From Gordonia insulae (GTDB lineage Bacteria > Actinomycetota > Actinomycetes > Mycobacteriales > Mycobacteriaceae): a stretch of 64,000 nt of DNA. The translations under genes and the position numbers were made by a program. The notes under the pieces were generated by a model that was not told the DNA's origin, searched no databases, and was given only the letters and a program-made list of their open reading frames with translations. Below, piece by piece: positions 1 to 64,000 of this stretch (position 1 is the stretch's first letter; the number at the start of each line of letters is the position of its first letter). The DNA lies in contig NZ_CP033972.1 in assembly GCF_003855095.1 (NCBI RefSeq), positions 5,828,001-5,892,000 of the forward strand, written 5' to 3'.

Positions 1-312
1 TTCAACCAGATCCCGTTCCCCGCGGACGGATTGCCCGGACCCGCGATCTCGCTGATCGGCTCGCACCGCGCCCAACCTGCGCCGCTGCTGGACTACACCG
101 TCGAGACGCGGGTGACGTGGCGCAATCTGTCGACGGGTCGTACCGGATCGGTGACCGTGCCGACCCGCGCCCGCATGGTGACCTGGCAGGTCGATCTGCA
201 TCCGGGGCGCGGACCGGTCGCATTCACGATTCGGCAGAAGATCGGGCTGATGGCATTCACGCCGATGGTGAATGCCCAGTATTCGAGTTGCTCGGGCCGC
301 GCATCGGCCTGA
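1..312 (+). CDS. C-terminal fragment of a secreted-type protein of unknown function
   Basis: Open from the first base in frame 1 to a TGA at 310-312, so only the last 103 residues are present and the start lies outside the window. I do not recognise a named family. The fragment has a VTWRNLSTGRTGSV segment that resembles VTWLNIDNGRSGQV in the secreted protein at 5045-5875, and a Cys near the C-terminus as in that protein and the one at 3915-4757. It is probably a third member of the same local family, presumably exported, but its signal peptide cannot be seen. Confidence 0.55.
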   Translation, partial: FNQIPFPADGLPGPAISLIGSHRAQPAPLLDYTVETRVTWRNLSTGRTGSVTVPTRARMVTWQVDLHPGRGPVAFTIRQKIGLMAFTPMVNAQYSSCSGRASA

Positions 313-407
313 ACCCGGGACGACTCGGGTCCCGTGGCGGATTTCGGTGTCGGATTCGATACCAAATCAGTGCGTGGAAATCCCACGGAACAACGTGATT
401 CGGCTAG

Positions 408-413
408 TAGCCT
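408..413 (+). promoter_or_regulatory. possible -10 element upstream of the MFS transporter
   Basis: TAGCCT fits TANNNT and lies about 75 nt before the chosen start at 489. No good -35 is visible. A short inverted repeat (GTGG, CCAC) lies just upstream at about 374-386. Weak evidence. Confidence 0.25.
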
Positions 414-488
414 GACAAAGGGTCGGCTGTCCACGCCGGCCACGCCCACCGGTTGAGCCGGCGGACCCGAGGGACAGGACCGGACCGC

Positions 489-2006
489 ATGTCGCAAGCG
501 CACAATCAGGAGATCGCGGAGCAGCACACCGCGAAAGTCATCGGTGTCACCATCGCCGCCGCGGTCGGCGGCTTCCTCTTCGGTTTCGACAGTTCGGTCG
601 TCAACGGCGCGGTCGACTCGATTCAGGACACCTTCGGACTCGCCGAACTGTTCACCGGATTCGCCGTCGCCATCGCACTTCTGGGGTGTGCACTCGGTGC
701 CTGGTTCGCCGGCCGCCTGGCCGACGTCTGGGGCCGCAAGCGCGTGATGCTGCTCGGCTCGGCCCTGTTCATCATCTCGGCGATCGGCACGGCCTACACG
801 CAGACGGTGTGGGACCTACTGCTCTGGCGTGTGCTGGGCGGCATCGGCATCGGTATCGCCTCGGTGATCGCCCCGGCCTATATCTCGGAGATCGCGCCGG
901 CCCGCTATCGCGGAGCGCTCGCGTCGATGCAGCAGCTGGCGATCACCCTCGGTATCTTCGCGGCCCTGCTGTCGGACACGTTGTTGCAGAACACCGCCGG
1001 TGGTCCTGAGCAAGATCTGTGGTGGGGCCTCGAGGCGTGGCGGTGGATGTTCCTGGTCGGTGTGGTGCCCGCCGTGGTCTATGGTCTCCTCGCCCTGATG
1101 ATCCCGGAGTCGCCCCGCTATCTGGTGGGCCGCAACCGTGACGAAGAGGCTGCACGAATCCTGCAGGAGGTCACCGGCGAGGCCAATCCGCTCGAGCGGG
1201 TCAAGGAGATCAAACTCACCGTCAAGCGCGAGGCACGGACGACGCTGAAAGACATCCGCGGGCCATCGTTCGGTCTGCATCCGCTCGTGTGGGTCGGCAT
1301 CTGGATCGCGATCTTCCAGCAGTTCGTCGGCATCAACGCGATCTTCTACTACTCGACCACGCTCTGGAAGTCCGTCGGCTTCAGCACGGACCAGGCTTTC
1401 ACGACATCGGTGATCACCTCCGCCATCAATGTCGGCATGACGTTCGTGGCGATCCTGTTCGTCGATCGACTCGGCCGGAGGAACTTGCTGCTCGTCGGTT
1501 CGGTCGGCATGTTCATCGGCCTCGTGATGGCGTGTATCGCGTTCACCCAGGCGTCATACAAGCAGACGGGGATGGTAGGTGACGTCGCCTGCACGCCCGG
1601 TAACACGAGCAAGGATTGCCTCACTCTGGCCGGGAACTGGGGCGTGGTCGCACTGATCGGCGCGAACCTTTTCGTCGTCGCGTTCGCCGCCACGTGGGGG
1701 CCGGTGATGTGGGTGATGCTCGGCGAGATGTTCCCCAACCGCATCCGGGGTGTTGCACTCGGTGTCTGTACCGCAGCCAACTGGCTCGCGAATTTCACCA
1801 TCTCGATGCTCTTCCCGGAGCTGAGCTCGCGGCTGGGGCTCGGCTGGGTCTATGGGTTCTTCGCCTTCTGTGCCGCAGCCTCGTTCTTCTACGTCCGGGC
1901 CAAGGTCCAGGAGACCAAGGGGATGGAACTCGAGGAGATGGACGGTGTGGCCGAATCGCGATTGACGCAGTTCGAGGCGATGCGTTCGGCGAAGGAAAGC
2001 AAGTAG
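489..2006 (+). CDS. sugar-porter family MFS transporter
   Basis: Predicted inner-membrane sugar:proton symporter of 505 residues with 12 transmembrane helices. Family signatures are clear: GFLFGFDSSVVNG in helix 1 (about residues 28-40), GRLADVWGRKR in the loop after helix 2 (75-85), PESPRYLVGRNR before the central loop, QQFVGINAIFYYS in helix 7, RLGRRN after helix 8 and ETKGMELEEM at the C-terminus. These match the XylE/GLUT-type sugar porters (SugI-like in mycobacteria); the actual sugar cannot be read from sequence. ATG at 489 is preferred over an in-frame TTG at 453 because GAGGGA lies 14-19 nt upstream and the extension is basic and non-conserved in character. It is monocistronic and convergent with the next gene. 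Confidence 0.85.
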   Translation: MSQAHNQEIAEQHTAKVIGVTIAAAVGGFLFGFDSSVVNGAVDSIQDTFGLAELFTGFAVAIALLGCALGAWFAGRLADVWGRKRVMLLGSALFIISAIGTAYTQTVWDLLLWRVLGGIGIGIASVIAPAYISEIAPARYRGALASMQQLAITLGIFAALLSDTLLQNTAGGPEQDLWWGLEAWRWMFLVGVVPAVVYGLLALMIPESPRYLVGRNRDEEAARILQEVTGEANPLERVKEIKLTVKREARTTLKDIRGPSFGLHPLVWVGIWIAIFQQFVGINAIFYYSTTLWKSVGFSTDQAFTTSVITSAINVGMTFVAILFVDRLGRRNLLLVGSVGMFIGLVMACIAFTQASYKQTGMVGDVACTPGNTSKDCLTLAGNWGVVALIGANLFVVAFAATWGPVMWVMLGEMFPNRIRGVALGVCTAANWLANFTISMLFPELSSRLGLGWVYGFFAFCAAASFFYVRAKVQETKGMELEEMDGVAESRLTQFEAMRSAKESK

Positions 2007-2025
2007 CCCCGTCGCGTCAGGGCAC

Positions 2026-2682
2026 TCACTCGTCGTCGGCGAGGCCGGTCATCAGCAGCCACTGGGCCGCGAAATAGCTTGCGAGGACCCATGCCTCGGC
2101 CACGGCGGCGAGTCGGTCGTCGCGGATCAGGTGGCGCCGGTTGATGATCGTGAGATCCGACGCGAGGAAGAGCAATCCGCCGGCGCGCATCTGCGGCTGC
2201 GGCCGGGCCACCGACGCCGCCGTCGCGGACATCAGTGCGAGGGTGTTGCCATAGGCCCCGAGTACCGGGAGCAGGCGGGGCCGCCGCACGGCCATCACCG
2301 TCGCGGATTCGGCGAGGACCGCGGTCCGCACCAGCATGCCGGCGGGGCGCGGCCGAGCTCCGCGCCGGACCATCGCACCGGTCAGGCAGAGTTGTGCGCC
2401 GGCGAACAGCGCGGCGCCGATCTGTAGGCGGCGGTCCTTCTGCGCCCCGTCGACCTCGGTGAACTCCTCGAGCAGCATCGCCCGATCGCCGGCCATGGAG
2501 AAGGCGACCGCGCCGGCCAGCAAGGCGTTGTCCAGCGGCCGACGCCGGCGCAGGCCGCGCACCATGTGCACGCCGAGAATCGCCAGTGGCACCGGCTTGG
2601 TCAGCGCTGCGGCGCGGCGGTCGTGCACCGCTCCGGCCACCGTGGCCGCGGCGGCCGCGGCCACGTAGGCGACAACCGTCAC
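2026..2682 (-). CDS. lysoplasmalogenase (YhhN/TMEM86 family)
   Basis: Membrane protein of about 218 residues with roughly eight short hydrophobic helices. YhhN-family features are visible: the early KP in TKPVPLAILG, a GD in the next helices (AGDRAMLLEEF), a GN in GAYGNTLALM, and the family's SD motif in LLFLASDLTIINRR. Family members hydrolyse the vinyl ether bond of lysoplasmalogens; here the role is inferred. A GTG at 2682 overlaps the TGA of the upstream gene (GTGA, 2679-2682), which suggests translational coupling and is preferred over the GTG at 2709. It lies last in a same-strand run after a secreted protein and a lipase-like protein, so a lipid-related unit is possible. Confidence 0.75.
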   Translation of the reverse strand: MTVVAYVAAAAAATVAGAVHDRRAAALTKPVPLAILGVHMVRGLRRRRPLDNALLAGAVAFSMAGDRAMLLEEFTEVDGAQKDRRLQIGAALFAGAQLCLTGAMVRRGARPRPAGMLVRTAVLAESATVMAVRRPRLLPVLGAYGNTLALMSATAASVARPQPQMRAGGLLFLASDLTIINRRHLIRDDRLAAVAEAWVLASYFAAQWLLMTGLADDE

Positions 2683-3866
2683 CGATTCGCCAGGCGGGAC
2701 ACGAACCACCGGATGTCGTTGTCGGACAAGGCCTCGAACTGCTGCTGGTTCACCGCGAGATACGTCCTCGCGGTGACACGACGATCCGCGGTGCGGGCAT
2801 CGTTGAGGTAGCGCAGGGAGAGGGGCACGATCACATTCTGGTCGAACAGGCTCTGCGCCATCATCACCGGGCGGGTGAAGCCCTTGATCGGGACCATGTG
2901 GCTGCGGGTCACCGCATCCATGAGTTCACGGTTCTCCGACAACGGTTTGCGGAACAGTGTGCCCAGGTTCGTCCCGGCGACGTCGCGGGTCAGGTCGTCG
3001 GCGCACAGTCGGGTCGCCCGGTCGAGCCAGTCGAATCCGGCGTCGGTGAGATACGGGTCGAGGGTGACGGTGGGGCGCGCGTTACGGATGGCGCTGAGCG
3101 TGAACAGGACGTCGGCGGAGACACCGGCGGGCATGGTCCCGCTCGACGGGCCGAGACCGCCGATGAGCGTGTCGAATTCGACCGGCACCGAGGACACGGC
3201 CGAACCCCGGTAGTCCAGGGTCGGTCCCTGCGCCCGGGTCGCCAGTCGGGCGAGTTCGATGGCGGCGGTGGCGCCCTGGCCCTCGCCGACCACCACCCAG
3301 CGGCGGGCGAGGCCGTTCGCGACGTCGCGACTGGCGCGTACGGCGTCGATGATGTTCCGTGCGGTGGTTTCGGTGTCGAAGTACTCCGGTGTCCCCTGGG
3401 TGCCCAGGCCTGCGTAGTCCGGGGTCACCACGGCGTAGCCGCGGTCGAGCCATCGTGCGGCCTCGTCGCGGTCGCCGGTGGTCGGCCGCGCGGACGGCGC
3501 GCAGCGGTCCGCGATGCCGCGACTTCCGTGTGCCCACACGACGATGGGCCAGCCGCCGGCGGGCGCCCGGCCGACGGGTACCTGGACGGCGCCGGTCGAC
3601 AGGCGTGCGACGCGGTCGGCGCCGGTGGTCCAGTAGGTGAACGCGTCACCGGCCCCGGCGTGCGCGGCCAGACGGTTCTTGGGCAGATCGCGGTTGGCGA
3701 ACACGGTGCCGGCAGTCGACCCGGCGGGCGGCTGGGGAGTCGTCGCGGGCGCCGCGTGGGCGACCGTACCGACACCGCCGACGAGGAGCAGGGACGCGGC
3801 GAGCGGTAGCGCCGATCGGAGGACCGATCGGTGCGGGAGGCGTCTGTGGGACGTTCGGGTGGACAT
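2679..3866 (-). CDS. secreted lipase-like alpha/beta hydrolase lacking catalytic Ser and His
   Basis: 395 residues with a signal peptide (basic n-region, hydrophobic stretch about 20-32, AHA-A cleavage near 38). The fold resembles the secretory lipase (LIP, PF03583) group: oxyanion strand VVWAHGSRGIADRCAPS at about 109-125 and a nucleophile-elbow context VVVGEGQGA at 191-199. The expected G-x-S-x-G is G-E-G-Q-G, so residue 196 is Gly (codon GGC at 3279-3281) rather than Ser. The region where the catalytic His normally sits reads LAVNQQQFEAL. The Asp in QSLFDQN is retained. It may therefore be a non-hydrolytic binding protein. It is 48 nt downstream of another exported protein and overlaps the lysoplasmalogenase gene by 4 nt. 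Confidence 0.75.
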   Translation of the reverse strand: MSTRTSHRRLPHRSVLRSALPLAASLLLVGGVGTVAHAAPATTPQPPAGSTAGTVFANRDLPKNRLAAHAGAGDAFTYWTTGADRVARLSTGAVQVPVGRAPAGGWPIVVWAHGSRGIADRCAPSARPTTGDRDEAARWLDRGYAVVTPDYAGLGTQGTPEYFDTETTARNIIDAVRASRDVANGLARRWVVVGEGQGATAAIELARLATRAQGPTLDYRGSAVSSVPVEFDTLIGGLGPSSGTMPAGVSADVLFTLSAIRNARPTVTLDPYLTDAGFDWLDRATRLCADDLTRDVAGTNLGTLFRKPLSENRELMDAVTRSHMVPIKGFTRPVMMAQSLFDQNVIVPLSLRYLNDARTADRRVTARTYLAVNQQQFEALSDNDIRWFVSRLANR

Positions 3867-3914
3867 CGCTATGAGGTTTTCGTTTCCGGTCTCGGGTTGT
3901 GGGTGGTTGGGCGG

Positions 3915-4757
3915 TCAGGCGTCGACGATGCCGATGGCGGGTAGGAAGTAGCAGGTGCGGGCCCCGTTCTGGGCGGTGCCGTAGACCGCGGAGAGGATGG
4001 TGCCGTTGCCGGTCTTGACCGGTGCCAGGCGGACACCGGAGAGCATCGGCAGCGCCTTGAGGATCGGCGTGTTCGCGACCGGTTTGAGGTCGGCGAAGCC
4101 ACCCTGCAGCGTGGCGACGTTGAACCATGCGACCTGCATCTGGCCGTTCGCTCCGCCGCCGGTGGTGGCCGGAACGAACGCGTACGCGGTCTGGCCGTCG
4201 TCCACCAGGTTCAGCTTGGGCATCTGGATGCCGAGCAGTTGCTGCAGGGGTGCCAGCGGTTCGGATGCCAGCGGCCACGGGCCGGCGACCGCGCCGGCGC
4301 CTGCGGTGACCAGACCCAATGGGTTGTCGGCCGTGGGATCGGTGCAGAACGGTGCGACCGACGGGGTGAGCGGCTGGATGCCGAGGGTGCGCAGGATTGC
4401 CAGTGGATCGGTGGTAGCGACGGGCACGGCCGCGCCGTGGCCATCGGCCGGGGCGGTACCGGCCCGGGCCGCGACCTGTTCGCTGGACAGCTGCCCGACG
4501 CTCGTCATGATCGCCTGAGCGGCCTCGAGGGCCATCCGATCCACCCCGGCGTCCTTGAGCATGCGCACCGCGGCCGCGAGTTCGCTGTCGAAGGGGATGG
4601 CGGGCAGGGTGAGGGTGTTGTCCCCGACGAGTGGGGCGGCCTGGGTGACAGCGGGGACGCCGAGCGCCGCGGTGGCCGCGACGGCCACCCCGGCGACGCC
4701 GGCGCGCAGACGATACGACAGACGGGGTGCGCGTGCGGGTTGCGACGTGGCGGCCAT
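3915..4757 (-). CDS. secreted protein of unknown function, local paralogue family
   Basis: 280 residues. The N-terminus is a signal peptide (basic start, hydrophobic VAGVAVAATAALGVPAV, AQAA-type cleavage near residue 41). The mature part is Ala/Pro-rich and ends in QVAWFN...KTGNGTILSAVYG...ARTCYFLPAIGIVDA. This C-terminal layout (VxWxN, KTGxGxxxSxxYG, TCxxxPxIGI) recurs in the protein at 5045-5875, so the two are paralogues. Two Cys remain in the mature protein and could form one disulfide. The ATG follows GAAGGAG at a good distance. I do not recognise a function. Confidence 0.7.
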   Translation of the reverse strand: MAATSQPARAPRLSYRLRAGVAGVAVAATAALGVPAVTQAAPLVGDNTLTLPAIPFDSELAAAVRMLKDAGVDRMALEAAQAIMTSVGQLSSEQVAARAGTAPADGHGAAVPVATTDPLAILRTLGIQPLTPSVAPFCTDPTADNPLGLVTAGAGAVAGPWPLASEPLAPLQQLLGIQMPKLNLVDDGQTAYAFVPATTGGGANGQMQVAWFNVATLQGGFADLKPVANTPILKALPMLSGVRLAPVKTGNGTILSAVYGTAQNGARTCYFLPAIGIVDA

Positions 4758-4986
4758 GGTGTCTCCTTCATCGACCGGGACACCCGCACAGCCGGATGTC
4801 GGCGGTGGTGCGGGTGTGACAGATGTTGCTCAAGTTAAAAGAGAGCACGATCGGTGGGTCGAGTTCAAGTCGCGAGTCCGAGCTGTGACATCGCCGCGAC
4901 CGGTAGGCAACAGAGACCTGGCCCGGCTGGGTTCGCGCAGGTCACGCGGCAGTGGTGGAGCTCACACCGTCGACCGCCCGCCGATA

Positions 4987-5025
4987 CGACAAGCCCCCGG
5001 TCCGAATCGGACCGGGGGCTTGTCG
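4987..5025 (-). terminator. 18-bp perfect hairpin, likely terminator
   Basis: Arms CGACAAGCCCCCGGTCCG at 4987-5004 and its exact complement at 5008-5025 enclose a 3-nt loop. It lies 20 nt past the stop of the minus-strand gene at 5045-5875. There is no T-run on either side, which is common for actinobacterial terminators. Confidence 0.7.
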
Positions 5026-5044
5026 GAGACGAAATGCTGCGTCG

Positions 5045-5875
5045 TCAGACGATGGCGATGCCGATCGTCGGCACGATGCCGCAGGTGTTGATCCGGTTCT
5101 TGTTCTTGGTGGTGACATCGCCGTAGATGGTCGAGATCACGCGACCCTTGCCGGTTTTCGCGATTCCGGTGAAGGTGCCGGGTCCGTCCTTGATGTTGAT
5201 CTTGGGGTTGCGCTTGAGTTGGACCTGACCGGACCGGCCGTTGTCGATGTTGAGCCAGGTGACCCACAGCTTGCGATTCGGGTTGTTGATCGCCGGGCCG
5301 GTGCCGAGGCTGGTGTAGACATAGCCGGCCTCGCCGCGCTTGGGTCCCGGGGCGGGGGCCTGCTGCGGGCCCGCGGTCAGCAGCGCCCGGCCCAGGGAGT
5401 TGCCGCCATTCGGGCTGCCGTTGCCCTCCATGCAGCCGAAGCCGATTGTCGGATAAAGGAATTCCTGGATCTTCGGCGCGCCCGGGCCCTTCGGGATCTC
5501 CGGATCACCGGGCTTGCGCTCCGCGACCTGCTGACGCTTCAGCTCCGCCCGGCCGGGCTCGCCGAGGAAGTCGATCACGTCCTGCCAGATCGCCTTCGCC
5601 CGCGGCGGTAGACCGGGGGCCGATGCCATGGACTTCGCCTGGTTGATCAGCTGCGGATTGATCTTGCCGTCGGGGCCCTTGGTGGCCACCGCGCCGATGA
5701 TCGCCGGGGCGAACGCGCCCAGCGAGTCGAGCGTGCGCTGGTCGACCTTCGGCGCCGGGGACTTCGGTGCGGGGGAGGCCTCGGCGACGGCGGGCATCGC
5801 CAGCGAGGTCGCGGCGGCGATGCTCATCGCGGCGACGGCTGCGCGCCGCACGGAGGTGGTCGCGGGGCGGTGCAT
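5045..5875 (-). CDS. secreted protein of unknown function, paralogue of the 3915-4757 product
   Basis: About 276 residues from the ATG at 5875. The signal peptide is VRRAAVAAMSIAAATSLAMPAVAEA followed by a Pro/Lys-rich start. A GTG at 5914 with GGAAA close upstream is an alternative start. The C-terminal half (YVYTS, WVTWLNIDNGRSGQV, KTGKGRVISTIYGDV, NTCGIVPTIGIAIV) aligns with the protein at 3915-4757 and more loosely with the fragment at 1-312. Two mature Cys (GFGCMEG and NTCGIV) match the spacing logic of its paralogue. Function unknown; export is predicted. It is followed by a strong hairpin. Confidence 0.7.
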   Translation of the reverse strand: MHRPATTSVRRAAVAAMSIAAATSLAMPAVAEASPAPKSPAPKVDQRTLDSLGAFAPAIIGAVATKGPDGKINPQLINQAKSMASAPGLPPRAKAIWQDVIDFLGEPGRAELKRQQVAERKPGDPEIPKGPGAPKIQEFLYPTIGFGCMEGNGSPNGGNSLGRALLTAGPQQAPAPGPKRGEAGYVYTSLGTGPAINNPNRKLWVTWLNIDNGRSGQVQLKRNPKINIKDGPGTFTGIAKTGKGRVISTIYGDVTTKNKNRINTCGIVPTIGIAIV

Positions 5876-6151
5876 GCGGCGTGAACGCAGGCTCTGGAGT
5901 ACAGGCAAACGCACTGTTTCCGGTCCAATCGGTCGTCGGTGTGCGCCGATGCAGGTCACACACTCCGCTGTCAGTGACTCGGACGCCGGATCGGCGTCGC
6001 GCGTCATTCTATGCACCCGCCGACGGCAGGCACTGTTCAGGGAGCCTAACGCGGCCCTGTGTGACTCCTGTGGTTATTGATTCAATTGTTACTAATGTTG
6101 TGTAACGGGCCACCAGTCGTGTACCGGGGCCGCAACTGGTTAGATCGAGCC

Positions 6152-7261
6152 GTGGCGAGACGACGTGCGAGCGGTCCCCGGATCATCCCGACCAGTGCGC
6201 GTGGCCGTGGCTGGTGCCGGCGCGAGCTCGGGGCTCGCGGGTACAGCCGTCGCGGACTCGGTCTGGCGCTCAGTGTGGCGGCCGTGGCGACCGTCGTCGC
6301 CGGGTGCGGTGACGACGCCCAACCGGGGGCCGAGGTGACCCTGCTGACGCACGAGTCGTTCGCGTTGCCGGATTCGGTGTTCGACACGTTCCGTCAGGAG
6401 ACCGGGCTGACCCTCAAGGTCGTCAAGTCCGGCGATGCGGGCCAGCTCGCGTCCACGGTGTCGCTGACGCCGGGGTCACCGAAGGCCGACGCGGTCTTCG
6501 GCATCGACAACACCTTCGCCTCGCGGCCGATCGACGCCGGTGCGCTCGAGCCCTACGCATCGCCGCTGGTCGCGAACGGGGCGGCCGAGTACGCGATCCC
6601 GGATTCGCACGACGAACTCACCGCGGTCGACCGGGGCGACGTCTGCCTCAACGTCGACGACACCCGGTACGCCGACAACGGGCAGGAACCGCCGAAGAGT
6701 CTGCGCGATCTGCGGGATCCGAGGTATGCGGCGCAGGCTGCTCTCCTCGACCCCGGGACCTCGTCGCCGGGGATGGCGTTCCTGCTCACCACCATCGGAC
6801 TGTTCCCGCAAGGGTGGCAGGACTACTGGAAGACGGTAAGTGCCAACGGCGCGACGATGGTGTCGGGCTGGGAGATCGCCTACAACCAGCTGTTCAGTGC
6901 CGGTGAGGGCAAGGGCGCCAAGCCGATCGTGCTGTCCTACGCTTCGTCGCCGGCAGCGACTCCGGGCACCTCGGCACTGCTCGACAGTTGCTTCCGTCAG
7001 GTCGAATACGTCGGCATCCTGAAGGGGGCGAAGAACCCGACCGGTGCCCGCAAGCTCGTCGACTTCATGCTGGGCCCCGCGGTGCAGGCGGCCCTGCCGT
7101 CGGCGATGTACGTGTACCCGGTGCAGAAGGGCACTCCGCTTCCCGATGGCTGGCAGCAGCGCGCGCCGGTGCCGACCTGGACGGTCAGCCTCCCGCCTGC
7201 CTACATCGCGGCCAATCGCGAGAAGTGGCTCGAGCAATGGCGCGAGGCCGTCGGACGGTGA
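6152..7261 (+). CDS. thiB: thiamine-type ABC transporter substrate-binding lipoprotein
   Basis: 369 residues from GTG 6152. A hydrophobic stretch ends in the lipobox VVAGC with the lipid-carrying Cys near residue 52, so it should be anchored outside the membrane. The mature start (VTLLTHESFALPDSVFDTF) and KADAVFGIDNTFASR match ThiB-like periplasmic proteins (the ThiB pattern is TYDSFA and ADVVLGLDNN). The n-region before the lipobox is long, so a slightly later start is possible. It overlaps the permease gene by 4 nt. I looked for a THI-box (TPP riboswitch) upstream and did not find one. Thiamine specificity is inferred from homology only. Confidence 0.75.
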   Translation: MARRRASGPRIIPTSARGRGWCRRELGARGYSRRGLGLALSVAAVATVVAGCGDDAQPGAEVTLLTHESFALPDSVFDTFRQETGLTLKVVKSGDAGQLASTVSLTPGSPKADAVFGIDNTFASRPIDAGALEPYASPLVANGAAEYAIPDSHDELTAVDRGDVCLNVDDTRYADNGQEPPKSLRDLRDPRYAAQAALLDPGTSSPGMAFLLTTIGLFPQGWQDYWKTVSANGATMVSGWEIAYNQLFSAGEGKGAKPIVLSYASSPAATPGTSALLDSCFRQVEYVGILKGAKNPTGARKLVDFMLGPAVQAALPSAMYVYPVQKGTPLPDGWQQRAPVPTWTVSLPPAYIAANREKWLEQWREAVGR

Positions 7262-8892
7262 CGGTCACGCCGCCCGTCGCTTCGCGAGCCTCTGTCGGCC
7301 GACTGGGCACGCTCGCACTGCGGGTGGTGCCGGCCGCGTTCATCCTGATCCTGTTCGCCTGGCCGGTCGGGGCGCTCGTCCGGCGGGCTGTCGACGTCGG
7401 GTCCGACGCCGGGATCGGTGAGCTCCTACGGCGTACCAATGCACTGGACCTGTTGGGCTTCACGCTCTTCCAGGCTGCCGCGTCGACCGTGCTGGCCCTT
7501 GTCGTCGCCGTGCCCATGGTGTGGCTGATCGCCCGCGTCGACATCCCGGGGTCGCTGCTGCTGATGGTGATCGTCACGGTGCCGTTCGTGTTGCCGACCG
7601 TGGTCGTCGGCATCGCGTTCCGCGCGCTGCTCGACGGCCCGCTCGCATTCCTCGGCGTCGGGTCGGGACTCTGGCCCATCCTGCTCGCGCACGCGTTCCT
7701 CAACGTCGCCGTGGTCGCCCGTGTCGTCGGTGCGGCGTGGCGGTCGCTGGACCCGCGTCAGGCCGAGGCCGCGTACACGCTCGGGGCGGGCCGGGTGCGG
7801 GCGTTCGTCGGGGTGGTGCTGCCCCGGTTGATGCCCGCGGTCGGCGGGGCGGCGGCATTGGTGTTCCTGTTCTGCTCCACCAGCTTCGGCGTCATCGTGA
7901 TCCTCGGCAACGGCGAGATCCGCACGCTGGAGACGGAGATCTACACACAGGCGATCGGATACTTCCGGATCCCTGAGGCGGTCGCACTGTCGATGCTGCA
8001 ACTCATCGTGGTGGTCGCCGCGTTGCTGCTGACCCGGCTGTTCGGCGACCCCGGGGGAGCTGTCGGCGCCCGGCCCGCCGAGACCAGGTTCCGTCCTCAC
8101 GGCCGCCAGTGGGTCGCCGTCGCCGCCGCGGTCGCGTGGACGGTCGTGGTGCTGGTGGGGCCGATCGCGGTTCTCGCGGTCCGATCGGTCCGACCGGGCG
8201 CCGACGGGGCGTGGACGCTGGACGGTTACCGATCCCTGTCCGAATCGGTGAACGGTGTGACTCCGCTTGACACGCTGCGGTATTCGTTGGGTACGGCCGC
8301 GTTGGCGATGGTCATCGCGCTGGTCGTCGGACTGTTGGCGGCGGTCGCGATGCACCGGTCGCGAGGTCGGTGGGCGGCCGCCGGTGACGTGGTCGCGACG
8401 ATCCCGTTGGGTATCAGCGCCGTGACCCTGGGCTTCGGGTACCTCATCGTGCTGGCGGCGTTGCCGTCCGAGGTCGCATCCTCACCGCTGGTGATCCCGT
8501 GTGTGCAGGCCCTCATCGCGATCCCGGTGGTGGTGCGGATCGCGTTGCCCGCGTTGACGTCGGTGCCGGCGCGACTGCGCCAGGCCGCCGCCACCCTCGG
8601 TGCCGGACCGCTGCGGGTGTTCCTCACCGTCGAGCTCCCGATGATCGGCAGGTCCCTGTGCGCGGCAGGGGGTTTCGCCTTCGTGATGGCTCTCGGCGAG
8701 TTCGGGGCGACCAGCTTCCTGGCGCGCGCCGACACCACCACACTGCCGGTGCTGATCGGCTCGGCGCTGAACCGGCCGGGTGCGGAGAATCTGGCCACCG
8801 CGATGGCCGCGTCGATGTTGCTGGTGGGGGTGACCATCGTGGCCGTGGTCCTGGTGGAGGCGCTGCGGCCGCGGACGGGAGCGCTCCTCTAG
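7258..8892 (+). CDS. thiP: thiamine-type ABC transporter permease, two fused halves
   Basis: 544 residues with about 12 transmembrane helices in two homologous halves, as in ThiP. Each half carries an EAA loop that docks to the ATPase: AAYTLGAGRVRAFVGVVLP around residues 175-195, and QAAATLGAGPLRVFLTVELP in the second half. GTG at 7258 overlaps the thiB stop (GTGA). The next gene starts on the base after the stop codon. Together these show a tightly coupled importer operon. Confidence 0.78.
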   Translation: MTVTPPVASRASVGRLGTLALRVVPAAFILILFAWPVGALVRRAVDVGSDAGIGELLRRTNALDLLGFTLFQAAASTVLALVVAVPMVWLIARVDIPGSLLLMVIVTVPFVLPTVVVGIAFRALLDGPLAFLGVGSGLWPILLAHAFLNVAVVARVVGAAWRSLDPRQAEAAYTLGAGRVRAFVGVVLPRLMPAVGGAAALVFLFCSTSFGVIVILGNGEIRTLETEIYTQAIGYFRIPEAVALSMLQLIVVVAALLLTRLFGDPGGAVGARPAETRFRPHGRQWVAVAAAVAWTVVVLVGPIAVLAVRSVRPGADGAWTLDGYRSLSESVNGVTPLDTLRYSLGTAALAMVIALVVGLLAAVAMHRSRGRWAAAGDVVATIPLGISAVTLGFGYLIVLAALPSEVASSPLVIPCVQALIAIPVVVRIALPALTSVPARLRQAAATLGAGPLRVFLTVELPMIGRSLCAAGGFAFVMALGEFGATSFLARADTTTLPVLIGSALNRPGAENLATAMAASMLLVGVTIVAVVLVEALRPRTGALL

Positions 8893-9912
8893 ATGCTCGA
8901 GATCGACGCCGTCGGCGTGCGTTACGGCTCGACCGTGGTCCTCGACGACCTCATCTGGACGGTCGGGACGTCGGGGTCGCCGGTGACCGCGCTGCTCGGG
9001 CCGTCGGGCTGCGGCAAGTCCACCTTGCTCCGTGCGGTCGCCGGCCTGGAACCGTTGAGCGCCGGGCACATCCGGTTCGACGGCGCCGACCTCGCGAAGG
9101 TGCCCGCCCATCGTCGCGACTTCGGCGTGGTGTTCCAGGACGGTCAACTGTTCGGCGGCCGTAGCGTCGAGTCGAACGTCGCCTACGGTCTGCGGATGCG
9201 GCGATGGTCGCGGCAGGAGATCCGGGCGAGGGTCGCCGAGATGCTCGACCTCGTCCGCCTACCCGACCTCGGCCGACGATCCGTCGACGAGCTGTCCGGC
9301 GGACAGGCGCAGCGGGTGGCCCTGGCCCGGGCGCTGGCGCCGCGACCGCGGCTGCTGTTGCTCGACGAGCCGCTCGCCGCGCTCGATCGGCTGCTGCGCG
9401 ACCAACTCGCCACCGAGATCGCCGAGATCGTCCGCGCCGCCGCCACCCCGACGATCGTGGTGACCCACGACCACACCGAGGCCGCGCTGATGGGGGACAC
9501 GATCTCGGTCATGCGGTCCGGTGAGATCGTGCAGAACGCCGCCCCGGAACAGCTCTGGAGCCGACCCGTGGACGAGTGGACGGCCCGGTTCCTCGGCGTC
9601 ACGTCGGTGATCGACGCCGACGTCTCCGACGCGCAGGCGGCCACACCCATCGGTCCCCTCACGCTCGAGGCGCCCGACGGACGGCATCGGCTGGGCCTGC
9701 GTCCGGAGTCGGTGCGCGCCCGACGCCTGTCGGGGCCCGATGCCGCGGTGACGGGGGTGGTCGGGATGGTTGCCGATCTGCCCGCCGGACGTCGACTCCG
9801 CGTCGTCACCGAGATCGGCGAGATCGATGCGGTGACATCGGAGCGGGTGGTGATCGGTGATCGCGTCGGGCTGTCGATCGTCGGTGAGCGGGTGGCGGTG
9901 ATCGGGTCGTGA
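8893..9912 (+). CDS. thiQ: ABC transporter ATP-binding protein of the thiBPQ-type system
   Basis: 339 residues. Walker A GPSGCGKST (36-44), Q-loop in VVFQDGQLF, signature LSGGQAQR, Walker B LLLLDEPLAALD and H-loop VTHDH are all intact. The C-terminal third (about 235-339) looks like a TOBE-type regulatory domain, which makes it longer than the E. coli ThiQ (about 230 residues) and closer to iron/sulfate/spermidine-type ATPases. The ATG abuts the thiP stop with no gap. It powers import by the membrane protein encoded just upstream. Confidence 0.78.
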   Translation: MLEIDAVGVRYGSTVVLDDLIWTVGTSGSPVTALLGPSGCGKSTLLRAVAGLEPLSAGHIRFDGADLAKVPAHRRDFGVVFQDGQLFGGRSVESNVAYGLRMRRWSRQEIRARVAEMLDLVRLPDLGRRSVDELSGGQAQRVALARALAPRPRLLLLDEPLAALDRLLRDQLATEIAEIVRAAATPTIVVTHDHTEAALMGDTISVMRSGEIVQNAAPEQLWSRPVDEWTARFLGVTSVIDADVSDAQAATPIGPLTLEAPDGRHRLGLRPESVRARRLSGPDAAVTGVVGMVADLPAGRRLRVVTEIGEIDAVTSERVVIGDRVGLSIVGERVAVIGS

Positions 9913-10319
9913 CCGATGCCCGGCTCGTGGTCGCCGGTGCCGTCGTGGATCCGGCCACCCGGCGACTGTTGCTCGCGCAGCGGCGGTACCCGCCCGAGGT
10001 CGCCGGGCTCTGGGAGCTGCCCGGCGGAAAGGTCGAGGCGGGGGAGAGTCCGGAGGCCGCACTGCGTCGGGAGCTGCGGGAGGAACTCGACGTCGAGGTG
10101 CGGGTGGGCTCGGCCCTGGCCGAGCGGGTCGCCCTGCGTGACGATCTCACCCTGATCGCGTTGCGCGCGCAGATCGTCGCGGGCACGCCGCGTCCCGCCG
10201 ACCACGAGGCCCTGAGATGGGTGGACACCGTCGGGCTGGGCGAGTTCGCCCGCGACGGCCTGCTCGTGCCCGCCGACGCCGTGTGGGTCCCGGAACTGCT
10301 CACCGAACTCGGCGGCTGA
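9909..10319 (+). CDS. MutT-type Nudix hydrolase
   Basis: 136 residues. The Nudix box is GGKVEAGESPEAALRRELREE followed by LDV, so it matches GX5EX7REUXEE with Asp in place of the last Gly. WELPGGK and the ALRWVDTVGL region fit the 8-oxo-dGTP diphosphatase (MutT) type, which cleans oxidised guanine nucleotides; other substrates are possible. GTG 9909 overlaps the ATPase gene stop by 4 nt, so it is co-translated with the importer although a functional tie is not obvious. Confidence 0.8.
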   Translation: MTDARLVVAGAVVDPATRRLLLAQRRYPPEVAGLWELPGGKVEAGESPEAALRRELREELDVEVRVGSALAERVALRDDLTLIALRAQIVAGTPRPADHEALRWVDTVGLGEFARDGLLVPADAVWVPELLTELGG

Positions 10320-11185
10320 TGACCGCCATGGTCTCCCGGGGATTCGCCCCGGCGGTGATGATCGTCGGCGCGACCTCGATGTACATCGGTGCCGCGGTCG
10401 CCGTGGAGCTCTTCGAGACCCTGTCGCCCGCGGCCGTCGCCTGGCTGCGCATCGCCGGAGCCGCGGTGGTGTTGGTGGTGTGGGTCCGGCCGGGGCGCCC
10501 CGCGTGGCGGCCGTCACGGCTGGTGTTGGCGGGGGCGTTCGGCCTCATCACCGCAGCGATGAACATCGCGTTCTACGAGGCTCTGGCCCGTCTGCCGCTC
10601 GGTACGACGGTCGCACTCGAGTTCCTCGGACCGGTCGCGGTCGCGGCACTGGGCTCACGCACGCGCCGCGATGTCCTCGCACTGCTGCTGGCGGTGGTCG
10701 GGGTCGTCCTCATCGCCGACGTCCGGTGGGAGGGCACCGCGCTCGGCGTGGTGCTGGCGCTGATCGCGGCGGCCTGCTGGGCGGGCTACATCGTGCTCGG
10801 CAAACGGGTCGCCCAGCGTGGCCGGGGCCTCGAGGATCTCGCCACCGGTTTCGTCGTCGCGGCGCTGGTGACCTCACCGCTGGCGCTGTTCCTCGGTCCG
10901 GCGTTCGCGGGTCACGCGCCGACCGCGTGGTTGTTGCTGCTCGGCCTCGGGCTGGGTGTGGCGTCGACGGCCATTCCGTACGCGCTCGATCAGGTGGTGC
11001 TGGCCCGGGTCGGGCGGGCCCGGTTCGCGATCCTGCTGGCGCTGCTGCCGGTCACCGCATCGATCATCGGAGTCGTGGCCCTGCAACAGATCCCGACGCC
11101 GGTCGAAGCGGTGGGCATCGTCGCGGTGGCCGCTGCGATTGCCGTCCGGTCCGCCGACGACGACGAGGCCGTGCCCGCGGCATGA
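10319..11185 (+). CDS. EamA/RhtA-type exporter (DMT superfamily)
   Basis: 288 residues with ten predicted transmembrane helices in two EamA repeats. LPLGTTVALEFLGPVAVA and YIVLGKRVAQR resemble RhtA, the threonine/homoserine exporter, and related DMT proteins. The substrate is unknown. ATG 10319 overlaps the preceding TGA by 1 nt (TGATG), so this is the last gene of the thiBPQ-mutT run. It converges on the small Cys-rich gene. Confidence 0.8.
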   Translation: MTAMVSRGFAPAVMIVGATSMYIGAAVAVELFETLSPAAVAWLRIAGAAVVLVVWVRPGRPAWRPSRLVLAGAFGLITAAMNIAFYEALARLPLGTTVALEFLGPVAVAALGSRTRRDVLALLLAVVGVVLIADVRWEGTALGVVLALIAAACWAGYIVLGKRVAQRGRGLEDLATGFVVAALVTSPLALFLGPAFAGHAPTAWLLLLGLGLGVASTAIPYALDQVVLARVGRARFAILLALLPVTASIIGVVALQQIPTPVEAVGIVAVAAAIAVRSADDDEAVPAA

Positions 11186-11195
11186 GCAGGCCCGG

Positions 11196-11372
11196 TCAGG
11201 CCGCGCGCGCCTTCTTGAGGGCCTTGCCCAGCTGTTTCTTCGACATGTCCGAACTGTCGAGCTTGCGCATGCGATGGATGACCACCGGGCACCGGACGCA
11301 GCGGGTGGACTTGCGGCAGCACTTCTTCTTCGCCTTCAGATCCTGCACCGCAGCAGGGTTCACCTTGCCCAT
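11196..11372 (-). CDS. small conserved Cys/Lys-rich protein
   Basis: 58 residues on the minus strand, ATG at 11372 to TGA at 11196-11198. The sequence is strongly basic with KKKCCRKSTRCVRCP at about residues 15-29: four Cys arranged CC-x5-C-x2-C, then a helical Lys/Arg/Met-rich tail (SKKQLGKALKKARAA). This pattern resembles a short actinobacterial conserved hypothetical that I recall but cannot name; metal binding and nucleic-acid contact are guesses. It lies convergent to the EamA gene with a 10-nt gap. Confidence 0.65.
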   Translation of the reverse strand: MGKVNPAAVQDLKAKKKCCRKSTRCVRCPVVIHRMRKLDSSDMSKKQLGKALKKARAA

Positions 11373-11443
11373 ACGGGGACGTTAGCATCCCCTAACTTCA
11401 GGCTGTCGACGCGATGTGATCGCCGTCTCACGCGGTCGACCGA

Positions 11444-11456
11444 TACCCTGTACAGG
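11444..11456 (+). promoter_or_regulatory. candidate -10 and palindrome upstream of typA
   Basis: TACCCT (11444-11449) fits a -10 hexamer and overlaps the perfect 10-nt palindrome CCTGTACAGG (11447-11456). It would give a leader of about 145 nt before typA. The rest of the 11373-11601 gap shows nothing else I can name. Confidence 0.35.
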
Positions 11457-11601
11457 TTGAACTGTCCGCCGGCGACCGCCGGGTACCGGTCCGACCTCGT
11501 CGTGCCGGCCACCGCCCGCCGGCCCGGGAGCGGGAGCGAGCGGGCCAACTCGACCCCGCATGCCCCGACCTCATGTACGAACCGCAGTGAAAGAGAGCTC
11601 A

Positions 11602-13512
<1,911 letters not shown>

Positions 13513-13557
13513 CGGGAGCGTGTTCGCGGTGTTCGGCACCCGCGTGCACGATGATCG

Positions 13558-15438
13558 ATGGGGGTTGTGCTGGTGAAGTCGAGGCGCGCTCTGTTCGCGG
13601 TGCTCGTCGCCGGGTTGATCGTCGCGATCGGTGCGTGCTCGGCGAATCCACCACCACCGGTTCGCGAGACGGCACCGCCGGCGACGCCGGCCGAGTACCC
13701 GACGGAGAAGACGATCTACATCGCCACCGACTCGGTGGGTGGTGGGTTCAACCCACACATCGGGGCGGACCAGGGGACCGTCACGACGGCGGTCGCGGCG
13801 ATGACGCTGCCCAGCGCGTTCCGTCCGGTGGACACGCCCGGCGGCGTCGTCTGGCAGCGGCAGGAGGCGTTGATCACCTCGGCCGAGGTGACGTCGACGG
13901 AACCGTTCACGGTCACCTATCAGATCCACAACGACGCCCAGTGGTCCGACGGTCTCCCGGTCACCGGCGACGACTTCTCCTACCTCTGGCAGCAGATGTC
14001 CCGTCAGCCGAACGTCGTGGCCCCGGCCGGATATCGGCTGATCGACTCCGTGCAGTCGCGGGCCGGCGGCAAGGAGGTCCAGGTGACCTTCGCGCGGCCG
14101 TACCCGGCGTGGCGCGAACTGTTCACCGATCTGCTGCCCAGCCACGTCCTGCGGGGTGCCCCCGCCGGCTTCCAGACCGGCATGGACAGCGGGAAACCGG
14201 TGTCGGCCGGGCCCTATTCGGTCGTCTCCATCGATCAGACCCGCGACGAGGTGCGGCTGGTGCGCAACGACCGCTACTGGATGAAGCCACCGGACCTCGA
14301 CCAGGTAGTCCTGCGCCGGGCCGGTACCGCGTCGCAGATGGTCGAATCGGTGCGTTCGGGGGATTCGTCGGTCGTCACCATCGGTGCCGGACCCGCGACG
14401 ACCGCTGAACTCACCGCTGTGCCGGGTGTGCAGACACGACGCAACCCGACGTCGCGGGCGCTGTCCGTCAGCGTGAACGCACGCACGTCGACGATGCGAT
14501 CGCTCGACGTCCGGCGGGCCGTCCTCGGCATGATCGACCCGAACCTGGTGACCCTGGCCGGTGCGGGTGACGACATCGTCACGCCCTACGCGAACACGGT
14601 GTTCGCACCCACGGACCGCGGGTACTTCCCGGTCGACCGGCCGCGCCCGTCGCCCGACCAGGTGACGGCGTTGCTCACCGACGCCGGTTATAAGCGCGCC
14701 GCGCCGGACCCCGGGACGCCGGCGTCGCCGAGCGGCGCGCAGAGCACCGCGCCCTCCGACTCGTCGACGGGAGCGTCGGGGTCCGACTCGAGCACGGCCG
14801 GCGATGGCGGCGTCGCGACGGCACCGCTGCCGGCCGGCGTCACGCCGTACCGCAAGGACGGCGAGACCCTCACCGTTCGGGTCGGCGCGATCAGTGGCGA
14901 TCCGCGCTCGACCTCGGCTGCCGCCAACATCGTCGACCAGCTGCGCGGCCAGGGCGTCCAGGCCGCCGTGGTGGCGCTGCCCAACAGTGAGCTGTACGGC
15001 GTCGCCCTGACCAATGCGCGGGTGGACCTGGTGGTCGGCTGGACCGGGCTGGGCGTGCCGCCCGCGGCCGCACTCGCCTCCCAGGTCGACTGTGACCAAC
15101 CCAAACCGGGCACCGCACCGTCACTGTCGACGCCACCCACACCGACCAGTGTGGCGCCCGGCCAGACCGGTGCGACCGCCGCCGACAGCTACGCCAGCAA
15201 CATCTCCGGCGTCTGCGACCCGGCACTGATCGGCCTCGCCCGCGGCGCGCTGTCGGCCGTCGATCCCGTCCCGCAGCTGACCGAGGCCGAGCCGCTGCTG
15301 GCGGCGCAGTCGACGTACCTGCCCATCTACCAGGACAGCATGCTGGCCGGTCGGACCGGGACGGTGCGCAATGTGCCGCTCACCGGGCCGATCCAGGTGT
15401 CGATCTTCGGTGATGCGGTGTCCTGGGAGCTTCCGTGA
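13558..15438 (+). CDS. lpqW: lipoprotein LpqW, family 5 solute-binding-like
   Basis: 626 residues. Lipobox AIGAC places the lipidated Cys at residue 27. The body is a family 5 (DppA/OppA-like) solute-binding fold: YIATDSVGGGFNPH near the mature start, DAQWSDGLPVTGDDF, and SAGPYSVVSIDQTRDEVRLVRNDRYW. Position between typA and mshB and the overall form match mycobacterial LpqW, which steers phosphatidylinositol mannoside versus lipoarabinomannan synthesis. A Ser/Thr/Gly/Pro-rich linker (about residues 380-425) and a second Pro/Thr-rich stretch near 520-545 interrupt the domain. The start could also be GTG 13567 or 13573. It overlaps mshB by 4 nt. Confidence 0.8.
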   Translation: MGVVLVKSRRALFAVLVAGLIVAIGACSANPPPPVRETAPPATPAEYPTEKTIYIATDSVGGGFNPHIGADQGTVTTAVAAMTLPSAFRPVDTPGGVVWQRQEALITSAEVTSTEPFTVTYQIHNDAQWSDGLPVTGDDFSYLWQQMSRQPNVVAPAGYRLIDSVQSRAGGKEVQVTFARPYPAWRELFTDLLPSHVLRGAPAGFQTGMDSGKPVSAGPYSVVSIDQTRDEVRLVRNDRYWMKPPDLDQVVLRRAGTASQMVESVRSGDSSVVTIGAGPATTAELTAVPGVQTRRNPTSRALSVSVNARTSTMRSLDVRRAVLGMIDPNLVTLAGAGDDIVTPYANTVFAPTDRGYFPVDRPRPSPDQVTALLTDAGYKRAAPDPGTPASPSGAQSTAPSDSSTGASGSDSSTAGDGGVATAPLPAGVTPYRKDGETLTVRVGAISGDPRSTSAAANIVDQLRGQGVQAAVVALPNSELYGVALTNARVDLVVGWTGLGVPPAAALASQVDCDQPKPGTAPSLSTPPTPTSVAPGQTGATAADSYASNISGVCDPALIGLARGALSAVDPVPQLTEAEPLLAAQSTYLPIYQDSMLAGRTGTVRNVPLTGPIQVSIFGDAVSWELP

Positions 15439-16367
15439 CCCAGGCGAGCGGAGCGACGGGGGATGCGACCGCCGGTGGACGGCGGTTGTTGCTGCTGCAC
15501 GCCCATCCCGACGACGAGTCGATCATGACCGGCGGCACCATCGCCCGGTATCTCGCCGAGGGCGCGGAGGTCCGGGTGCTCACCTTCACGCTCGGCGAGG
15601 AGGGTGAGGTCATCGGGGACGAATGGTCGCAGTTGGCCGCCGACGGTGGCGCCGATCAGCTCGGCGGATACCGCATCCTCGAACTGACCCGCGCGCTCGC
15701 CGAGCTGAGTCCGGCCGGCGGGGACGTGCTGCGTCCCCGTTTCCTCGGCGGTGCGGGGCGCTGGCGTGACTCGGGCATGGCGGGCACACCGTCGGCGCAG
15801 CACCCGCGCGCACTCGTGCAGGCGTCGCCCGAGGACCTGGTGGACACGCTCGTCGCCGAGATCGTGGATTTCGCGCCGCAGGTCATCGTCACCTACGACG
15901 ACGCCGGGACCTACGGTCACCCCGACCACATGCTCGTCCACGAGACGACGGTCGCCGCGGTGCCGCGAGCCCTGCCGCAACTGCCCGCAAGCGGTCTCAA
16001 GGTGTACGAGTCGGTCACCGAGCGCGCCGCTCTCGATGCCGGACTCGCGTCTGCCGCCGGCCGGGTGCCCGACGGTTGGCGCATGCCGCAGCCGGGTGAG
16101 TTGCCCGGTTATCCGGAGTCGGCCATCACCACCGAGATCGATGTGACCGCGTACGTGCCGCAGAAGTCCGCGGCCCTGGCCGCGCACGCCACCCAGGTGA
16201 CGGTCGCCGCCTCCGGCACCGAATACGCCCTGTCCAACAACATCCTGCAGCCGGTGTTCGATCACGAACACTTCATCCTGACCGGCCGGTGGGGTGGCCG
16301 GGCCACCGAGATGTCCGACGGCACCGACGGTGTGCGGGAGACCGACCTGTTCTCCGGGGTCGGCTGA
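15435..16367 (+). CDS. mshB: mycothiol biosynthesis deacetylase MshB
   Basis: 310 residues. Removes acetate from N-acetylglucosaminyl-inositol, the second committed step of mycothiol synthesis, in the cytoplasm. Zinc-site motifs of the LmbE/PIG-L family are intact: AHPDDE at 23-28 and GHPDH at 161-165. TFTLGEEGEVIGDEWSQLA and RPRFLGGAGRWRDSGM are typical of MshB rather than Mca. GTG 15435 overlaps the lpqW stop by 4 nt and the next gene overlaps its stop by 1-3 nt, so all three are coupled. Confidence 0.93.
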   Translation: MTQASGATGDATAGGRRLLLLHAHPDDESIMTGGTIARYLAEGAEVRVLTFTLGEEGEVIGDEWSQLAADGGADQLGGYRILELTRALAELSPAGGDVLRPRFLGGAGRWRDSGMAGTPSAQHPRALVQASPEDLVDTLVAEIVDFAPQVIVTYDDAGTYGHPDHMLVHETTVAAVPRALPQLPASGLKVYESVTERAALDAGLASAAGRVPDGWRMPQPGELPGYPESAITTEIDVTAYVPQKSAALAAHATQVTVAASGTEYALSNNILQPVFDHEHFILTGRWGGRATEMSDGTDGVRETDLFSGVG

Positions 16368-16741
16368 TGCGCTGGTCGGATCGACTCCTGCTGGCACTGC
16401 TGGTCGTCGACGGGTTCGTCGTCGGCGTGATGTCGGTCGCGTTCGCCTATCTGCGCTTCGGTGGGGTGGCGATCCCCGTGGCGGCGGTCATCGCCGGGTT
16501 GGTCAACTGCGTGCTGCTCTGGCTGGCCGCGGGCTACACCGACGGTCCGGTTCGTTGGTTCCCCTTGCTGGCCTGGCTGCTAGCGCTGGTGGCGGGTGGG
16601 CTGCCCGGGCCCGGCGGCGACGTCGAGCTGATCCCGGAGGGCCCGTTGATGCTCCCGACGCTGGGTCTGCTGGCCATCGGCGCGGGTCTGCCCGCAGTGC
16701 TCGCGTGGTCGGGTCGCCTCCCGGCGGCGGATGACGTCTGA
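16367..16741 (+). CDS. small membrane protein following mshB (Rv1171-like)
   Basis: 124 residues with four predicted transmembrane helices (about 6-27, 33-55, 63-80, 95-113) and short polar ends. ATG 16367 overlaps the mshB stop (TGATG). The position matches the conserved membrane protein that follows mshB in mycobacteria. No catalytic motif is visible and function is unknown. Confidence 0.75.
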   Translation: MRWSDRLLLALLVVDGFVVGVMSVAFAYLRFGGVAIPVAAVIAGLVNCVLLWLAAGYTDGPVRWFPLLAWLLALVAGGLPGPGGDVELIPEGPLMLPTLGLLAIGAGLPAVLAWSGRLPAADDV

Positions 16742-16782
16742 CGTCGATGCGGTGCCCGACCGGGGACGTCGCGGCGTGCGGT

Positions 16783-16788
16783 TAGAGT
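16783..16788 (+). promoter_or_regulatory. -10 hexamer TAGAGT, leaderless pattern for the cofH-like operon
   Basis: TAGAGT ends 6 nt before ATG 16795, the spacing expected when transcription begins at the start codon. It marks the start of the three-gene operon to 20665. Confidence 0.6.
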
Positions 16789-16794
16789 GAGGGA

Positions 16795-17919
16795 ATGGTC
16801 CTGCGGGAGTGGGCTCGGGACGCGCACGCCGCGGTGGACGAAGCCCGGGAAGCATTGCGTCACGTCGCCGACGATCCGGCGTCGCTCACCGACGACGAAT
16901 GGGTAGCGCTGCTGGGTGCCACCGGTTCCGAACTCGACGCATTGTGCGCTCTGGCGGATTCGGCGCGGCGCCGCGTCACCGACGGTGAGTCGCTGACGTT
17001 TGTGGTCAATCGCAACCTCGACACCGCCGTCATCGCCGCCGATCGCGACGACCTGCCTCCGCTGGAATCACTTGTCGACGAGGCCCGGCACCTGGGCGCC
17101 ACCGAGATCTGCATGCAGGGTCCGATCCCCGTTGACGCACCCGGCGACCAGTACCTGCGGCTGGTCGAACGGATCCACGCGGCCGCCCCCGATCTCCACC
17201 TCCACGCCTTTCGGCCACCCGAGGTGCGCGACGCCGCGACGAGGATGGGCATCCCGATCGTCGACTTCCTCCGGCAGGCACACGACGCGGGCCTCGGTTC
17301 CGTGCCCGGCACCGCCGCGCAGGTCCTCGACGACGAGGTGCGCGCCTATCTCGGCAACGGCGTCGCGCCGACGGTGCGCGAGTGGGTGGAGACGATCGAA
17401 ACCGCCCACTCGGTGGGACTGTTCTCCACCGCGACGCTGCTCTACGGGCATGTGGAGACCCCACACCACCAGGTGGCGCACCTGCGTCTGCTCAACGGGA
17501 TCCAGAGTCGGACCGGCGGTTTCAGCGAACTGATCCTCATGCCGATGGTGCCCGCGATGGCTGCGCCGCACCTCCACGGCGTCGCCACATCGACCGTGTC
17601 TCGGCGCGAGACCCGTGCGGTGCACGCGGTCGCACGGCTGATCACCCTGGGACGATTCGATCACCTCCAGGTCGCCTGGACCAAGCACGACCGCGACACC
17701 ACCGAACAAATCCTCGTCGGCGGCGCCGACGACATCGGCGGCCTGCTCCTCGACGGCGAGCTCATGCCGTCGGCGGGTCAGGAGGCCGGGCGTGTCCTCG
17801 ATGTCGACGACCTCGTCGACATCGCCGCCCGGGTCGGCCGCGCACCCCGGCAGCGCACCACCGCCTACACCGACCCACCCGCCGATCGCGTGCTCCCGAT
17901 CCCGCAGGTACGTCCGTGA
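16795..17919 (+). CDS. CofH-like protein without the radical-SAM cysteine cluster
   Basis: 374 residues aligning along its length with the CofH half of FbiC: LTFVVNRN (68-74), GATEICMQGPIP (101-112), HLHAFRPPEVRDAATRMG, PGTAAQVLDDEVR, TATLLYGHVETPHHQVAHL, TGGFSEL, and the terminal GRAPRQRTTAY. CofH normally couples a tyrosine-derived radical to 5-amino-6-ribitylaminouracil in F420 (FO) synthesis. The segment that should hold CxxxCxxC just after VVNRN (here residues about 75-88, nt 17017-17058) has no Cys and is roughly 16 residues shorter than in FbiC, so it cannot bind the [4Fe-4S] cluster in the usual way. Other CofH motifs have drifted (LILMPMVPAM, GGADDIGGLLLDGEL). The reading frame is clean. 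It overlaps the monooxygenase gene by 4 nt. Role unknown. Confidence 0.85.
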   Translation: MVLREWARDAHAAVDEAREALRHVADDPASLTDDEWVALLGATGSELDALCALADSARRRVTDGESLTFVVNRNLDTAVIAADRDDLPPLESLVDEARHLGATEICMQGPIPVDAPGDQYLRLVERIHAAAPDLHLHAFRPPEVRDAATRMGIPIVDFLRQAHDAGLGSVPGTAAQVLDDEVRAYLGNGVAPTVREWVETIETAHSVGLFSTATLLYGHVETPHHQVAHLRLLNGIQSRTGGFSELILMPMVPAMAAPHLHGVATSTVSRRETRAVHAVARLITLGRFDHLQVAWTKHDRDTTEQILVGGADDIGGLLLDGELMPSAGQEAGRVLDVDDLVDIAARVGRAPRQRTTAYTDPPADRVLPIPQVRP

Positions 17920-19421
17920 CCGCCGGCCACTCCGACACCCCGGTCGTGGTCGACGTCGCGATCGTCGGCGCCGGATTCGCCGGTATCGGCATGGCCACCC
18001 AGTTGGCCCGGCGCGCCCGCGAATCCTTCGTGGTCCTCGAGCGCGCCGATGGTGTCGGCGGGACGTGGCGGGACAACACCTATCCGGGGATCGCCTGCGA
18101 CATCCCCGCGCACCTCTACTCGTTCTCGTTCCGGCCGCCGTCGGATTGGGCCACTCTGTATCCGCAGGGTGCCGATATCCGCCGCTATCTGGAGCAGACC
18201 GTCGCCGACGAAGGTCTGGCGCCGCACATCCGGCTCGGCTGCGGACTCGACCAGGCGCACTGGGATGCCGACAGCGACCGGTGGGAGCTGACCACGGGCG
18301 CGGGGCCAATCCTCGCCCGCGTGCTCGTGATGGCCGTCGGCCGGCTCTCCGAGCCGCACGTCCCGGATATCGAGGGACTCGAATCCTTCACCGGCACAGT
18401 CGTTCACACGGCGCAGTGGCGTGACGATCTGTTGTCCGGCGGTGAGCGGATCGGTGTGGTGGGCACGGGCGCGTCCGCGGTCCAGGTGATCCCGCACCTC
18501 GCCGAGGACGCAGAGGAACTCGTCGTCTTCTCCCGCACGCCGCCCTATGTGGTGCCGCGCGAGGATCGTCGGTTCTCCGACGACGAGCGAGCCGAACTGC
18601 GTGTCCCGGAGAATGCGCAGGCGGTGCGCGAACGCATGCTCCTCGACGCCGACAAGGCCTTCGGGCAGCGACTCGGCCTGCATCCGGACATCGACGACAT
18701 CCGTGCGAGGGCGCTCGGGCACCTGCACCGCCAGGTCGCGAGCCCGTCGTTGCGTGCGGCGCTGACACCGGACTACGAGATCGGCTGCAAACGAATCCTG
18801 CTCAGTGACGACTTCTTTCCCACGCTCGAGCGTTCCGACGTCGTGTTCGAGTCGAGCGCGCTCGAGTCGGTCGTCGAATGCAAGGCGCGCGCGGTGAGCG
18901 GCAACACCTACGACCTCGACGTCCTGGTGATGGCGACCGGGTTCGAGGCCACGCGGCCTCCCGCCGCGTCCCGTATCCGTGGTCGCCACGGCCGTGTGCT
19001 GGGCGACCACTGGGCCGACGGCATGGTCTCCTTTGCCTCGACGGCGGTGGCCGGGTTCCCGAACATGTTCGTCCTCGACGGCCCCAACGCGGCCCTCGGA
19101 CACAACTCGGCGATCTACATGATCGAGACCCAGCTCGATTACGTCGTCGGCGCGCTGAACTTCTTGGCGGACAGCGGAAGTCGCTCCGTGGAGGTGAGTG
19201 CGGCGGCCGAGGCCGCCTACACCGCCGAGATCGACCGGCTGGCCGCTTCGACGGTGTGGCTCACCGGATGCGACAGTTGGTACGTGGACCCCGGGAGCGG
19301 GCGACTGACGCTGCTGTGGCCCGGCACCGCGGTGTCGTTCCGCGAACGCAACGGGACCTTCGACCCGCGGCCCTACCTGATCGAACCCCGACTCGTCGAC
19401 GAGGGAGGTCGGACACCATGA
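17916..19421 (+). CDS. FAD-dependent Baeyer-Villiger-type monooxygenase
   Basis: 501 residues. Two Rossmann motifs, GAGFAGIG (18-25, FAD) and GTGASA (183-188, NADPH), flank the fingerprint FxGxxxHxxxW ([11 protein letters not shown], 158-168). VMATGF lies near residue 340 and the C-terminal half is as expected for flavin-containing/BV monooxygenases, which insert one oxygen atom into ketones or oxidise N/S atoms. The substrate is unknown. GTG 17916 overlaps the cofH-like stop and the cofG ATG overlaps this gene's stop (both 4 nt), so it is translated between two FO-synthase-type proteins. Confidence 0.88.
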
Positions 19422-20665
19422 CCGGCACAGTATCCGTGGCGGCCGCGCTGGCGGCGGCACGATCCGGAGCACCGATCGATCGCGCACAGGCAACATCCCT
19501 GCTGGCCTGCTCGGGCGACGAACTGATCGAACTGCAGGAGATCGCCGCGACGCTGCGCGACGACGGTCTCGCCGCGGTGGGACGTGATCGACAGATCACC
19601 TACTCCCGCAAGGTCTTCATCCCACTGACCCGGCTGTGCCGTGATCGGTGTCATTACTGCACGTTCGTCACGGTGCCGGGCAAGCTGGCCCGGGAGGGCC
19701 ACGGGATGTACCTCGACCTCGACGAGGTCGTCGACATCGCGCGCAAGGGCGCCGAACTCGGCTGCAAGGAGGCGTTGTTCACCCTCGGCGACCGTCCCGA
19801 GGCCCGGTGGTCCCAGGCCGGTGAGTGGCTCGCGGCCCGCGGGTACACGTCCACCCTCGACTACGTGCGCGCCGCGGCGGTCGCCGTCCTCGAGGACACC
19901 GGACTGCTGCCGCACCTCAATCCCGGGGTGATGAGCGCCGAGGAGATGCGACGCCTGCGCCCGGTCGCCCCGTCGATGGGCATGATGTTGGAGACCACCT
20001 CGCGGCGACTGTTCACCGACAAGGGGCAGCCGCATTACGGCAGTCCCGACAAGGATCCGCTGGTGCGCCTGCAAGTGCTGCACGACGCGGGGGCCGAACG
20101 CATCCCGTTCACCACCGGCATCCTGGTGGGGATCGGCGAAACCCTCACGGAGAGAGCCGAATCCATCCTGGCGATGGCGGAGGTGCAGCGTGCGCACGGG
20201 CACATCCAGGAAGTCATCGTGCAGAACTTCCGGGCCAAGCCGGACACCGCTATGCGGGGGACGCCCGACGCGGAGATGACCGAGTTCCTGGCCGCCGTCG
20301 CGGTGGCGCGGATCGTGCTCGGACCGCACATGCGGGTGCAGGCGCCGCCGAACCTGGTGTCGCGCGAGGAATGTGCGGCGCTGGTCGCGTCCGGTATCGA
20401 CGATTGGGGCGGGGTGTCACCGCTGACCCCCGACCACGTCAACCCCGAACGGCCGTGGCCGAATCTCGACGTCCTCGCCGAGATCACCGCGTCGACCGGG
20501 CACACCCTCACCGAACGCATCACGGCGCAGCCGCCCTATGTGCTGGGCGGCGACGAGTGGATCGATCCGTCCCTGGCGCATCATGTCGCCGCGCTGGCCG
20601 ATCCGGCGACGGGCCTGGCTGCCGCGGTGAAACCGCAGGGCCGGCCGTGGTCGGCAGTCGCCTGA
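19418..20665 (+). CDS. cofG: 7,8-didemethyl-8-hydroxy-5-deazariboflavin synthase subunit CofG
   Basis: 415 residues, a stand-alone CofG very close to the N-terminal half of mycobacterial FbiC. Radical-SAM Cys 74, 78 and 81 lie in [14 protein letters not shown]. Other family blocks are intact: [87 protein letters not shown] and [21 protein letters not shown]. It should catalyse the second radical step that closes the deazaflavin ring. The protein stops where FbiC would continue into its CofH half. ATG 19418 overlaps the monooxygenase stop. Confidence 0.9.
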
Positions 20666-20718
20666 CGACCCTCCGACGGCGGCAGTCGCCTGACGACCCT
20701 CCGACGGCGGCAGTCGCC
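20653..20718. repeat. 28-bp direct repeat, 2.4 copies, at the cofG 3' end
   Basis: A 28-nt unit occurs at 20653-20680 and 20681-20708, with the first 10 nt of a third copy at 20709-20718. The cofG stop codon sits in copy one. A modest hairpin (CCTCCG with CGGAGG, 20699-20723) lies at its end between convergent genes and may serve as a terminator. Confidence 0.8.
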
Positions 20719-20727
20719 GGAGGATGC

Positions 20728-21108
20728 TCAGCGCGCGGTGTGGGCCGCCTGCAACGCCTCGTAGCCGCCGATCACATCGGTCGCGCGATGCAGTCCGAGC
20801 TGCTGCAGCGACGCGGCGGCCAGGCTGGACGTGTACCCCTGGGAACACAGGATGATCCACCGGACGTCGTGGTCGACGGCCTCCGGGATGTGCGCGTCGC
20901 TCGCCGGATCGCAGCGCCACTCGAGGACATTGCGTTCGATGACGAGCGCGCCATCGGCCTCACCCTCGACGGCGCGCTGGGCGGCGGGACGGATGTCGAC
21001 GAGCACCGCGCCGGACGCGAGCTCGTCGGCCACGTCGCGTGCGTCGAGCCGCCGGAGCCGATCGCGGGCGTCGAGCAGCAGGTCGTCGATCGTCGGCATC
21101 GAGGTCAC
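20728..21108 (-). CDS. rhodanese-like sulfurtransferase
   Basis: 126-residue single rhodanese domain. The active-site loop is LCSQGYTSS with Cys88 as the likely persulfide carrier, preceded by the CH2A-like VLVDIRPAAQR. Family members move sulfane sulfur from thiosulfate or persulfides to thiols. GTG 21108 overlaps the TGA of the upstream cysteine dioxygenase gene, so the two are translationally coupled and probably act in cysteine-sulfur breakdown. Confidence 0.85.
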   Translation of the reverse strand: MTSMPTIDDLLLDARDRLRRLDARDVADELASGAVLVDIRPAAQRAVEGEADGALVIERNVLEWRCDPASDAHIPEAVDHDVRWIILCSQGYTSSLAAASLQQLGLHRATDVIGGYEALQAAHTAR

Positions 21109-21689
21109 TCCGGTTCGTCGGTCAGTTCGGTGCGGGTCCGGCGCAGGGTGGCGTGATCGGTCACGGCGTAGAACGACATGGCGGTCAGCGGCGGCGAATA
21201 CGCGTGCACGCTGAGTGTAGGTGTGATGGGGCCGGGCGAGGCCTGGGCGCCCGACTCGGTCTGGATGGCGAGCGGGTCGTGGCGCTGCACGTCGTGCACC
21301 CAGCCGAGTGGGAAGGCGGCCTGATCGCCGGCGTCCAGGACGCGCAGGGCCAGATCCTGACCAGTCCAGCGATACTCCCGCAGCGACCCCGACAACACCG
21401 TGAGCGCACCGAGCGACCCCGCGTGATCGTGCAGTTCGGTCGATCGGTCCGGGGTCCAGCTGATGAGCCAGACGTCGAGATCGTCATTCGAGACCAGGCG
21501 CGTCGCCCAGCGCTCGACGGGGTCCCAGTGTCTCGGCAACAGATGGTCGTAGACACCGTCGAGGACGTCGGCGACGCCCTGGTCGGTGATACGCAGCAGA
21601 TCGGCCGGCCGAAGCCGGGTCGGCAGATTCGCCGGACGGACGTGAGCGGGTTCGAATCGCGGGTCGGGTCGACGCAACGTCGTGGTCAT
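21105..21689 (-). CDS. cysteine dioxygenase type I
   Basis: 194-residue cupin. The iron-binding three-His set is visible as H87 and H89 in TELHDHAGS and H132 in WVHDVQ, and the Ser-His-Tyr group in SVHAYSPP (160-166) matches bacterial cysteine dioxygenases. It oxidises cysteine to cysteine sulfinate. SD-like GGAG lies 7 nt before the ATG. It is first in an operon with the rhodanese gene. A short Cys-containing reading frame lies directly upstream. Confidence 0.85.
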   Translation of the reverse strand: MTTTLRRPDPRFEPAHVRPANLPTRLRPADLLRITDQGVADVLDGVYDHLLPRHWDPVERWATRLVSNDDLDVWLISWTPDRSTELHDHAGSLGALTVLSGSLREYRWTGQDLALRVLDAGDQAAFPLGWVHDVQRHDPLAIQTESGAQASPGPITPTLSVHAYSPPLTAMSFYAVTDHATLRRTRTELTDEPE

Positions 21690-21723
21690 CGTGGTCTCCG
21701 AGTCGATGGATGGGTTCGGTTGG

Positions 21724-21801
21724 TCAGCTACGACAACCCGGACACATCTCGCCCGGAACCACGTCGGTTCGCTCCTGCTCGGTCACGCGTCCCAGGATCA
21801 C
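21724..21801 (-). CDS. candidate short upstream ORF ending in CPGCRS
   Basis: A 25-residue frame, GTG 21801 to TGA at 21724-21726, ends 34 nt before the cysteine dioxygenase start. It ends EMCPGCRS, with two Cys codons in the last six. Cys-rich short ORFs that sense cysteine are known upstream of cysteine-related operons in mycobacteria, so this could be an attenuator peptide; the alternative is chance. GACAAC lies 7 nt before the GTG, a weak -10 at best. Confidence 0.3.
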   Translation of the reverse strand: MILGRVTEQERTDVVPGEMCPGCRS

Positions 21802-22081
21802 GCGGGCCGTTGTCGGCGTCGAGGGTTCCGCGCGTACTGATCGCAACCGTCGACGGGTGTGTGATCCCCGTTACTCCAGGGCGCCGCTGCGAGGGGAGGG
21901 TTCGCTGATGGGCGTCCCCGCCCGATACTCTTGGATGTGGATCGGTGTGCGATCGACCCGACGAGACGGGGATCGCCGCGCGGTCCGAGATGAGGCGCGT
22001 CCAGCCCACGCGCCGCCCCGGCAACGACACCGCGACAGCGATCGTTGGCGGCCCGCGAGTTTTGCAGTGAAGGAGAGTGTG
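21802..22081. other. divergent intergenic region, cysteine dioxygenase / fdxC
   Basis: The full gap between the cdo-type and fdxC starts is 392 nt. This part holds GATACT/TACTCT at 21924-21931, a plausible -10 for fdxC with a leader of about 140 nt, and ends in the strong AAGGAGAG ribosome-binding site. An in-frame ATG at 21935 would extend the ferredoxin by 49 Arg-rich residues, which I regard as non-coding. Nothing else recognised. Confidence 0.4.
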
Positions 22082-22408
22082 GTGACGTACATCATCGCGG
22101 AGCCTTGTGTCGACGTTCTGGACAAGGCCTGCGTCGAGGAATGCCCGGTGGATTGCATCTACGAGGGTGGCCGGATGCTCTACATCCAGCCCGACGAGTG
22201 CGTCGACTGCGGTGCCTGCGAACCGGTGTGTCCGGTGGAGGCGATCTTCTACGAGGATGATGTGCCCGACGAGTGGGAACCCTACGTGAGCGCCAACGCC
22301 GACTTCTTCGACGACCTGGGCTCGCCCGGTGGCGCGAGCAAGGTCGGCAAGACCGACACCGACGCCGCGTTCGTCAAGGGTCTGCCGCCGATGAACGAAG
22401 AGGAATGA
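22082..22408 (+). CDS. fdxC: seven-iron ferredoxin
   Basis: 108 residues, start GTG 22082 directly after AAGGAGAG. The N-terminal cluster region (TYIIAEPCVDVLDKACVEECP) supplies the [3Fe-4S] ligands and CVDCGACEPVCP supplies the [4Fe-4S] ligands. The rest is the long acidic tail typical of actinobacterial FdxA/FdxC. Cytoplasmic electron carrier. It sits 9 nt before dapC, the same order as Rv1177-Rv1178. Confidence 0.92.
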   Translation: MTYIIAEPCVDVLDKACVEECPVDCIYEGGRMLYIQPDECVDCGACEPVCPVEAIFYEDDVPDEWEPYVSANADFFDDLGSPGGASKVGKTDTDAAFVKGLPPMNEEE

Positions 22409-22417
22409 CCTGACGCC

Positions 22418-23539
22418 GTGAGCACGTCCGGATTCGCGACTCGACGACGCGTCAGCACTCTGTTGCCCGACTTCCCGTGGGACACCATCGGCGGGGCCAG
22501 GATGCGGGCGTCCGCCCATCCCGACGGCATCGTCGATCTGTCGGTCGGCACACCGGTCGACCCGGTGGATCCGATCATCCGGGAGGCACTCGCCGCATCG
22601 TCGGAGTTCCCCGGATATCCCACGACGATCGGCACCGGCGAGCTGCGTGAGGCCGCGGTCGCGGCGCTCGCCCGTCGATACGGCGCTCCCGGTCTCGACG
22701 AATCGGCTGTCCTGCCGGTCATCGGTACCAAGGAGGCGATCGCCGGAATCGTGTCGACGCTCGGCATCGGCGCCGGGGACGTCGTGGTGATCCCGGAGGT
22801 CGCGTACCCGACCTACGAGGTCAGCGCATTGTTGGCCGGCGCCACGCCGGTGCGGGCCGACTCCACCGTGCAACTCGGGCCCACCTCGCCCGCACTGATC
22901 TTCCTCAACTCACCGTCGAATCCGACCGGCAAGGTGCTGGGCATCGACCATCTGCGCAAGGTGGTCGGCTGGGCACGCGAACGTGGCGCGATCGTGGTGT
23001 CCGACGAGTGCTATCTGGGTCTGGCCTGGGACACCGAGGCCTACTCGATCCTCGATCCGCGGGTCAGCGACGGCGACCACACCGGCCTGATCGCGGTGCA
23101 CTCGCTGTCGAAGGTGTCGAACCTCGCGTCGTACCGTGCGGGCTTCTTCGCCGGCGACCGCGAACTGATCGGTGAGTTGCTCGCGGTCCGCAAGCACGCC
23201 GGGCTCATCGTGCCGTTCCCGATCCAGGGTGCGATGGTCGCTGCGCTGAACGACGACGCCCACGCGATCGCGCAGGCGGAACGCTATCGGGCGCGCCGCA
23301 CGACGCTCCTGGCAGCCGTGCGGGCGGCCGGCTTCCGCGTCGATCACTCCGAGGCGGGCTTGTATCTGTGGGCGACCCGCGACGAGGACAGCCGGGTCAC
23401 CCTGGACTGGCTGGCCGAACGCGGCATCCTGGCCGCACCGGGTGATTTCTACGGTCCGGCCGGCACCCGCCACGTACGGATGGCGCTGACCGCGACCGAC
23501 GAGCGCATCGCGGCGGCCGCCGCGCGTCTGACGGCCTGA
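22418..23539 (+). CDS. dapC: N-succinyldiaminopimelate aminotransferase
   Basis: 373-residue class I/II PLP aminotransferase. The PLP lysine is K232 in HSLSKVSN, with NSPSNPTG at 164-171 and a C-terminal RMALT near the substrate-binding Arg. It converts N-succinyl-2-amino-6-ketopimelate to N-succinyl-LL-diaminopimelate in the lysine/peptidoglycan branch. Context supports this: dapD lies 170 nt downstream on the other strand and dapE at 27.3 kb. GTG start 9 nt after the ferredoxin. Confidence 0.85.
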   Translation: MSTSGFATRRRVSTLLPDFPWDTIGGARMRASAHPDGIVDLSVGTPVDPVDPIIREALAASSEFPGYPTTIGTGELREAAVAALARRYGAPGLDESAVLPVIGTKEAIAGIVSTLGIGAGDVVVIPEVAYPTYEVSALLAGATPVRADSTVQLGPTSPALIFLNSPSNPTGKVLGIDHLRKVVGWARERGAIVVSDECYLGLAWDTEAYSILDPRVSDGDHTGLIAVHSLSKVSNLASYRAGFFAGDRELIGELLAVRKHAGLIVPFPIQGAMVAALNDDAHAIAQAERYRARRTTLLAAVRAAGFRVDHSEAGLYLWATRDEDSRVTLDWLAERGILAAPGDFYGPAGTRHVRMALTATDERIAAAAARLTA

Positions 23540-23584
23540 TCGCCGACCCGGTCGACCCTCGCCGACCGAGTGGCCCGCGCCCCG

Positions 23585-23662
23585 GCTGCCCTTCGCCCCC
23601 GCTGCCCTTCGCTGATCGAGTAGCCGTGCGAGCGTAGCGAGCCCGGCGTATCGAGATCACTC
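23585..23662. repeat. intergenic repeat between convergent dapC and dapD
   Basis: GCTGCCCTTCGC occurs twice (23585-23596 and 23601-23612), followed by a block starting GATCGAGTAG and ending GTATCGAGATC with GCGAGC twice inside. Blocks of this style resemble interspersed intergenic repeats that I associate with Gordonia-like genomes; that link is from memory and only one copy is seen here. Confidence 0.5.
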
Positions 23663-23709
23663 CCGCCGCCGACCCGCCTCAAGCCGACCCGCCGCCGACC
23701 CGAGCGGCC

Positions 23710-24675
23710 TCAGTTCTTGTGCAACGCCTCGTTGAGGGCGATCCCGTCGCCCTTCCAGGGCACCACCTCGACAGCGCCGGTGAGGCTGTTGCGACGGAAG
23801 AGCAGATTCGACTGGCCGGCCAGCTCGCGTGCCTTGACCGAGGTGCCGTCCGGTCCGGTGACCTTGGTGCCCGCGGTGACGTAGAGCCCGGCCTCGACCA
23901 CGCAGTCGTCACCCAGCGGGATGCCACAGCCGGAGTTCGCGCCCAGCAGGCAGCGCTTGCCCAGCGCGATGATCTCCTTGCCGCCGCCCGACAGCGTGCC
24001 CATGGTGGATGCGCCGCCGCCGATGTCGGAGCCGTCCCCGACGACGACACCGGCCGAGATACGACCCTCGACCATCGACGAGCCCAGGGTGCCGGCGTTG
24101 TAGTTGACGAAACCCTCGTGCATCACGGTGGTGCCGGGCGCCAGGTGCGCGCCGAGCCGGACGCGGTCGGCGTCGCCGATCCGCACGCCGCCGGGCAGCA
24201 CGTAGTCCACCATCCGGGGGAACTTGTCCACGCTGTAGACGGTGACCGGGCCGTGGGCACGCAGCCGAGCGCGGGTCTTCTCGAAACCCTCGATCGGGCA
24301 GGGCCCGTGGTTGGTCCACACGACGTTGGTCAGCAGCCCGAAGATGCCGTCGAGATTAGTCCCGTGCGGTGCCACGAGGCGGTGCGACAGCAGGTGCAGC
24401 CGGAGGTAGACGTCGTAGGCGTCCGCGGGCTCCGACGACAGGTTGGTGATGGAGGTGCGTACGGCGACCGTCTTGACGCCGCGTGCAGTGTCGGTGCCGA
24501 CCAGGGCGCGCAGTTCGGTGGGGATGTCGTCGCCCTCGAGGATGACCGTCTCCGCGGTTGTCGGGCTGTCGAGCTCCGGCTCGGGGAACCAGACGTCGAG
24601 GACCGAGCCGGGGTCGGCGGATCCTCCGTTGGTCACGGTGGCAATACCGGTTGCGTAAGCGCCATTCGTCGTCAC
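23710..24675 (-). CDS. dapD: tetrahydrodipicolinate N-succinyltransferase
   Basis: 321 residues from GTG 24675 ([14 protein letters not shown]). Left-handed beta-helix hexapeptide repeats run through [21 protein letters not shown] to [31 protein letters not shown]. The length matches the actinobacterial DapD subtype rather than the shorter E. coli form. It makes N-succinyl-2-amino-6-ketopimelate, the substrate of the neighbouring DapC. TAGGCT lies 8 nt upstream of the start on the minus strand. An upstream in-frame extension to 24705 is unlikely. Confidence 0.9.
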
Positions 24676-24683
24676 GGGAGCAC

Positions 24684-24689
24684 AGCCTA
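24684..24689 (-). promoter_or_regulatory. -10 hexamer for dapD
   Basis: TAGGCT on the minus strand, 8 nt before GTG 24675, fits near-leaderless transcription. It lies 11 nt from the divergent -10 of the AraC gene. Confidence 0.45.
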
Positions 24690-24700
24690 CCGGGACCGGG

Positions 24701-24706
24701 GACAAT
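24701..24706 (+). promoter_or_regulatory. -10 hexamer for the AraC-family gene
   Basis: GACAAT ends 7 nt before ATG 24714. It fits leaderless spacing and favours this ATG over the one at 24705. Confidence 0.45.
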
Positions 24707-24713
24707 GGATTCC

Positions 24714-25460
24714 ATGACCGTCTCGAGCGAGAGTCGCCCGGCGCCCTACCGGGAGCGCAGGGTCGCCGACGTCGCGGGGACCGTGTGGACCGGACGACAC
24801 GACGCCGGTTCGTCGACGATCCTGCCGGACGGGTGCATGGATCTGATCTGGACCGGTCGGCGGATCCTCGTCGCGGGTCCCGACACCCGGCCCTATGTCC
24901 ATCACGCCGACGTCGCCGGCGAGATGGTGGGTCTGCGGCTCGACCCCGGTGTCGCGCCGACCGTGCTCGGCTGCGCGGCCGACGAACTGCGCGACACCCG
25001 AACCGATCTCGCCGACCTGTGGACGCGGGCGGAGGCGCAGCGGTGGTGTTCGGCCATCGTCGATGCCGACGATCCCGCGTCGGTGCTCGTCGCGCTCACA
25101 CGTACCCGAGTCGCGGACCGGCCGGCCTGGTTGGGTCCCGTCGTCGCGAATCTGGCCGCGGGACGTCGCATCGACCTCTGCGCCGACGTCGCCGGCGTCA
25201 CCGCCCGTACCCTGCATCGACAGTCGCTGCACCACTTCGGATACGGCCCCAAGACGTTGCAGCGCATCCTGCGGATGCGGGCGGCGATGACGGATCTCGG
25301 CGTCGGCCGGGATCTGTCCGCGGTCGCCTATCGTCGCGGGTTCGCCGACTATCCGCACATGCATCGTGAGTTCGTCGAGCTCGCCGGACACGGACCCGCG
25401 ACGTTCGCCGTCCGGGCCGGCCACTCGGGTCCGGAAGCGGATCAGCCCAGGGCGCAATAG
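24714..25460 (+). CDS. AraC-family transcriptional regulator
   Basis: 248 residues. The N-terminal half ([25 protein letters not shown]) resembles the DUF6597-type sensor found in small AraC regulators. The C-terminal half holds two helix-turn-helix units: [36 protein letters not shown] and the second around [22 protein letters not shown]. It binds DNA; target and ligand are unknown. It is divergent from dapD, and its last 19 nt overlap the 3' end of the convergent VOC gene. Confidence 0.82.
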
Positions 25461-25843
25461 AAGTCGACGGGGTTGTCGTCGGGGTCGAGGACCACCGCGT
25501 AGCGCTGACCCCAGAACGCGTCGAACGGGTCGTGGTGCGATCGGTGTCCGGCCGCGACGAGTGTCGCGTGCAGTTCGTCGACCGCGGCGGGCGACTCGCA
25601 TTCGAAGGCGGGTGCCATCCGGTGACCGCCGGCCGGCTCGGTCCAGGCCGGTGTGAACGACTGGACGACGTCACGGGTGTCGAACATGACGCGGAAGCCG
25701 CCGACGGTCACGTCGGCGTGCGGCTCGTTCTCGGCACCGTCCGGGAAGTCGAGTCCGCACAGGCGATAGAAGGCGATCGCCGCCCCCATGTCGCGGGTGA
25801 CGATCGAGAGCGCGTTGAGTTTCGGTGATGGCGTTGTGGTCAT
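25442..25843 (-). CDS. VOC-superfamily protein (glyoxalase/bleomycin-resistance fold)
   Basis: 133 residues, one VOC domain (beta-alpha-beta-beta-beta twice): LNALSIVTRDMGAAIAFYRLCGLDF at the start and [19 protein letters not shown] at the end. The metal-ligand positions are not obviously all conserved, so it may bind rather than convert a small molecule. ATG 25843 follows TACGGT by 7 nt. The 3' end overlaps the AraC gene on the other strand by 19 nt. Confidence 0.8.
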   Translation of the reverse strand: MTTTPSPKLNALSIVTRDMGAAIAFYRLCGLDFPDGAENEPHADVTVGGFRVMFDTRDVVQSFTPAWTEPAGGHRMAPAFECESPAAVDELHATLVAAGHRSHHDPFDAFWGQRYAVVLDPDDNPVDFYCALG

Positions 25844-25850
25844 ACCGGTG

Positions 25851-25856
25851 ACCGTA
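25851..25856 (-). promoter_or_regulatory. -10 hexamer for the VOC gene
   Basis: TACGGT on the minus strand, 7 nt before ATG 25843; leaderless spacing. Confidence 0.5.
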
Positions 25857-25922
25857 GTGCGTGGATCGGTCGCCGACTTGAACGTTTCGGACAACGTGCT
25901 GCCGTGCGGCTCCGGGAGTTGT

Positions 25923-26213
25923 TCAGCGGGGCAGATGCGCCGGCTGCGGGGGACCGGCCATGTGTGCATGTTGTGCGTGCGCGTCCGCGACGAAGCGATC
26001 GGCGTTCTCGCGGGACACGGCGGACGAATTGCCGCAGTACGCGCAGTGCACCGAGTGGTTTCCGCGACCGAACGGGAAGATCGGCAGGAAGAACAACGTG
26101 AACCACGTCCTGGTGCGGATCAGGCGCTGGGCGGCCTGGGCGTGACAGAACACGCACTGGAAGTAGAGCACCGCGAGCAACGCCGACGTCTGGCGTCCAC
26201 CGAAGATGATCAT
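25923..26213 (-). CDS. zinc-ribbon small membrane-associated protein
   Basis: 96 residues. Two CxxC pairs (CVFC near residues 20-23 and CAYC near 58-61) frame a hydrophobic, aromatic segment (TWFTLFFLPIFPFG) that could insert in the membrane; this is the layout of a recognised small zinc-ribbon family in actinobacteria. Function is unknown. GGAAGG gives a good ribosome-binding site for ATG 26213. Confidence 0.7.
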   Translation of the reverse strand: MIIFGGRQTSALLAVLYFQCVFCHAQAAQRLIRTRTWFTLFFLPIFPFGRGNHSVHCAYCGNSSAVSRENADRFVADAHAQHAHMAGPPQPAHLPR

Positions 26214-26340
26214 CTGTCGTCCTTCCCCCTGGGGTCAGCCGATCGTATCCGCGGCGGCGTCGGTGTCCGGCGTCGCGCGAGCGGATGTCATCCGCACGAC
26301 CGACCGGCGCGACACCCGTGTCACCGACTCCCGCGCGGTC

Positions 26341-26346
26341 TACCGT
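26341..26346 (+). promoter_or_regulatory. -10 hexamer for the DM13-domain gene
   Basis: TACCGT ends 7 nt before GTG 26354, the leaderless arrangement. Confidence 0.5.
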
Positions 26347-26353
26347 GGGACCC

Positions 26354-26914
26354 GTGCCGACCGGGCGCCCCCGACGCCGACGATGGCCGTGGATCGTGGC
26401 GGCCCTCGCGGTTGTCGTGGTGGCCGTCGGTGCGCTGATCTTCCAGCCGTGGCTCCTGTTCGTCGACACCGAGGTCGACGACGAGATCCCGGTGGCGGTC
26501 ACGACGTCGCCGAGCGCGGCGCCCGCCGGACCGGTGGTGATCGCCGCGGGCACTTTCATCGGCCACGAGCACGACACGACCGGTCGGGTCACGGTCATCG
26601 AGCGGCCCGATGGCGCCCGGCTGCTCGCCATCGAGAACCTCGAGACCACCACGGGACCCGACGTCAATGTCTGGTTGTCGGCCGCGCCGGTGATCCCGGG
26701 CGTACGCGGATGGCGCAGTGCCGCGGGCGCGGACCACGTGGACCTGGGCGACATCAAGGGAAACCGCGGCGATCAGGTGTATCCGATCCCGCCCGGCGTC
26801 GACCTCGCCCGCTACCGCGCCGTCGTGCTCTGGTGCGTGCGATTCTCCGTCTCGTTCGGCGCCGCCGAACTCGAGCCGCCGGAGTCTCCGGTCGATCCGG
26901 TGCGCGGGCGGTAG
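26354..26914 (+). CDS. membrane-anchored DM13-domain protein
   Basis: About 186 residues from GTG 26354 (GTG 26345 and ATG 26285 are alternatives). One N-terminal transmembrane helix (about 12-33) anchors an extracytoplasmic DM13 domain: AGTFIGHEHDTTGRVTVIERPDGARLLAIENL, GPDVNVWLS, GNRGDQVYPIPPGVDL and a Cys in VVLWCVRFSVSFG that matches the conserved Cys of DM13. DM13 domains are thought to act in redox or electron transfer. No partner is visible next to it. Confidence 0.75.
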   Translation: MPTGRPRRRRWPWIVAALAVVVVAVGALIFQPWLLFVDTEVDDEIPVAVTTSPSAAPAGPVVIAAGTFIGHEHDTTGRVTVIERPDGARLLAIENLETTTGPDVNVWLSAAPVIPGVRGWRSAAGADHVDLGDIKGNRGDQVYPIPPGVDLARYRAVVLWCVRFSVSFGAAELEPPESPVDPVRGR

Positions 26915-26947
26915 ATTGCAGGCACACACTCCGACGAGGAGGACCGG

Positions 26948-27298
26948 ATGATCCGCGGGATGCACGCCCTGTTCTACACCACCGAGGAACAGGCCTTACG
27001 CGCCTTCATCAAGGACAAACTGCAACTGCCCGCCACCGACACCGGCGGCGGTTGGCTCATCTTCGATGCGCCCGAAGCCGATCTCGGCGTTCATCCCACC
27101 GACGGCACCAGTCCGCCGTCGGGCACCGCGGACGTGTCCTTCTACTGCGACGACATCGAGCAGACCGTCGAGGAACTGAAGGGCCGCGGCGTCGAGTTCA
27201 CCGGAGACGTCGAGGACCACGGATACGGGCTGGTCACCTACTTCCTGGTGCCCGGCGGTTTCCGGGTGCAGCTGTACGAACCCAAGTACGCCAAGTGA
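26948..27298 (+). CDS. VOC-superfamily protein
   Basis: 116 residues with a single glyoxalase-like fold: [16 protein letters not shown] at the start and [18 protein letters not shown] at the end, where VQLYEP is the usual closing strand. It lacks a clear enzyme-specific signature. GAGGAGG lies just before ATG 26948. It sits between the DM13 gene and dapE, both of which appear to have their own promoters. Confidence 0.8.
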
Positions 27299-27305
27299 GC
27301 CGCGA

Positions 27306-27311
27306 TACGGT
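27306..27311 (+). promoter_or_regulatory. -10 hexamer for dapE
   Basis: TACGGT ends 6 nt before GTG 27318; leaderless spacing. Confidence 0.5.
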
Positions 27312-27317
27312 GGACGG

Positions 27318-28421
27318 GTGACCACGACCGTCCTCGACCTGCACGCCGATCCCGTCGAGCTGACCGCAGCGCTCGTCGACATCGAGAGCGAATCCCGCGA
27401 CGAAACGGCCATCGCCGATGCCGTCGAGGCCGCATTGCGTTCCCAGACATCGGGTTTCGAGATCGTTCGGAACGGCAACCGGGTGCTTGCACGCACCGAT
27501 CTCGGTCGTCCCACGCGCGTCGTCCTCGCCGGCCACCTCGATACGGTCCCGGTCGCCGGGAACCTGCCCCACCGTCGCACCGCCGACGCCGCGGAGGGCG
27601 ATGTGCTGCACGGCTGTGGCACGGTGGACATGAAGTCCGGCGACGCCGTCTTCCTGCATCTCGCGGCGACCATGGCCGAACCGGCCCACGATCTGACCCT
27701 GATCTTCTACGACTGCGAGGAGATCGCGGCCGAATACAACGGTCTCGGTGTCATCGAGCGGGATCTGCCGGAGTGGTTGCACGGTGACGTCGCGATCCTG
27801 GGCGAACCGACCGCCGGCCTCATCGAGGCAGGGTGTCAGGGCACGATGCGCGTCCGGTTGTCGACACGTGGGACGCGCGCCCACTCGGCCCGATCGTGGA
27901 TGGGCGACAACGCGATTCACAAACTGGGCACAGTGTTGACCACCTTGGCCGCGTATCGTCCGCGGACCGTCGACATCGATGGGTGCGAATACCGCGAGGG
28001 CCTGTCCGCGGTGGGCATCGGTGGAGGTGTGGCCGGCAACGTCGTCCCCGACGACGCACACGTCGACGTCAACTTCCGTTTCGCCCCCGACCGCAGCGTC
28101 GAGCAGGCCACCGAGCACGTCCGCGAGGTCTTCGCCGCCGAACTCGCCGACGGACAGCTCGGCTTCGAAGTGACCGACTCGGCGTCGGGAGCCCTTCCGG
28201 GACTGTCGAATCCGGCCGCGGCGGCCCTCGTCGACGCCGCCGGAGGACGATTCCGCGCCAAGTACGGCTGGACCGACGTCTCCCGGTTCTCCGCGCTGGG
28301 GATTCCCGCCGTGAACCTGGGCCCCGGGGATCCCAATCTGGCCCATCGCGTCGACGAGCGGGTTCCGGTGCGTCAGATCGCCGAGGTCACCGATCTCCTG
28401 CGTGCGTATCTGTCCGGGTAG
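27318..28421 (+). CDS. dapE: succinyl-diaminopimelate desuccinylase
   Basis: 367-residue M20 metallopeptidase. Metal ligands are visible: H73 and D75 in GHLDTVP, D104 in [12 protein letters not shown]134/E135 in YDCEEI and a further Glu in LGEPT, with the dimerisation-domain His in RAHSAR. It removes succinate from N-succinyl-LL-diaminopimelate and completes the branch served by dapC and dapD in this window. The order dapE then LOG genes matches Rv1202 onward. Confidence 0.92.
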
Positions 28422-28425
28422 GCGT

Positions 28426-28431
28426 TAGCCT
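28426..28431 (+). promoter_or_regulatory. -10 hexamer for the first LOG-family gene
   Basis: TAGCCT ends 7 nt before ATG 28439; leaderless spacing, only 4 nt after the dapE stop. Confidence 0.5.
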
Positions 28432-28438
28432 GACCGGC

Positions 28439-29242
28439 ATGTCGCCCGACCAGTCAGAATCCCCAGACGTTCCGGAAGCGCCCGATCTCGAGACCTGTTA
28501 CGTCGGTCCCGTGCGGGTCCGGCGTGAACCCGGCGAGTCGTCCAAGACCACCGACCGCCGGCTCCTCGAATGGGTCGACCCCAACGACGCCGACCTCCGC
28601 GCCGAACGCACCATGCGGGATTCGTGGCGGGTGCTGCGCATCCAGTCCGAATTCGTCGCGGGCTTCGACGCGATGAGCGAGGTCGCCGAGGCGGTCACCG
28701 TCTTCGGCTCCGCACGGTTGGTCCCGGGCAGCGCCGACTACGACCTCGCGGTGCGCCTGGGTGCGGCACTGGGTGAGGCCGGGTACGCGGTGATCACCGG
28801 CGGCGGACCCGGTGCCATGGAGGCCGCCAACCGCGGCGCCTGGGATGCCGGTGCGCAGTCCATCGGCCTGAACATCGAGTTGCCGTTCGAACAGCACCTC
28901 AACGAGTGGGTCGATATGGGCATGCACTTCCGCTACTTCTTCGTCCGCAAGACGATGTTCGTGAAATACGCGCAGGCGTTCGTCTGTCTGCCCGGCGGTT
29001 TCGGCACCCTCGACGAGATGTTCGAGGCCCTCACCCTCGTCCAGACCAAGAAGGTGGTCCGGTTCCCGATCGTGCTGATCGGCCGCGACCACTGGACCGG
29101 TCTGATCGACTGGATGCGCGAGGTGCTGCTCGCCAAGGGCATGATCTCGCCCGACGACCTCGAGTTGCTGCACGTGGTCGACGAACCGTCGGAGGCGGTC
29201 GACATCATCGCGGCGGCCGCGGCCGGGCGTGGTGGTCGATGA
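28439..29242 (+). CDS. LOG-family protein (TIGR00730), longer form
   Basis: 267 residues. The lysine-decarboxylase-like Rossmann fold carries VTVFGSARLVPGSADYDLA, ITGGGPGAMEAANRGA and the LOG signature LPGGFGTLDEMFEAL. Related enzymes cleave nucleoside monophosphates, including cytokinin ribotides, to free base and ribose 5-phosphate. An N-terminal extension of about 70 polar residues sets it apart from the next gene. It overlaps that gene by 4 nt, giving two LOG paralogues in tandem. Confidence 0.85.
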   Translation: MSPDQSESPDVPEAPDLETCYVGPVRVRREPGESSKTTDRRLLEWVDPNDADLRAERTMRDSWRVLRIQSEFVAGFDAMSEVAEAVTVFGSARLVPGSADYDLAVRLGAALGEAGYAVITGGGPGAMEAANRGAWDAGAQSIGLNIELPFEQHLNEWVDMGMHFRYFFVRKTMFVKYAQAFVCLPGGFGTLDEMFEALTLVQTKKVVRFPIVLIGRDHWTGLIDWMREVLLAKGMISPDDLELLHVVDEPSEAVDIIAAAAAGRGGR

Positions 29243-29775
29243 GCGCGATCTGTGTCTACTGTGCATCCGGTCCGGTCGATCAGCGATTCCTCGATCTCGC
29301 CGCGGACGTCGGCACCGCGCTCGCGGCCGGCGGCCACACCGTGGTGTCCGGGGGCGGCAACATCTCGATGATGGGCGCCCTCGCGGAGGCGGCTCGGCTG
29401 GCCGGCGGCCCGACGGTCGGCATCATCCCGCGAGCGCTGATGGAACGCGAGGTCGCCGATCTCGGTGCCGACGAGCTGGTCGTCACCGAGACCATGCGCG
29501 AGCGCAAACGACAGATGGACGAGCGCGCCGACGGGTTCATCACCCTGCCCGGCGGCATCGGCACCCTCGAGGAACTGTTCGAGACCTGGACCGCGGGGTT
29601 CCTCGGTATGCATGACAAGCCGGTCGTGCTGCTCGACCCGTTCGGGTTCTACGCGCCACTGTTGGCGTGGCTGCACCAGCTCGTCGGCCAGGGATTCGTC
29701 CGGCAGGGGGCGCTCGACCGGCTCCGCGTGACCGATTCGGTGCCATCTGCGATCCAGCTTGCTACTGCTCGGTAA
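29239..29775 (+). CDS. LOG-family nucleoside 5'-monophosphate phosphoribohydrolase (Rv1205-like)
   Basis: 178 residues, the compact LOG form. ICVYCASGPVDQRFLDLA begins the fold; VVSGGGNISMMGALAEAA and the catalytic signature LPGGIGTLEELFETW (with Arg in MRERKRQM) are intact. The M. tuberculosis counterpart Rv1205 makes cytokinins from nucleotides; the same role is inferred. ATG 29239 overlaps the previous stop. fadD6 follows, as in M. tuberculosis. Confidence 0.88.
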   Translation: MSAICVYCASGPVDQRFLDLAADVGTALAAGGHTVVSGGGNISMMGALAEAARLAGGPTVGIIPRALMEREVADLGADELVVTETMRERKRQMDERADGFITLPGGIGTLEELFETWTAGFLGMHDKPVVLLDPFGFYAPLLAWLHQLVGQGFVRQGALDRLRVTDSVPSAIQLATAR

Positions 29776-29886
29776 GGTAGGGGTGATCTTCGACAGGGGC
29801 GAGCGAAGCGGCGGGACATGTGACGTTCGTCGTCGAGCGTGTTCTCGACACATTCCACGAGCACGAGGGAAGCGGAGTAGCGACTG

Positions 29887-31665
29887 ATGCCGAGCAGTGA
29901 CACCCACAACGCCGTCGGTTTCACCGACCTGATCCGCGGCGTCGTGAAGATGGCGCCGCACGCGCCGAACATGATCAAGCACGCGCCCGGATTGATCCAC
30001 CGCCCGCCGGAGGCGAAGCGCACCATCGGCTCGATCTTCCAGAAGCATGCCGCGTCCCATCCGGATCGGCCGTTCATCCGGTTCGACGGCCGGTCCATCA
30101 CCTACGGTGAGGTCAATCGTCGCGTGAATCGTTACGCCGCCACCCTCGCCGACAACGGTGTGGGCCGTGGCGACGTCGTCGCCATCCTGTCGAAGAACAA
30201 TCCCACCGATCTGATGGTCATGCTCGCGACCGTCAAACTCGGCGCGGTGGCCGGCATGCTGAACTACAACCAACGCGGAAAAGTGATGGCGCACAGCGTG
30301 TCCCTGCTCGACGCGAAGGTGCTCGTGCACGATCCGGACTGTGCCGAGGCGTTCGATTCCATTCCCGCAGACGTCCTCCCGCCGCAGGTCTTCGACTTCG
30401 CCGGGTTCGACTCCGCCGCGCAGGGTCGGACGGAGTCCGATCCGGCCGTCACCGCGACGCTGCCCGCATCGACGAAGGCGTTCTACATCTTCACCTCCGG
30501 CACCACCGGGATGCCCAAGGCCAGCGTGATGAGTCACAACCGGTGGCTGGCCAATCTCTCCGGGATCGGCGGCCTCGCGGTCCGCCTGAAGCACAGCGAC
30601 ACCATGTATGTGCCGTTGCCGCTCTATCACAACAACGCGTTGTCGGTGTCGCTCGGATCGGTGCTGGCCTCGGGCGCGTGCATCGCGATCGGCAGGTCGT
30701 TCTCCGCGTCCAAATTCTGGGACGACGTCATCCTCAACCGCGCGACCGCGTTCTGCTACATCGGCGAGTTGTGCCGCTACCTGCTGGCCCAGGAGGAGAA
30801 GCCCACCGACCGCCGGCATGCCGTCAAGGTGATCATCGGCAACGGGATGCGCCCCGAGATCTGGGATGAGTTCGCGGAACGATTCGGCATCGAGCGGATC
30901 GTCGAGTTCTACGGCGCCAGCGAGTTGAACCTCGCCTTCGTCAACGCGTTCAGCGTCAAGCGGACCGCCGGATTCTGCCCGTTGCCCTACAAGATCGTCG
31001 AATACGACGACCACGGCGAGCCCCGGCGTGACGAGAAGGGTCGACTCACCGAGGTCGGCAAGGGTGGCACCGGGCTGCTGATCGCCGAGATCAGCGAGCG
31101 GGTGCCGTTGGACGGCTACACCGATGCCGACGCCACCGAGAAGAAGGTCATCCGGGACGCGTTCACCGACGGGGACGCCTATTTCAATTCCGGAGACCTG
31201 GTGCGGGATCAGGGATTTGCGCACATCGCCTTCGTCGACCGGCTCGGCGACACCTTCCGCTGGAAGGGCGAGAACGTGGCCACCACGGAGGTCGAATCCG
31301 CACTCGACTCCTTCGACGGCATCGCTCAGTCGGTGGTGTACGGCGTCGAGATCGACAAGGCCGACGGTCGTGCGGGGATGGGCGCGGTGAAACTCCGCGA
31401 CGGCGTCGACCTCGATCCGAAGAAGCTCTCCGAGCACCTCTACGACCACCTGCCGGCGTACGCGGTCCCGCTGTTCGTCCGCGTCGTCGACGACTTCGAG
31501 CAGACCTCGACGTTCAAGAACCGCAAGGTGGAGTTGCGCGACGAGGGCTACGCGAAGACCGGCGACGACGCGGTCTACGTGTTGGCCGGGCGCGACAAGG
31601 GATACGTCGACTTCTACGCCGACTATCCCGACGACGTCGCGAACGCGAAGGCCCCGAAGGGCTGA
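29887..31665 (+). CDS. fadD6: long-chain acyl-CoA synthetase FadD6
   Basis: 592-residue ANL-superfamily enzyme. AMP-binding P-loop TSGTTGMPK at 203-211, then YVPLPLYHNNALSVS, EFYGASELN and the hinge region GDTFRWKGENVATTEVE. The class matches FATP/FadD6-type very-long/long-chain fatty-acid CoA ligases, often membrane-linked, which activate imported fatty acids. TAAGGT about 110 nt upstream and an AGCGGAG-type ribosome site precede ATG 29887. Position between a LOG gene and folP2 supports the name. Confidence 0.88.
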   Translation: MPSSDTHNAVGFTDLIRGVVKMAPHAPNMIKHAPGLIHRPPEAKRTIGSIFQKHAASHPDRPFIRFDGRSITYGEVNRRVNRYAATLADNGVGRGDVVAILSKNNPTDLMVMLATVKLGAVAGMLNYNQRGKVMAHSVSLLDAKVLVHDPDCAEAFDSIPADVLPPQVFDFAGFDSAAQGRTESDPAVTATLPASTKAFYIFTSGTTGMPKASVMSHNRWLANLSGIGGLAVRLKHSDTMYVPLPLYHNNALSVSLGSVLASGACIAIGRSFSASKFWDDVILNRATAFCYIGELCRYLLAQEEKPTDRRHAVKVIIGNGMRPEIWDEFAERFGIERIVEFYGASELNLAFVNAFSVKRTAGFCPLPYKIVEYDDHGEPRRDEKGRLTEVGKGGTGLLIAEISERVPLDGYTDADATEKKVIRDAFTDGDAYFNSGDLVRDQGFAHIAFVDRLGDTFRWKGENVATTEVESALDSFDGIAQSVVYGVEIDKADGRAGMGAVKLRDGVDLDPKKLSEHLYDHLPAYAVPLFVRVVDDFEQTSTFKNRKVELRDEGYAKTGDDAVYVLAGRDKGYVDFYADYPDDVANAKAPKG

Positions 31666-31676
31666 GTCGCCTGGTC

Positions 31677-31696
31677 GAGGAGCCGTATCGCTCCTC
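31677..31696 (+). terminator. hairpin after fadD6
   Basis: GAGGAGC (31677-31683) and GCTCCTC (31690-31696) form a perfect 7-bp stem with a 6-nt loop, 12 nt after the fadD6 stop and just before the folP2 promoter. No T-run. Confidence 0.55.
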
Positions 31697-31700
31697 TCGT

Positions 31701-31706
31701 TACGCT
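31701..31706 (+). promoter_or_regulatory. -10 hexamer for folP2
   Basis: TACGCT ends 6 nt before ATG 31713; leaderless spacing. Confidence 0.55.
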
Positions 31707-31712
31707 GGGTCC

Positions 31713-32576
31713 ATGCTCTCGACGCTGTGCGGCAGACCCGTCGCGACCGACCGCGCACTCGTGATGGCCATCGTCAACCGGACCCCCGACTCGTTCTACG
31801 ACAAGGGTGCGAGTTTCGCCGACACCGCCGCGCAGGCCCGCGTGCAGCAGGTGGTGGCGGAGGGCGCCGACATCATCGACATCGGCGGGGTCAAGGCGGG
31901 TCCGGGTGACGAGGTCGACGCGGCCACCGAGGCCGAGCGGGTGCTCCCGTTGATCTCCTGGATCCGGGACCGGTACCCGGACGTCCTGATCAGTGTGGAC
32001 ACCTGGCGCAGTGAGGTGGCCGAACGTGCCTGCGCGTCGGGCGCCGATCTGATCAACGACACGTGGGCGGGGGCAGACCCCGAACTGGTGAAGGTCGCCG
32101 CCGCCCATCGCGCCGGCATCGTCTGTTCGCACACCGGCGGGGCGACGGTGCGCACCCGTCCGCATCGTGTCGCCTATGCCGATGTGGTCGCCGATGTGGT
32201 CGCCGACGTCACCGCGGCGGCCCGCCGAGCGGCCGAAGCGGGGGTCGCACGTGACTCGATCGTGATCGACCCGACACATGATTTTGGCAAGAACACCCAC
32301 CACGGGCTCGCGTTGTTACGCCAGGTGAACGTTCTTGTTAATACCGGCTGGCCAGTGCTGATGGCGCTCAGCAACAAGGACTTTGTAGGGGAGACTCTGG
32401 GTGTGGATCTCGACGAACGGCTGGAGGGAACCCTCGCCGCGACTGCTCTGAGCGCCGCTGCCGGCGCGCGGATCTTTCGCGTCCACGAGGTCGCCGCCAC
32501 CCGTCGCGTGGTCGACATGGTCGCTGCCATCGCGGGGACACGACCTCCCGCCCGAACAGTCAGGGGACTCGCATGA
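31713..32576 (+). CDS. folP2: FolP2-type dihydropteroate synthase paralogue
   Basis: 287-residue TIM barrel: VMAIVNRTPDSFYDKG near the start, GADIIDIGG, DVLISVDTWRSEVAERA, LINDTWAG and DPTHDFGKNTHH. It resembles Rv1207 (FolP2). Mycobacterial FolP2 proteins are reported to lack dihydropteroate synthase activity, and the linkage to gpgS suggests a role tied to glucosylglycerate or methylglucose polysaccharide, so folate synthesis should not be assumed. The gpgS ATG overlaps its stop. Confidence 0.85.
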   Translation: MLSTLCGRPVATDRALVMAIVNRTPDSFYDKGASFADTAAQARVQQVVAEGADIIDIGGVKAGPGDEVDAATEAERVLPLISWIRDRYPDVLISVDTWRSEVAERACASGADLINDTWAGADPELVKVAAAHRAGIVCSHTGGATVRTRPHRVAYADVVADVVADVTAAARRAAEAGVARDSIVIDPTHDFGKNTHHGLALLRQVNVLVNTGWPVLMALSNKDFVGETLGVDLDERLEGTLAATALSAAAGARIFRVHEVAATRRVVDMVAAIAGTRPPARTVRGLA

Positions 32577-33616
32577 CCGAACAGGTACGTCGGACCCAGG
32601 CCCGTCGCAAGGCGAGCGTGACGAACAACCGGACCAAGACGACCATCTGGCCCACGCCTGCCGACACCCTCGGGGCCAAGCAGCGCTGGTCGGCCACCAA
32701 CACCTGGGAACAGCCGGACTGGACCATCGACGAGCTCGTCGCCGCGAAGAACGGCCGGACGGTGTCCGTGGTGCTGCCGGCACTCAACGAGGAAGAGACC
32801 GTCGCCGACGTGATCGCGACGATCCGCCCGCTGTACGGGACGCTGGTGGACGAACTGATCGTCCTCGACTCCGGCTCCACGGATGCCACCGCAGAGCGCG
32901 CCCGCGCCGCCGGTGCGACCGTCGTCAGCCGTGAGCAGGCCGTGCCCGAACTCGAACCCGTCAAGGGCAAGGGCGAGGTGTTGTGGCGGTCGATCGCGGT
33001 GGCGACCGGTGACATCATCGCCTTCGTCGACTCCGATCTCATCGACCCGGACCCGATGTTCGTGCCGAAGATGCTCGGACCGCTGCTGATCGACCCGCGA
33101 ATCCAGTTGGTGAAGGGCTATTACCGGCGTCCCCTGCGAACCGGTGGGATGCAGGATGCCAACGGTGGGGGACGGGTCACCGAACTCGTCGCCCGTCCGC
33201 TGCTGGCGTCGCAGCGCCCCGATCTGACCGGCGTGCTGCAGCCGCTGGGCGGCGAGTACGCGGGCACCCGCGAGCTGCTCTCGTCGGTCCCGTTCGCACC
33301 CGGCTATGGGGTGGAGATCGGCTTGCTGATCGACACGTTCGATCGCTACGGGCTCGACGGCATCGGACAGGTCAACCTCGGGGTGCGCACACACCGCAAT
33401 CGGCCGCTCATCGAACTGGGGGTGATGAGTCGCCAGATCGTCGGGACGTTGATGCGCCGCTGCGGAATCGAGGACTCCGGCATCGGACTCACCCAGTTCA
33501 CCGCCGAGCCGGACGGATCGTTCACTCCGCACACCACCGAGGTCTATCTGGAGGACCGTCCGCCCATGGACACCATCCGCGTCGACGACACCGGCGACGC
33601 CGAGATCGCGTCCTGA
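32573..33616 (+). CDS. gpgS: glucosyl-3-phosphoglycerate synthase
   Basis: 347-residue GT81 glycosyltransferase. VSVVLPALNEEETVADVI (64-80) begins the GT-A fold, DSGSTD lies near 99-104 and the metal-binding DSD is D153-S-D155 in FVDSDLIDPD. LLIDTFDRYG and GVRTHRNRPL follow. It transfers glucose from NDP-glucose to 3-phosphoglycerate, the first step to glucosylglycerate and methylglucose lipopolysaccharide. Coupled to folP2 by a 4-nt overlap. Confidence 0.92.
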   Translation: MTEQVRRTQARRKASVTNNRTKTTIWPTPADTLGAKQRWSATNTWEQPDWTIDELVAAKNGRTVSVVLPALNEEETVADVIATIRPLYGTLVDELIVLDSGSTDATAERARAAGATVVSREQAVPELEPVKGKGEVLWRSIAVATGDIIAFVDSDLIDPDPMFVPKMLGPLLIDPRIQLVKGYYRRPLRTGGMQDANGGGRVTELVARPLLASQRPDLTGVLQPLGGEYAGTRELLSSVPFAPGYGVEIGLLIDTFDRYGLDGIGQVNLGVRTHRNRPLIELGVMSRQIVGTLMRRCGIEDSGIGLTQFTAEPDGSFTPHTTEVYLEDRPPMDTIRVDDTGDAEIAS

Positions 33617-33620
33617 CCCA

Positions 33621-33647
33621 CCGGGGCTGACGTGGACCCGGCCCCGG
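33621..33647 (+). terminator. possible hairpin after gpgS
   Basis: CCGGGGC (33621-33627) and GCCCCGG (33641-33647) can pair around a 13-nt loop directly after the gpgS stop. No T-run, so moderate support. Confidence 0.4.
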
Positions 33648-33666
33648 ATCTGCCAGTATTGGTCAC

Positions 33667-34014
33667 ATGCAGACGATGCTGCTGTATCTGCTGATCATGG
33701 CCGTGGTGGTGGCCGCCGTCTTCGCCGCCGTCTGGTTCGTGTTCGGCCGGGGCGAAGACCTGCCGCCGCTGGAGAAGGGCACCACCCTCGCGCGCCTGCC
33801 GAGGGCGGGTATCACCGGTGCGGATGTCCGGTCGATCTCGTTCTCGCAGACCCTTCGTGGGTACTCGCAGACCGAAGTCGACTGGGCGCTGGAGAAACTG
33901 GCCCGTGAGCTCGACGAACTGCGGGGCGTCGTGCTCGACCTCCAGGGACGGGAGGCGGCCGACCTGTCGGCCGCCCGCGTCGACCCCCCGGACCAGTCGC
34001 CTGCCGGGCCGTGA
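33667..34014 (+). CDS. membrane-anchored DivIVA-domain protein (Rv1209-like)
   Basis: 115 residues. One N-terminal transmembrane helix (about 5-27) is followed by a short linker and a DivIVA-type motif, ISFSQTLRGYSQTEVDWALEKLARELDELRG (about 58-88), which should form a coiled coil. The same arrangement follows gpgS in M. tuberculosis. Likely tied to cell-pole or division-site organisation; this is inference. The tagA gene that comes next in M. tuberculosis is absent here. Confidence 0.78.
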   Translation: MQTMLLYLLIMAVVVAAVFAAVWFVFGRGEDLPPLEKGTTLARLPRAGITGADVRSISFSQTLRGYSQTEVDWALEKLARELDELRGVVLDLQGREAADLSAARVDPPDQSPAGP

Positions 34015-34147
34015 CACGTCGTGATCACGTGCGCGGCAGCGACGAGTGCTGCAACACGTATCATTGTCGTGGCACCTACAGCATTTCCGACCAATGCTGG
34101 GGTGTCATTCCACACCGTGTGGCGAAAGCTCTGAAAGGAGTTCGAGA

Positions 34148-34315
34148 ATGGCGGCAATGAAGCCACGTACTGGGGACGGCCCCCTCGAAGCGGCCAAGGA
34201 AGGACGTGGAATCGTTGTCCGGATTCCGATCGAAGGCGGTGGACGGCTCGTCGTCGAGCTGACAGCGGACGAGGCGGCGGCATTGGGCGAAGAACTGCGC
34301 GGGGTCACCGGCTGA
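34148..34315 (+). CDS. DUF3117 protein (Rv1211-like)
   Basis: 55 residues, a short highly conserved actinobacterial protein: MKPRTGDGPLEAAKEGRG then IVVRIPIEGGGRLVVELT. AAAGGAG lies 10 nt before ATG 34148. TATCAT at about 34057-34062 is a candidate -10. No function is known to me. Genes on either side match the Rv1209-Rv1212c order. Confidence 0.88.
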   Translation: MAAMKPRTGDGPLEAAKEGRGIVVRIPIEGGGRLVVELTADEAAALGEELRGVTG

Positions 34316-34359
34316 CCCCTGACGGCGCCCCCGCGCATCCCCTGCGCGACGTCGAGGCG

Positions 34360-35205
34360 GTGCTGCGATGCCCGGTCTGCGCCGCCGACCTGGCGGTCGC
34401 CGTGGATGATCGGTCATTGTCCTGCGGCTCATCTCACCGATTCGACATCGCCAGGCAGGGGTACGTCTCTCTGATCGACGGTCGGTCGACACAACATCTC
34501 TCCGACACCGCGCCGATGGTCGCCGCGCGACGTCGGGTACACGATTCGGGCTCCTTCGATGCCGTCGCCGCGGCAGTGGCCGATGCCGCCACCTCGAACT
34601 CACCCGCCGACCGGCCGGCCATGGTGCTCGACGGGGGCTCGGGTACCGGCCACTATCTCGCCGCCACCCTCGAACGTGACCCCGGTTTGCGGGGACTCGG
34701 TCTCGATCTCTCCAAATACTGCGCTCGCGCCACCGCACGGTCACATCCGCGCACGGCGGCCGTCGTCGCCGACATCTGGCGACCGCTGCCCGTGAAGGCG
34801 GAGTCGGTCGGGGTCGTCCTGTCGATCTTCTCGCCGCGCAACGTCGCCGAGTTCGCGCGCATCCTGCACCCCGCCGGTCTCCTGGTGGTGGTGACGCCCG
34901 ATCCGGATCACCTCGCCGAACTCGTCGGACCCATGCGGATGCTCGCCGTCGGGGCAGACAAGGACACGCGACTGCACGCCACGCTCGCCGCGGACTTCGA
35001 GGTCGGCGCCGAGGGCCACATCCGTGACCGCCGTCTGCTCGATGCCGAAGGGGTCGAGGATCTGGTGGCCATGGGGCCCTCGGCCTTTCACCGTACGGCC
35101 GAGGAGATCCGGTCCGATGCGCACGCGCTGACCGCCGAGTCGGATGGCCGGATCGAGGTGTCGGTGTCGGTCGGCGTCACGACCTTCCGTCCTCGCGCGC
35201 GGTGA
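34360..35205 (+). CDS. putative 23S rRNA (guanine-N1) methyltransferase, RlmA/TlrB-like
   Basis: 281 residues. An N-terminal zinc knuckle (C4, C7, C22, H26 in LRCPVCAADL...SCGSSHRFD) precedes a class I SAM-methyltransferase fold with VLDGGSGTGHYLA as motif I and GVVLSIFSPRN in the active-site region. This combination is typical of RlmA(I)/RlmA(II) enzymes that methylate G745 or G748; the exact base cannot be told. GTG 34360 has GAGG upstream. It ends 9 nt from the convergent glgM stop. Confidence 0.8.
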   Translation: MLRCPVCAADLAVAVDDRSLSCGSSHRFDIARQGYVSLIDGRSTQHLSDTAPMVAARRRVHDSGSFDAVAAAVADAATSNSPADRPAMVLDGGSGTGHYLAATLERDPGLRGLGLDLSKYCARATARSHPRTAAVVADIWRPLPVKAESVGVVLSIFSPRNVAEFARILHPAGLLVVVTPDPDHLAELVGPMRMLAVGADKDTRLHATLAADFEVGAEGHIRDRRLLDAEGVEDLVAMGPSAFHRTAEEIRSDAHALTAESDGRIEVSVSVGVTTFRPRAR

Positions 35206-35214
35206 CCGTCCGGG

Positions 35215-36381
35215 TCAGCGCAGGGTGGCGAGGTAGACCTCGAGGGTCTGTTCGGCGATGGACTCCCAGGAGAATTCGGCCTCGGCACGCTCACGGCCTG
35301 CCTTGCCCATCGCCGCGGCCGCCGCAGGATCGCCGACCACCGCGTTGACCGCCTCGGCCAGCCCGGCCTCGAACCCGCGTGGATCGACCGGATCGTAGGG
35401 GACCAGGCGGCCGGTCACGTTGTCGCGGACCACCTCCGGGATGCCCCCGACGGCGGATGCGACCACCGCGGTGTTGCAGGCCATCGCCTCGAGATTGACG
35501 ATGCCGAGCGGCTCATATACCGACGGGCAGAGGAAAACTGTTGCTGCGGTGAGGATTTCACGGATACGAGGCTGAGTCAGCATCTCGCGCACCCAATAGA
35601 CCCCGTCGCGGGATTCGGAGAGCTCGGTGACCGCGGCCTCGATCTCGGCCCCGATCTCGGGGGTGTCCGGCGCACCCGCGCACAGCACGAGTTGGATCTC
35701 CGGTGCGAAGTCGTGGGCGGCGGCGACGAGGTGGGCCACTCCCTTCTGCCGGGTGATCCGCCCGACGAATGCGACGATCGGCCGGTCCGGGTCGAGGCCC
35801 AGGTCGGCCGGCGCCGAACCGGGACCGAAGGGGTCGTCCACGGGATACCAATTCGTGGTGTCGATACCGTTGCGCACCACGTGAACCCGATCGGGATCGA
35901 CACGCGGGTAGGTGTTGCACACATCGGTGCGCATCCCCGAACTGACCGCGATCACGGCGTCGGCGTACTCGACCGCGTTGTGCTCGACCCAGCTCGACAC
36001 CCGATAGCCTCCGCCGAGTTGCTCGGCCTTCCACGGCCGCATCGGTTCGAGCGAGTGCGCGGTCAGCACGTGCGGGACGCCGTACAGCTGGGCGGCGAGG
36101 TGCCCGGCCAGGCCCGTGTACCAGGTATGTGAGTGGACCAGGTCGGCTCCCTCGGCGCCCACCGCCATCCGGAGGTCCGCCGACAAGGTGGTGATCGCCG
36201 CGTTGGCTCCCGCGAGTCCCGGATCGGGTCCGTAGACATGCGCCGTGTCGCGCTCGGCACCCATGCAGTGCACGTCGACGGTGGCGAGGGACCGCAGGTG
36301 CCTGACCAGTTCCATCACGTGGACGCCGGCACCGCCGTACACCTCGGGTGGATACTCCCGTGTCATCATCGCCACCCTCAT
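35215..36381 (-). CDS. glgM: alpha-maltose-1-phosphate synthase GlgM (GT4)
   Basis: 388-residue GT-B glycosyltransferase. REYPPEVYGGAGVHV at the N-terminus, VHSHTWYTGLAGHLA, a nucleotide-sugar site in VAFVGRITRQKGVAHL and the GT4 E-x7-E in YEPLGIVNLEAM. The Rv1212c counterpart makes maltose 1-phosphate from ADP-glucose and glucose 1-phosphate for the GlgE route, rather than acting as classical glycogen synthase. It is divergent from glgC, whose product supplies ADP-glucose. Confidence 0.9.
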   Translation of the reverse strand: MRVAMMTREYPPEVYGGAGVHVMELVRHLRSLATVDVHCMGAERDTAHVYGPDPGLAGANAAITTLSADLRMAVGAEGADLVHSHTWYTGLAGHLAAQLYGVPHVLTAHSLEPMRPWKAEQLGGGYRVSSWVEHNAVEYADAVIAVSSGMRTDVCNTYPRVDPDRVHVVRNGIDTTNWYPVDDPFGPGSAPADLGLDPDRPIVAFVGRITRQKGVAHLVAAAHDFAPEIQLVLCAGAPDTPEIGAEIEAAVTELSESRDGVYWVREMLTQPRIREILTAATVFLCPSVYEPLGIVNLEAMACNTAVVASAVGGIPEVVRDNVTGRLVPYDPVDPRGFEAGLAEAVNAVVGDPAAAAAMGKAGRERAEAEFSWESIAEQTLEVYLATLR

Positions 36382-36388
36382 GCGGTCG

Positions 36389-36394
36389 ACGCTA
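36389..36394 (-). promoter_or_regulatory. -10 hexamer for glgM
   Basis: TAGCGT on the minus strand, 7 nt before ATG 36381; leaderless spacing. Confidence 0.55.
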
Positions 36395-36481
36395 ACGCGA
36401 TCGACGCGGATTCGCCATCGGTGCCGGGAATCCGGTGCCGCCGGAGCGCCGATTCGTATGGCCCCGGCGGTGGATGCCGGT

Positions 36482-36487
36482 TAAGTT
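36482..36487 (+). promoter_or_regulatory. -10 hexamer for glgC
   Basis: TAAGTT ends 7 nt before GTG 36495; leaderless spacing. It faces the glgM promoter about 90 nt away. Confidence 0.55.
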
Positions 36488-36494
36488 GGGGGAT

Positions 36495-37709
36495 GTGAGA
36501 ACACAGCCGCACGTGCTCGGAATGGTCCTCGCAGGCGGCGAGGGGAAAAGGCTCTACCCCTTGACGATGGATCGTGCAAAACCCGCGGTTCCGTTCGGTG
36601 GTTCCTACCGCCTCATCGACTTCGTGCTGTCCAATCTCGTCAACGCCGGGTACGAACGCATCTGTGTGCTCACACAATACAAGTCGCATTCGCTCGACCG
36701 GCACATCTCGCAGACCTGGTTCTCCGCCGGGTTCCATGGCGAGTACATCACCCCGGTGCCGGCCCAGCAGCGACTCGGGCCGCGCTGGTACACCGGCAGC
36801 GCCGACGCCATCTTCCAGTCGATGAACCTGATCACCGACGAGGAACCCGAGTACATCGTCGTCTTCGGCGCTGACAACGTGTACCGGATGGACCCGTCGC
36901 AGATGGTGGAGGCGCACATCGACTCCGGCGCCGACGTCACCGTGGCGGGGATCCGGGTTCCCCGGGCGGAGGCCACCGCGTTCGGCTGCATCGACTCCGA
37001 TTCGTCCGGCCGTATCACCAGATTCCTGGAGAAGCCCAGCGACCCGCCCGGCACCCCCGACGATCCCGACGCGACGTTCGCGTCGATGGGCAACTACGTC
37101 TTCACCACCAAGGCGCTCGTCGACGCGATCCGGTCCGACGCCGCCGACCCCGACTCCGACCACGACATGGGTGGCGACATCATCCCCGGATTCGTGAGCC
37201 GCGACCGCGCGTTCGTCTACGACTTCAAGGACAACGAGGTTCCCGGAGCCACCGAGCGGGACAAGGGCTACTGGCGCGATGTCGGCACCCTGGATGCCTT
37301 CTACGACGCGCACATGGACCTGGTGTCGGTGCACCCGGTCTTCAACCTCTACAACCGTCGCTGGCCGATCCGCGGTGAGACGGTCAACCTGCCGCCCGCC
37401 AAATTCGTCCAGGGCGGTACCGCCCAGGATTCCGTCGTGGGCGCCGGCAGCATCATCTCGGCGGGCACCGTCAGCGACTCGGTGCTGTCGGCGAACGTGC
37501 TGATCGAGGACGGCGCCATCGTCGAGGGCAGTGTGCTGATGCCCGGTGTCCGGGTCGGCAAGGGTGCAGTGGTGCGCCATGCCATCCTCGACAAGAACGT
37601 GCACATCGGCGAGGGCGTCCAACTGGGTGTGGACCCCGAGGCCGATCGCGAACGCTTCTCCATCAGCGGCGGGGGAGTCGTCACCGTCGGCAAGGGCATC
37701 CGGGTCTGA
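36495..37709 (+). CDS. glgC: glucose-1-phosphate adenylyltransferase
   Basis: 404 residues from GTG 36495. The nucleotidyltransferase motif is [26 protein letters not shown] (about 11-36), with [11 protein letters not shown] and a C-terminal beta-helix built of hexapeptides ([17 protein letters not shown]). It makes ADP-glucose, the donor for GlgM. The in-frame upstream extension to 36435 is ruled out by the leaderless promoter and by Arg-rich content. Confidence 0.93.
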
Positions 37710-37721
37710 CTCGGGTGGGCG

Positions 37722-38306
37722 TCAGCCGAGCCCGGCCGTCCGGCATGCGGTGAGACCGCGCCTGATCAGGATCGGTGTGTCGACGGCGTCGGTGTGTGCC
37801 GGCAGGTCGTCGATCGGCCACCACGCGAGATCCACCGACTCGTCGCTGCGCACTATCCGCGGGGGAGTTCCGTCGGCGGTCGGCGACGCCACCGCGGCGA
37901 ACCGGACGTCGAGATGGCGGGTGGGTACGCCGAGCGAGCACGTGATCGGATGCGTGTGCAGATGGACCGGCCCGGTCGCGATGTGCAGGTCGGGGATGCC
38001 GGACTCCTCGCGCGCCTCCCGGGTGGCCGCGTCGGCGAGCGTGTCGTCGCTCTCCTCGCAGTGACCGCCGAGCTGAATCCACTTGCCCACACGTGGATGC
38101 AGGGTCAGCAGCACGTGGCTCAGGGTCGCGTCGAAGACGATCGCCGATGCGGTGATGTGGCCCGGCTCGCTGGCCCTCAGGCAGGCAGCCGCTGTGGCGT
38201 CGAGGAATGCGAGATAGGTGTGGCGCAACGAGTCCTGCTCCGGGTCCGGGGCCGTCCACGACCGAAGGGTCTCGATGGACGATGCCCGCAGCGATGCGGC
38301 GCTCAT
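37722..38306 (-). CDS. Nudix hydrolase coupled to fbiB
   Basis: 194 residues. The Nudix box reads [25 protein letters not shown], with REAREESGI fully canonical and Asp in place of the first conserved Glu. [16 protein letters not shown] precedes it. ATG 38306 overlaps the fbiB stop by 4 nt, so it is the third gene of the fbiA-fbiB-nudix operon. A role in housecleaning or in F420/nucleotide metabolism is inferred from context only. Confidence 0.8.
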
Positions 38307-39661
38307 CGCTCGAGCACCAGGCCATCGGTCGACGCCGGCTCCCGCAGTCCCGCGTCGTCGAGCGGACGTCCGATCGCGATCGCGCCCAACGGTTCCCACC
38401 GCTCGTCGAGCTCGAGGACGTCGCGCACGACCTGCGGTGCGAAGATCGTCGAACCTATCCAACAGCTGCCCACCCCGCGGACCGACAGCGCGACGAGCAG
38501 TGCCGACACCGCGCCGCCGGCCGCGACCGTGAACATGGTGTGCTCGGCGGCGCGCCTGCGGGTGTCGGGATAGTCGTGTGCGCCGTCGGGGACCAGGAAC
38601 GGGATGACCAATTCGGGTGCGTCATAGAGGATCTGACCGCGTCGCAGACGCTTCTCGATCGATTCCGGCGACTTCTGGTCCGCGCCGAGATCGGAGCGCC
38701 AGGCATCCGCCATAGCATCGAGCAGACGTGCCCGGCGATCCGCCGATCGGACCCAGACGAACCGGACCGGGTGCGTGTGATGCGGCGCCGGCGCGGTGAG
38801 GGCATCGGCGAACGCCGCCGACATGATCTCGGCGTCGATCGGCCCCGGCGCGAAGGCACGAATCGATCTCCGCGTCAGCAGGGCCTGCCGGTGGCCCAGC
38901 TCGATGGCCTCCGCCGTGCCCAGTCGGAACAGGTCCTCGTCGGCCGGACGGACGAGGTCGGCGGCCCGGGACCCGTCGTCGATCGGGCCGAGCCCACGAA
39001 TCACCGCGATCGGGACCCCGCCGAGTTTGCCCTTCACCAGGTCGCCGGCCGCGGCGATCTCGTCGGCGACGGCGACATCGGTCACCACGAGGGGATTGCC
39101 GTAGGTATCGACGGAACCGTCGTAGGGATGGGACACCCGGATGCCGGCGGCACCGATCGCGACGTCGGTCTGGCCGTTGCGCCAGGCCCGTCCCATGGTG
39201 TCCGTCACGACCACCGCGACGTCGACGCCGGCGACCTCCTTGATGCGCCCGCGCAGCCGCGCTGCGCTCGCGTCGGGGTCCAGCGGGAGGAGCGCGAGTT
39301 GATCGGTGGCGATGTTCGACCCGTCCACCCCGGCCGCGGCCTGCACGATGCCGAGCCGGTTCTCGGTGATCAGGGTGCGGTTCTTGCGTGCCAGTACGCG
39401 CACCGACTCCTCGTCGATCAGCTTGCGGCGAAGTGCATCCCGCTCGTCGGGATCGGTGGGCGCGGCCACCATCCGTCCCTCGACCTTGGAGAAGATCTTG
39501 CTGGTCACGACCACGACGTCGCCATCGGCGAGCCAGGGTGCGGCGGCGGCGAGTTCCGTGGCGATGTCGCTGTCGGTGCCGAACTCGCCGAGACCGATGA
39601 CCGGCCGGATCTCCAGACTCCCGGCCGCGCCGTGGTCGCCGGGCGACCCCGGGGCGGTCAC
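38303..39661 (-). CDS. fbiB: coenzyme F420:L-glutamate ligase with C-terminal nitroreductase domain
   Basis: 452 residues, full two-domain FbiB. The N-terminal CofE-like half (about 15-255) carries [36 protein letters not shown] and [10 protein letters not shown]; the C-terminal half (about 260-452) is an FMN-binding nitroreductase fold with [13 protein letters not shown] and [12 protein letters not shown]. It adds the glutamate tail to F420-0 and reduces dehydro-F420-0. GTG 39661 overlaps the fbiA stop (GTGA). Confidence 0.92.
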
Positions 39662-40737
39662 GCGGCCGGCCCGTTCGATGCGCCGGCATCGTGAGCGGGG
39701 GTGGTCACACCGACCAGCGCGCAGGCATCGCGGACCATGGTGGCGGTCGTCGGGGGATCGGTCATCAGCAGCGGTGCCGCCCCGATCGCGATGCCGTCGA
39801 CGGTGGCGCGATCGCCCTCTGCGATCAGCCACCCGTCGAGGATGCCGTTGCCACTGCGCGCGCCGTAGTGCGCCGCGATGGCCTCCGCGGTGGTCTCCAC
39901 ACCGATCACCGACAGACACTCGTCGGCCATGCCACGCAACGGCCGGTCGTCGATGACGGGGGAGATCCCGACGACGGGTGCCGACGTCGTCCGCAGGGCG
40001 CTGCGCACGCCGGGCACGCTGACGATGGCCCCGATGCTGACCACGGGATTGCTGGGTGCGATGAGCACGACGTCGGCACCGGTGATGGCGTCGACCACTC
40101 CCGGTGCGGCCTGGGTGTCATCAGAACCCACCTGGGCGAAACCGTAGGTGGGTATCCGCGCGCGGTGTCGAACCCACCACTCCTGGAAGTGGATGGCGAC
40201 CCGATCACCGTCGTCGCCGTCCGGCTTCGCGACCACCACATGGGTCTCATGGCGGTCGTCGGTCGCCGGGATCAGGCGCACACCCGGCTGCCAGCGCCGG
40301 CACAGCGCTGCGGTCACATCGGACAGGCGGTAGCCGGCGTCGAGCATCTGGGTGCGGATGAGATGCGTCGCCAGGTCGCGGTCGCCGAGACCGAACCAGT
40401 CGGGGTCGGCGCCATAGGCCGCGAGCTCCTCCTTGGCATGCCACGTCTCGCCGACGCGACCCCAACCACGCTCCCGGTCGATCCCGCCGCCCAGCGTGTA
40501 CATGCAGGTGTCGAGATCGGGACAGATCCGCACGCCGTGCATCCATGCATCGTCGCCGACATTGACGATCGCGGTGACCTCGTGTTGTCGGTCATCCGGA
40601 TGATTCACCGTGGCGGCAACCGTCCCGTCCGTGGTGGGATCCACGGGGTCGGGAAACGACGTGGGCCCGAGCAGTTCCCGGACACCGGACAAGAAGCGGG
40701 CGCCACCGACACCGCCGACGAGAACCGTCACTTTCAC
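39658..40737 (-). CDS. fbiA: F420 biosynthesis transferase FbiA (CofD)
   Basis: 359 residues. [16 protein letters not shown] opens the CofD fold, then [26 protein letters not shown] and [20 protein letters not shown]. It joins the lactyl/enolpyruvyl phosphate moiety to FO, the step before FbiB. GTG 40737 (VKVTVLVGG) is chosen over GTG 40746 because TAGAGT lies 7 nt upstream of it. Its substrate FO would need CofG plus a working CofH; the CofH homologue in this window lacks its cluster. Confidence 0.93.
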
Positions 40738-40744
40738 CTCGTTC

Positions 40745-40750
40745 ACTCTA
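40745..40750 (-). promoter_or_regulatory. -10 hexamer for fbiA
   Basis: TAGAGT on the minus strand, 7 nt before GTG 40737; leaderless spacing for the fbiA-fbiB-nudix operon. Confidence 0.6.
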
Positions 40751-41218
40751 GTGATGTCGGTGCGGGCGGTGTCGACCGCGGTGGGTCAGAGGTTGTGCAT
40801 GGTCAGCCGGGGGTGATCGGGCCGGCGACCGACCGGGGGTGGGGGCGACGCCGGATTCGGTACCATGGGTGGCGATTTCAGGGGAGGGGATCGCGGATCT
40901 GTGACTTTGCTGATGTCCGCAACCCGAGCCCGTGTCGGGGCCGGGACTTTCCGACAACCGATGGTATTAAGGAATCTTTTGCTTTAACTTGACCGCAGTG
41001 GCCCATGACGTGTGTAATCACATCAGTGTCATTCTGAGTTTGAGATCGAGAACTGATGGAGCGCAAGGTTTTCGATCATTTGTTCGAATGGCTCAGTGGG
41101 TGAGTACCCGGACACACGGTGACGATCGATGGTGTGGGCAGATGAGGTGGGGCGGCCGGGTGGCCGCGGACACCGATGACTGGAACTGACAGACTTCTCG
41201 AGCTAGGAGGCGCCGACG
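40751..41218. other. fbiA/whiB2 divergent intergenic region with long whiB2 leader
   Basis: About 470 nt without a gene. It contains an AT-rich stretch (about 40960-41060) with the whiB2 promoter, and ends in AGGAGG at 41205-41210, 8 nt before the whiB2 ATG. The leader downstream of the promoter is about 190 nt. No other ORF, riboswitch or RNA recognised. Confidence 0.5.
40989..41018 (+). promoter_or_regulatory. SigA-type promoter for whiB2
   Basis: TTGACC (40989-40994), an 18-nt spacer and TGTAAT (41013-41018). This is the best -35/-10 pair in the window. The imperfect dyad TGTGTAATCACA overlaps the -10. Confidence 0.6.
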
Positions 41219-41698
41219 ATGGCTTTTGAGAACCCGATCGGCAATCCCCTTGAACCACGCAGCTTCTCCGATCCCCACAACTCAGTTGAGTCGACGAGTC
41301 GTCCGGAGGAACTGGCTGGTGCCAAGGCCTGGACCAATCACCTTGAGCTGGCGGGTGATTCGCTGATGTCACCAACCATGGATGGTGGCACCGCCGAACC
41401 GGCGGACAATTCCCCATGGGCGCAGCCGCGCCATCTTTCATTGGTGCCCAACGACTTCGACGATCTCTTCGAAGCGATGGAGGACCAGTGGCAGGATCGT
41501 GCGCTGTGTGCGCAGACCGACCCCGAGGCGTTCTTCCCCGAGAAGGGTGGATCGACCCGCGAGGCGAAGCGCATCTGCCAGGGTTGTGAGGTGAAGTCGG
41601 AGTGCCTCGAGTATGCGTTGCACAACGACGAGCGCTTCGGGATCTGGGGTGGACTCTCCGAGCGGGAGCGGCGCCGGATCAAGCGCGGCATCATCTGA
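41219..41698 (+). CDS. whiB2: WhiB-family iron-sulfur regulator WhiB2 (WhmD-like)
   Basis: 159 residues. Four [4Fe-4S] Cys ligands at 97, 120, 123 and 129 (CAQTD...ICQGCEVKSEC), then the GIWGG turn and the basic tail SERERRRIKRGI for DNA contact. WhiB2/WhmD controls septation and division in this group. An N-terminal extension of about 80 residues rich in Pro/Ser/Asn precedes the core; the start is supported by AGGAGG at 8-nt spacing. Neighbours fbiA and the zincin gene match Rv3259-Rv3261. Confidence 0.9.
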   Translation: MAFENPIGNPLEPRSFSDPHNSVESTSRPEELAGAKAWTNHLELAGDSLMSPTMDGGTAEPADNSPWAQPRHLSLVPNDFDDLFEAMEDQWQDRALCAQTDPEAFFPEKGGSTREAKRICQGCEVKSECLEYALHNDERFGIWGGLSERERRRIKRGII

Positions 41699-41790
41699 TC
41701 GGTCGGACCGACCGGTCGCGGTGATCGGCTCCGTGCCGACCTGATCACCGGTCGACGATCGACCAGCGGATCTGCGGCACGGGCGTCGGA

Positions 41791-42396
41791 TCACTCCGGA
41801 CCGCGGTCGATGGTGTCCTCGTCGACACCGAGGTGGGTGGCCACCTGTTGCACCAGCACCTCGTGCACCAACTCCAGTAGGTCCGCGCCGCGCTTGGCGC
41901 GGACCTCCAGAGGGCGGCGGAACAAGATGATCTGGGCCCGGGACGGCTGCCCGTGGACGTCGACCCCGGCCGGGATGAGCCGTGCGAGCGGCACCGCGCC
42001 GTCGGCGGTGACCTCGTCCGGCCACTGAATGGATTCCGGATCCCGCGGCAGCATCCGTGGGATGTCGTCGACCGCGATGTCCAGGCCGGCGAGGCGGTCA
42101 TGCCAGCGCGTGTCGATCTCCGCGAATGCCTCGAGGGCGATGACATCGAACGAGTCCGCCCGGCTGGTGAACGCCGGCACATACTGCGGCAGCAACGGCG
42201 AGCGCAGCCCGCGTCCGCGCCGATCCCGGACCCGCGTGGCGGCCATCGGACGCCGGACGGTCCCCGGACGCGGATCGAGCCCTCGCCCCCGGGCGTCCCC
42301 GGCGCGCGGTTCCATCGACCGGCCACGCGAATCCTGGGCGCGACCACGGGGTTCGTCGGCGCGACCGCGAGACGGGCGGGGCGGATCGAAGCGCAT
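41791..42396 (-). CDS. zincin-like 'metallopeptidase family' protein with non-canonical active site (Rv3259-like)
   Basis: 201 residues. An Arg/Pro-rich N-terminus (1-55) precedes a compact domain: SRADSFDVIALEAFAEIDTRWHDRL, VDDIPRML, GAVPLARLIPAGVDVHGQPSRAQIILFRRPLE and LLELVHEVLVQQVATHLGV. Where the minimal zincin family has HExxH, this protein has QQVATH one turn after HEVLV, so zinc-dependent proteolysis is doubtful. ATG 42396 has TACACT 6 nt upstream. Opposite strand to whiB2, as in M. tuberculosis. Confidence 0.75.
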   Translation of the reverse strand: MRFDPPRPSRGRADEPRGRAQDSRGRSMEPRAGDARGRGLDPRPGTVRRPMAATRVRDRRGRGLRSPLLPQYVPAFTSRADSFDVIALEAFAEIDTRWHDRLAGLDIAVDDIPRMLPRDPESIQWPDEVTADGAVPLARLIPAGVDVHGQPSRAQIILFRRPLEVRAKRGADLLELVHEVLVQQVATHLGVDEDTIDRGPE

Positions 42397-42402
42397 GACG
42401 CG

Positions 42403-42408
42403 AGTGTA
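42403..42408 (-). promoter_or_regulatory. -10 hexamer for the zincin-like gene
   Basis: TACACT on the minus strand, 6 nt before ATG 42396; leaderless spacing. Confidence 0.55.
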
Positions 42409-42492
42409 GGGATTCGGGGCGGCGATGTCGCGTGTGAGGTGTGTTTCACGCGGGCACGCGTGTCGCCGCCGGTGTGGACCCGTCGCCGGGGC

Positions 42493-42498
42493 TAACCT
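42493..42498 (+). promoter_or_regulatory. -10 hexamer for the DUF3499 gene
   Basis: TAACCT ends 6 nt before GTG 42505; leaderless spacing. Confidence 0.55.
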
Positions 42499-42504
42499 CG
42501 TCAC

Positions 42505-42984
42505 GTGAAGCTTCCCCGACAGTGCTGCAGGCCCGGCTGCGCCCGTTCCGCGGTGGCTACCTTGACCTTCGTCTATGCCGAGTCGACAGCGGTGATCGGT
42601 CCGTTGGCCAGTAGTGCCGAGCCCCACTCGTGGGATCTCTGCGATGATCACGCGCGCCGGATCACGGTCCCGCGTGGCTGGGAGATGCTCCGCAGCGAGC
42701 GCGGTTTCTCCGCGCCGGTCGCCGAGGATTACGAACTGACCGCGCTGGCCGAGGCGGTGCGCGAGGTCGGAGGCGCCGATCGGGTCGACCCGACACCGGG
42801 GTTCCCCGATCTGTTCGACGGACTCGACGACGCGTCGGCGGGCCGCCATCGGGCCGGTCGCATGGCCGGCCGCGCCACGGATGGGCCACCCGCCGACGAC
42901 GCCCACCGCCGTGCGGCGCAGTCCGCGCGCCCGCGGCCGGGGCGCCGTGGGCACCTGCGGGTGCTGCCCGACCCGATCGACTGA
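42505..42984 (+). CDS. DUF3499 protein (Rv3258c-like)
   Basis: 159 residues. The N-terminal half is the conserved part: RQCCRPGCARSAVATLTFVYAESTAVIGPL and HSWDLCDDHARRITVPRGWEML, with Cys and His placed to bind a metal. The C-terminal half (about 95-159) is Arg/Asp/Pro-rich and probably disordered. Function unknown. In M. tuberculosis manB follows; here the next gene is the TobH homologue. Confidence 0.85.
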   Translation: MKLPRQCCRPGCARSAVATLTFVYAESTAVIGPLASSAEPHSWDLCDDHARRITVPRGWEMLRSERGFSAPVAEDYELTALAEAVREVGGADRVDPTPGFPDLFDGLDDASAGRHRAGRMAGRATDGPPADDAHRRAAQSARPRPGRRGHLRVLPDPID

Positions 42985-43059
42985 CTCTCGGGCGGCGCAC
43001 GCCGAACCGGCAGTCGCCAGCGGGCGCAATACCTGTCGGACACTTTCGCCGTGGGGCAT

Positions 43060-43065
43060 TAGGGT
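43060..43065 (+). promoter_or_regulatory. -10 hexamer for the TobH-like gene
   Basis: TAGGGT ends 7 nt before ATG 43073; leaderless spacing. Confidence 0.5.
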
Positions 43066-43072
43066 AGATGTC

Positions 43073-44209
43073 ATGCGCACCGGTGCCCCCGATCTCGATG
43101 ATGTCGAGGAACTGATCGCGGCCGACGTGGACGGTCTCCTGCCGTCCGTCGCGCTCGCCGGCGCACAGGTGCGCTCCATCGCCGAGGCCCAGCGCGAGGG
43201 TGTCCTCGAGCCGTTGACCCAACTGCGGCCACGCAGCGTCGTGATCGTGTGCGGGTCGACCGGTTCGGCGATGTCGGCCGCGCAACTCGTGATCGCGGCG
43301 ATCAGCTCGCGAATCGACGTCCCGATCGTCTTCGCACCCGCCCTGCCCGGATGGATCGGGCCCCTCGACGTCGTGGTGCTCGCCGGCGACGACGCGGGTG
43401 ACATGGCACTCGCGGATGCCGCGGCGCGTTCACTGCGGCGTCGGGCGGAGGTGGTGGTCGCCGCACCGATCGAAGGCCCGCTGCGAGATGCGCTGGGCGG
43501 CAGCGGCATCGACCTGTCCCCGCGGGTCCGGGTGGATCCGCGGTTCCGGTTTCCGGGATTCGTCGCGGCGTTGCTCGCGGTCTTCGTCTCGCTCGCGCAG
43601 GTCAGACTGACCGGAAACGTACCGGAGGTCGGCGACCTGGCCGACGCCCTCGACGAGGAAGCGGTCGCCAATCATCCCGGCAACGAGAGCTTCCACAACC
43701 GCGCCAAGCTGCTCGCGGCTCGACTCGACGGTCGCGCGGCGGTCTGGGTGGGTGACACCGTGGGTACCACGGTGATCGCCGGACAGGCGGCCCGGTCGCT
43801 GGTGGCGGTCGCCGGGGAGATCAGCGCGGTCGCCGAGATCGGCGACGTCGTCCGGATGGTCGGCGAGTGGTCTGCGCGCACCGGGTCGACGCCGTCGGAC
43901 GCGATTTTCTACGACCCGGAGATCGACGGTCCGGCCCCGGAGGACCCGCCACGGATCTTCCTGGCGACCACCCCGACCCGCGAATGGTATGTCCGTCGGC
44001 GCTTCGACGGTCTCGGGGACCTCGACGTGCTGACCGGCGCGGCCACCGGCGATGCGGGAGATCCCGACGGGCGTATCGCGCCACCGGGGACGCACACGCG
44101 TGAGGACCTGTCCGGTGACTCCCCGAACGACCTCCAGTCGCTCATGTCGTTGATCCTGCGCATCGAGATGGCCGCGGTGTATCTCCGGCTGATCAGGACC
44201 AGGACCTGA
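43073..44209 (+). CDS. SIS-domain TobH-like phosphosugar-binding protein (Rv3256c-like)
   Basis: 378 residues with a double SIS-like fold: SVVIVCGSTGSAMSAAQLVIAA, DVVVLAGDDAGDMALADAAARS, NESFHNRAKLLAARL and RAAVWVGDTVGTTVIAGQAARSL. The usual Ser/Thr phosphosugar loop is only partly kept, as in other TobH proteins of the bifunctional PGI/PMI family. It precedes manA by one nucleotide gap, which points to mannose phosphate handling; activity is not shown by sequence. Confidence 0.8.
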   Translation: MRTGAPDLDDVEELIAADVDGLLPSVALAGAQVRSIAEAQREGVLEPLTQLRPRSVVIVCGSTGSAMSAAQLVIAAISSRIDVPIVFAPALPGWIGPLDVVVLAGDDAGDMALADAAARSLRRRAEVVVAAPIEGPLRDALGGSGIDLSPRVRVDPRFRFPGFVAALLAVFVSLAQVRLTGNVPEVGDLADALDEEAVANHPGNESFHNRAKLLAARLDGRAAVWVGDTVGTTVIAGQAARSLVAVAGEISAVAEIGDVVRMVGEWSARTGSTPSDAIFYDPEIDGPAPEDPPRIFLATTPTREWYVRRRFDGLGDLDVLTGAATGDAGDPDGRIAPPGTHTREDLSGDSPNDLQSLMSLILRIEMAAVYLRLIRTRT

Positions 44210-44210
44210 G

Positions 44211-45464
44211 GTGATGAGAACTCTGGAGGGGGTGGTGCGCCCCTATGCGTGGGGATCGCGGACCGCGATCGCGTCGTTGCGTGGCAAGGCGGTGCCGTCG
44301 CCGCACCCGGAGGCCGAGTTGTGGTTCGGTGCGCATCCGGCGGGCCCGGCGATCTGTCTGCCGACCGACGGCGTGCCGGACACCGATCTGCTCTCCGCCA
44401 TCGACGCCGACCGGGTCGGAATGCTCGGGGAGCACACCGTCGAGGCCTTCGACGGCCGGCTGCCGTTCCTGATGAAGGTACTCGCGGCGGAGGAACCGCT
44501 GTCGCTGCAGGCGCATCCGAGTTCCGAGCAGGCCCGCGAGGGATTCGATCGCGAGAACGCCCAGGGGTTGCCGTTCGACGCGGCCGACCGCAACTATCGC
44601 GATCCGTGGCACAAACCCGAACTGATCGTGGCGATCACCGACTTCGAGGCCTTGGCGGGCTTCCGTGATCCGCAGACCACGGTCGAGCTGCTGCGCGATC
44701 TGCAGGTGAGCGAACTCGATCCGTACCTCGGAATGCTTGCCGGACAGCCCGATTCAGAGGGCCTGCGCGCGCTCTTCACGACGTGGCTGACGCTGCCCGA
44801 CGCGTCCATCGCGACCCTGGTGCCCGCGGTGCTCGGCGGTGCGGTCGATCTGCTCGGCGCCGGGTCGTCGCGCTTCGCCGCCGAACTGCGCACCGTGCTC
44901 GAACTCGGCGAGGTCTATCCGCGGGATCCCGGTGTCCTGGCATCGTTGTTGCTCAACCGGATTCATCTCGAGCCGGGCGACGGCCTGTACCTGCCGGCAG
45001 GCAACCTGCACGCGTACCTGCACGGCACCGGGGTGGAGATCATGGCCAACTCCGACAACGTGCTGCGCGGCGGACTCACCCCCAAACACATCGACGTCCC
45101 GGAGTTGCTCCGCGTGCTCGACTTCACGCCGGCGGCCGTGGAGGACATCACCCCGCCGATCCGCATGGTCGGGGCCGAGCGTGTCTATCTCACGCCTGCA
45201 CCGGAATTCCGACTGTCCCGCGTCGAACTCGACGGCACCGGGCTGGTGTACGCGTCGTCGATCTGTTTCGACATGCCGGGGCCGCAGATCCTGGCCGTGT
45301 TGAGCGGGTCCGTCGAGGTGCGCTCGATGGGCGGAGTGGTGACCACAGTGCCCGCGGGGCAGGCCGTCTGGATCGGCGACGCCGAACCCGATGTCGTGGT
45401 CCATGCCGCGTCGTCGCGCGCGGTCTTCTTCCGGGCGAGGGTGCCGGTGGGTACCGGCTCCTGA
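44211..45464 (+). CDS. manA: mannose-6-phosphate isomerase, class I
   Basis: 417-residue cupin enzyme. Zinc-site motifs: LQAHPSSEQAREGF (Q and H), HKPELIVAITDFEALAGF (E) and GLYLPAGNLHAYLHGTGVEIMANSDNVLRGGLTPKHID (H, plus catalytic Arg region). It interconverts fructose 6-phosphate and mannose 6-phosphate for PIM, LAM and glycoprotein precursors. GTG 44211 or ATG 44214 both work; GAGG overlaps the upstream stop. The manB that usually sits nearby is missing from this window. Confidence 0.93.
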   Translation: MMRTLEGVVRPYAWGSRTAIASLRGKAVPSPHPEAELWFGAHPAGPAICLPTDGVPDTDLLSAIDADRVGMLGEHTVEAFDGRLPFLMKVLAAEEPLSLQAHPSSEQAREGFDRENAQGLPFDAADRNYRDPWHKPELIVAITDFEALAGFRDPQTTVELLRDLQVSELDPYLGMLAGQPDSEGLRALFTTWLTLPDASIATLVPAVLGGAVDLLGAGSSRFAAELRTVLELGEVYPRDPGVLASLLLNRIHLEPGDGLYLPAGNLHAYLHGTGVEIMANSDNVLRGGLTPKHIDVPELLRVLDFTPAAVEDITPPIRMVGAERVYLTPAPEFRLSRVELDGTGLVYASSICFDMPGPQILAVLSGSVEVRSMGGVVTTVPAGQAVWIGDAEPDVVVHAASSRAVFFRARVPVGTGS

Positions 45465-45479
45465 GCCGAGACGACCACT

Positions 45480-47243
45480 TCAGCGCCCGATGAACGTCCA
45501 CTCATCCGGAGTGGCGACCATCGTCACGGCCACCCGCTCGGTCGCCGTGGTCACCGAGATATCTTGGGGTGCACGAGGATTCTGTCGCACGATGACCGAT
45601 GCGTCGGGTACGAGCTCGGACACGCGTGGGTCACCGGGCGCGAGCACGGTGATGTGGGTCGTGTGCGGTTCGGCAGGCGGGCCGGTCAGTCCGTCGAAGA
45701 CCACCACCCGATGGCCGGACGGCGCCTGGGCCCGGTCCGAACTCAGCGCCAGCCGACGCGGATCACCGACCTTCTCGATGAGCTGGTGCCACTGGTCGGG
45801 TCGAACGGTGTGGATGGTCACCGATGCGCCGATGGCGACGGCGCGCAGGATCACCTGGGCCACCATCTGCGGACCGGCCGAGATGGCGACCGCACGCACG
45901 TCCGGACCGAGCAGCGGCACCGCGACCGCACGCCCGACGTGATCGGCGCCGACCAACTGTCCGCAACCACTGGCCGGCAGCCGTAACTCGTCGAGCAGCC
46001 GCTGCGCCTCCGGACCGCGCACCGCGCCCAACCGCCGGTCGAGGCGTCCCGCGAGTGCGATCGGCAGGCCGGCCGCCAAGGCGTCGAACTGGTGTCCGTC
46101 CACGGCGGTGAGGCCCTCGGGCAGCGGGTCCGCCGTCCGTCCGGCCGACGGCAACTCGGCATGTCGGATCATGCCGCGGACCTCGAGGACGCCGTCGGCG
46201 TCGTGGCGCAGGCGGATCGTCGCGGTGGTGGACAGCGCGGTGTTCACCCAGGCCGTGGTGAGAACCGACGCGATCGCGCCGGGTTCGATGCCCGCGCTGC
46301 GGAAGCGCAGCTGTCCCGACGTGATCGAGTCCCAGTCCTCGGTCATGTCGTCGAGGGGTGAGCCCTCGGTGAGCTGATCGGTGAGCGCGGTGATCTCCGG
46401 GCCGTTGAGAACGGCGACGCGCAGGCCGCTCTCGGACAGGCGTTTGGCGACCCGACGCGTGGTGATGGTGGCGGTGCGCAGCGCGCCGACGGCACCACCA
46501 CCGCGCCGCGCGACCGCGTCCGCGCAGTCGAGCGGATTCAGCCGCAGCACCACCAGGACCGAACGATGTGCAGTGGCGGGGAGCGGACCGAGCGTGCGGT
46601 GATACGTCTGGGCGAGGGGCCCGCCGCCCCAACTGCGGACGCCGTGGCTGATCACCTCGATTGAGGCCAACGGGATGTCGAACGGATTGATGCACTCGGC
46701 CAGTGCTCCGAGCGGGACGACCTGGCCCGCGGGGTCGGTGACGGCCGCGCTGCCCGGGGTCAGGTAGGTCACCGCAGGCGCGGCAGGGGCCACCCGTAGC
46801 ACGGTGATCAGGGTGTCACCGACCCAGCGGGCACCGATGGTGTCGCCACCGGTCGCCGACGTCCGTATCGGTGACTGGCCGGGTTGCGCTGGGCCGGTGG
46901 GGATGTCGAAGGGTGTCGGGGCGAGATCAGCGGACCGGCGGCGTGCGCGGGCCCACACGAACCCGAGGCGGCGCAAGGCGGCGCCGATAGCGGACGGCCG
47001 ACCTCGCCACGGTACGAGGGCGAGCGACGCCACCGCCGCGACGACCAGTGCGATCCAGCCGAGTCGGCTGCCGCTGGCCGCCCACCCGATGAGACCGATC
47101 GCGAGCACGACCTCGGTCAACACCAGCGTGTGGAGGGTGATGCCACGGCGCCGCCCGCGGTCGGGGGCGCCCGCCGGGGGCACGGGCGGTGGTGTGGGCG
47201 TCGGGCGGGTCCCCGACAGCACGGGAGCACCTCGCATCGCCAT
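45480..47243 (-). CDS. eccE: type VII secretion protein EccE
   Basis: 587 residues. A Pro-rich N-terminus, two adjacent transmembrane helices (about 38-75) and a long soluble domain matching EccE (PF11203): GDTIGARWVGDTLITVLRVAP, INPFDIPLASIEVISHGVRS, GRLDRRLGAVRGPEAQRLLDELRLPASGCGQLVGADHVGRAVAVPLLGP. EccE is a peripheral subunit of the ESX membrane complex. ATG 47243 follows GGGGGG. It faces eccB across a 144-nt gap. No eccC, eccD, mycP or esx gene is in the window. Confidence 0.85.
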   Translation of the reverse strand: MAMRGAPVLSGTRPTPTPPPVPPAGAPDRGRRRGITLHTLVLTEVVLAIGLIGWAASGSRLGWIALVVAAVASLALVPWRGRPSAIGAALRRLGFVWARARRRSADLAPTPFDIPTGPAQPGQSPIRTSATGGDTIGARWVGDTLITVLRVAPAAPAVTYLTPGSAAVTDPAGQVVPLGALAECINPFDIPLASIEVISHGVRSWGGGPLAQTYHRTLGPLPATAHRSVLVVLRLNPLDCADAVARRGGGAVGALRTATITTRRVAKRLSESGLRVAVLNGPEITALTDQLTEGSPLDDMTEDWDSITSGQLRFRSAGIEPGAIASVLTTAWVNTALSTTATIRLRHDADGVLEVRGMIRHAELPSAGRTADPLPEGLTAVDGHQFDALAAGLPIALAGRLDRRLGAVRGPEAQRLLDELRLPASGCGQLVGADHVGRAVAVPLLGPDVRAVAISAGPQMVAQVILRAVAIGASVTIHTVRPDQWHQLIEKVGDPRRLALSSDRAQAPSGHRVVVFDGLTGPPAEPHTTHITVLAPGDPRVSELVPDASVIVRQNPRAPQDISVTTATERVAVTMVATPDEWTFIGR

Positions 47244-47387
47244 GAATCCCCCCGTCCTGCGGGTGACCGGCGCGACACCCGCGGAAAATGTATCGGTTAC
47301 GCTACTACGCGGCGAATCGTCGGTGCTCACCCGATCCACCGACTCCGGCGAGTCGACCGGCTCTGCCATGCAGTCGGAAGGGGGACG

Positions 47388-48881
47388 ATGGCTCGGCAGC
47401 TCACGACCAAGGCGCAGGTGAACGGCTATCGCTTCCTGCTGCGCCGACTCGAGCACGCGCTCGTCCGCCGCGATGTGCGGATGCTGCACGACCCCATGCG
47501 GTCGCAGCTGCAGGCTCTGCTGGTCGGCACCGTGCTCGGCCTGCTGGTGCTCGGCGGCTGCGGGGTGTGGGGTCTGGTACGGCCGCAGGGGTCCGTCGGT
47601 GACGCGAAGATCGTGGTGAGCAAGAACGGTGGCGGGAACTATGTCCTGGTCGACGGAACCCTGCACCCGGTACTGAATCTCGCGTCGGCGCGGCTCATCA
47701 CGGGCAGCAGTGAGTCACCGAAGTCGGTGAGCGACGGCAAACTGACGTCCTACCCGCGTGGGCCGCTGTTGGGGATTCCCGGCGCCCCCGCGGCCCTGCC
47801 GTCATCCGCACATGGCGGGGGGTCGGACTGGACCGTCTGCGACAGCGCCACGGTGTCTCCGGACGTGTCCGGCGAGACCATCGCGTTGTCGGTGATCGGG
47901 GACCGGCCCCGGCTCGGCGACGCCATCGGGGTGGCCGGCGCCGACGACGGGGTGTTGGTGACCAACGGCGGGAAGACCTTTCTCGTCTACACCGTCGAAC
48001 GCGACGGCGCGCCGGTCGCGGTTCGCGCCGAGGTGGACACCGACAGTGTGCCGGTGATGCGGGCGCTGCGGCTGGAAGGGGCCACCCCGCGGGAGATCAG
48101 CGCAGGCCTGCTCAACACCTTCCCCGAGGTCGACCGACTCACCGTCGGCCAGATCGACGGCGTGGGGCGGCCGGGTGCGCTCGCCGGGGACGGCGTCCTG
48201 GTCGGGTCGGTGGTCAAATCCGTCGGGATCAACGACCAGACAAGCTATTACGTCGTGCTCCGCGACGGTGTGCAGCAGATCAGCGAGGCGACCGCGGAGA
48301 TCCTCCGGCTCGCCGACCGCGACGGCACCGCGCCGGTGCCGACCGTCGCGCCGGGGGAGGTTGCGGCGAACCCGACGTCGACACCCCTGCCGGTCGGCGA
48401 ATTCCCGCGCCGTGCACCGAATCTCGTGGATGTCGGGACGGCAGGCACGCTGTGTCAGGCGTGGTCGCGCGGGGCGGACGACCCGGCTGCGACGACCCGG
48501 TTCCTGGTCGGACGGTCGCTGCCGCTCGGTGACGGTGCCGAGCCGGTCCGGGTGACCTCCGCCGATGGGTCCGGGCCCGGTGTCGATCAGGTCTACCTGC
48601 GTCCGGGGACCGGCGAGTACATCCAGGTGACGGGTTCGGAGCCGGATAGTATTCGCGCCGAATCCCGGTACTACGTCAGTGATCTCGGCGTCCGATTCGG
48701 GGTCGCGGACGCAGGCACCGGCCAGGTGCTGGGCCTGGGGGACAGCCCGGTGAAGGCGCCCTGGTCGGTGATCTCGCTGCTCACGCCCGGACCGACGTTG
48801 TCTCGGACCGCGGCACTGGTGTCCCATGACGGGATCGCGTCCGATGACGACGGCCGCGTGATCTCCCCGCCGGAGAACTGA
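47388..48881 (+). CDS. eccB: type VII secretion protein EccB
   Basis: 497 residues. The N-terminus QLTTKAQVNGYRFLLRRLEHALVRRDVRMLHDPMRSQ leads into one transmembrane helix (about 41-63) and a large extracytoplasmic domain (PF05108): VLVDGTLHPVLNLASARLI, PRGPLLGIPGAP, WTVCDSATVSP and the C-terminal DLGVRFGVADAGTGQVLGLG. EccB is a core subunit of the ESX pore. Two Cys in the outer domain can form the family's disulfide. GGGGGACG gives the ribosome site. Confidence 0.92.
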   Translation: MARQLTTKAQVNGYRFLLRRLEHALVRRDVRMLHDPMRSQLQALLVGTVLGLLVLGGCGVWGLVRPQGSVGDAKIVVSKNGGGNYVLVDGTLHPVLNLASARLITGSSESPKSVSDGKLTSYPRGPLLGIPGAPAALPSSAHGGGSDWTVCDSATVSPDVSGETIALSVIGDRPRLGDAIGVAGADDGVLVTNGGKTFLVYTVERDGAPVAVRAEVDTDSVPVMRALRLEGATPREISAGLLNTFPEVDRLTVGQIDGVGRPGALAGDGVLVGSVVKSVGINDQTSYYVVLRDGVQQISEATAEILRLADRDGTAPVPTVAPGEVAANPTSTPLPVGEFPRRAPNLVDVGTAGTLCQAWSRGADDPAATTRFLVGRSLPLGDGAEPVRVTSADGSGPGVDQVYLRPGTGEYIQVTGSEPDSIRAESRYYVSDLGVRFGVADAGTGQVLGLGDSPVKAPWSVISLLTPGPTLSRTAALVSHDGIASDDDGRVISPPEN

Positions 48882-48911
48882 GGCGGCTCGCCTCCCCCCG
48901 GGGAACCTCAG
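48880..48911. terminator. bidirectional hairpin between eccB and hpxO
   Basis: GAGGCG and CGCCTC (48880-48885, 48889-48894) form a short hairpin, and CTGAGG with CCTCAG (48906-48911) forms a longer alternative. It sits between the two convergent stops. Confidence 0.4.
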
Positions 48912-50068
48912 GACGTCAGCGGACCGCCCACGATGTTCGACACGATGCCGCGGATGATCCGGGTACCGTCCTCGGAGCGGAGTTCTTCGTACCAGGCGGC
49001 GGTGGCCTCCGGGTCTTTTGCATGGGTCACGTCGCAGCGTTTGCGGGCGCGAAGGACCAGATCGCCCGCTCGTTCGGTGCGTGCCTTCTCGTAGGCGCCG
49101 AGAGCCGCGTGCACGTCGTTGGGGTGCTCGGTGAACGCGAACTGCAGGGCCACCGCGTCTTCCATCGCCGAACAGCCGCCCTGGCCGATGTCCGGGGTGG
49201 TGTTGTGCGCGGCGTCCCCGAGCACCGCCACCCGACCCTTGACCCAGGTGTGGAACGGATCGAGGTCGAGGATCTCGACGCGATTGGTGGTCGACGGATC
49301 CAGCTTCTCGATGAGTCGTTGGACGCCGGGTGCCCACCCCGCGAAGTGCTCGGTGAGGACCTCGCGGGCCGTTCCGCGTTCATACGATTGGCCTTCGGGC
49401 ATCGGGACGTCGAAGAAGAAGTAGAAGCGGTTGCCGGCGATCGGCATCGCCGACACCCGCTTGCCCTCGCCGACGTAGGTCGTCCACTCCGAGGCCGGAC
49501 CGATCGCGTCGTCGACCTCGACGAGGCCGTTGAAGTTGACGTATCCCGCATACCGTCGCTCGACCTCATGCCCGAGGACGTACTCGCGCGTCAGTGACTT
49601 GGCGCCGTCGGCGCCGATCACCAGATCCGCGGAATCCGTGGTGCCATCGGCGAATTCGACTGTCGCGGCGTCCTCACCGTCGGTGACGGCGACCATCTTC
49701 TTGCCGAAGTGGATGTCGTCGATCCCATAGGCGTTCATCAGCATCAGCTGGAGTTCGGCGCGCGCCACGGGGTACGGGCGCTGCCCGACTTCGTCGATGA
49801 GGGGCTGCATGCTGAACCGGCACATCGTGTCACCGGTGAGCCCGTCGACATACGACATCGTGTCGACGATGCCGCCGAGATCCGCGGTCTCCTGTTCCAG
49901 GCCGAGGTGGTTGAGGCATTTGACCCCGTTGGACCACACCGAGATGGCCGCTCCGACCGGCTTGTTCTCCGTGACCTGTTCGTAGACCTCGACATCGAGG
50001 CCGATCTGCTTGAGCGCGATGGCGGCGCTGAGTCCGCCCATCCCGGCGCCGATGATGACAGCCTTCAC
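48908..50068 (-). CDS. hpxO: FAD-dependent urate hydroxylase (HpxO-like)
   Basis: 386-residue class A flavoprotein monooxygenase. [14 protein letters not shown] (7-20) binds FAD, DG motif lies in VIGADGAKS (150-158) and GD in [16 protein letters not shown]. It is unusually close to Klebsiella HpxO across the whole length ([51 protein letters not shown]), and the Arg204 and Tyr216 needed for urate in HpxO fall at the same numbers here. It would convert urate to 5-hydroxyisourate. No other purine-breakdown gene is adjacent. GTG 50068 follows GAAGGA. Confidence 0.85.
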
Positions 50069-50200
50069 CTGGTGTCCTTCTCCCTCGATCTCGTCATCCC
50101 CCGACAGTTCATCAAGGCTAATTCCGATGACGCCCGACCGCGCGGCGAAGATGTCGCCGGTCGGTCCTGCCGGGGTGTCGCCGAGGACGTCGGGTCCGCG

Positions 50201-50830
50201 TCAGGTCGCGTCGACGCCTGCCGCGAGGGTCTGCACCATCTTCTCCCACTCGGTGATGATGGTCTCGAGGTCGAGCCCGATGACATCACGCAGATGTTTC
50301 ACCGCGCCGGCATTGAGCGGGGCGTGCACCGCGATCGCGACGACATCGACCCGGTCGCCGAAACCGAGCTGCTGCAACAGGATCTGTACGTGGCGATTGG
50401 ATGCCGCCCACACCGGATGGGTCATGAAGTCGCCGTCGGCGCCGCCGGCCTCGATCAGCACATCGAGATGGTCGTTGGTCATCTTGAGCCGCGCGCGGCC
50501 GTAGGCGAGGAGACGTTGGAGCGGCGGTGCGCCCGGTCCGAGTGGCGGGGGACCGGACAGATAGTCCCGCTGGATCTCGGTCTCGGAGTGGTCGAGCAGG
50601 GCCAGCATCAGGCCGGTCCGGCTGCCGAAGCGCCGGAAGACGGTGCCCTTGCCGACGCCGGCCTCCCGCGCGACGGCGTCCATGGTGACCGCGGACGCGC
50701 CGTGATTGTCGATGAGATCCTTGGCGGCGGCGAGCAACAGTCGGCGATTGCGTGCGGCGTCGGCGCGCTCGGAGTCCGCACCATCGGTGAGGCGGAGGGG
50801 GATGAGACTCCCATCGGGACCGGTCGGCAC
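50201..50830 (-). CDS. TetR-family regulator (Rv3055-like)
   Basis: 209 residues. The N-terminal helix-turn-helix is AVTMDAVAREAGVGKGTVFRRFGSRTGLMLALL (about 47-79); the C-terminal ligand domain is divergent. GTG 50830 has TACGCT 6 nt upstream. It is divergent from the FMN reductase gene, with a palindrome between them, so it probably represses that gene and itself. The M. tuberculosis pair Rv3054c-Rv3055 has the same layout. Confidence 0.85.
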   Translation of the reverse strand: MPTGPDGSLIPLRLTDGADSERADAARNRRLLLAAAKDLIDNHGASAVTMDAVAREAGVGKGTVFRRFGSRTGLMLALLDHSETEIQRDYLSGPPPLGPGAPPLQRLLAYGRARLKMTNDHLDVLIEAGGADGDFMTHPVWAASNRHVQILLQQLGFGDRVDVVAIAVHAPLNAGAVKHLRDVIGLDLETIITEWEKMVQTLAAGVDAT

Positions 50831-50836
50831 GTGATG

Positions 50837-50842
50837 AGCGTA
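50837..50842 (-). promoter_or_regulatory. -10 hexamer for the tetR gene
   Basis: TACGCT on the minus strand, 6 nt before GTG 50830; leaderless spacing. Confidence 0.5.
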
Positions 50843-50867
50843 ACGCTTGACCTATCCCGGAATTAAT

Positions 50868-50881
50868 CGGACTGTAGTCCG
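50868..50881. promoter_or_regulatory. palindromic operator candidate between tetR and the FMN reductase gene
   Basis: CGGACT-GT-AGTCCG is a perfect 6+6 palindrome. TTGACC at 50847-50852 lies 17 nt before GACTGT (50870-50875), so the palindrome would overlap the -10 of the plus-strand gene, a normal site for a TetR repressor. Confidence 0.55.
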
Positions 50882-50922
50882 GTTGATTGCGTCGACTTGT
50901 TGATTATCGCCGAAGGAGCATC

Positions 50923-51492
50923 GTGACAGAACGAAACGTGGAGATCGTGGCGCTGGTGGGTAGCCTGCGCAAGGGGTCGATCAATCGCCAGTTGGCGCAG
51001 GTCGCGGCGGAGAACGCGCCCGCGGGGGCCAGTGTCCGAATCGTCGAGGGACTCGGAGACCTGCCGTTCTACAGCGAGGATCACGACCCGTCGATCGAGG
51101 CCGGGGCCACCCTTCCCGCCGGTGTCGGAGTGCTGCGCGAGACAGTCGGCGCGGCCGACGCGGTGTTGCTCGTCACACCTGAGTACAACGGAACGATCCC
51201 GGCGGTCCTGAAGAACGCCATCGACTGGCTGTCGCGGCCCTACGGCGCGGGTGCAGTCACCCAGAAGCCCGTCGGCGTCATCGGCGCATCGCTCGGCCGG
51301 TACGCGGGCACCTGGTCGCGTGAGGACACCCGCAAGTCTGTCGGCATCGCCGGCGGACGGGTGATCGAGGACGTCGAGGTCGGCATCCAGACCTCGACCC
51401 TGGGCGACGACGGCGTCGCCGATCCCGACGTCGTCGGCCAGGTTGTCGCGGCCGTCAACCGACTCGTCGACGAGGTCTCCGTGGCCGCGTGA
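50923..51492 (+). CDS. NADPH-dependent FMN reductase (Rv3054c-like)
   Basis: 189-residue flavodoxin-like protein. GSLRKGSINRQLAQ (phosphate loop for FMN), LLVTPEYNGTIPAVLKNAIDWLSRP and KPVGVIGASLGRYAGTWS are the family signatures of quinone/azo/chromate-type NAD(P)H-dependent reductases. AAGGAG precedes GTG 50923. It has a TetR gene divergent from it and a strong terminator after it. Confidence 0.9.
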   Translation: MTERNVEIVALVGSLRKGSINRQLAQVAAENAPAGASVRIVEGLGDLPFYSEDHDPSIEAGATLPAGVGVLRETVGAADAVLLVTPEYNGTIPAVLKNAIDWLSRPYGAGAVTQKPVGVIGASLGRYAGTWSREDTRKSVGIAGGRVIEDVEVGIQTSTLGDDGVADPDVVGQVVAAVNRLVDEVSVAA

Positions 51493-51509
51493 TCCGACCG
51501 CGGTTCGAC

Positions 51510-51550
51510 GCGCCGTCGCGGGCTTCATCGCCCGCGGCGGCGCGTTTTTT
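51510..51550 (+). terminator. Rho-independent terminator after the FMN reductase gene
   Basis: GCGCCG-TC-GCGGGC pairs with GCCCGC-GG-CGGCGC around a TTCATC loop and is followed by TTTTTT (51545-51550). This is the only textbook terminator with a T-run I found in the window. Confidence 0.85.
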
Positions 51551-51678
51551 CGTCTGCCCTGTGGACTGCCGGTGGACATGTTGTGGAGAGCCCTGGGACA
51601 ACATGTGGACGACACGCCGGACACGCCCGACTTCACGATCGCGCATGGCCACGACCTGCGACTTTCACGAATGTTATT

Positions 51679-51724
51679 CACAAGTTCTTGTGGTGATGCC
51701 AAATGTCAGGCACTAGGTGTAGTG
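51679..51724. promoter_or_regulatory. tandem NrdR boxes upstream of nrdHIEF
   Basis: Two dyads, CACAAG-TT-CTTGTG (51679-51692) and CACTA-GGTG-TAGTG (51711-51724), have centres 32 nt apart, three helical turns. Paired boxes at this spacing are the known binding pattern of NrdR, the ATP/dATP-sensing repressor of ribonucleotide reductase genes. Confidence 0.75.
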
Positions 51725-52082
51725 TTTTGAACACAACAGGGCGGGTAACGCACATCGATGTGATTATGCGGAAAGCGCCACGGAGACGGTGATCTGAGTC
51801 ACCATCTTCACGTTGGGAAAGTGTCAGTCACCACAGAGCGTTGAACGAGTAGGGCAGTGTTTCAGTCCGCCTCTCGCCCGGCGCCGGAGGTGACGGGTTC
51901 GCCCCTTCGGGAGCGAACGGTGGCGGCCTCAGCGGCCGGTACCGGCGCGACAGCAGTGGACAACGACAAGACGACATGACTCGGACGTGGGCAACCGATC
52001 GCCAGACCATCCGCGACCCGCACACGCGAGCAGCAGACCAGCCTGACCCGGCAGACAGTCAGATCCAGCGAGGAGAACTTTG
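51725..52082 (+). other. long structured leader of the nrd operon
   Basis: About 358 nt between the NrdR boxes and nrdH without a supportable ORF. It contains several hairpins, for example GGTGA/TCACC at about 51798-51813, and GTTCGC/GCGAAC with an inner CCC/GGG at about 51897-51918, and ends in GAGGAG before nrdH. I checked for a cobalamin riboswitch and found no convincing B12 box. Confidence 0.45.
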
Positions 52083-52316
52083 ATGGCCATCACCGTCTAC
52101 ACCAAGCCCGCCTGCGTCCAGTGCAACGCGACCTACAAGGCGCTCGACAAGCAGGGGCTGGCCTACGACGTCGTCGACATCAGCCAGGATGACGAGGCGC
52201 GCGACTATGTGATGGCCCTGGGTTATCTGCAGGCGCCCGTGGTCGTCGTCGGTGACGAGCACTGGTCGGGTTTCCGCCCCGATCGCATCAAGGCACTCGC
52301 GGCCACTGCCGCCTGA
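52083..52316 (+). CDS. nrdH: glutaredoxin-like protein NrdH
   Basis: 77 residues, thioredoxin fold with the redox pair C11 and C14 in KPACVQCNAT and the NrdH tail WSGFRPDRIKAL. It passes electrons from thioredoxin reductase to NrdE. ATG 52083 follows GAGGAG; TTG 52080 in frame is less likely. First gene of nrdHIEF. Confidence 0.93.
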   Translation: MAITVYTKPACVQCNATYKALDKQGLAYDVVDISQDDEARDYVMALGYLQAPVVVVGDEHWSGFRPDRIKALAATAA

Positions 52317-52406
52317 CCGACCCACCGTGCCGCGATCCGACGGGGAAGCCGGATCGGCCATCACCGGGTCATGTCATTCGGAGAACGCACAGACGGGAGA
52401 GACGCG

Positions 52407-52877
52407 ATGGCTGCAGACGCGCCGTTGATCGTCTACTTCTCCTCTGTTTCGGAGAACACCCACCGATTCGTCGAGAAGCTGGGCATGCGCGCCGAGCGCA
52501 TCCCGGTTCTCGGCGATCCGACCCTGTTCACGGTCGACGAGCCCTTCGTGCTGGTACTGCCCACCTACGGTGGCGGCAAGGCGACGGGGGACCGTGCCGG
52601 CTACGTGCCGAAGCAGGTCATCAAGTTCCTCAACAACACACACAATCGAGCGCTGATCCGCGGCGTGATCGCCGCCGGCAACACGAACTTCGGTGAGGAA
52701 TTCTGCTACGCCGGCGACATCGTCTCGCGCAAGTGTTCCGTGCCGTACCTCTACCGGTTCGAACTGATGGGCACCACGGACGACGTCGATTGCGTCCGTT
52801 CGGGCCTCACCGAGTTCGCGCAGACCGACGCGTTCCTCGAACCCACGCGGGTCGAGCTCAGCGCCGCCCGCGCCTGA
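52407..52877 (+). CDS. nrdI: flavodoxin-like NrdI
   Basis: 156 residues. [17 protein letters not shown] binds FMN, LPTYGGG and [29 protein letters not shown] are NrdI signatures. It supplies the oxidant that builds the dimanganese-tyrosyl radical cofactor of NrdF. The start ATG 52407 is 90 nt after nrdH. Confidence 0.93.
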
Positions 52878-52934
52878 ACTGTCCGACCCTCCCCGTACCT
52901 TTTTCACAAGAACATCTATCGCCAGGAGTCTTTC

Positions 52935-56965
<4,031 letters not shown>

Positions 56966-56969
<4 letters not shown>

Positions 56970-59914
56970 TCGCTGACCGCCTCGTCGCGCAGACGGAACA
57001 GGTCGAACAGTTCGTCGTCGCCGAGGTCGGAGAGCCAGTTCTCGCCGGCGCTGACCGTCAGTCGCGACAACTCTCGTTTGGCCGAGATCATCTCGTCGAT
57101 CCGCTCCTCGAGCGTGCCGACACAGAGGAAACGATGCACCTGGACCCGTTGCTGTTGGCCGATCCGATAGGCGCGGTCGGTGGCCTGGTCCTCTACCGCG
57201 GGATTCCACCATCGGTCGACGTGGACGACGTGGTTGGCGGCGGTGAGGTTGAGGCCGGTGCCGCCCGCCTTCAGGGTCGCGATCATCGCGGGCGGGCCGT
57301 CGCCGCCCTGGAATCGGTCGACCATCTGATCGCGGTCGGTGCGTGTGCGGCCGCCGTGCAGCACCGGGATGGGCTCGCCGAGATACGGTTCGAGCCAGTC
57401 GGAGAGCAGTTCACCGAACGCGGCGAACTGGGTGAAGATCAGCGCGCGGTCGCCCTCGGCGGCCGCGGTCGTCAGGATGTCGACGAGGAGTTCGACCTTG
57501 CCCGACCGGTGGCGGTCGCGGCGCAACAGCCCCGACCCGTCACCGAGATAGTGGGCGGGATGGTTGCAGACCTGCTTGAGGCGGGTGAGTGCCGCGAGGA
57601 TGTTGCGTCGTCGGATCGTGCGCTGCTGCTTGCTGCGCAACGCGTCCATGAGCTCGTCGATGACGGCGCGATAGAGCGCCGCCTGCTCGACGGTGAGGTT
57701 GGCGCGGACGGTGATGTCCGTCTTCTCAGGCAGGTCGGTGATGATCGACGGGTCGGTCTTCTCGCGTCGCAGGATGAACGGACGGGTGAGAGCGCCCAGT
57801 CGCCGGATCGCCGCGGCGTCGCGGTCGCGTTCGATGGGCTCCGCGAATCGGGCGCGGAAACGCGACGCGGAACCGAGCAGTCCCGGATTGACCAGGTCGA
57901 TCACCGCGCGCAGGTCCTCGAGCCGGTTCTCCACGGGGGTGCCGGTGAGTGCGATGCGGTGGTCGGCCGGTAGCGCCCGCAGCGCTTTGGCGGCCTTGGT
58001 GGCGACGTTCTTCACGTGCTGTGCCTCGTCGACGACGATTCGTCGCCACGGGTGCCCGCCGAGGAGCCGCCGGTCGCGGGTCGCCGTCGCAAAGGTCGTC
58101 AGGACGACGTCGGCATCCGCGTGAAGGGCGGCGAAGGTCGCACCACCCGCCCGGGCGACCCCATGGTGCACGACGACACGAAGGTGAGGTGCGAAACGCG
58201 CGATCTCCCGCTCCCAGTTGCCGACGACCGACATCGGGCACACGACGAGCGTCGGCCCGGTCCCCGGTGCCGTGGAGTCCGGCTTCTCGTGACAGAGCAG
58301 AGCGATGACCTGCAACGTCTTGCCCAGGCCCATGTCGTCGGCGAGGACTCCGCCGATCCGGTTCGCGGACAGGTACGCCAGCCAGTCGAGTCCCCGCTGC
58401 TGGTACGGGCGCAACTCGGCGTGCAGCGACGGCGGGGGAGTGATCGGTGTCGGCCGCAGCGCGCCGCCCGCGGCGATGTCGTCGAGCCACGCGAGTCCGT
58501 CGATCGACGTGACCGGGACCGGCACGGTGTCCACGACCAGGTTGAACAGTTCGCCGAGGTCGGCCGGATGATCGGACGCCGCCTGTGCCCGTTGGGCGAC
58601 GACGAAAGCGGCGGCCCGGGTGAGGGCGGCACCCTCCGCACGCATCCACACCCCGCGCACCCGGACCAGATCGCCCTGCCGGCGCGCCAGATCCGCCAGG
58701 TCGGCATCGGAGAGGGTCGAGGCCGCGGGATCGTCGCCGAGCGCGAGTCGCCACTCGAACTCGCCGACCTCCGCCGCCCCGATCTGGGCGGCACGACCGG
58801 TGCTGGTCGCCACCGGCCGTGCGCGAAGACCGAGGGTGGGACGGACCTCGGCGATGGTGCGGGGCAGCAGGACCGGGCAGCCGGCATCGGTCAGTGCAGA
58901 CGCCCCGGCCGCGAAGAGACGTTCCACGGTCGGTGTCGTCAGCAGGAAATCCAGGGTGTGCCGATCGGGTTCGGCCTGCGACAGTTCGGGGAACGCCCGC
59001 ACCGCCGTGGCGAGGCCGCTGGTGACACGATCGAGTTCGTGGGTGTCGAGGCGGTGCGGGACCACGGGCACGATCCGGCCGTCGGAGACCCGGCGACACA
59101 CCTCGAGGCGCCACCGCGCGGAGTCGGCGTCCGCGTGCGGTCGCCAGGCGTCCTCGGGCTCCTCGTCGGGTTCGTGAAGTCTCAACACGACCATCGAATC
59201 ATCCTGTGGTGCAGTGGAGTTCCACTGCATCCAGGCGCCGGCGGAGGACCGCAGCCGGGTCCGCTTCTCGGCGAGGTCGGCAACGTCGGGACCGAGTGCG
59301 TGGACGAGCCATCCCGCGGGGTGGTCGTGGGTGTCGATCGGTCCGCCGGCCGCGATGCGTCCACGGCACTCGTGATCGACGAGTTCGGCGATCAGATCGG
59401 CGGTCGCCTCGGAGCCGCCGTTGTCCGCGACGACCGACGGGGCGGTGGTGGAGACGACGGCCATCCAACTGCGCCACGACGTCGTCGGCACCGCCTGCCA
59501 GCGAAACAACGGCTCGCCGCCGATCTCGGCGACTCCCGGCGCCACCGCACCGGCCCCGACGTGCCGGCGGACCCCGTCGAGGAGGTATCGATACCAGGTG
59601 ATCTCACCGCTGACCGGGTGCGGTCGGGTCAGATCCAGGAAGCCGACGGTGGACGCGGCGCCGAGCGTGATCGTGCGGACGAAGTCGCGATGCCCCGTCT
59701 CGCCGATGATCGCGGCCTCGCGCCGCGAGCGACGACTCGACAGTTGATCGGCGATCTCGCGCGGTAGGTCGTCCGGTCCGGCATCCGGATGGGCCCACCA
59801 CAGAGCCAGACCGACGCCCGGCCGCCAGAGTGCGTGCAGCGGCAGGGTGCGTGTGGTCGCGGCGGTCGTCGAGTCGGTGTCGGTCGACCTATTTCGTCGT
59901 GAATCGAGTGGCAT
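56966..59914 (-). CDS. SNF2-family DNA helicase/ATPase (HelZ-like)
   Basis: 982 residues. The N-terminal about 500 residues are an SNF2-associated region; the ATPase core follows with DDMGLGKTLQ (motif I), VVDEAQHVKN (motif II, DEAQ), LTGTPVENRLEDL (III) and the C-lobe KAGGTGLNLTAANHVVHVDRWWNPAVEDQATDRAYRIGQ (V-VI). DNA translocase, cytoplasmic, probably in repair or transcription. The Rv2101 HelZ/Rv2102 pair is the M. tuberculosis match. Its promoter candidate is TAGGGT just upstream on the minus strand (about 59929-59934). Confidence 0.92.
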
Positions 59915-60144
59915 CGAGGATCATGACCACCCTATCGTCGGCGTCCGACGGCGGCTGCGTGTCGGCGACGCCGTATCGCTTGCCGAACCGTCCGGACTGA
60001 CCGTGGCCAAGGCACCGACGATGGGCCGCTCGAGGAGATCCGCGTAATCGGCGGGAGCTTGGAGATCACGCCCCTACCGCAACCCCAACGGTAATAATCA
60101 GTGTGGGTGCGCGTCGGTGCGTTTCCCCGCCCGCCGACCGACGA

Positions 60145-60636
60145 TCAGGCCGAGACCTCGTTCAGCCTGCCGGTGGCGACGTCGAAGACGAACCCGCGCA
60201 GCGAACTGGTCTTCGTGATGAACGGGCTGTTCTTGATCCGGGTGATCGACTGCCGCACGTCCTCGTCGAGATCTCCGAACGCCTCGGCGGCCCACTCCGG
60301 CTTCTGGCCGGTCTCGGTCTGGATGTCGCGCTTGAAATCGTCGTCGGTGAACGTGAGCATGCCGCAGTCGGTGTGGTGGATCAGGATGATCTCGGTGGTG
60401 CCCAGCAGTCGCTGGCTGATCGCGAGGGAGCGGATCTCGTCATCGGTGACGACGCCGCCGGCATTGCGGATGACGTGCGCCTCGCCGTCGTTCAGGCCGA
60501 GGATGCGGTAGACATCGAGCCGGGCGTCCATGCAGGCGACCACCGCGACATGCTTGCTCGGCGGCAAGGGGAGCGGGCCGGTGAAGTCCGCGGCGTATGC
60601 GACGTTGTTGGCGAGGTACTGGTCGGTGACACTCAT
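60145..60636 (-). CDS. beta-class carbonic anhydrase
   Basis: 163 residues, the same length as M. tuberculosis Rv1284. Zinc ligands C35, H88 and C91 and the Asp37-Arg39 dyad are visible in VACMDARLD and IHHTDCGM. Interconverts carbon dioxide and bicarbonate. The type-II beta-CA pattern (short, no long insert) fits. Monocistronic; the 60637-60739 gap shows only a weak TAAGGC upstream. Confidence 0.92.
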   Translation of the reverse strand: MSVTDQYLANNVAYAADFTGPLPLPPSKHVAVVACMDARLDVYRILGLNDGEAHVIRNAGGVVTDDEIRSLAISQRLLGTTEIILIHHTDCGMLTFTDDDFKRDIQTETGQKPEWAAEAFGDLDEDVRQSITRIKNSPFITKTSSLRGFVFDVATGRLNEVSA

Positions 60637-60739
60637 GCGCCCAGCCTTATGGGTTTCCGGCGGCGACGCCAGGGTTGTGCGCACGGTGACCCTTAGTCGG
60701 GCGGCCGCCGGACCCGCGCATGGGCCGGGACGTCGAACC

Positions 60740-61498
60740 TCAGTGCCAGTCGGCGAGCAACTCGGTCGCCCGCCCGGCGATGGCCATCTGCCACAGCGGT
60801 CCGAAGCTGATCCGGCCCACCCCCAACCCGGCGAGGTGCGCGCGGGATCCATCGGCCGGGTTGCCGATGGCGTTCACCGGGAGCGGCAGTTCGGCGGCCA
60901 GTCGACGTTGGACGTCGTCGGAGTGGAAGCCGACCGGGTACAGCGACCGTGCGCCGGCATCCGCGCACAACCGCAGACGCTCGATGGCGCGATCGACCCG
61001 GTCGGCCTCGTCGCCGACCTGCTTCAGGAACAGGTCGGTGCGGGCGTTGATGACCACCGGGACGTCCGCGGCATCGGCGGCGGCACGCAGGGCTCCGACC
61101 AGTTCGGCGTGTTCGGTCGCCTCGCGGAGACGACCGCCCTCGGAGTGCACGGTGTCCTCGATGTTCAGGCCGACCGCTCCGACCTCGAGCAGTCCTTCGA
61201 TCAGGCGCTCGGGTGTCTCGCCGTAGCCCGATTCGATGTCGACCGACAGCGGGACCTCGACGGCGTCGCTGATCTGACGGACCCGGGTGAGGAGCTCGTC
61301 GAAGGTCATGCCTTCGTTGTCGGCGCGCCCGATCGAGTCCGCGACCGGATGACTTCCCACCGTCAGCGCGGCGAAGCCGCCTGCGACCGCGAGATTCGCC
61401 GACCAGGCGTCCCACACGGTCGGGAACACACCCGGATCACCGGGCCGGTGCAGATCGAGCAGGGCGCGGGCCTGTGCGGCCAGGTCACGAGTTGCCAT
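60740..61498 (-). CDS. isocitrate lyase/PEP mutase-family protein
   Basis: 252 residues, TIM barrel of the PEP-mutase/isocitrate-lyase group (PF13714): VDIESGYGETPERLIEG supplies metal-binding acids, then NIEDTVHSE and VVINARTDLFL. The isocitrate lyase KKCGH loop is absent, so it is not that enzyme. Possible activities include oxaloacetate decarboxylase or a C-C/C-P lyase; the substrate is unknown. Its ATG overlaps the end of fecB by 14 nt. Confidence 0.8.
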   Translation of the reverse strand: MATRDLAAQARALLDLHRPGDPGVFPTVWDAWSANLAVAGGFAALTVGSHPVADSIGRADNEGMTFDELLTRVRQISDAVEVPLSVDIESGYGETPERLIEGLLEVGAVGLNIEDTVHSEGGRLREATEHAELVGALRAAADAADVPVVINARTDLFLKQVGDEADRVDRAIERLRLCADAGARSLYPVGFHSDDVQRRLAAELPLPVNAIGNPADGSRAHLAGLGVGRISFGPLWQMAIAGRATELLADWH

Positions 61499-62492
61499 CG
61501 AGGGACTCCTTGACGTCGTTGAGGACCAGCCACGCGGCAGCGAGACCGGAAGAGCCGTACCAGAGGTCGTCGTCGACCGCGAGGACGCGCTTCCACGTCG
61601 GTGCGCCCATGTCGAGCCATCGGTCGCTCAGCAGGACTTCCTCGCCATGCGCCTGCCCGCGGTCGCCCTGGAAGCTGACGTAGATGAGGTCGGCGTCGGC
61701 GTCGGTGAAGTTCTTGTCCGTGACGGTGAACGACTGCGGCGACCGCTGTGCCTCGGGTCGCTGCACGCCGATCTCGGCGAGGATCTGCCCCGCGAAGGTG
61801 TCGGTGCCGGCGATCATCTCGGAGTCCCCGGTGAACCGGACCAGCGAGACCTGACTGTGCTGGGCATCCATCCGCCTGCCGGTCTTGACCGTCTCGGCAC
61901 GGTACTCGTCGAGGAGTCGCTCTCCGCTCGACGACCGGCCCAGTGCGTCGGCGACGGACTGGAAGCGTTCCTGCCAGTTCTCGCCCGGTTCGATCGTGAC
62001 CATCTGCGCATCCCCGAACGCAGCCGCGGTCGCCGCGGTCTGCGGGGTCGTGAGGACGATGTCGGGGGCGGCCGTCGCGACGGCCGCGGCGTCGGGCCTG
62101 GCCCCGATCGCCGGTACCGACGAGAGTTGGGGTCCGAGATAGGCGGGCACCGGTGTTGTGGCCGCGACCGCGACCACCTTCGGCCCGATCCCCAGCGCGC
62201 AGACCGCGTCGAGCAACGATGGATCGGTGACGACGATGCGGTTGACGTCGGTGACGCCGGCGTCGGGCGCGGTCGGGGTGAGGCAGGTGCGGGTCAGATC
62301 CCGGTCCGCGTTGACGATGTTGACCTCGGCGACCCGCGTCGTCACCGTGGAGACGGGGCTGCCGTCGGGCGTGGTCAGCGGCGCGTCGTCGCTGCACGCG
62401 GAGACGACGGTGATCATCAGGAGCGACGAGACGGCCGCGGCCATCCGAAGCCTGCGCCGAGGTGGAACCGGGGTTTCGCCGCTGCGATGCAC
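61485..62492 (-). CDS. fecB: iron-siderophore-type ABC substrate-binding lipoprotein (FecB-like)
   Basis: 335 residues from GTG 62492. Lipobox VVSAC places the lipid Cys near residue 33. The class III periplasmic-binding fold is seen in NRIVVTDPSLLDAVCALGIGPKVVAVAATTPVPAY, RPDAAAVATAAPDIVLTT and a C-terminal WYGSSGLAAAWLVLNDV. TAGCGT lies 6 nt upstream. It sits beside ctaD as fecB (Rv3044) does in M. tuberculosis. No cognate permease is nearby. Confidence 0.82.
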   Translation of the reverse strand: MHRSGETPVPPRRRLRMAAAVSSLLMITVVSACSDDAPLTTPDGSPVSTVTTRVAEVNIVNADRDLTRTCLTPTAPDAGVTDVNRIVVTDPSLLDAVCALGIGPKVVAVAATTPVPAYLGPQLSSVPAIGARPDAAAVATAAPDIVLTTPQTAATAAAFGDAQMVTIEPGENWQERFQSVADALGRSSSGERLLDEYRAETVKTGRRMDAQHSQVSLVRFTGDSEMIAGTDTFAGQILAEIGVQRPEAQRSPQSFTVTDKNFTDADADLIYVSFQGDRGQAHGEEVLLSDRWLDMGAPTWKRVLAVDDDLWYGSSGLAAAWLVLNDVKESLDGNS

Positions 62493-62498
62493 GCGATC

Positions 62499-62504
62499 AC
62501 GCTA
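62499..62504 (-). promoter_or_regulatory. -10 hexamer for fecB
   Basis: TAGCGT on the minus strand, 6 nt before GTG 62492; leaderless spacing. Confidence 0.55.
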
Positions 62505-62564
62505 GCACCGGGCGGACGGTCGGACGCCCGCGGTTGCGGGACGTCACCCGGGCTGTCGTGCCGG

Positions 62565-62602
62565 CCCCGTCCCGCGGCCCGCGAGTCGTCGTCGGGACGG
62601 GG
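62565..62602. repeat. inverted repeat between fecB and ctaD
   Basis: CCCCGTCCC (62565-62573) and GGGACGGGG (62594-62602) form a perfect 9-bp stem with a 20-nt loop. It lies between divergent genes, so it is not a normal terminator. Role unknown. The rest of the 285-nt gap holds TAGGAT (about 62685-62690), a possible ctaD -10. Confidence 0.5.
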
Positions 62603-62777
62603 TGTGAACAGTGCCTTTCCCGGGCTCCGACACGGAAATACGACGGATCGTAGGACCCACTCGGCCACTGCCCTTGTGAGGGTTTAGGATCAGTACTCAG
62701 CGCTCGTTTTGTTCATGTGGCGACCGCGGGGAAACGGCAGGTGACCGGCCCTGTTGGTCGCGCAACGAGGAGGATCT

Positions 62778-64000
62778 GTGACCGCGGTCGACCAGCCCAC
62801 CACGCAAGTGGCTCCAGTGCGTCCCTTCCCGGAGCGCTATCAGCCCAAGGGTTCGTTCATCTACAAGCTGATCACCACCACCGATCACAAGCTGATCGGC
62901 ATGATGTACATCACCGCCTGCTTCGGCTTCTTCCTCATCGGTGGCCTGATGGCGCTGCTGATGCGTGGCGAGCTCGCCCACCCGGGCATGCAGTTCCTGT
63001 CGACCGAGCAGTTCAACCAGCTGTTCACCATGCACGGCACCGTGATGCTGCTGTTCTACGCGACACCGATCGTGATCGGCTTCGCCAACTTCGTGCTGCC
63101 ACTGCAGATCGGTTCGCCCGACGTCGCGTTCCCGCGCCTCAACGCCTTCGGTTTCTGGCTGTTCCTGTTCGGCGCCTCGATCGCGCTGGCCGGCTTCCTC
63201 ACCCCCGGTGGCGCCGCCGACTTCGGCTGGACCGCGTACACCCCGCTGACCGACGCGATCCACTCCCCGGGCGTCGGCGCCGACCTCTGGATCATGGGCC
63301 TCGGTGTGGGTGGTCTGGGCACCATCCTCGGTGCGGTCAACATGGTGACCACCGTCGTCTGTCTGCGTGCGCCCGGCATGACCATGTTCCGGATGCCGAT
63401 CTTCACCTGGAACATCCTGGTCACCAGCGTGCTGATCCTGCTGGTCTTCCCGCTGCTCACCGCGGCGCTGCTCGGACTGGAGGTCGACCGTCAATTCGGC
63501 GCCCACCTCTACGATCCCGCCAACGGCGGTGTGATCCTGTGGCAGCACCTGTTCTGGTTCTTCGGTCACCCCGAGGTCTACGTCATCGCTCTGCCGTTCT
63601 TCGGCATCGTGTCCGAGGTGTTCCCGGTGTTCGCCCGTAAGCCGATCTTCGGCTACTCCGGCCTCATCTACGCCACGATGGCCATTGCCGCGCTGTCGGT
63701 CGCCGTGTGGGCGCACCACATGTATGTCACCGGTGCCGTGCTGTTGCCGTTCTTCTCCTTCATGACGTTCCTGATCGCAGTGCCCACCGGTGTGAAGTTC
63801 TTCAACTGGATAGGCACGATGTGGCGCGGCAACATGACGTTCGAGACACCCATGCTGTTCTCCGTGGGCTTCATCGTGACGTTCCTGTTCGGTGGCCTGA
63901 CCGGTGTGCTGCTGGCCAGCCCGCCGCTGGACTTCCACCTGTCCGACAGCTACTTCGTCGTCGCCCACTTCCACTACGTCCTCTTCGGCACCATCGTGTT
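62778..64000 (+). CDS. ctaD: cytochrome c oxidase subunit I, partial (3' end outside window)
   Basis: 407 codons seen from GTG 62778, which follows GAGGAGG; the frame is open to the window end. Heme-copper oxidase features: an early [12 protein letters not shown] heme ligand, [14 protein letters not shown] (CuB His and the cross-linked Tyr), WAHHMYVTG (two CuB His) and [10 protein letters not shown] (heme His pair) close to the end. At least nine transmembrane helices are included. It is the catalytic subunit of the aa3 terminal oxidase of the bcc-aa3 supercomplex. The missing C-terminus should hold about 150 more residues. Confidence 0.95.

Follow-up and report, generated by a model that had tools for sequence, protein, structure and literature searches.

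A CofH homologue lacking its radical-SAM cluster segment and its flavoprotein neighbor as a probable replacement for CofH in FO synthesis

The CofH* locus of Gordonia insulae

The window analyzed here is a stretch of 64,000 nucleotides of the Gordonia insulae genome (contig NZ_CP033972.1, positions 5,828,001 to 5,892,000) that harbors a CofH homologue without the CxxxCxxC motif, named CofH* in this text, together with other genes of the F420 pathway (Table 1). CofH* is encoded by an open frame of 374 amino acids, and its residues 11-365 match the CofH half of FbiC (NF006687, 351 bits), which bears out the original prediction, made from the sequence, of homology along its length. Its scores against TIGR03551 (288.4 bits) and the radical-SAM family PF04055 (22.9 bits) lie below the curated cut-off of 374.1 and the gathering score of 29.5, respectively. 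From after the RN of VVNRN up to ATEICMQG, CofH* has 27 residues vs 44 in canonical Gordonia CofH; by alignment its cluster loop is about 17 residues shorter, close to the 16 or so first estimated, and it holds no CxxxCxxC, so the segment has been lost as cleanly as was claimed. Compared with Gordonia hankookensis, dN/dS is 0.127/0.879, or about 0.14, by which CofH* looks like a kept gene, again as predicted from its intact frame. The proposed check for a CofH or FbiC with CxxxCxxC elsewhere in the genome found none: a search with the CofH* protein returned CofH* itself as the sole match, and no CofH in the G. insulae genome scores above the TIGR03551 cut-off.

Table 1. Features of the CofH* locus and F420 pathway genes in the window
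Feature	Position	Strand	Basis
mshB-like gene (name presumed), left neighbor, kept in canonical Gordonia	15435..16367	+	
CofH*, CofH homologue without radical-SAM cluster segment	16795..17919	+	profile matches, motif count, alignment
Site of lost cluster segment, residues 75-90	17017..17064	+	sequence read and alignment
FMO, type I Baeyer-Villiger-monooxygenase-like flavoprotein	17916..19421	+	profile matches, fingerprints
CofG, radical-SAM, CxxxCxxC present	19418..20665	+	TIGR03550 461 bits vs cut-off 213.35
Ferredoxin gene region, right neighbor, kept in canonical Gordonia	22100..22408	+	
CofE/FbiB	38303..39919 (ORF start mechanical)	-	PF01996 match 38993-39565
CofD/FbiA	39658..40746	-	TIGR01819 match 39721-40731

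The CofH* stop overlaps the GTG start of the FMO gene as GTGA (17916-17919), and the FMO stop overlaps the ATG of CofG as ATGA (19418-19421). Among PDB entries the FMO profile matches steroid monooxygenase (E 2.9e-92), phenylacetone monooxygenase (PAMO; 6e-89) and cyclohexanone monooxygenase (1.6e-87). The window FMO carries both FxGxxxHxxxW and GGxWxxxxYPxxxxD, which we take to be the fingerprints of type I Baeyer-Villiger monooxygenases; across the 80 loci described below they occur in 76/80 and 79/80, respectively, and GCKR in 80/80. This GCKR aligns to GAKR of steroid monooxygenase, and its KR presumably holds the conserved active-site arginine of Baeyer-Villiger monooxygenases, as in PAMO. 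FMO thus resembles these three enzymes by profile and fingerprints, and oxidation of a ketone to an ester is its predicted activity; it differs from them in being linked to F420 genes, whereas the titles of the matched structures name no such pathway. Because three more matches to the FMO profile occur in the G. insulae genome at E<=1e-120, the FMO family must be regarded as broad.

Among 49 genomes, all selected for CofH*, CofD and CofE score above cut-off in 48 each, one 2.9 Mb MAG being without both, and CofC does so in 21 of 23 genomes (18/20 with CofH*, G. insulae included, and 3/3 canonical Gordonia). The G. insulae genome also has 11 matches to PF04075 (F420-dependent reductases), and no report of FO or F420 in Gordonia was found in the literature searched. 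In two Humibacter and the MAG locus L070, CofD, fused CofG-CofH* and FMO lie together, with CofC and CofE nearby on the opposite strand; the MAG contig L055 has CofD, CofG-CofH*, FMO and CofE, CofC alone being missing. Between CofG and the ferredoxin gene of the window (20728-21689, reverse strand) lie two genes that we take to be rhodanese-like and cysteine-dioxygenase-like. The same pair is found in two Gordonia loci (L019 and L024) and in Williamsia (L045, L185-L188), with no match in six canonical Gordonia loci.

Sequence features of the CofH* clade

A homologue search with CofH* gave 1548 matches, and CxxxCxxC is present in 0/120 of those listed (query counted). For comparison we used a CofH* set of 85 sequences (83 different), composed of the window, 80 loci (the best of 154 that were confirmed) and four further loci, and a canonical CofH set of 41 sequences (40 different). 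The motif occurs in 0/85 of the former and 41/41 of the latter, a count that is expected for the canonical set because 30 of its 41 sequences were chosen for having the highest TIGR03551 scores in the phylum sample. An assembly collapse or pseudogene at CofH*, including the collapse at 17017-17058 that the original prediction had allowed for, is ruled out by these two zero counts and the low dN/dS. In a quick tree with SH-aLRT support only, built from 74 rows (25/41 canonical and 49/85 CofH*), the CofH* rows form one side of a single branch with support 100; on this tree the loss of the cluster marks a clade, not one gene. The earlier interpretation therefore stands as to the loss and the kept gene, having foreseen neither the clade-wide extent of the loss nor the adjacent FMO. 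By record title, CofH* organisms include Gordonia, Williamsia, Nocardia, Rhodococcus, Pseudonocardia, Actinomycetospora, Saccharopolyspora, Kineococcus and Actinoplanes, and CofH* forms the second half of a fused FbiC in Arthrobacter, Rathayibacter, Humibacter, Naasia, Promicromonospora, Nocardioides and several MAGs. These fused proteins have a single CxxxCxxC, which belongs to CofG. Two titles seem doubtful in label or binning: L030, titled Kitasatospora arboriphila, resembles Williamsia muralis, and L086, titled Acidobacteriaceae, has a CofH* identical to that of L177 from the family of G. insulae.

In the joint alignment 98% of CofH* have gaps at the columns of the second and third cysteines, and another residue stands in place of the first. 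The second G of QGG, whose GG we take to be a SAM-site motif, is P in 76% of CofH* (canonical G120 = P110), so that the GG is absent there. The canonical EETISR stretch is likewise substituted, E330 by G321 in 98% and R334 by P325 in all. Other positions are kept in at least 95% of both CofH* and canonical CofH: R73, N74, E104, C106, H135, H137, E143, D179, D180, R183, H205, H219, H229, E245, Q292, W295, K297, D313, R349, R354 and Y358. A search for newly conserved residues, suggested with the original prediction, yields R140, which is conserved in CofH* where canonical CofH mostly has S. A new cluster held by other cysteines was considered and rejected, since C106 alone is invariant in a 24-row CofH* alignment and is also conserved in canonical CofH. 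These patterns point to a protein that has lost its cofactor site and kept its substrate pocket, the residues being assigned to ligands only putatively.

CofH* thus agrees with CofH and the C-terminal half of FbiC (TIGR03551) in its homology after the cluster loop, its pathway neighbors and its many residues kept at the level of at least 95%, and differs from them in having no CxxxCxxC in 85/85 sequences, a QGG that is mostly QGP, a score below the cut-off and an FMO partner. The score separates the two types narrowly, the fused CofH* half of Arthrobacter wenxiniae reaching 369.4 bits vs the cut-off of 374.1, and the motif rather than the score therefore serves as our criterion. One solved structure is matched by CofH*, over residues 98-359 (E 2.7e-29): that of the aminodeoxyfutalosine synthase MqnE (PDB 6xi9), itself a radical-SAM enzyme of menaquinone synthesis, and the match starts past the cluster region.

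Association with FMO and distribution relative to canonical CofH

In 80/80 loci, these being the best 80 of 154, CofH* is followed on the same strand by an FMO homologue with 47-85% identity. The FMO match begins no more than 150 nt past the CofH* stop in 70 loci, at 218 nt in one further locus and at 239 nt in another; in the remaining eight the gap exceeds 600 nt, and there an alpha/beta hydrolase sits between the fused CofG-CofH* and FMO (L053, L056, L058, L066, L076, L078, L085 and L087). This hydrolase has a Pfam match in L056 and L085, and the other six are 35-43% similar to the L085 protein; the FMO of L076 is split into two pieces that lie in different frames. None of the 41 canonical CofH loci (2.8-12 kb, mostly about 4 kb) contains an FMO match at E<=1e-10. 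No CofH*-FMO fusion protein is found among the 120 listed of 7465 FMO homologues (476-539 amino acids; the search reached about 877). CofH* and FMO distances correlate across the 80 loci (Spearman 0.68), a value to which we give little weight because it has no species-tree control.

Among 251 genomes of the GTDB family of G. insulae, 227 have a TIGR03551 match at E<=1e-40; of these, 196 exceed the cut-off and the other 31 fall within the range of CofH* (E 1e-72 to 1e-91), and five of these 31 were read directly for the motif (G. insulae, G403, G513, G368 and G542). The FMO profile, scored on five to six candidates per genome (six in this sample), matches 31/251 at E<=1e-190, and 30 of these are common to the CofH*-range set. 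In G368 the FMO directly downstream of CofH* is more distant (46% identity), and G486 has a canonical CofH and, behind a hydrolase, an FMO of 676 bits that is 43% identical, with no CofH*. The hydrolase ahead of this FMO relative (L193) resembles those found between CofH* and FMO. For the resulting counts of 30/1/1/195 the Fisher P is 4e-35, which overstates independence because the genomes are related. The original prediction had looked to sister strains for CxxxCxxC at this locus, and the answer is informative: 6/22 sampled Gordonia do have canonical FbiC in this neighborhood, but without an FMO ortholog, and the other 16 have CofH* and FMO. Lower-scoring FMO paralogues exist in Gordonia, G. 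insulae included.

In the phylum sample of 296 genomes, FMO matches above 620 bits occur in G. insulae only, and 38 other genomes have only sub-cut-off TIGR03551 matches. CxxxCxxC is present in 3/3 of those looked at among the 38 (G077, G115 and G287), as it is in G239 and G330, which score just above the cut-off. G090 has a second FbiC-like frame (L200, G090:C306) of 861 residues with no CxxxCxxC in either half and no FMO match within 12 kb; this genome also has canonical CofH, and the second FbiC is a different, degenerate copy.

Six canonical Gordonia loci (L179-L184) share a neighborhood of typA, a substrate-binding-protein gene, mshB, fused CofG-CofH, fdx and dapC, with a small membrane gene matched in 5/6; fdx follows FbiC after 0.2-0.4 kb in three of the loci and after 2.3-3 kb in the other three. 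The same neighborhood is occupied by CofH*-FMO-CofG in the window, L019 and L024. Between the two types CofG is 73-75% identical, as against 42-45% for CofH* and the canonical half. The fbiC beside fdx is reduced to CofG in two Williamsia, three Nocardia and one Rhodococcus, where CofH*-FMO lies elsewhere. On a CofG tree of 73 rows, thinned from 109, six changes are needed to account for the CofG-only state, and well-supported branches force four of them.

Canonical CofH above cut-off accompanies CofH* in 5/49 CofH* genomes (four Nocardia and one MAG); G007 and G009 have a full-length FbiC whose CofH half is below cut-off but retains the cysteines. Replacement is incomplete in these four Nocardia, the MAG and two W. 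muralis-like genomes, because a canonical CofH or a full-length FbiC persists. The four Nocardia (G012, G015, G027 and G035) have canonical FbiC and CofH*-FMO, and other Nocardia retain just CofG. The two W. muralis-like loci (L185 and L186) have CofH*-FMO plus a full-length FbiC with a diverged CofH half that contains CxxxCxxC. This half in W. muralis lacks NRN, GG, HAF and about 17 residues, keeps its cysteines and is perhaps decaying.

A proposed role in FO synthesis and its alternatives

We consider it highly probable that CofH* and FMO replace the radical-SAM CofH in FO synthesis. At the level of sequence, this is supported by the cluster loss, the single clade, the adjacency of FMO and the near-complete mutual exclusion with canonical CofH, and further by the swap within the same neighborhood, the loss of the CofH half in several lineages and the retention of CofC, CofD, CofE and CofG; genomic context also supports CofH* acting before CofG. 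The original prediction had proposed a new role for the protein, as scaffold, substrate carrier or non-radical enzyme. The last fits best, in what would be the old FO step carried out with a new partner rather than a new role.

In canonical CofH a 5'-deoxyadenosyl radical fragments tyrosine and the p-hydroxybenzyl unit joins the diaminouracil, according to the available text of two sources (PMC8498797; PMC8210684). Because CofG is kept, the CofH*-FMO pair is expected to yield a 4-hydroxybenzyl adduct of 5-amino-6-ribitylaminouracil (5-A-RU) that is identical or closely similar to the canonical one. In the mechanism we propose, FMO, with NADPH, FAD and O2, would insert an oxygen beside the carbonyl of 4-hydroxyphenylpyruvate; the acid would then leave the resulting 4-hydroxybenzyl ester, generating a p-quinone methide, to which 5-A-RU, held in the CofH* barrel, would add via its C5. 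The Calpha-Cbeta bond of the tyrosine skeleton would be cut, the same as in canonical CofH, without a radical, and CofG would then close the ring as usual to give FO, the F420 chromophore. A 4-hydroxybenzyl ester is a source of p-quinone methide, a non-radical electrophile. The chances that O2-dependent cleavage of 4-hydroxyphenylpyruvate yields a p-quinone methide captured by 5-A-RU in CofH* seem to us evenly balanced. The choice of 4-hydroxyphenylpyruvate as the FMO substrate is a guess; it is the ring-hydroxylated analogue of phenylacetone with a carboxylate in place of the methyl. In the available text of the respective papers, PAMO converts phenylacetone to benzyl acetate (PMC3404926) and has been applied to phenylacetones obtained from phenylpropenes, with an esterase as the next step (PMC10840651). 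The in-between alpha/beta hydrolase would suit an ester product and is present in just 8/80 loci. As a whole, replacement and p-quinone methide chemistry taken together, the explanation appears fairly probable. Whether a radical-SAM barrel has turned into a non-radical C-C bond former that catches FMO-made p-quinone methide, an O2-dependent CofH replacement whose module passed from one actinobacterial lineage to another before FbiC shed its CofH half on several occasions, we would judge an open bet either way.

The same replacement might run on other chemistry, with FMO oxidizing the amine of tyrosine, whereupon the phenolate would push out the Calpha-Cbeta bond inside CofH* to give the quinone methide and a glyoxylate oxime, or oxidizing 4-hydroxyphenylacetaldehyde to a formate ester. 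This is rather unlikely for an FMO that carries what we take to be Baeyer-Villiger-type fingerprints and whose nearest PDB relatives are ketone monooxygenases, although the evidence for linkage and replacement fits it equally. Tyrosine, in its favor, is the substrate of canonical CofH in the available text of the review cited above (PMC8498797).

Far less probable is that CofH* and FMO make a modified deazaflavin or serve another pathway, FO coming from uptake or an unrelated enzyme. The four Nocardia and one MAG that also hold canonical CofH would suit this, as would the FMO relative with a hydrolase and without CofH* in G486 and the ability of FO to cross membranes (available text of PMC8498797). 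Against it, FbiC loses precisely its CofH half where the pair occurs, the pair is located in F420 operons, and 44/49 CofH* genomes have no other CofH over cut-off, with CofD and CofE in 48. That the gene is degenerate or an assembly artefact is scarcely credible: the first impression of a missing motif and the degenerate second FbiC of G090, which sits beside an intact one, suggest it, and the motif's absence from all 85 relatives, the supported clade, the dN/dS and the lack of an intact paralogue in G. insulae speak against it.

According to a 2021 review, every producer studied makes FO by a universal mechanism that relies on two SAM-radical domains, and the review's available text does not contain the words Gordonia and Arthrobacter (PMC8498797). 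No paper on a cluster-less CofH appeared among the papers listed in the literature searched, most subscription journals lying outside it. The pathway and the homologous protein are already known; what is new here is that the defining cofactor of one step is gone and a new partner stands in its place. If CofH* and FMO do carry out the first step, the route to FO via two radical-SAM domains would no longer be universal, that step would no longer need an oxygen-sensitive cluster, and there would be a second way to build F420, a cofactor so far described as made in one way. CofH* would then exemplify a radical-SAM fold that gave up its cofactor yet stayed in its original pathway thanks to a new partner, the present labels (FO synthase, radical SAM protein) would mislead for the whole clade, and the pair could offer an oxygen-tolerant part for F420 production in other hosts.

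One further gene arrangement is that of A. wenxiniae, in which CofC, CofG and CofH* share a single open frame of 1048 residues (L053:5940-9083).
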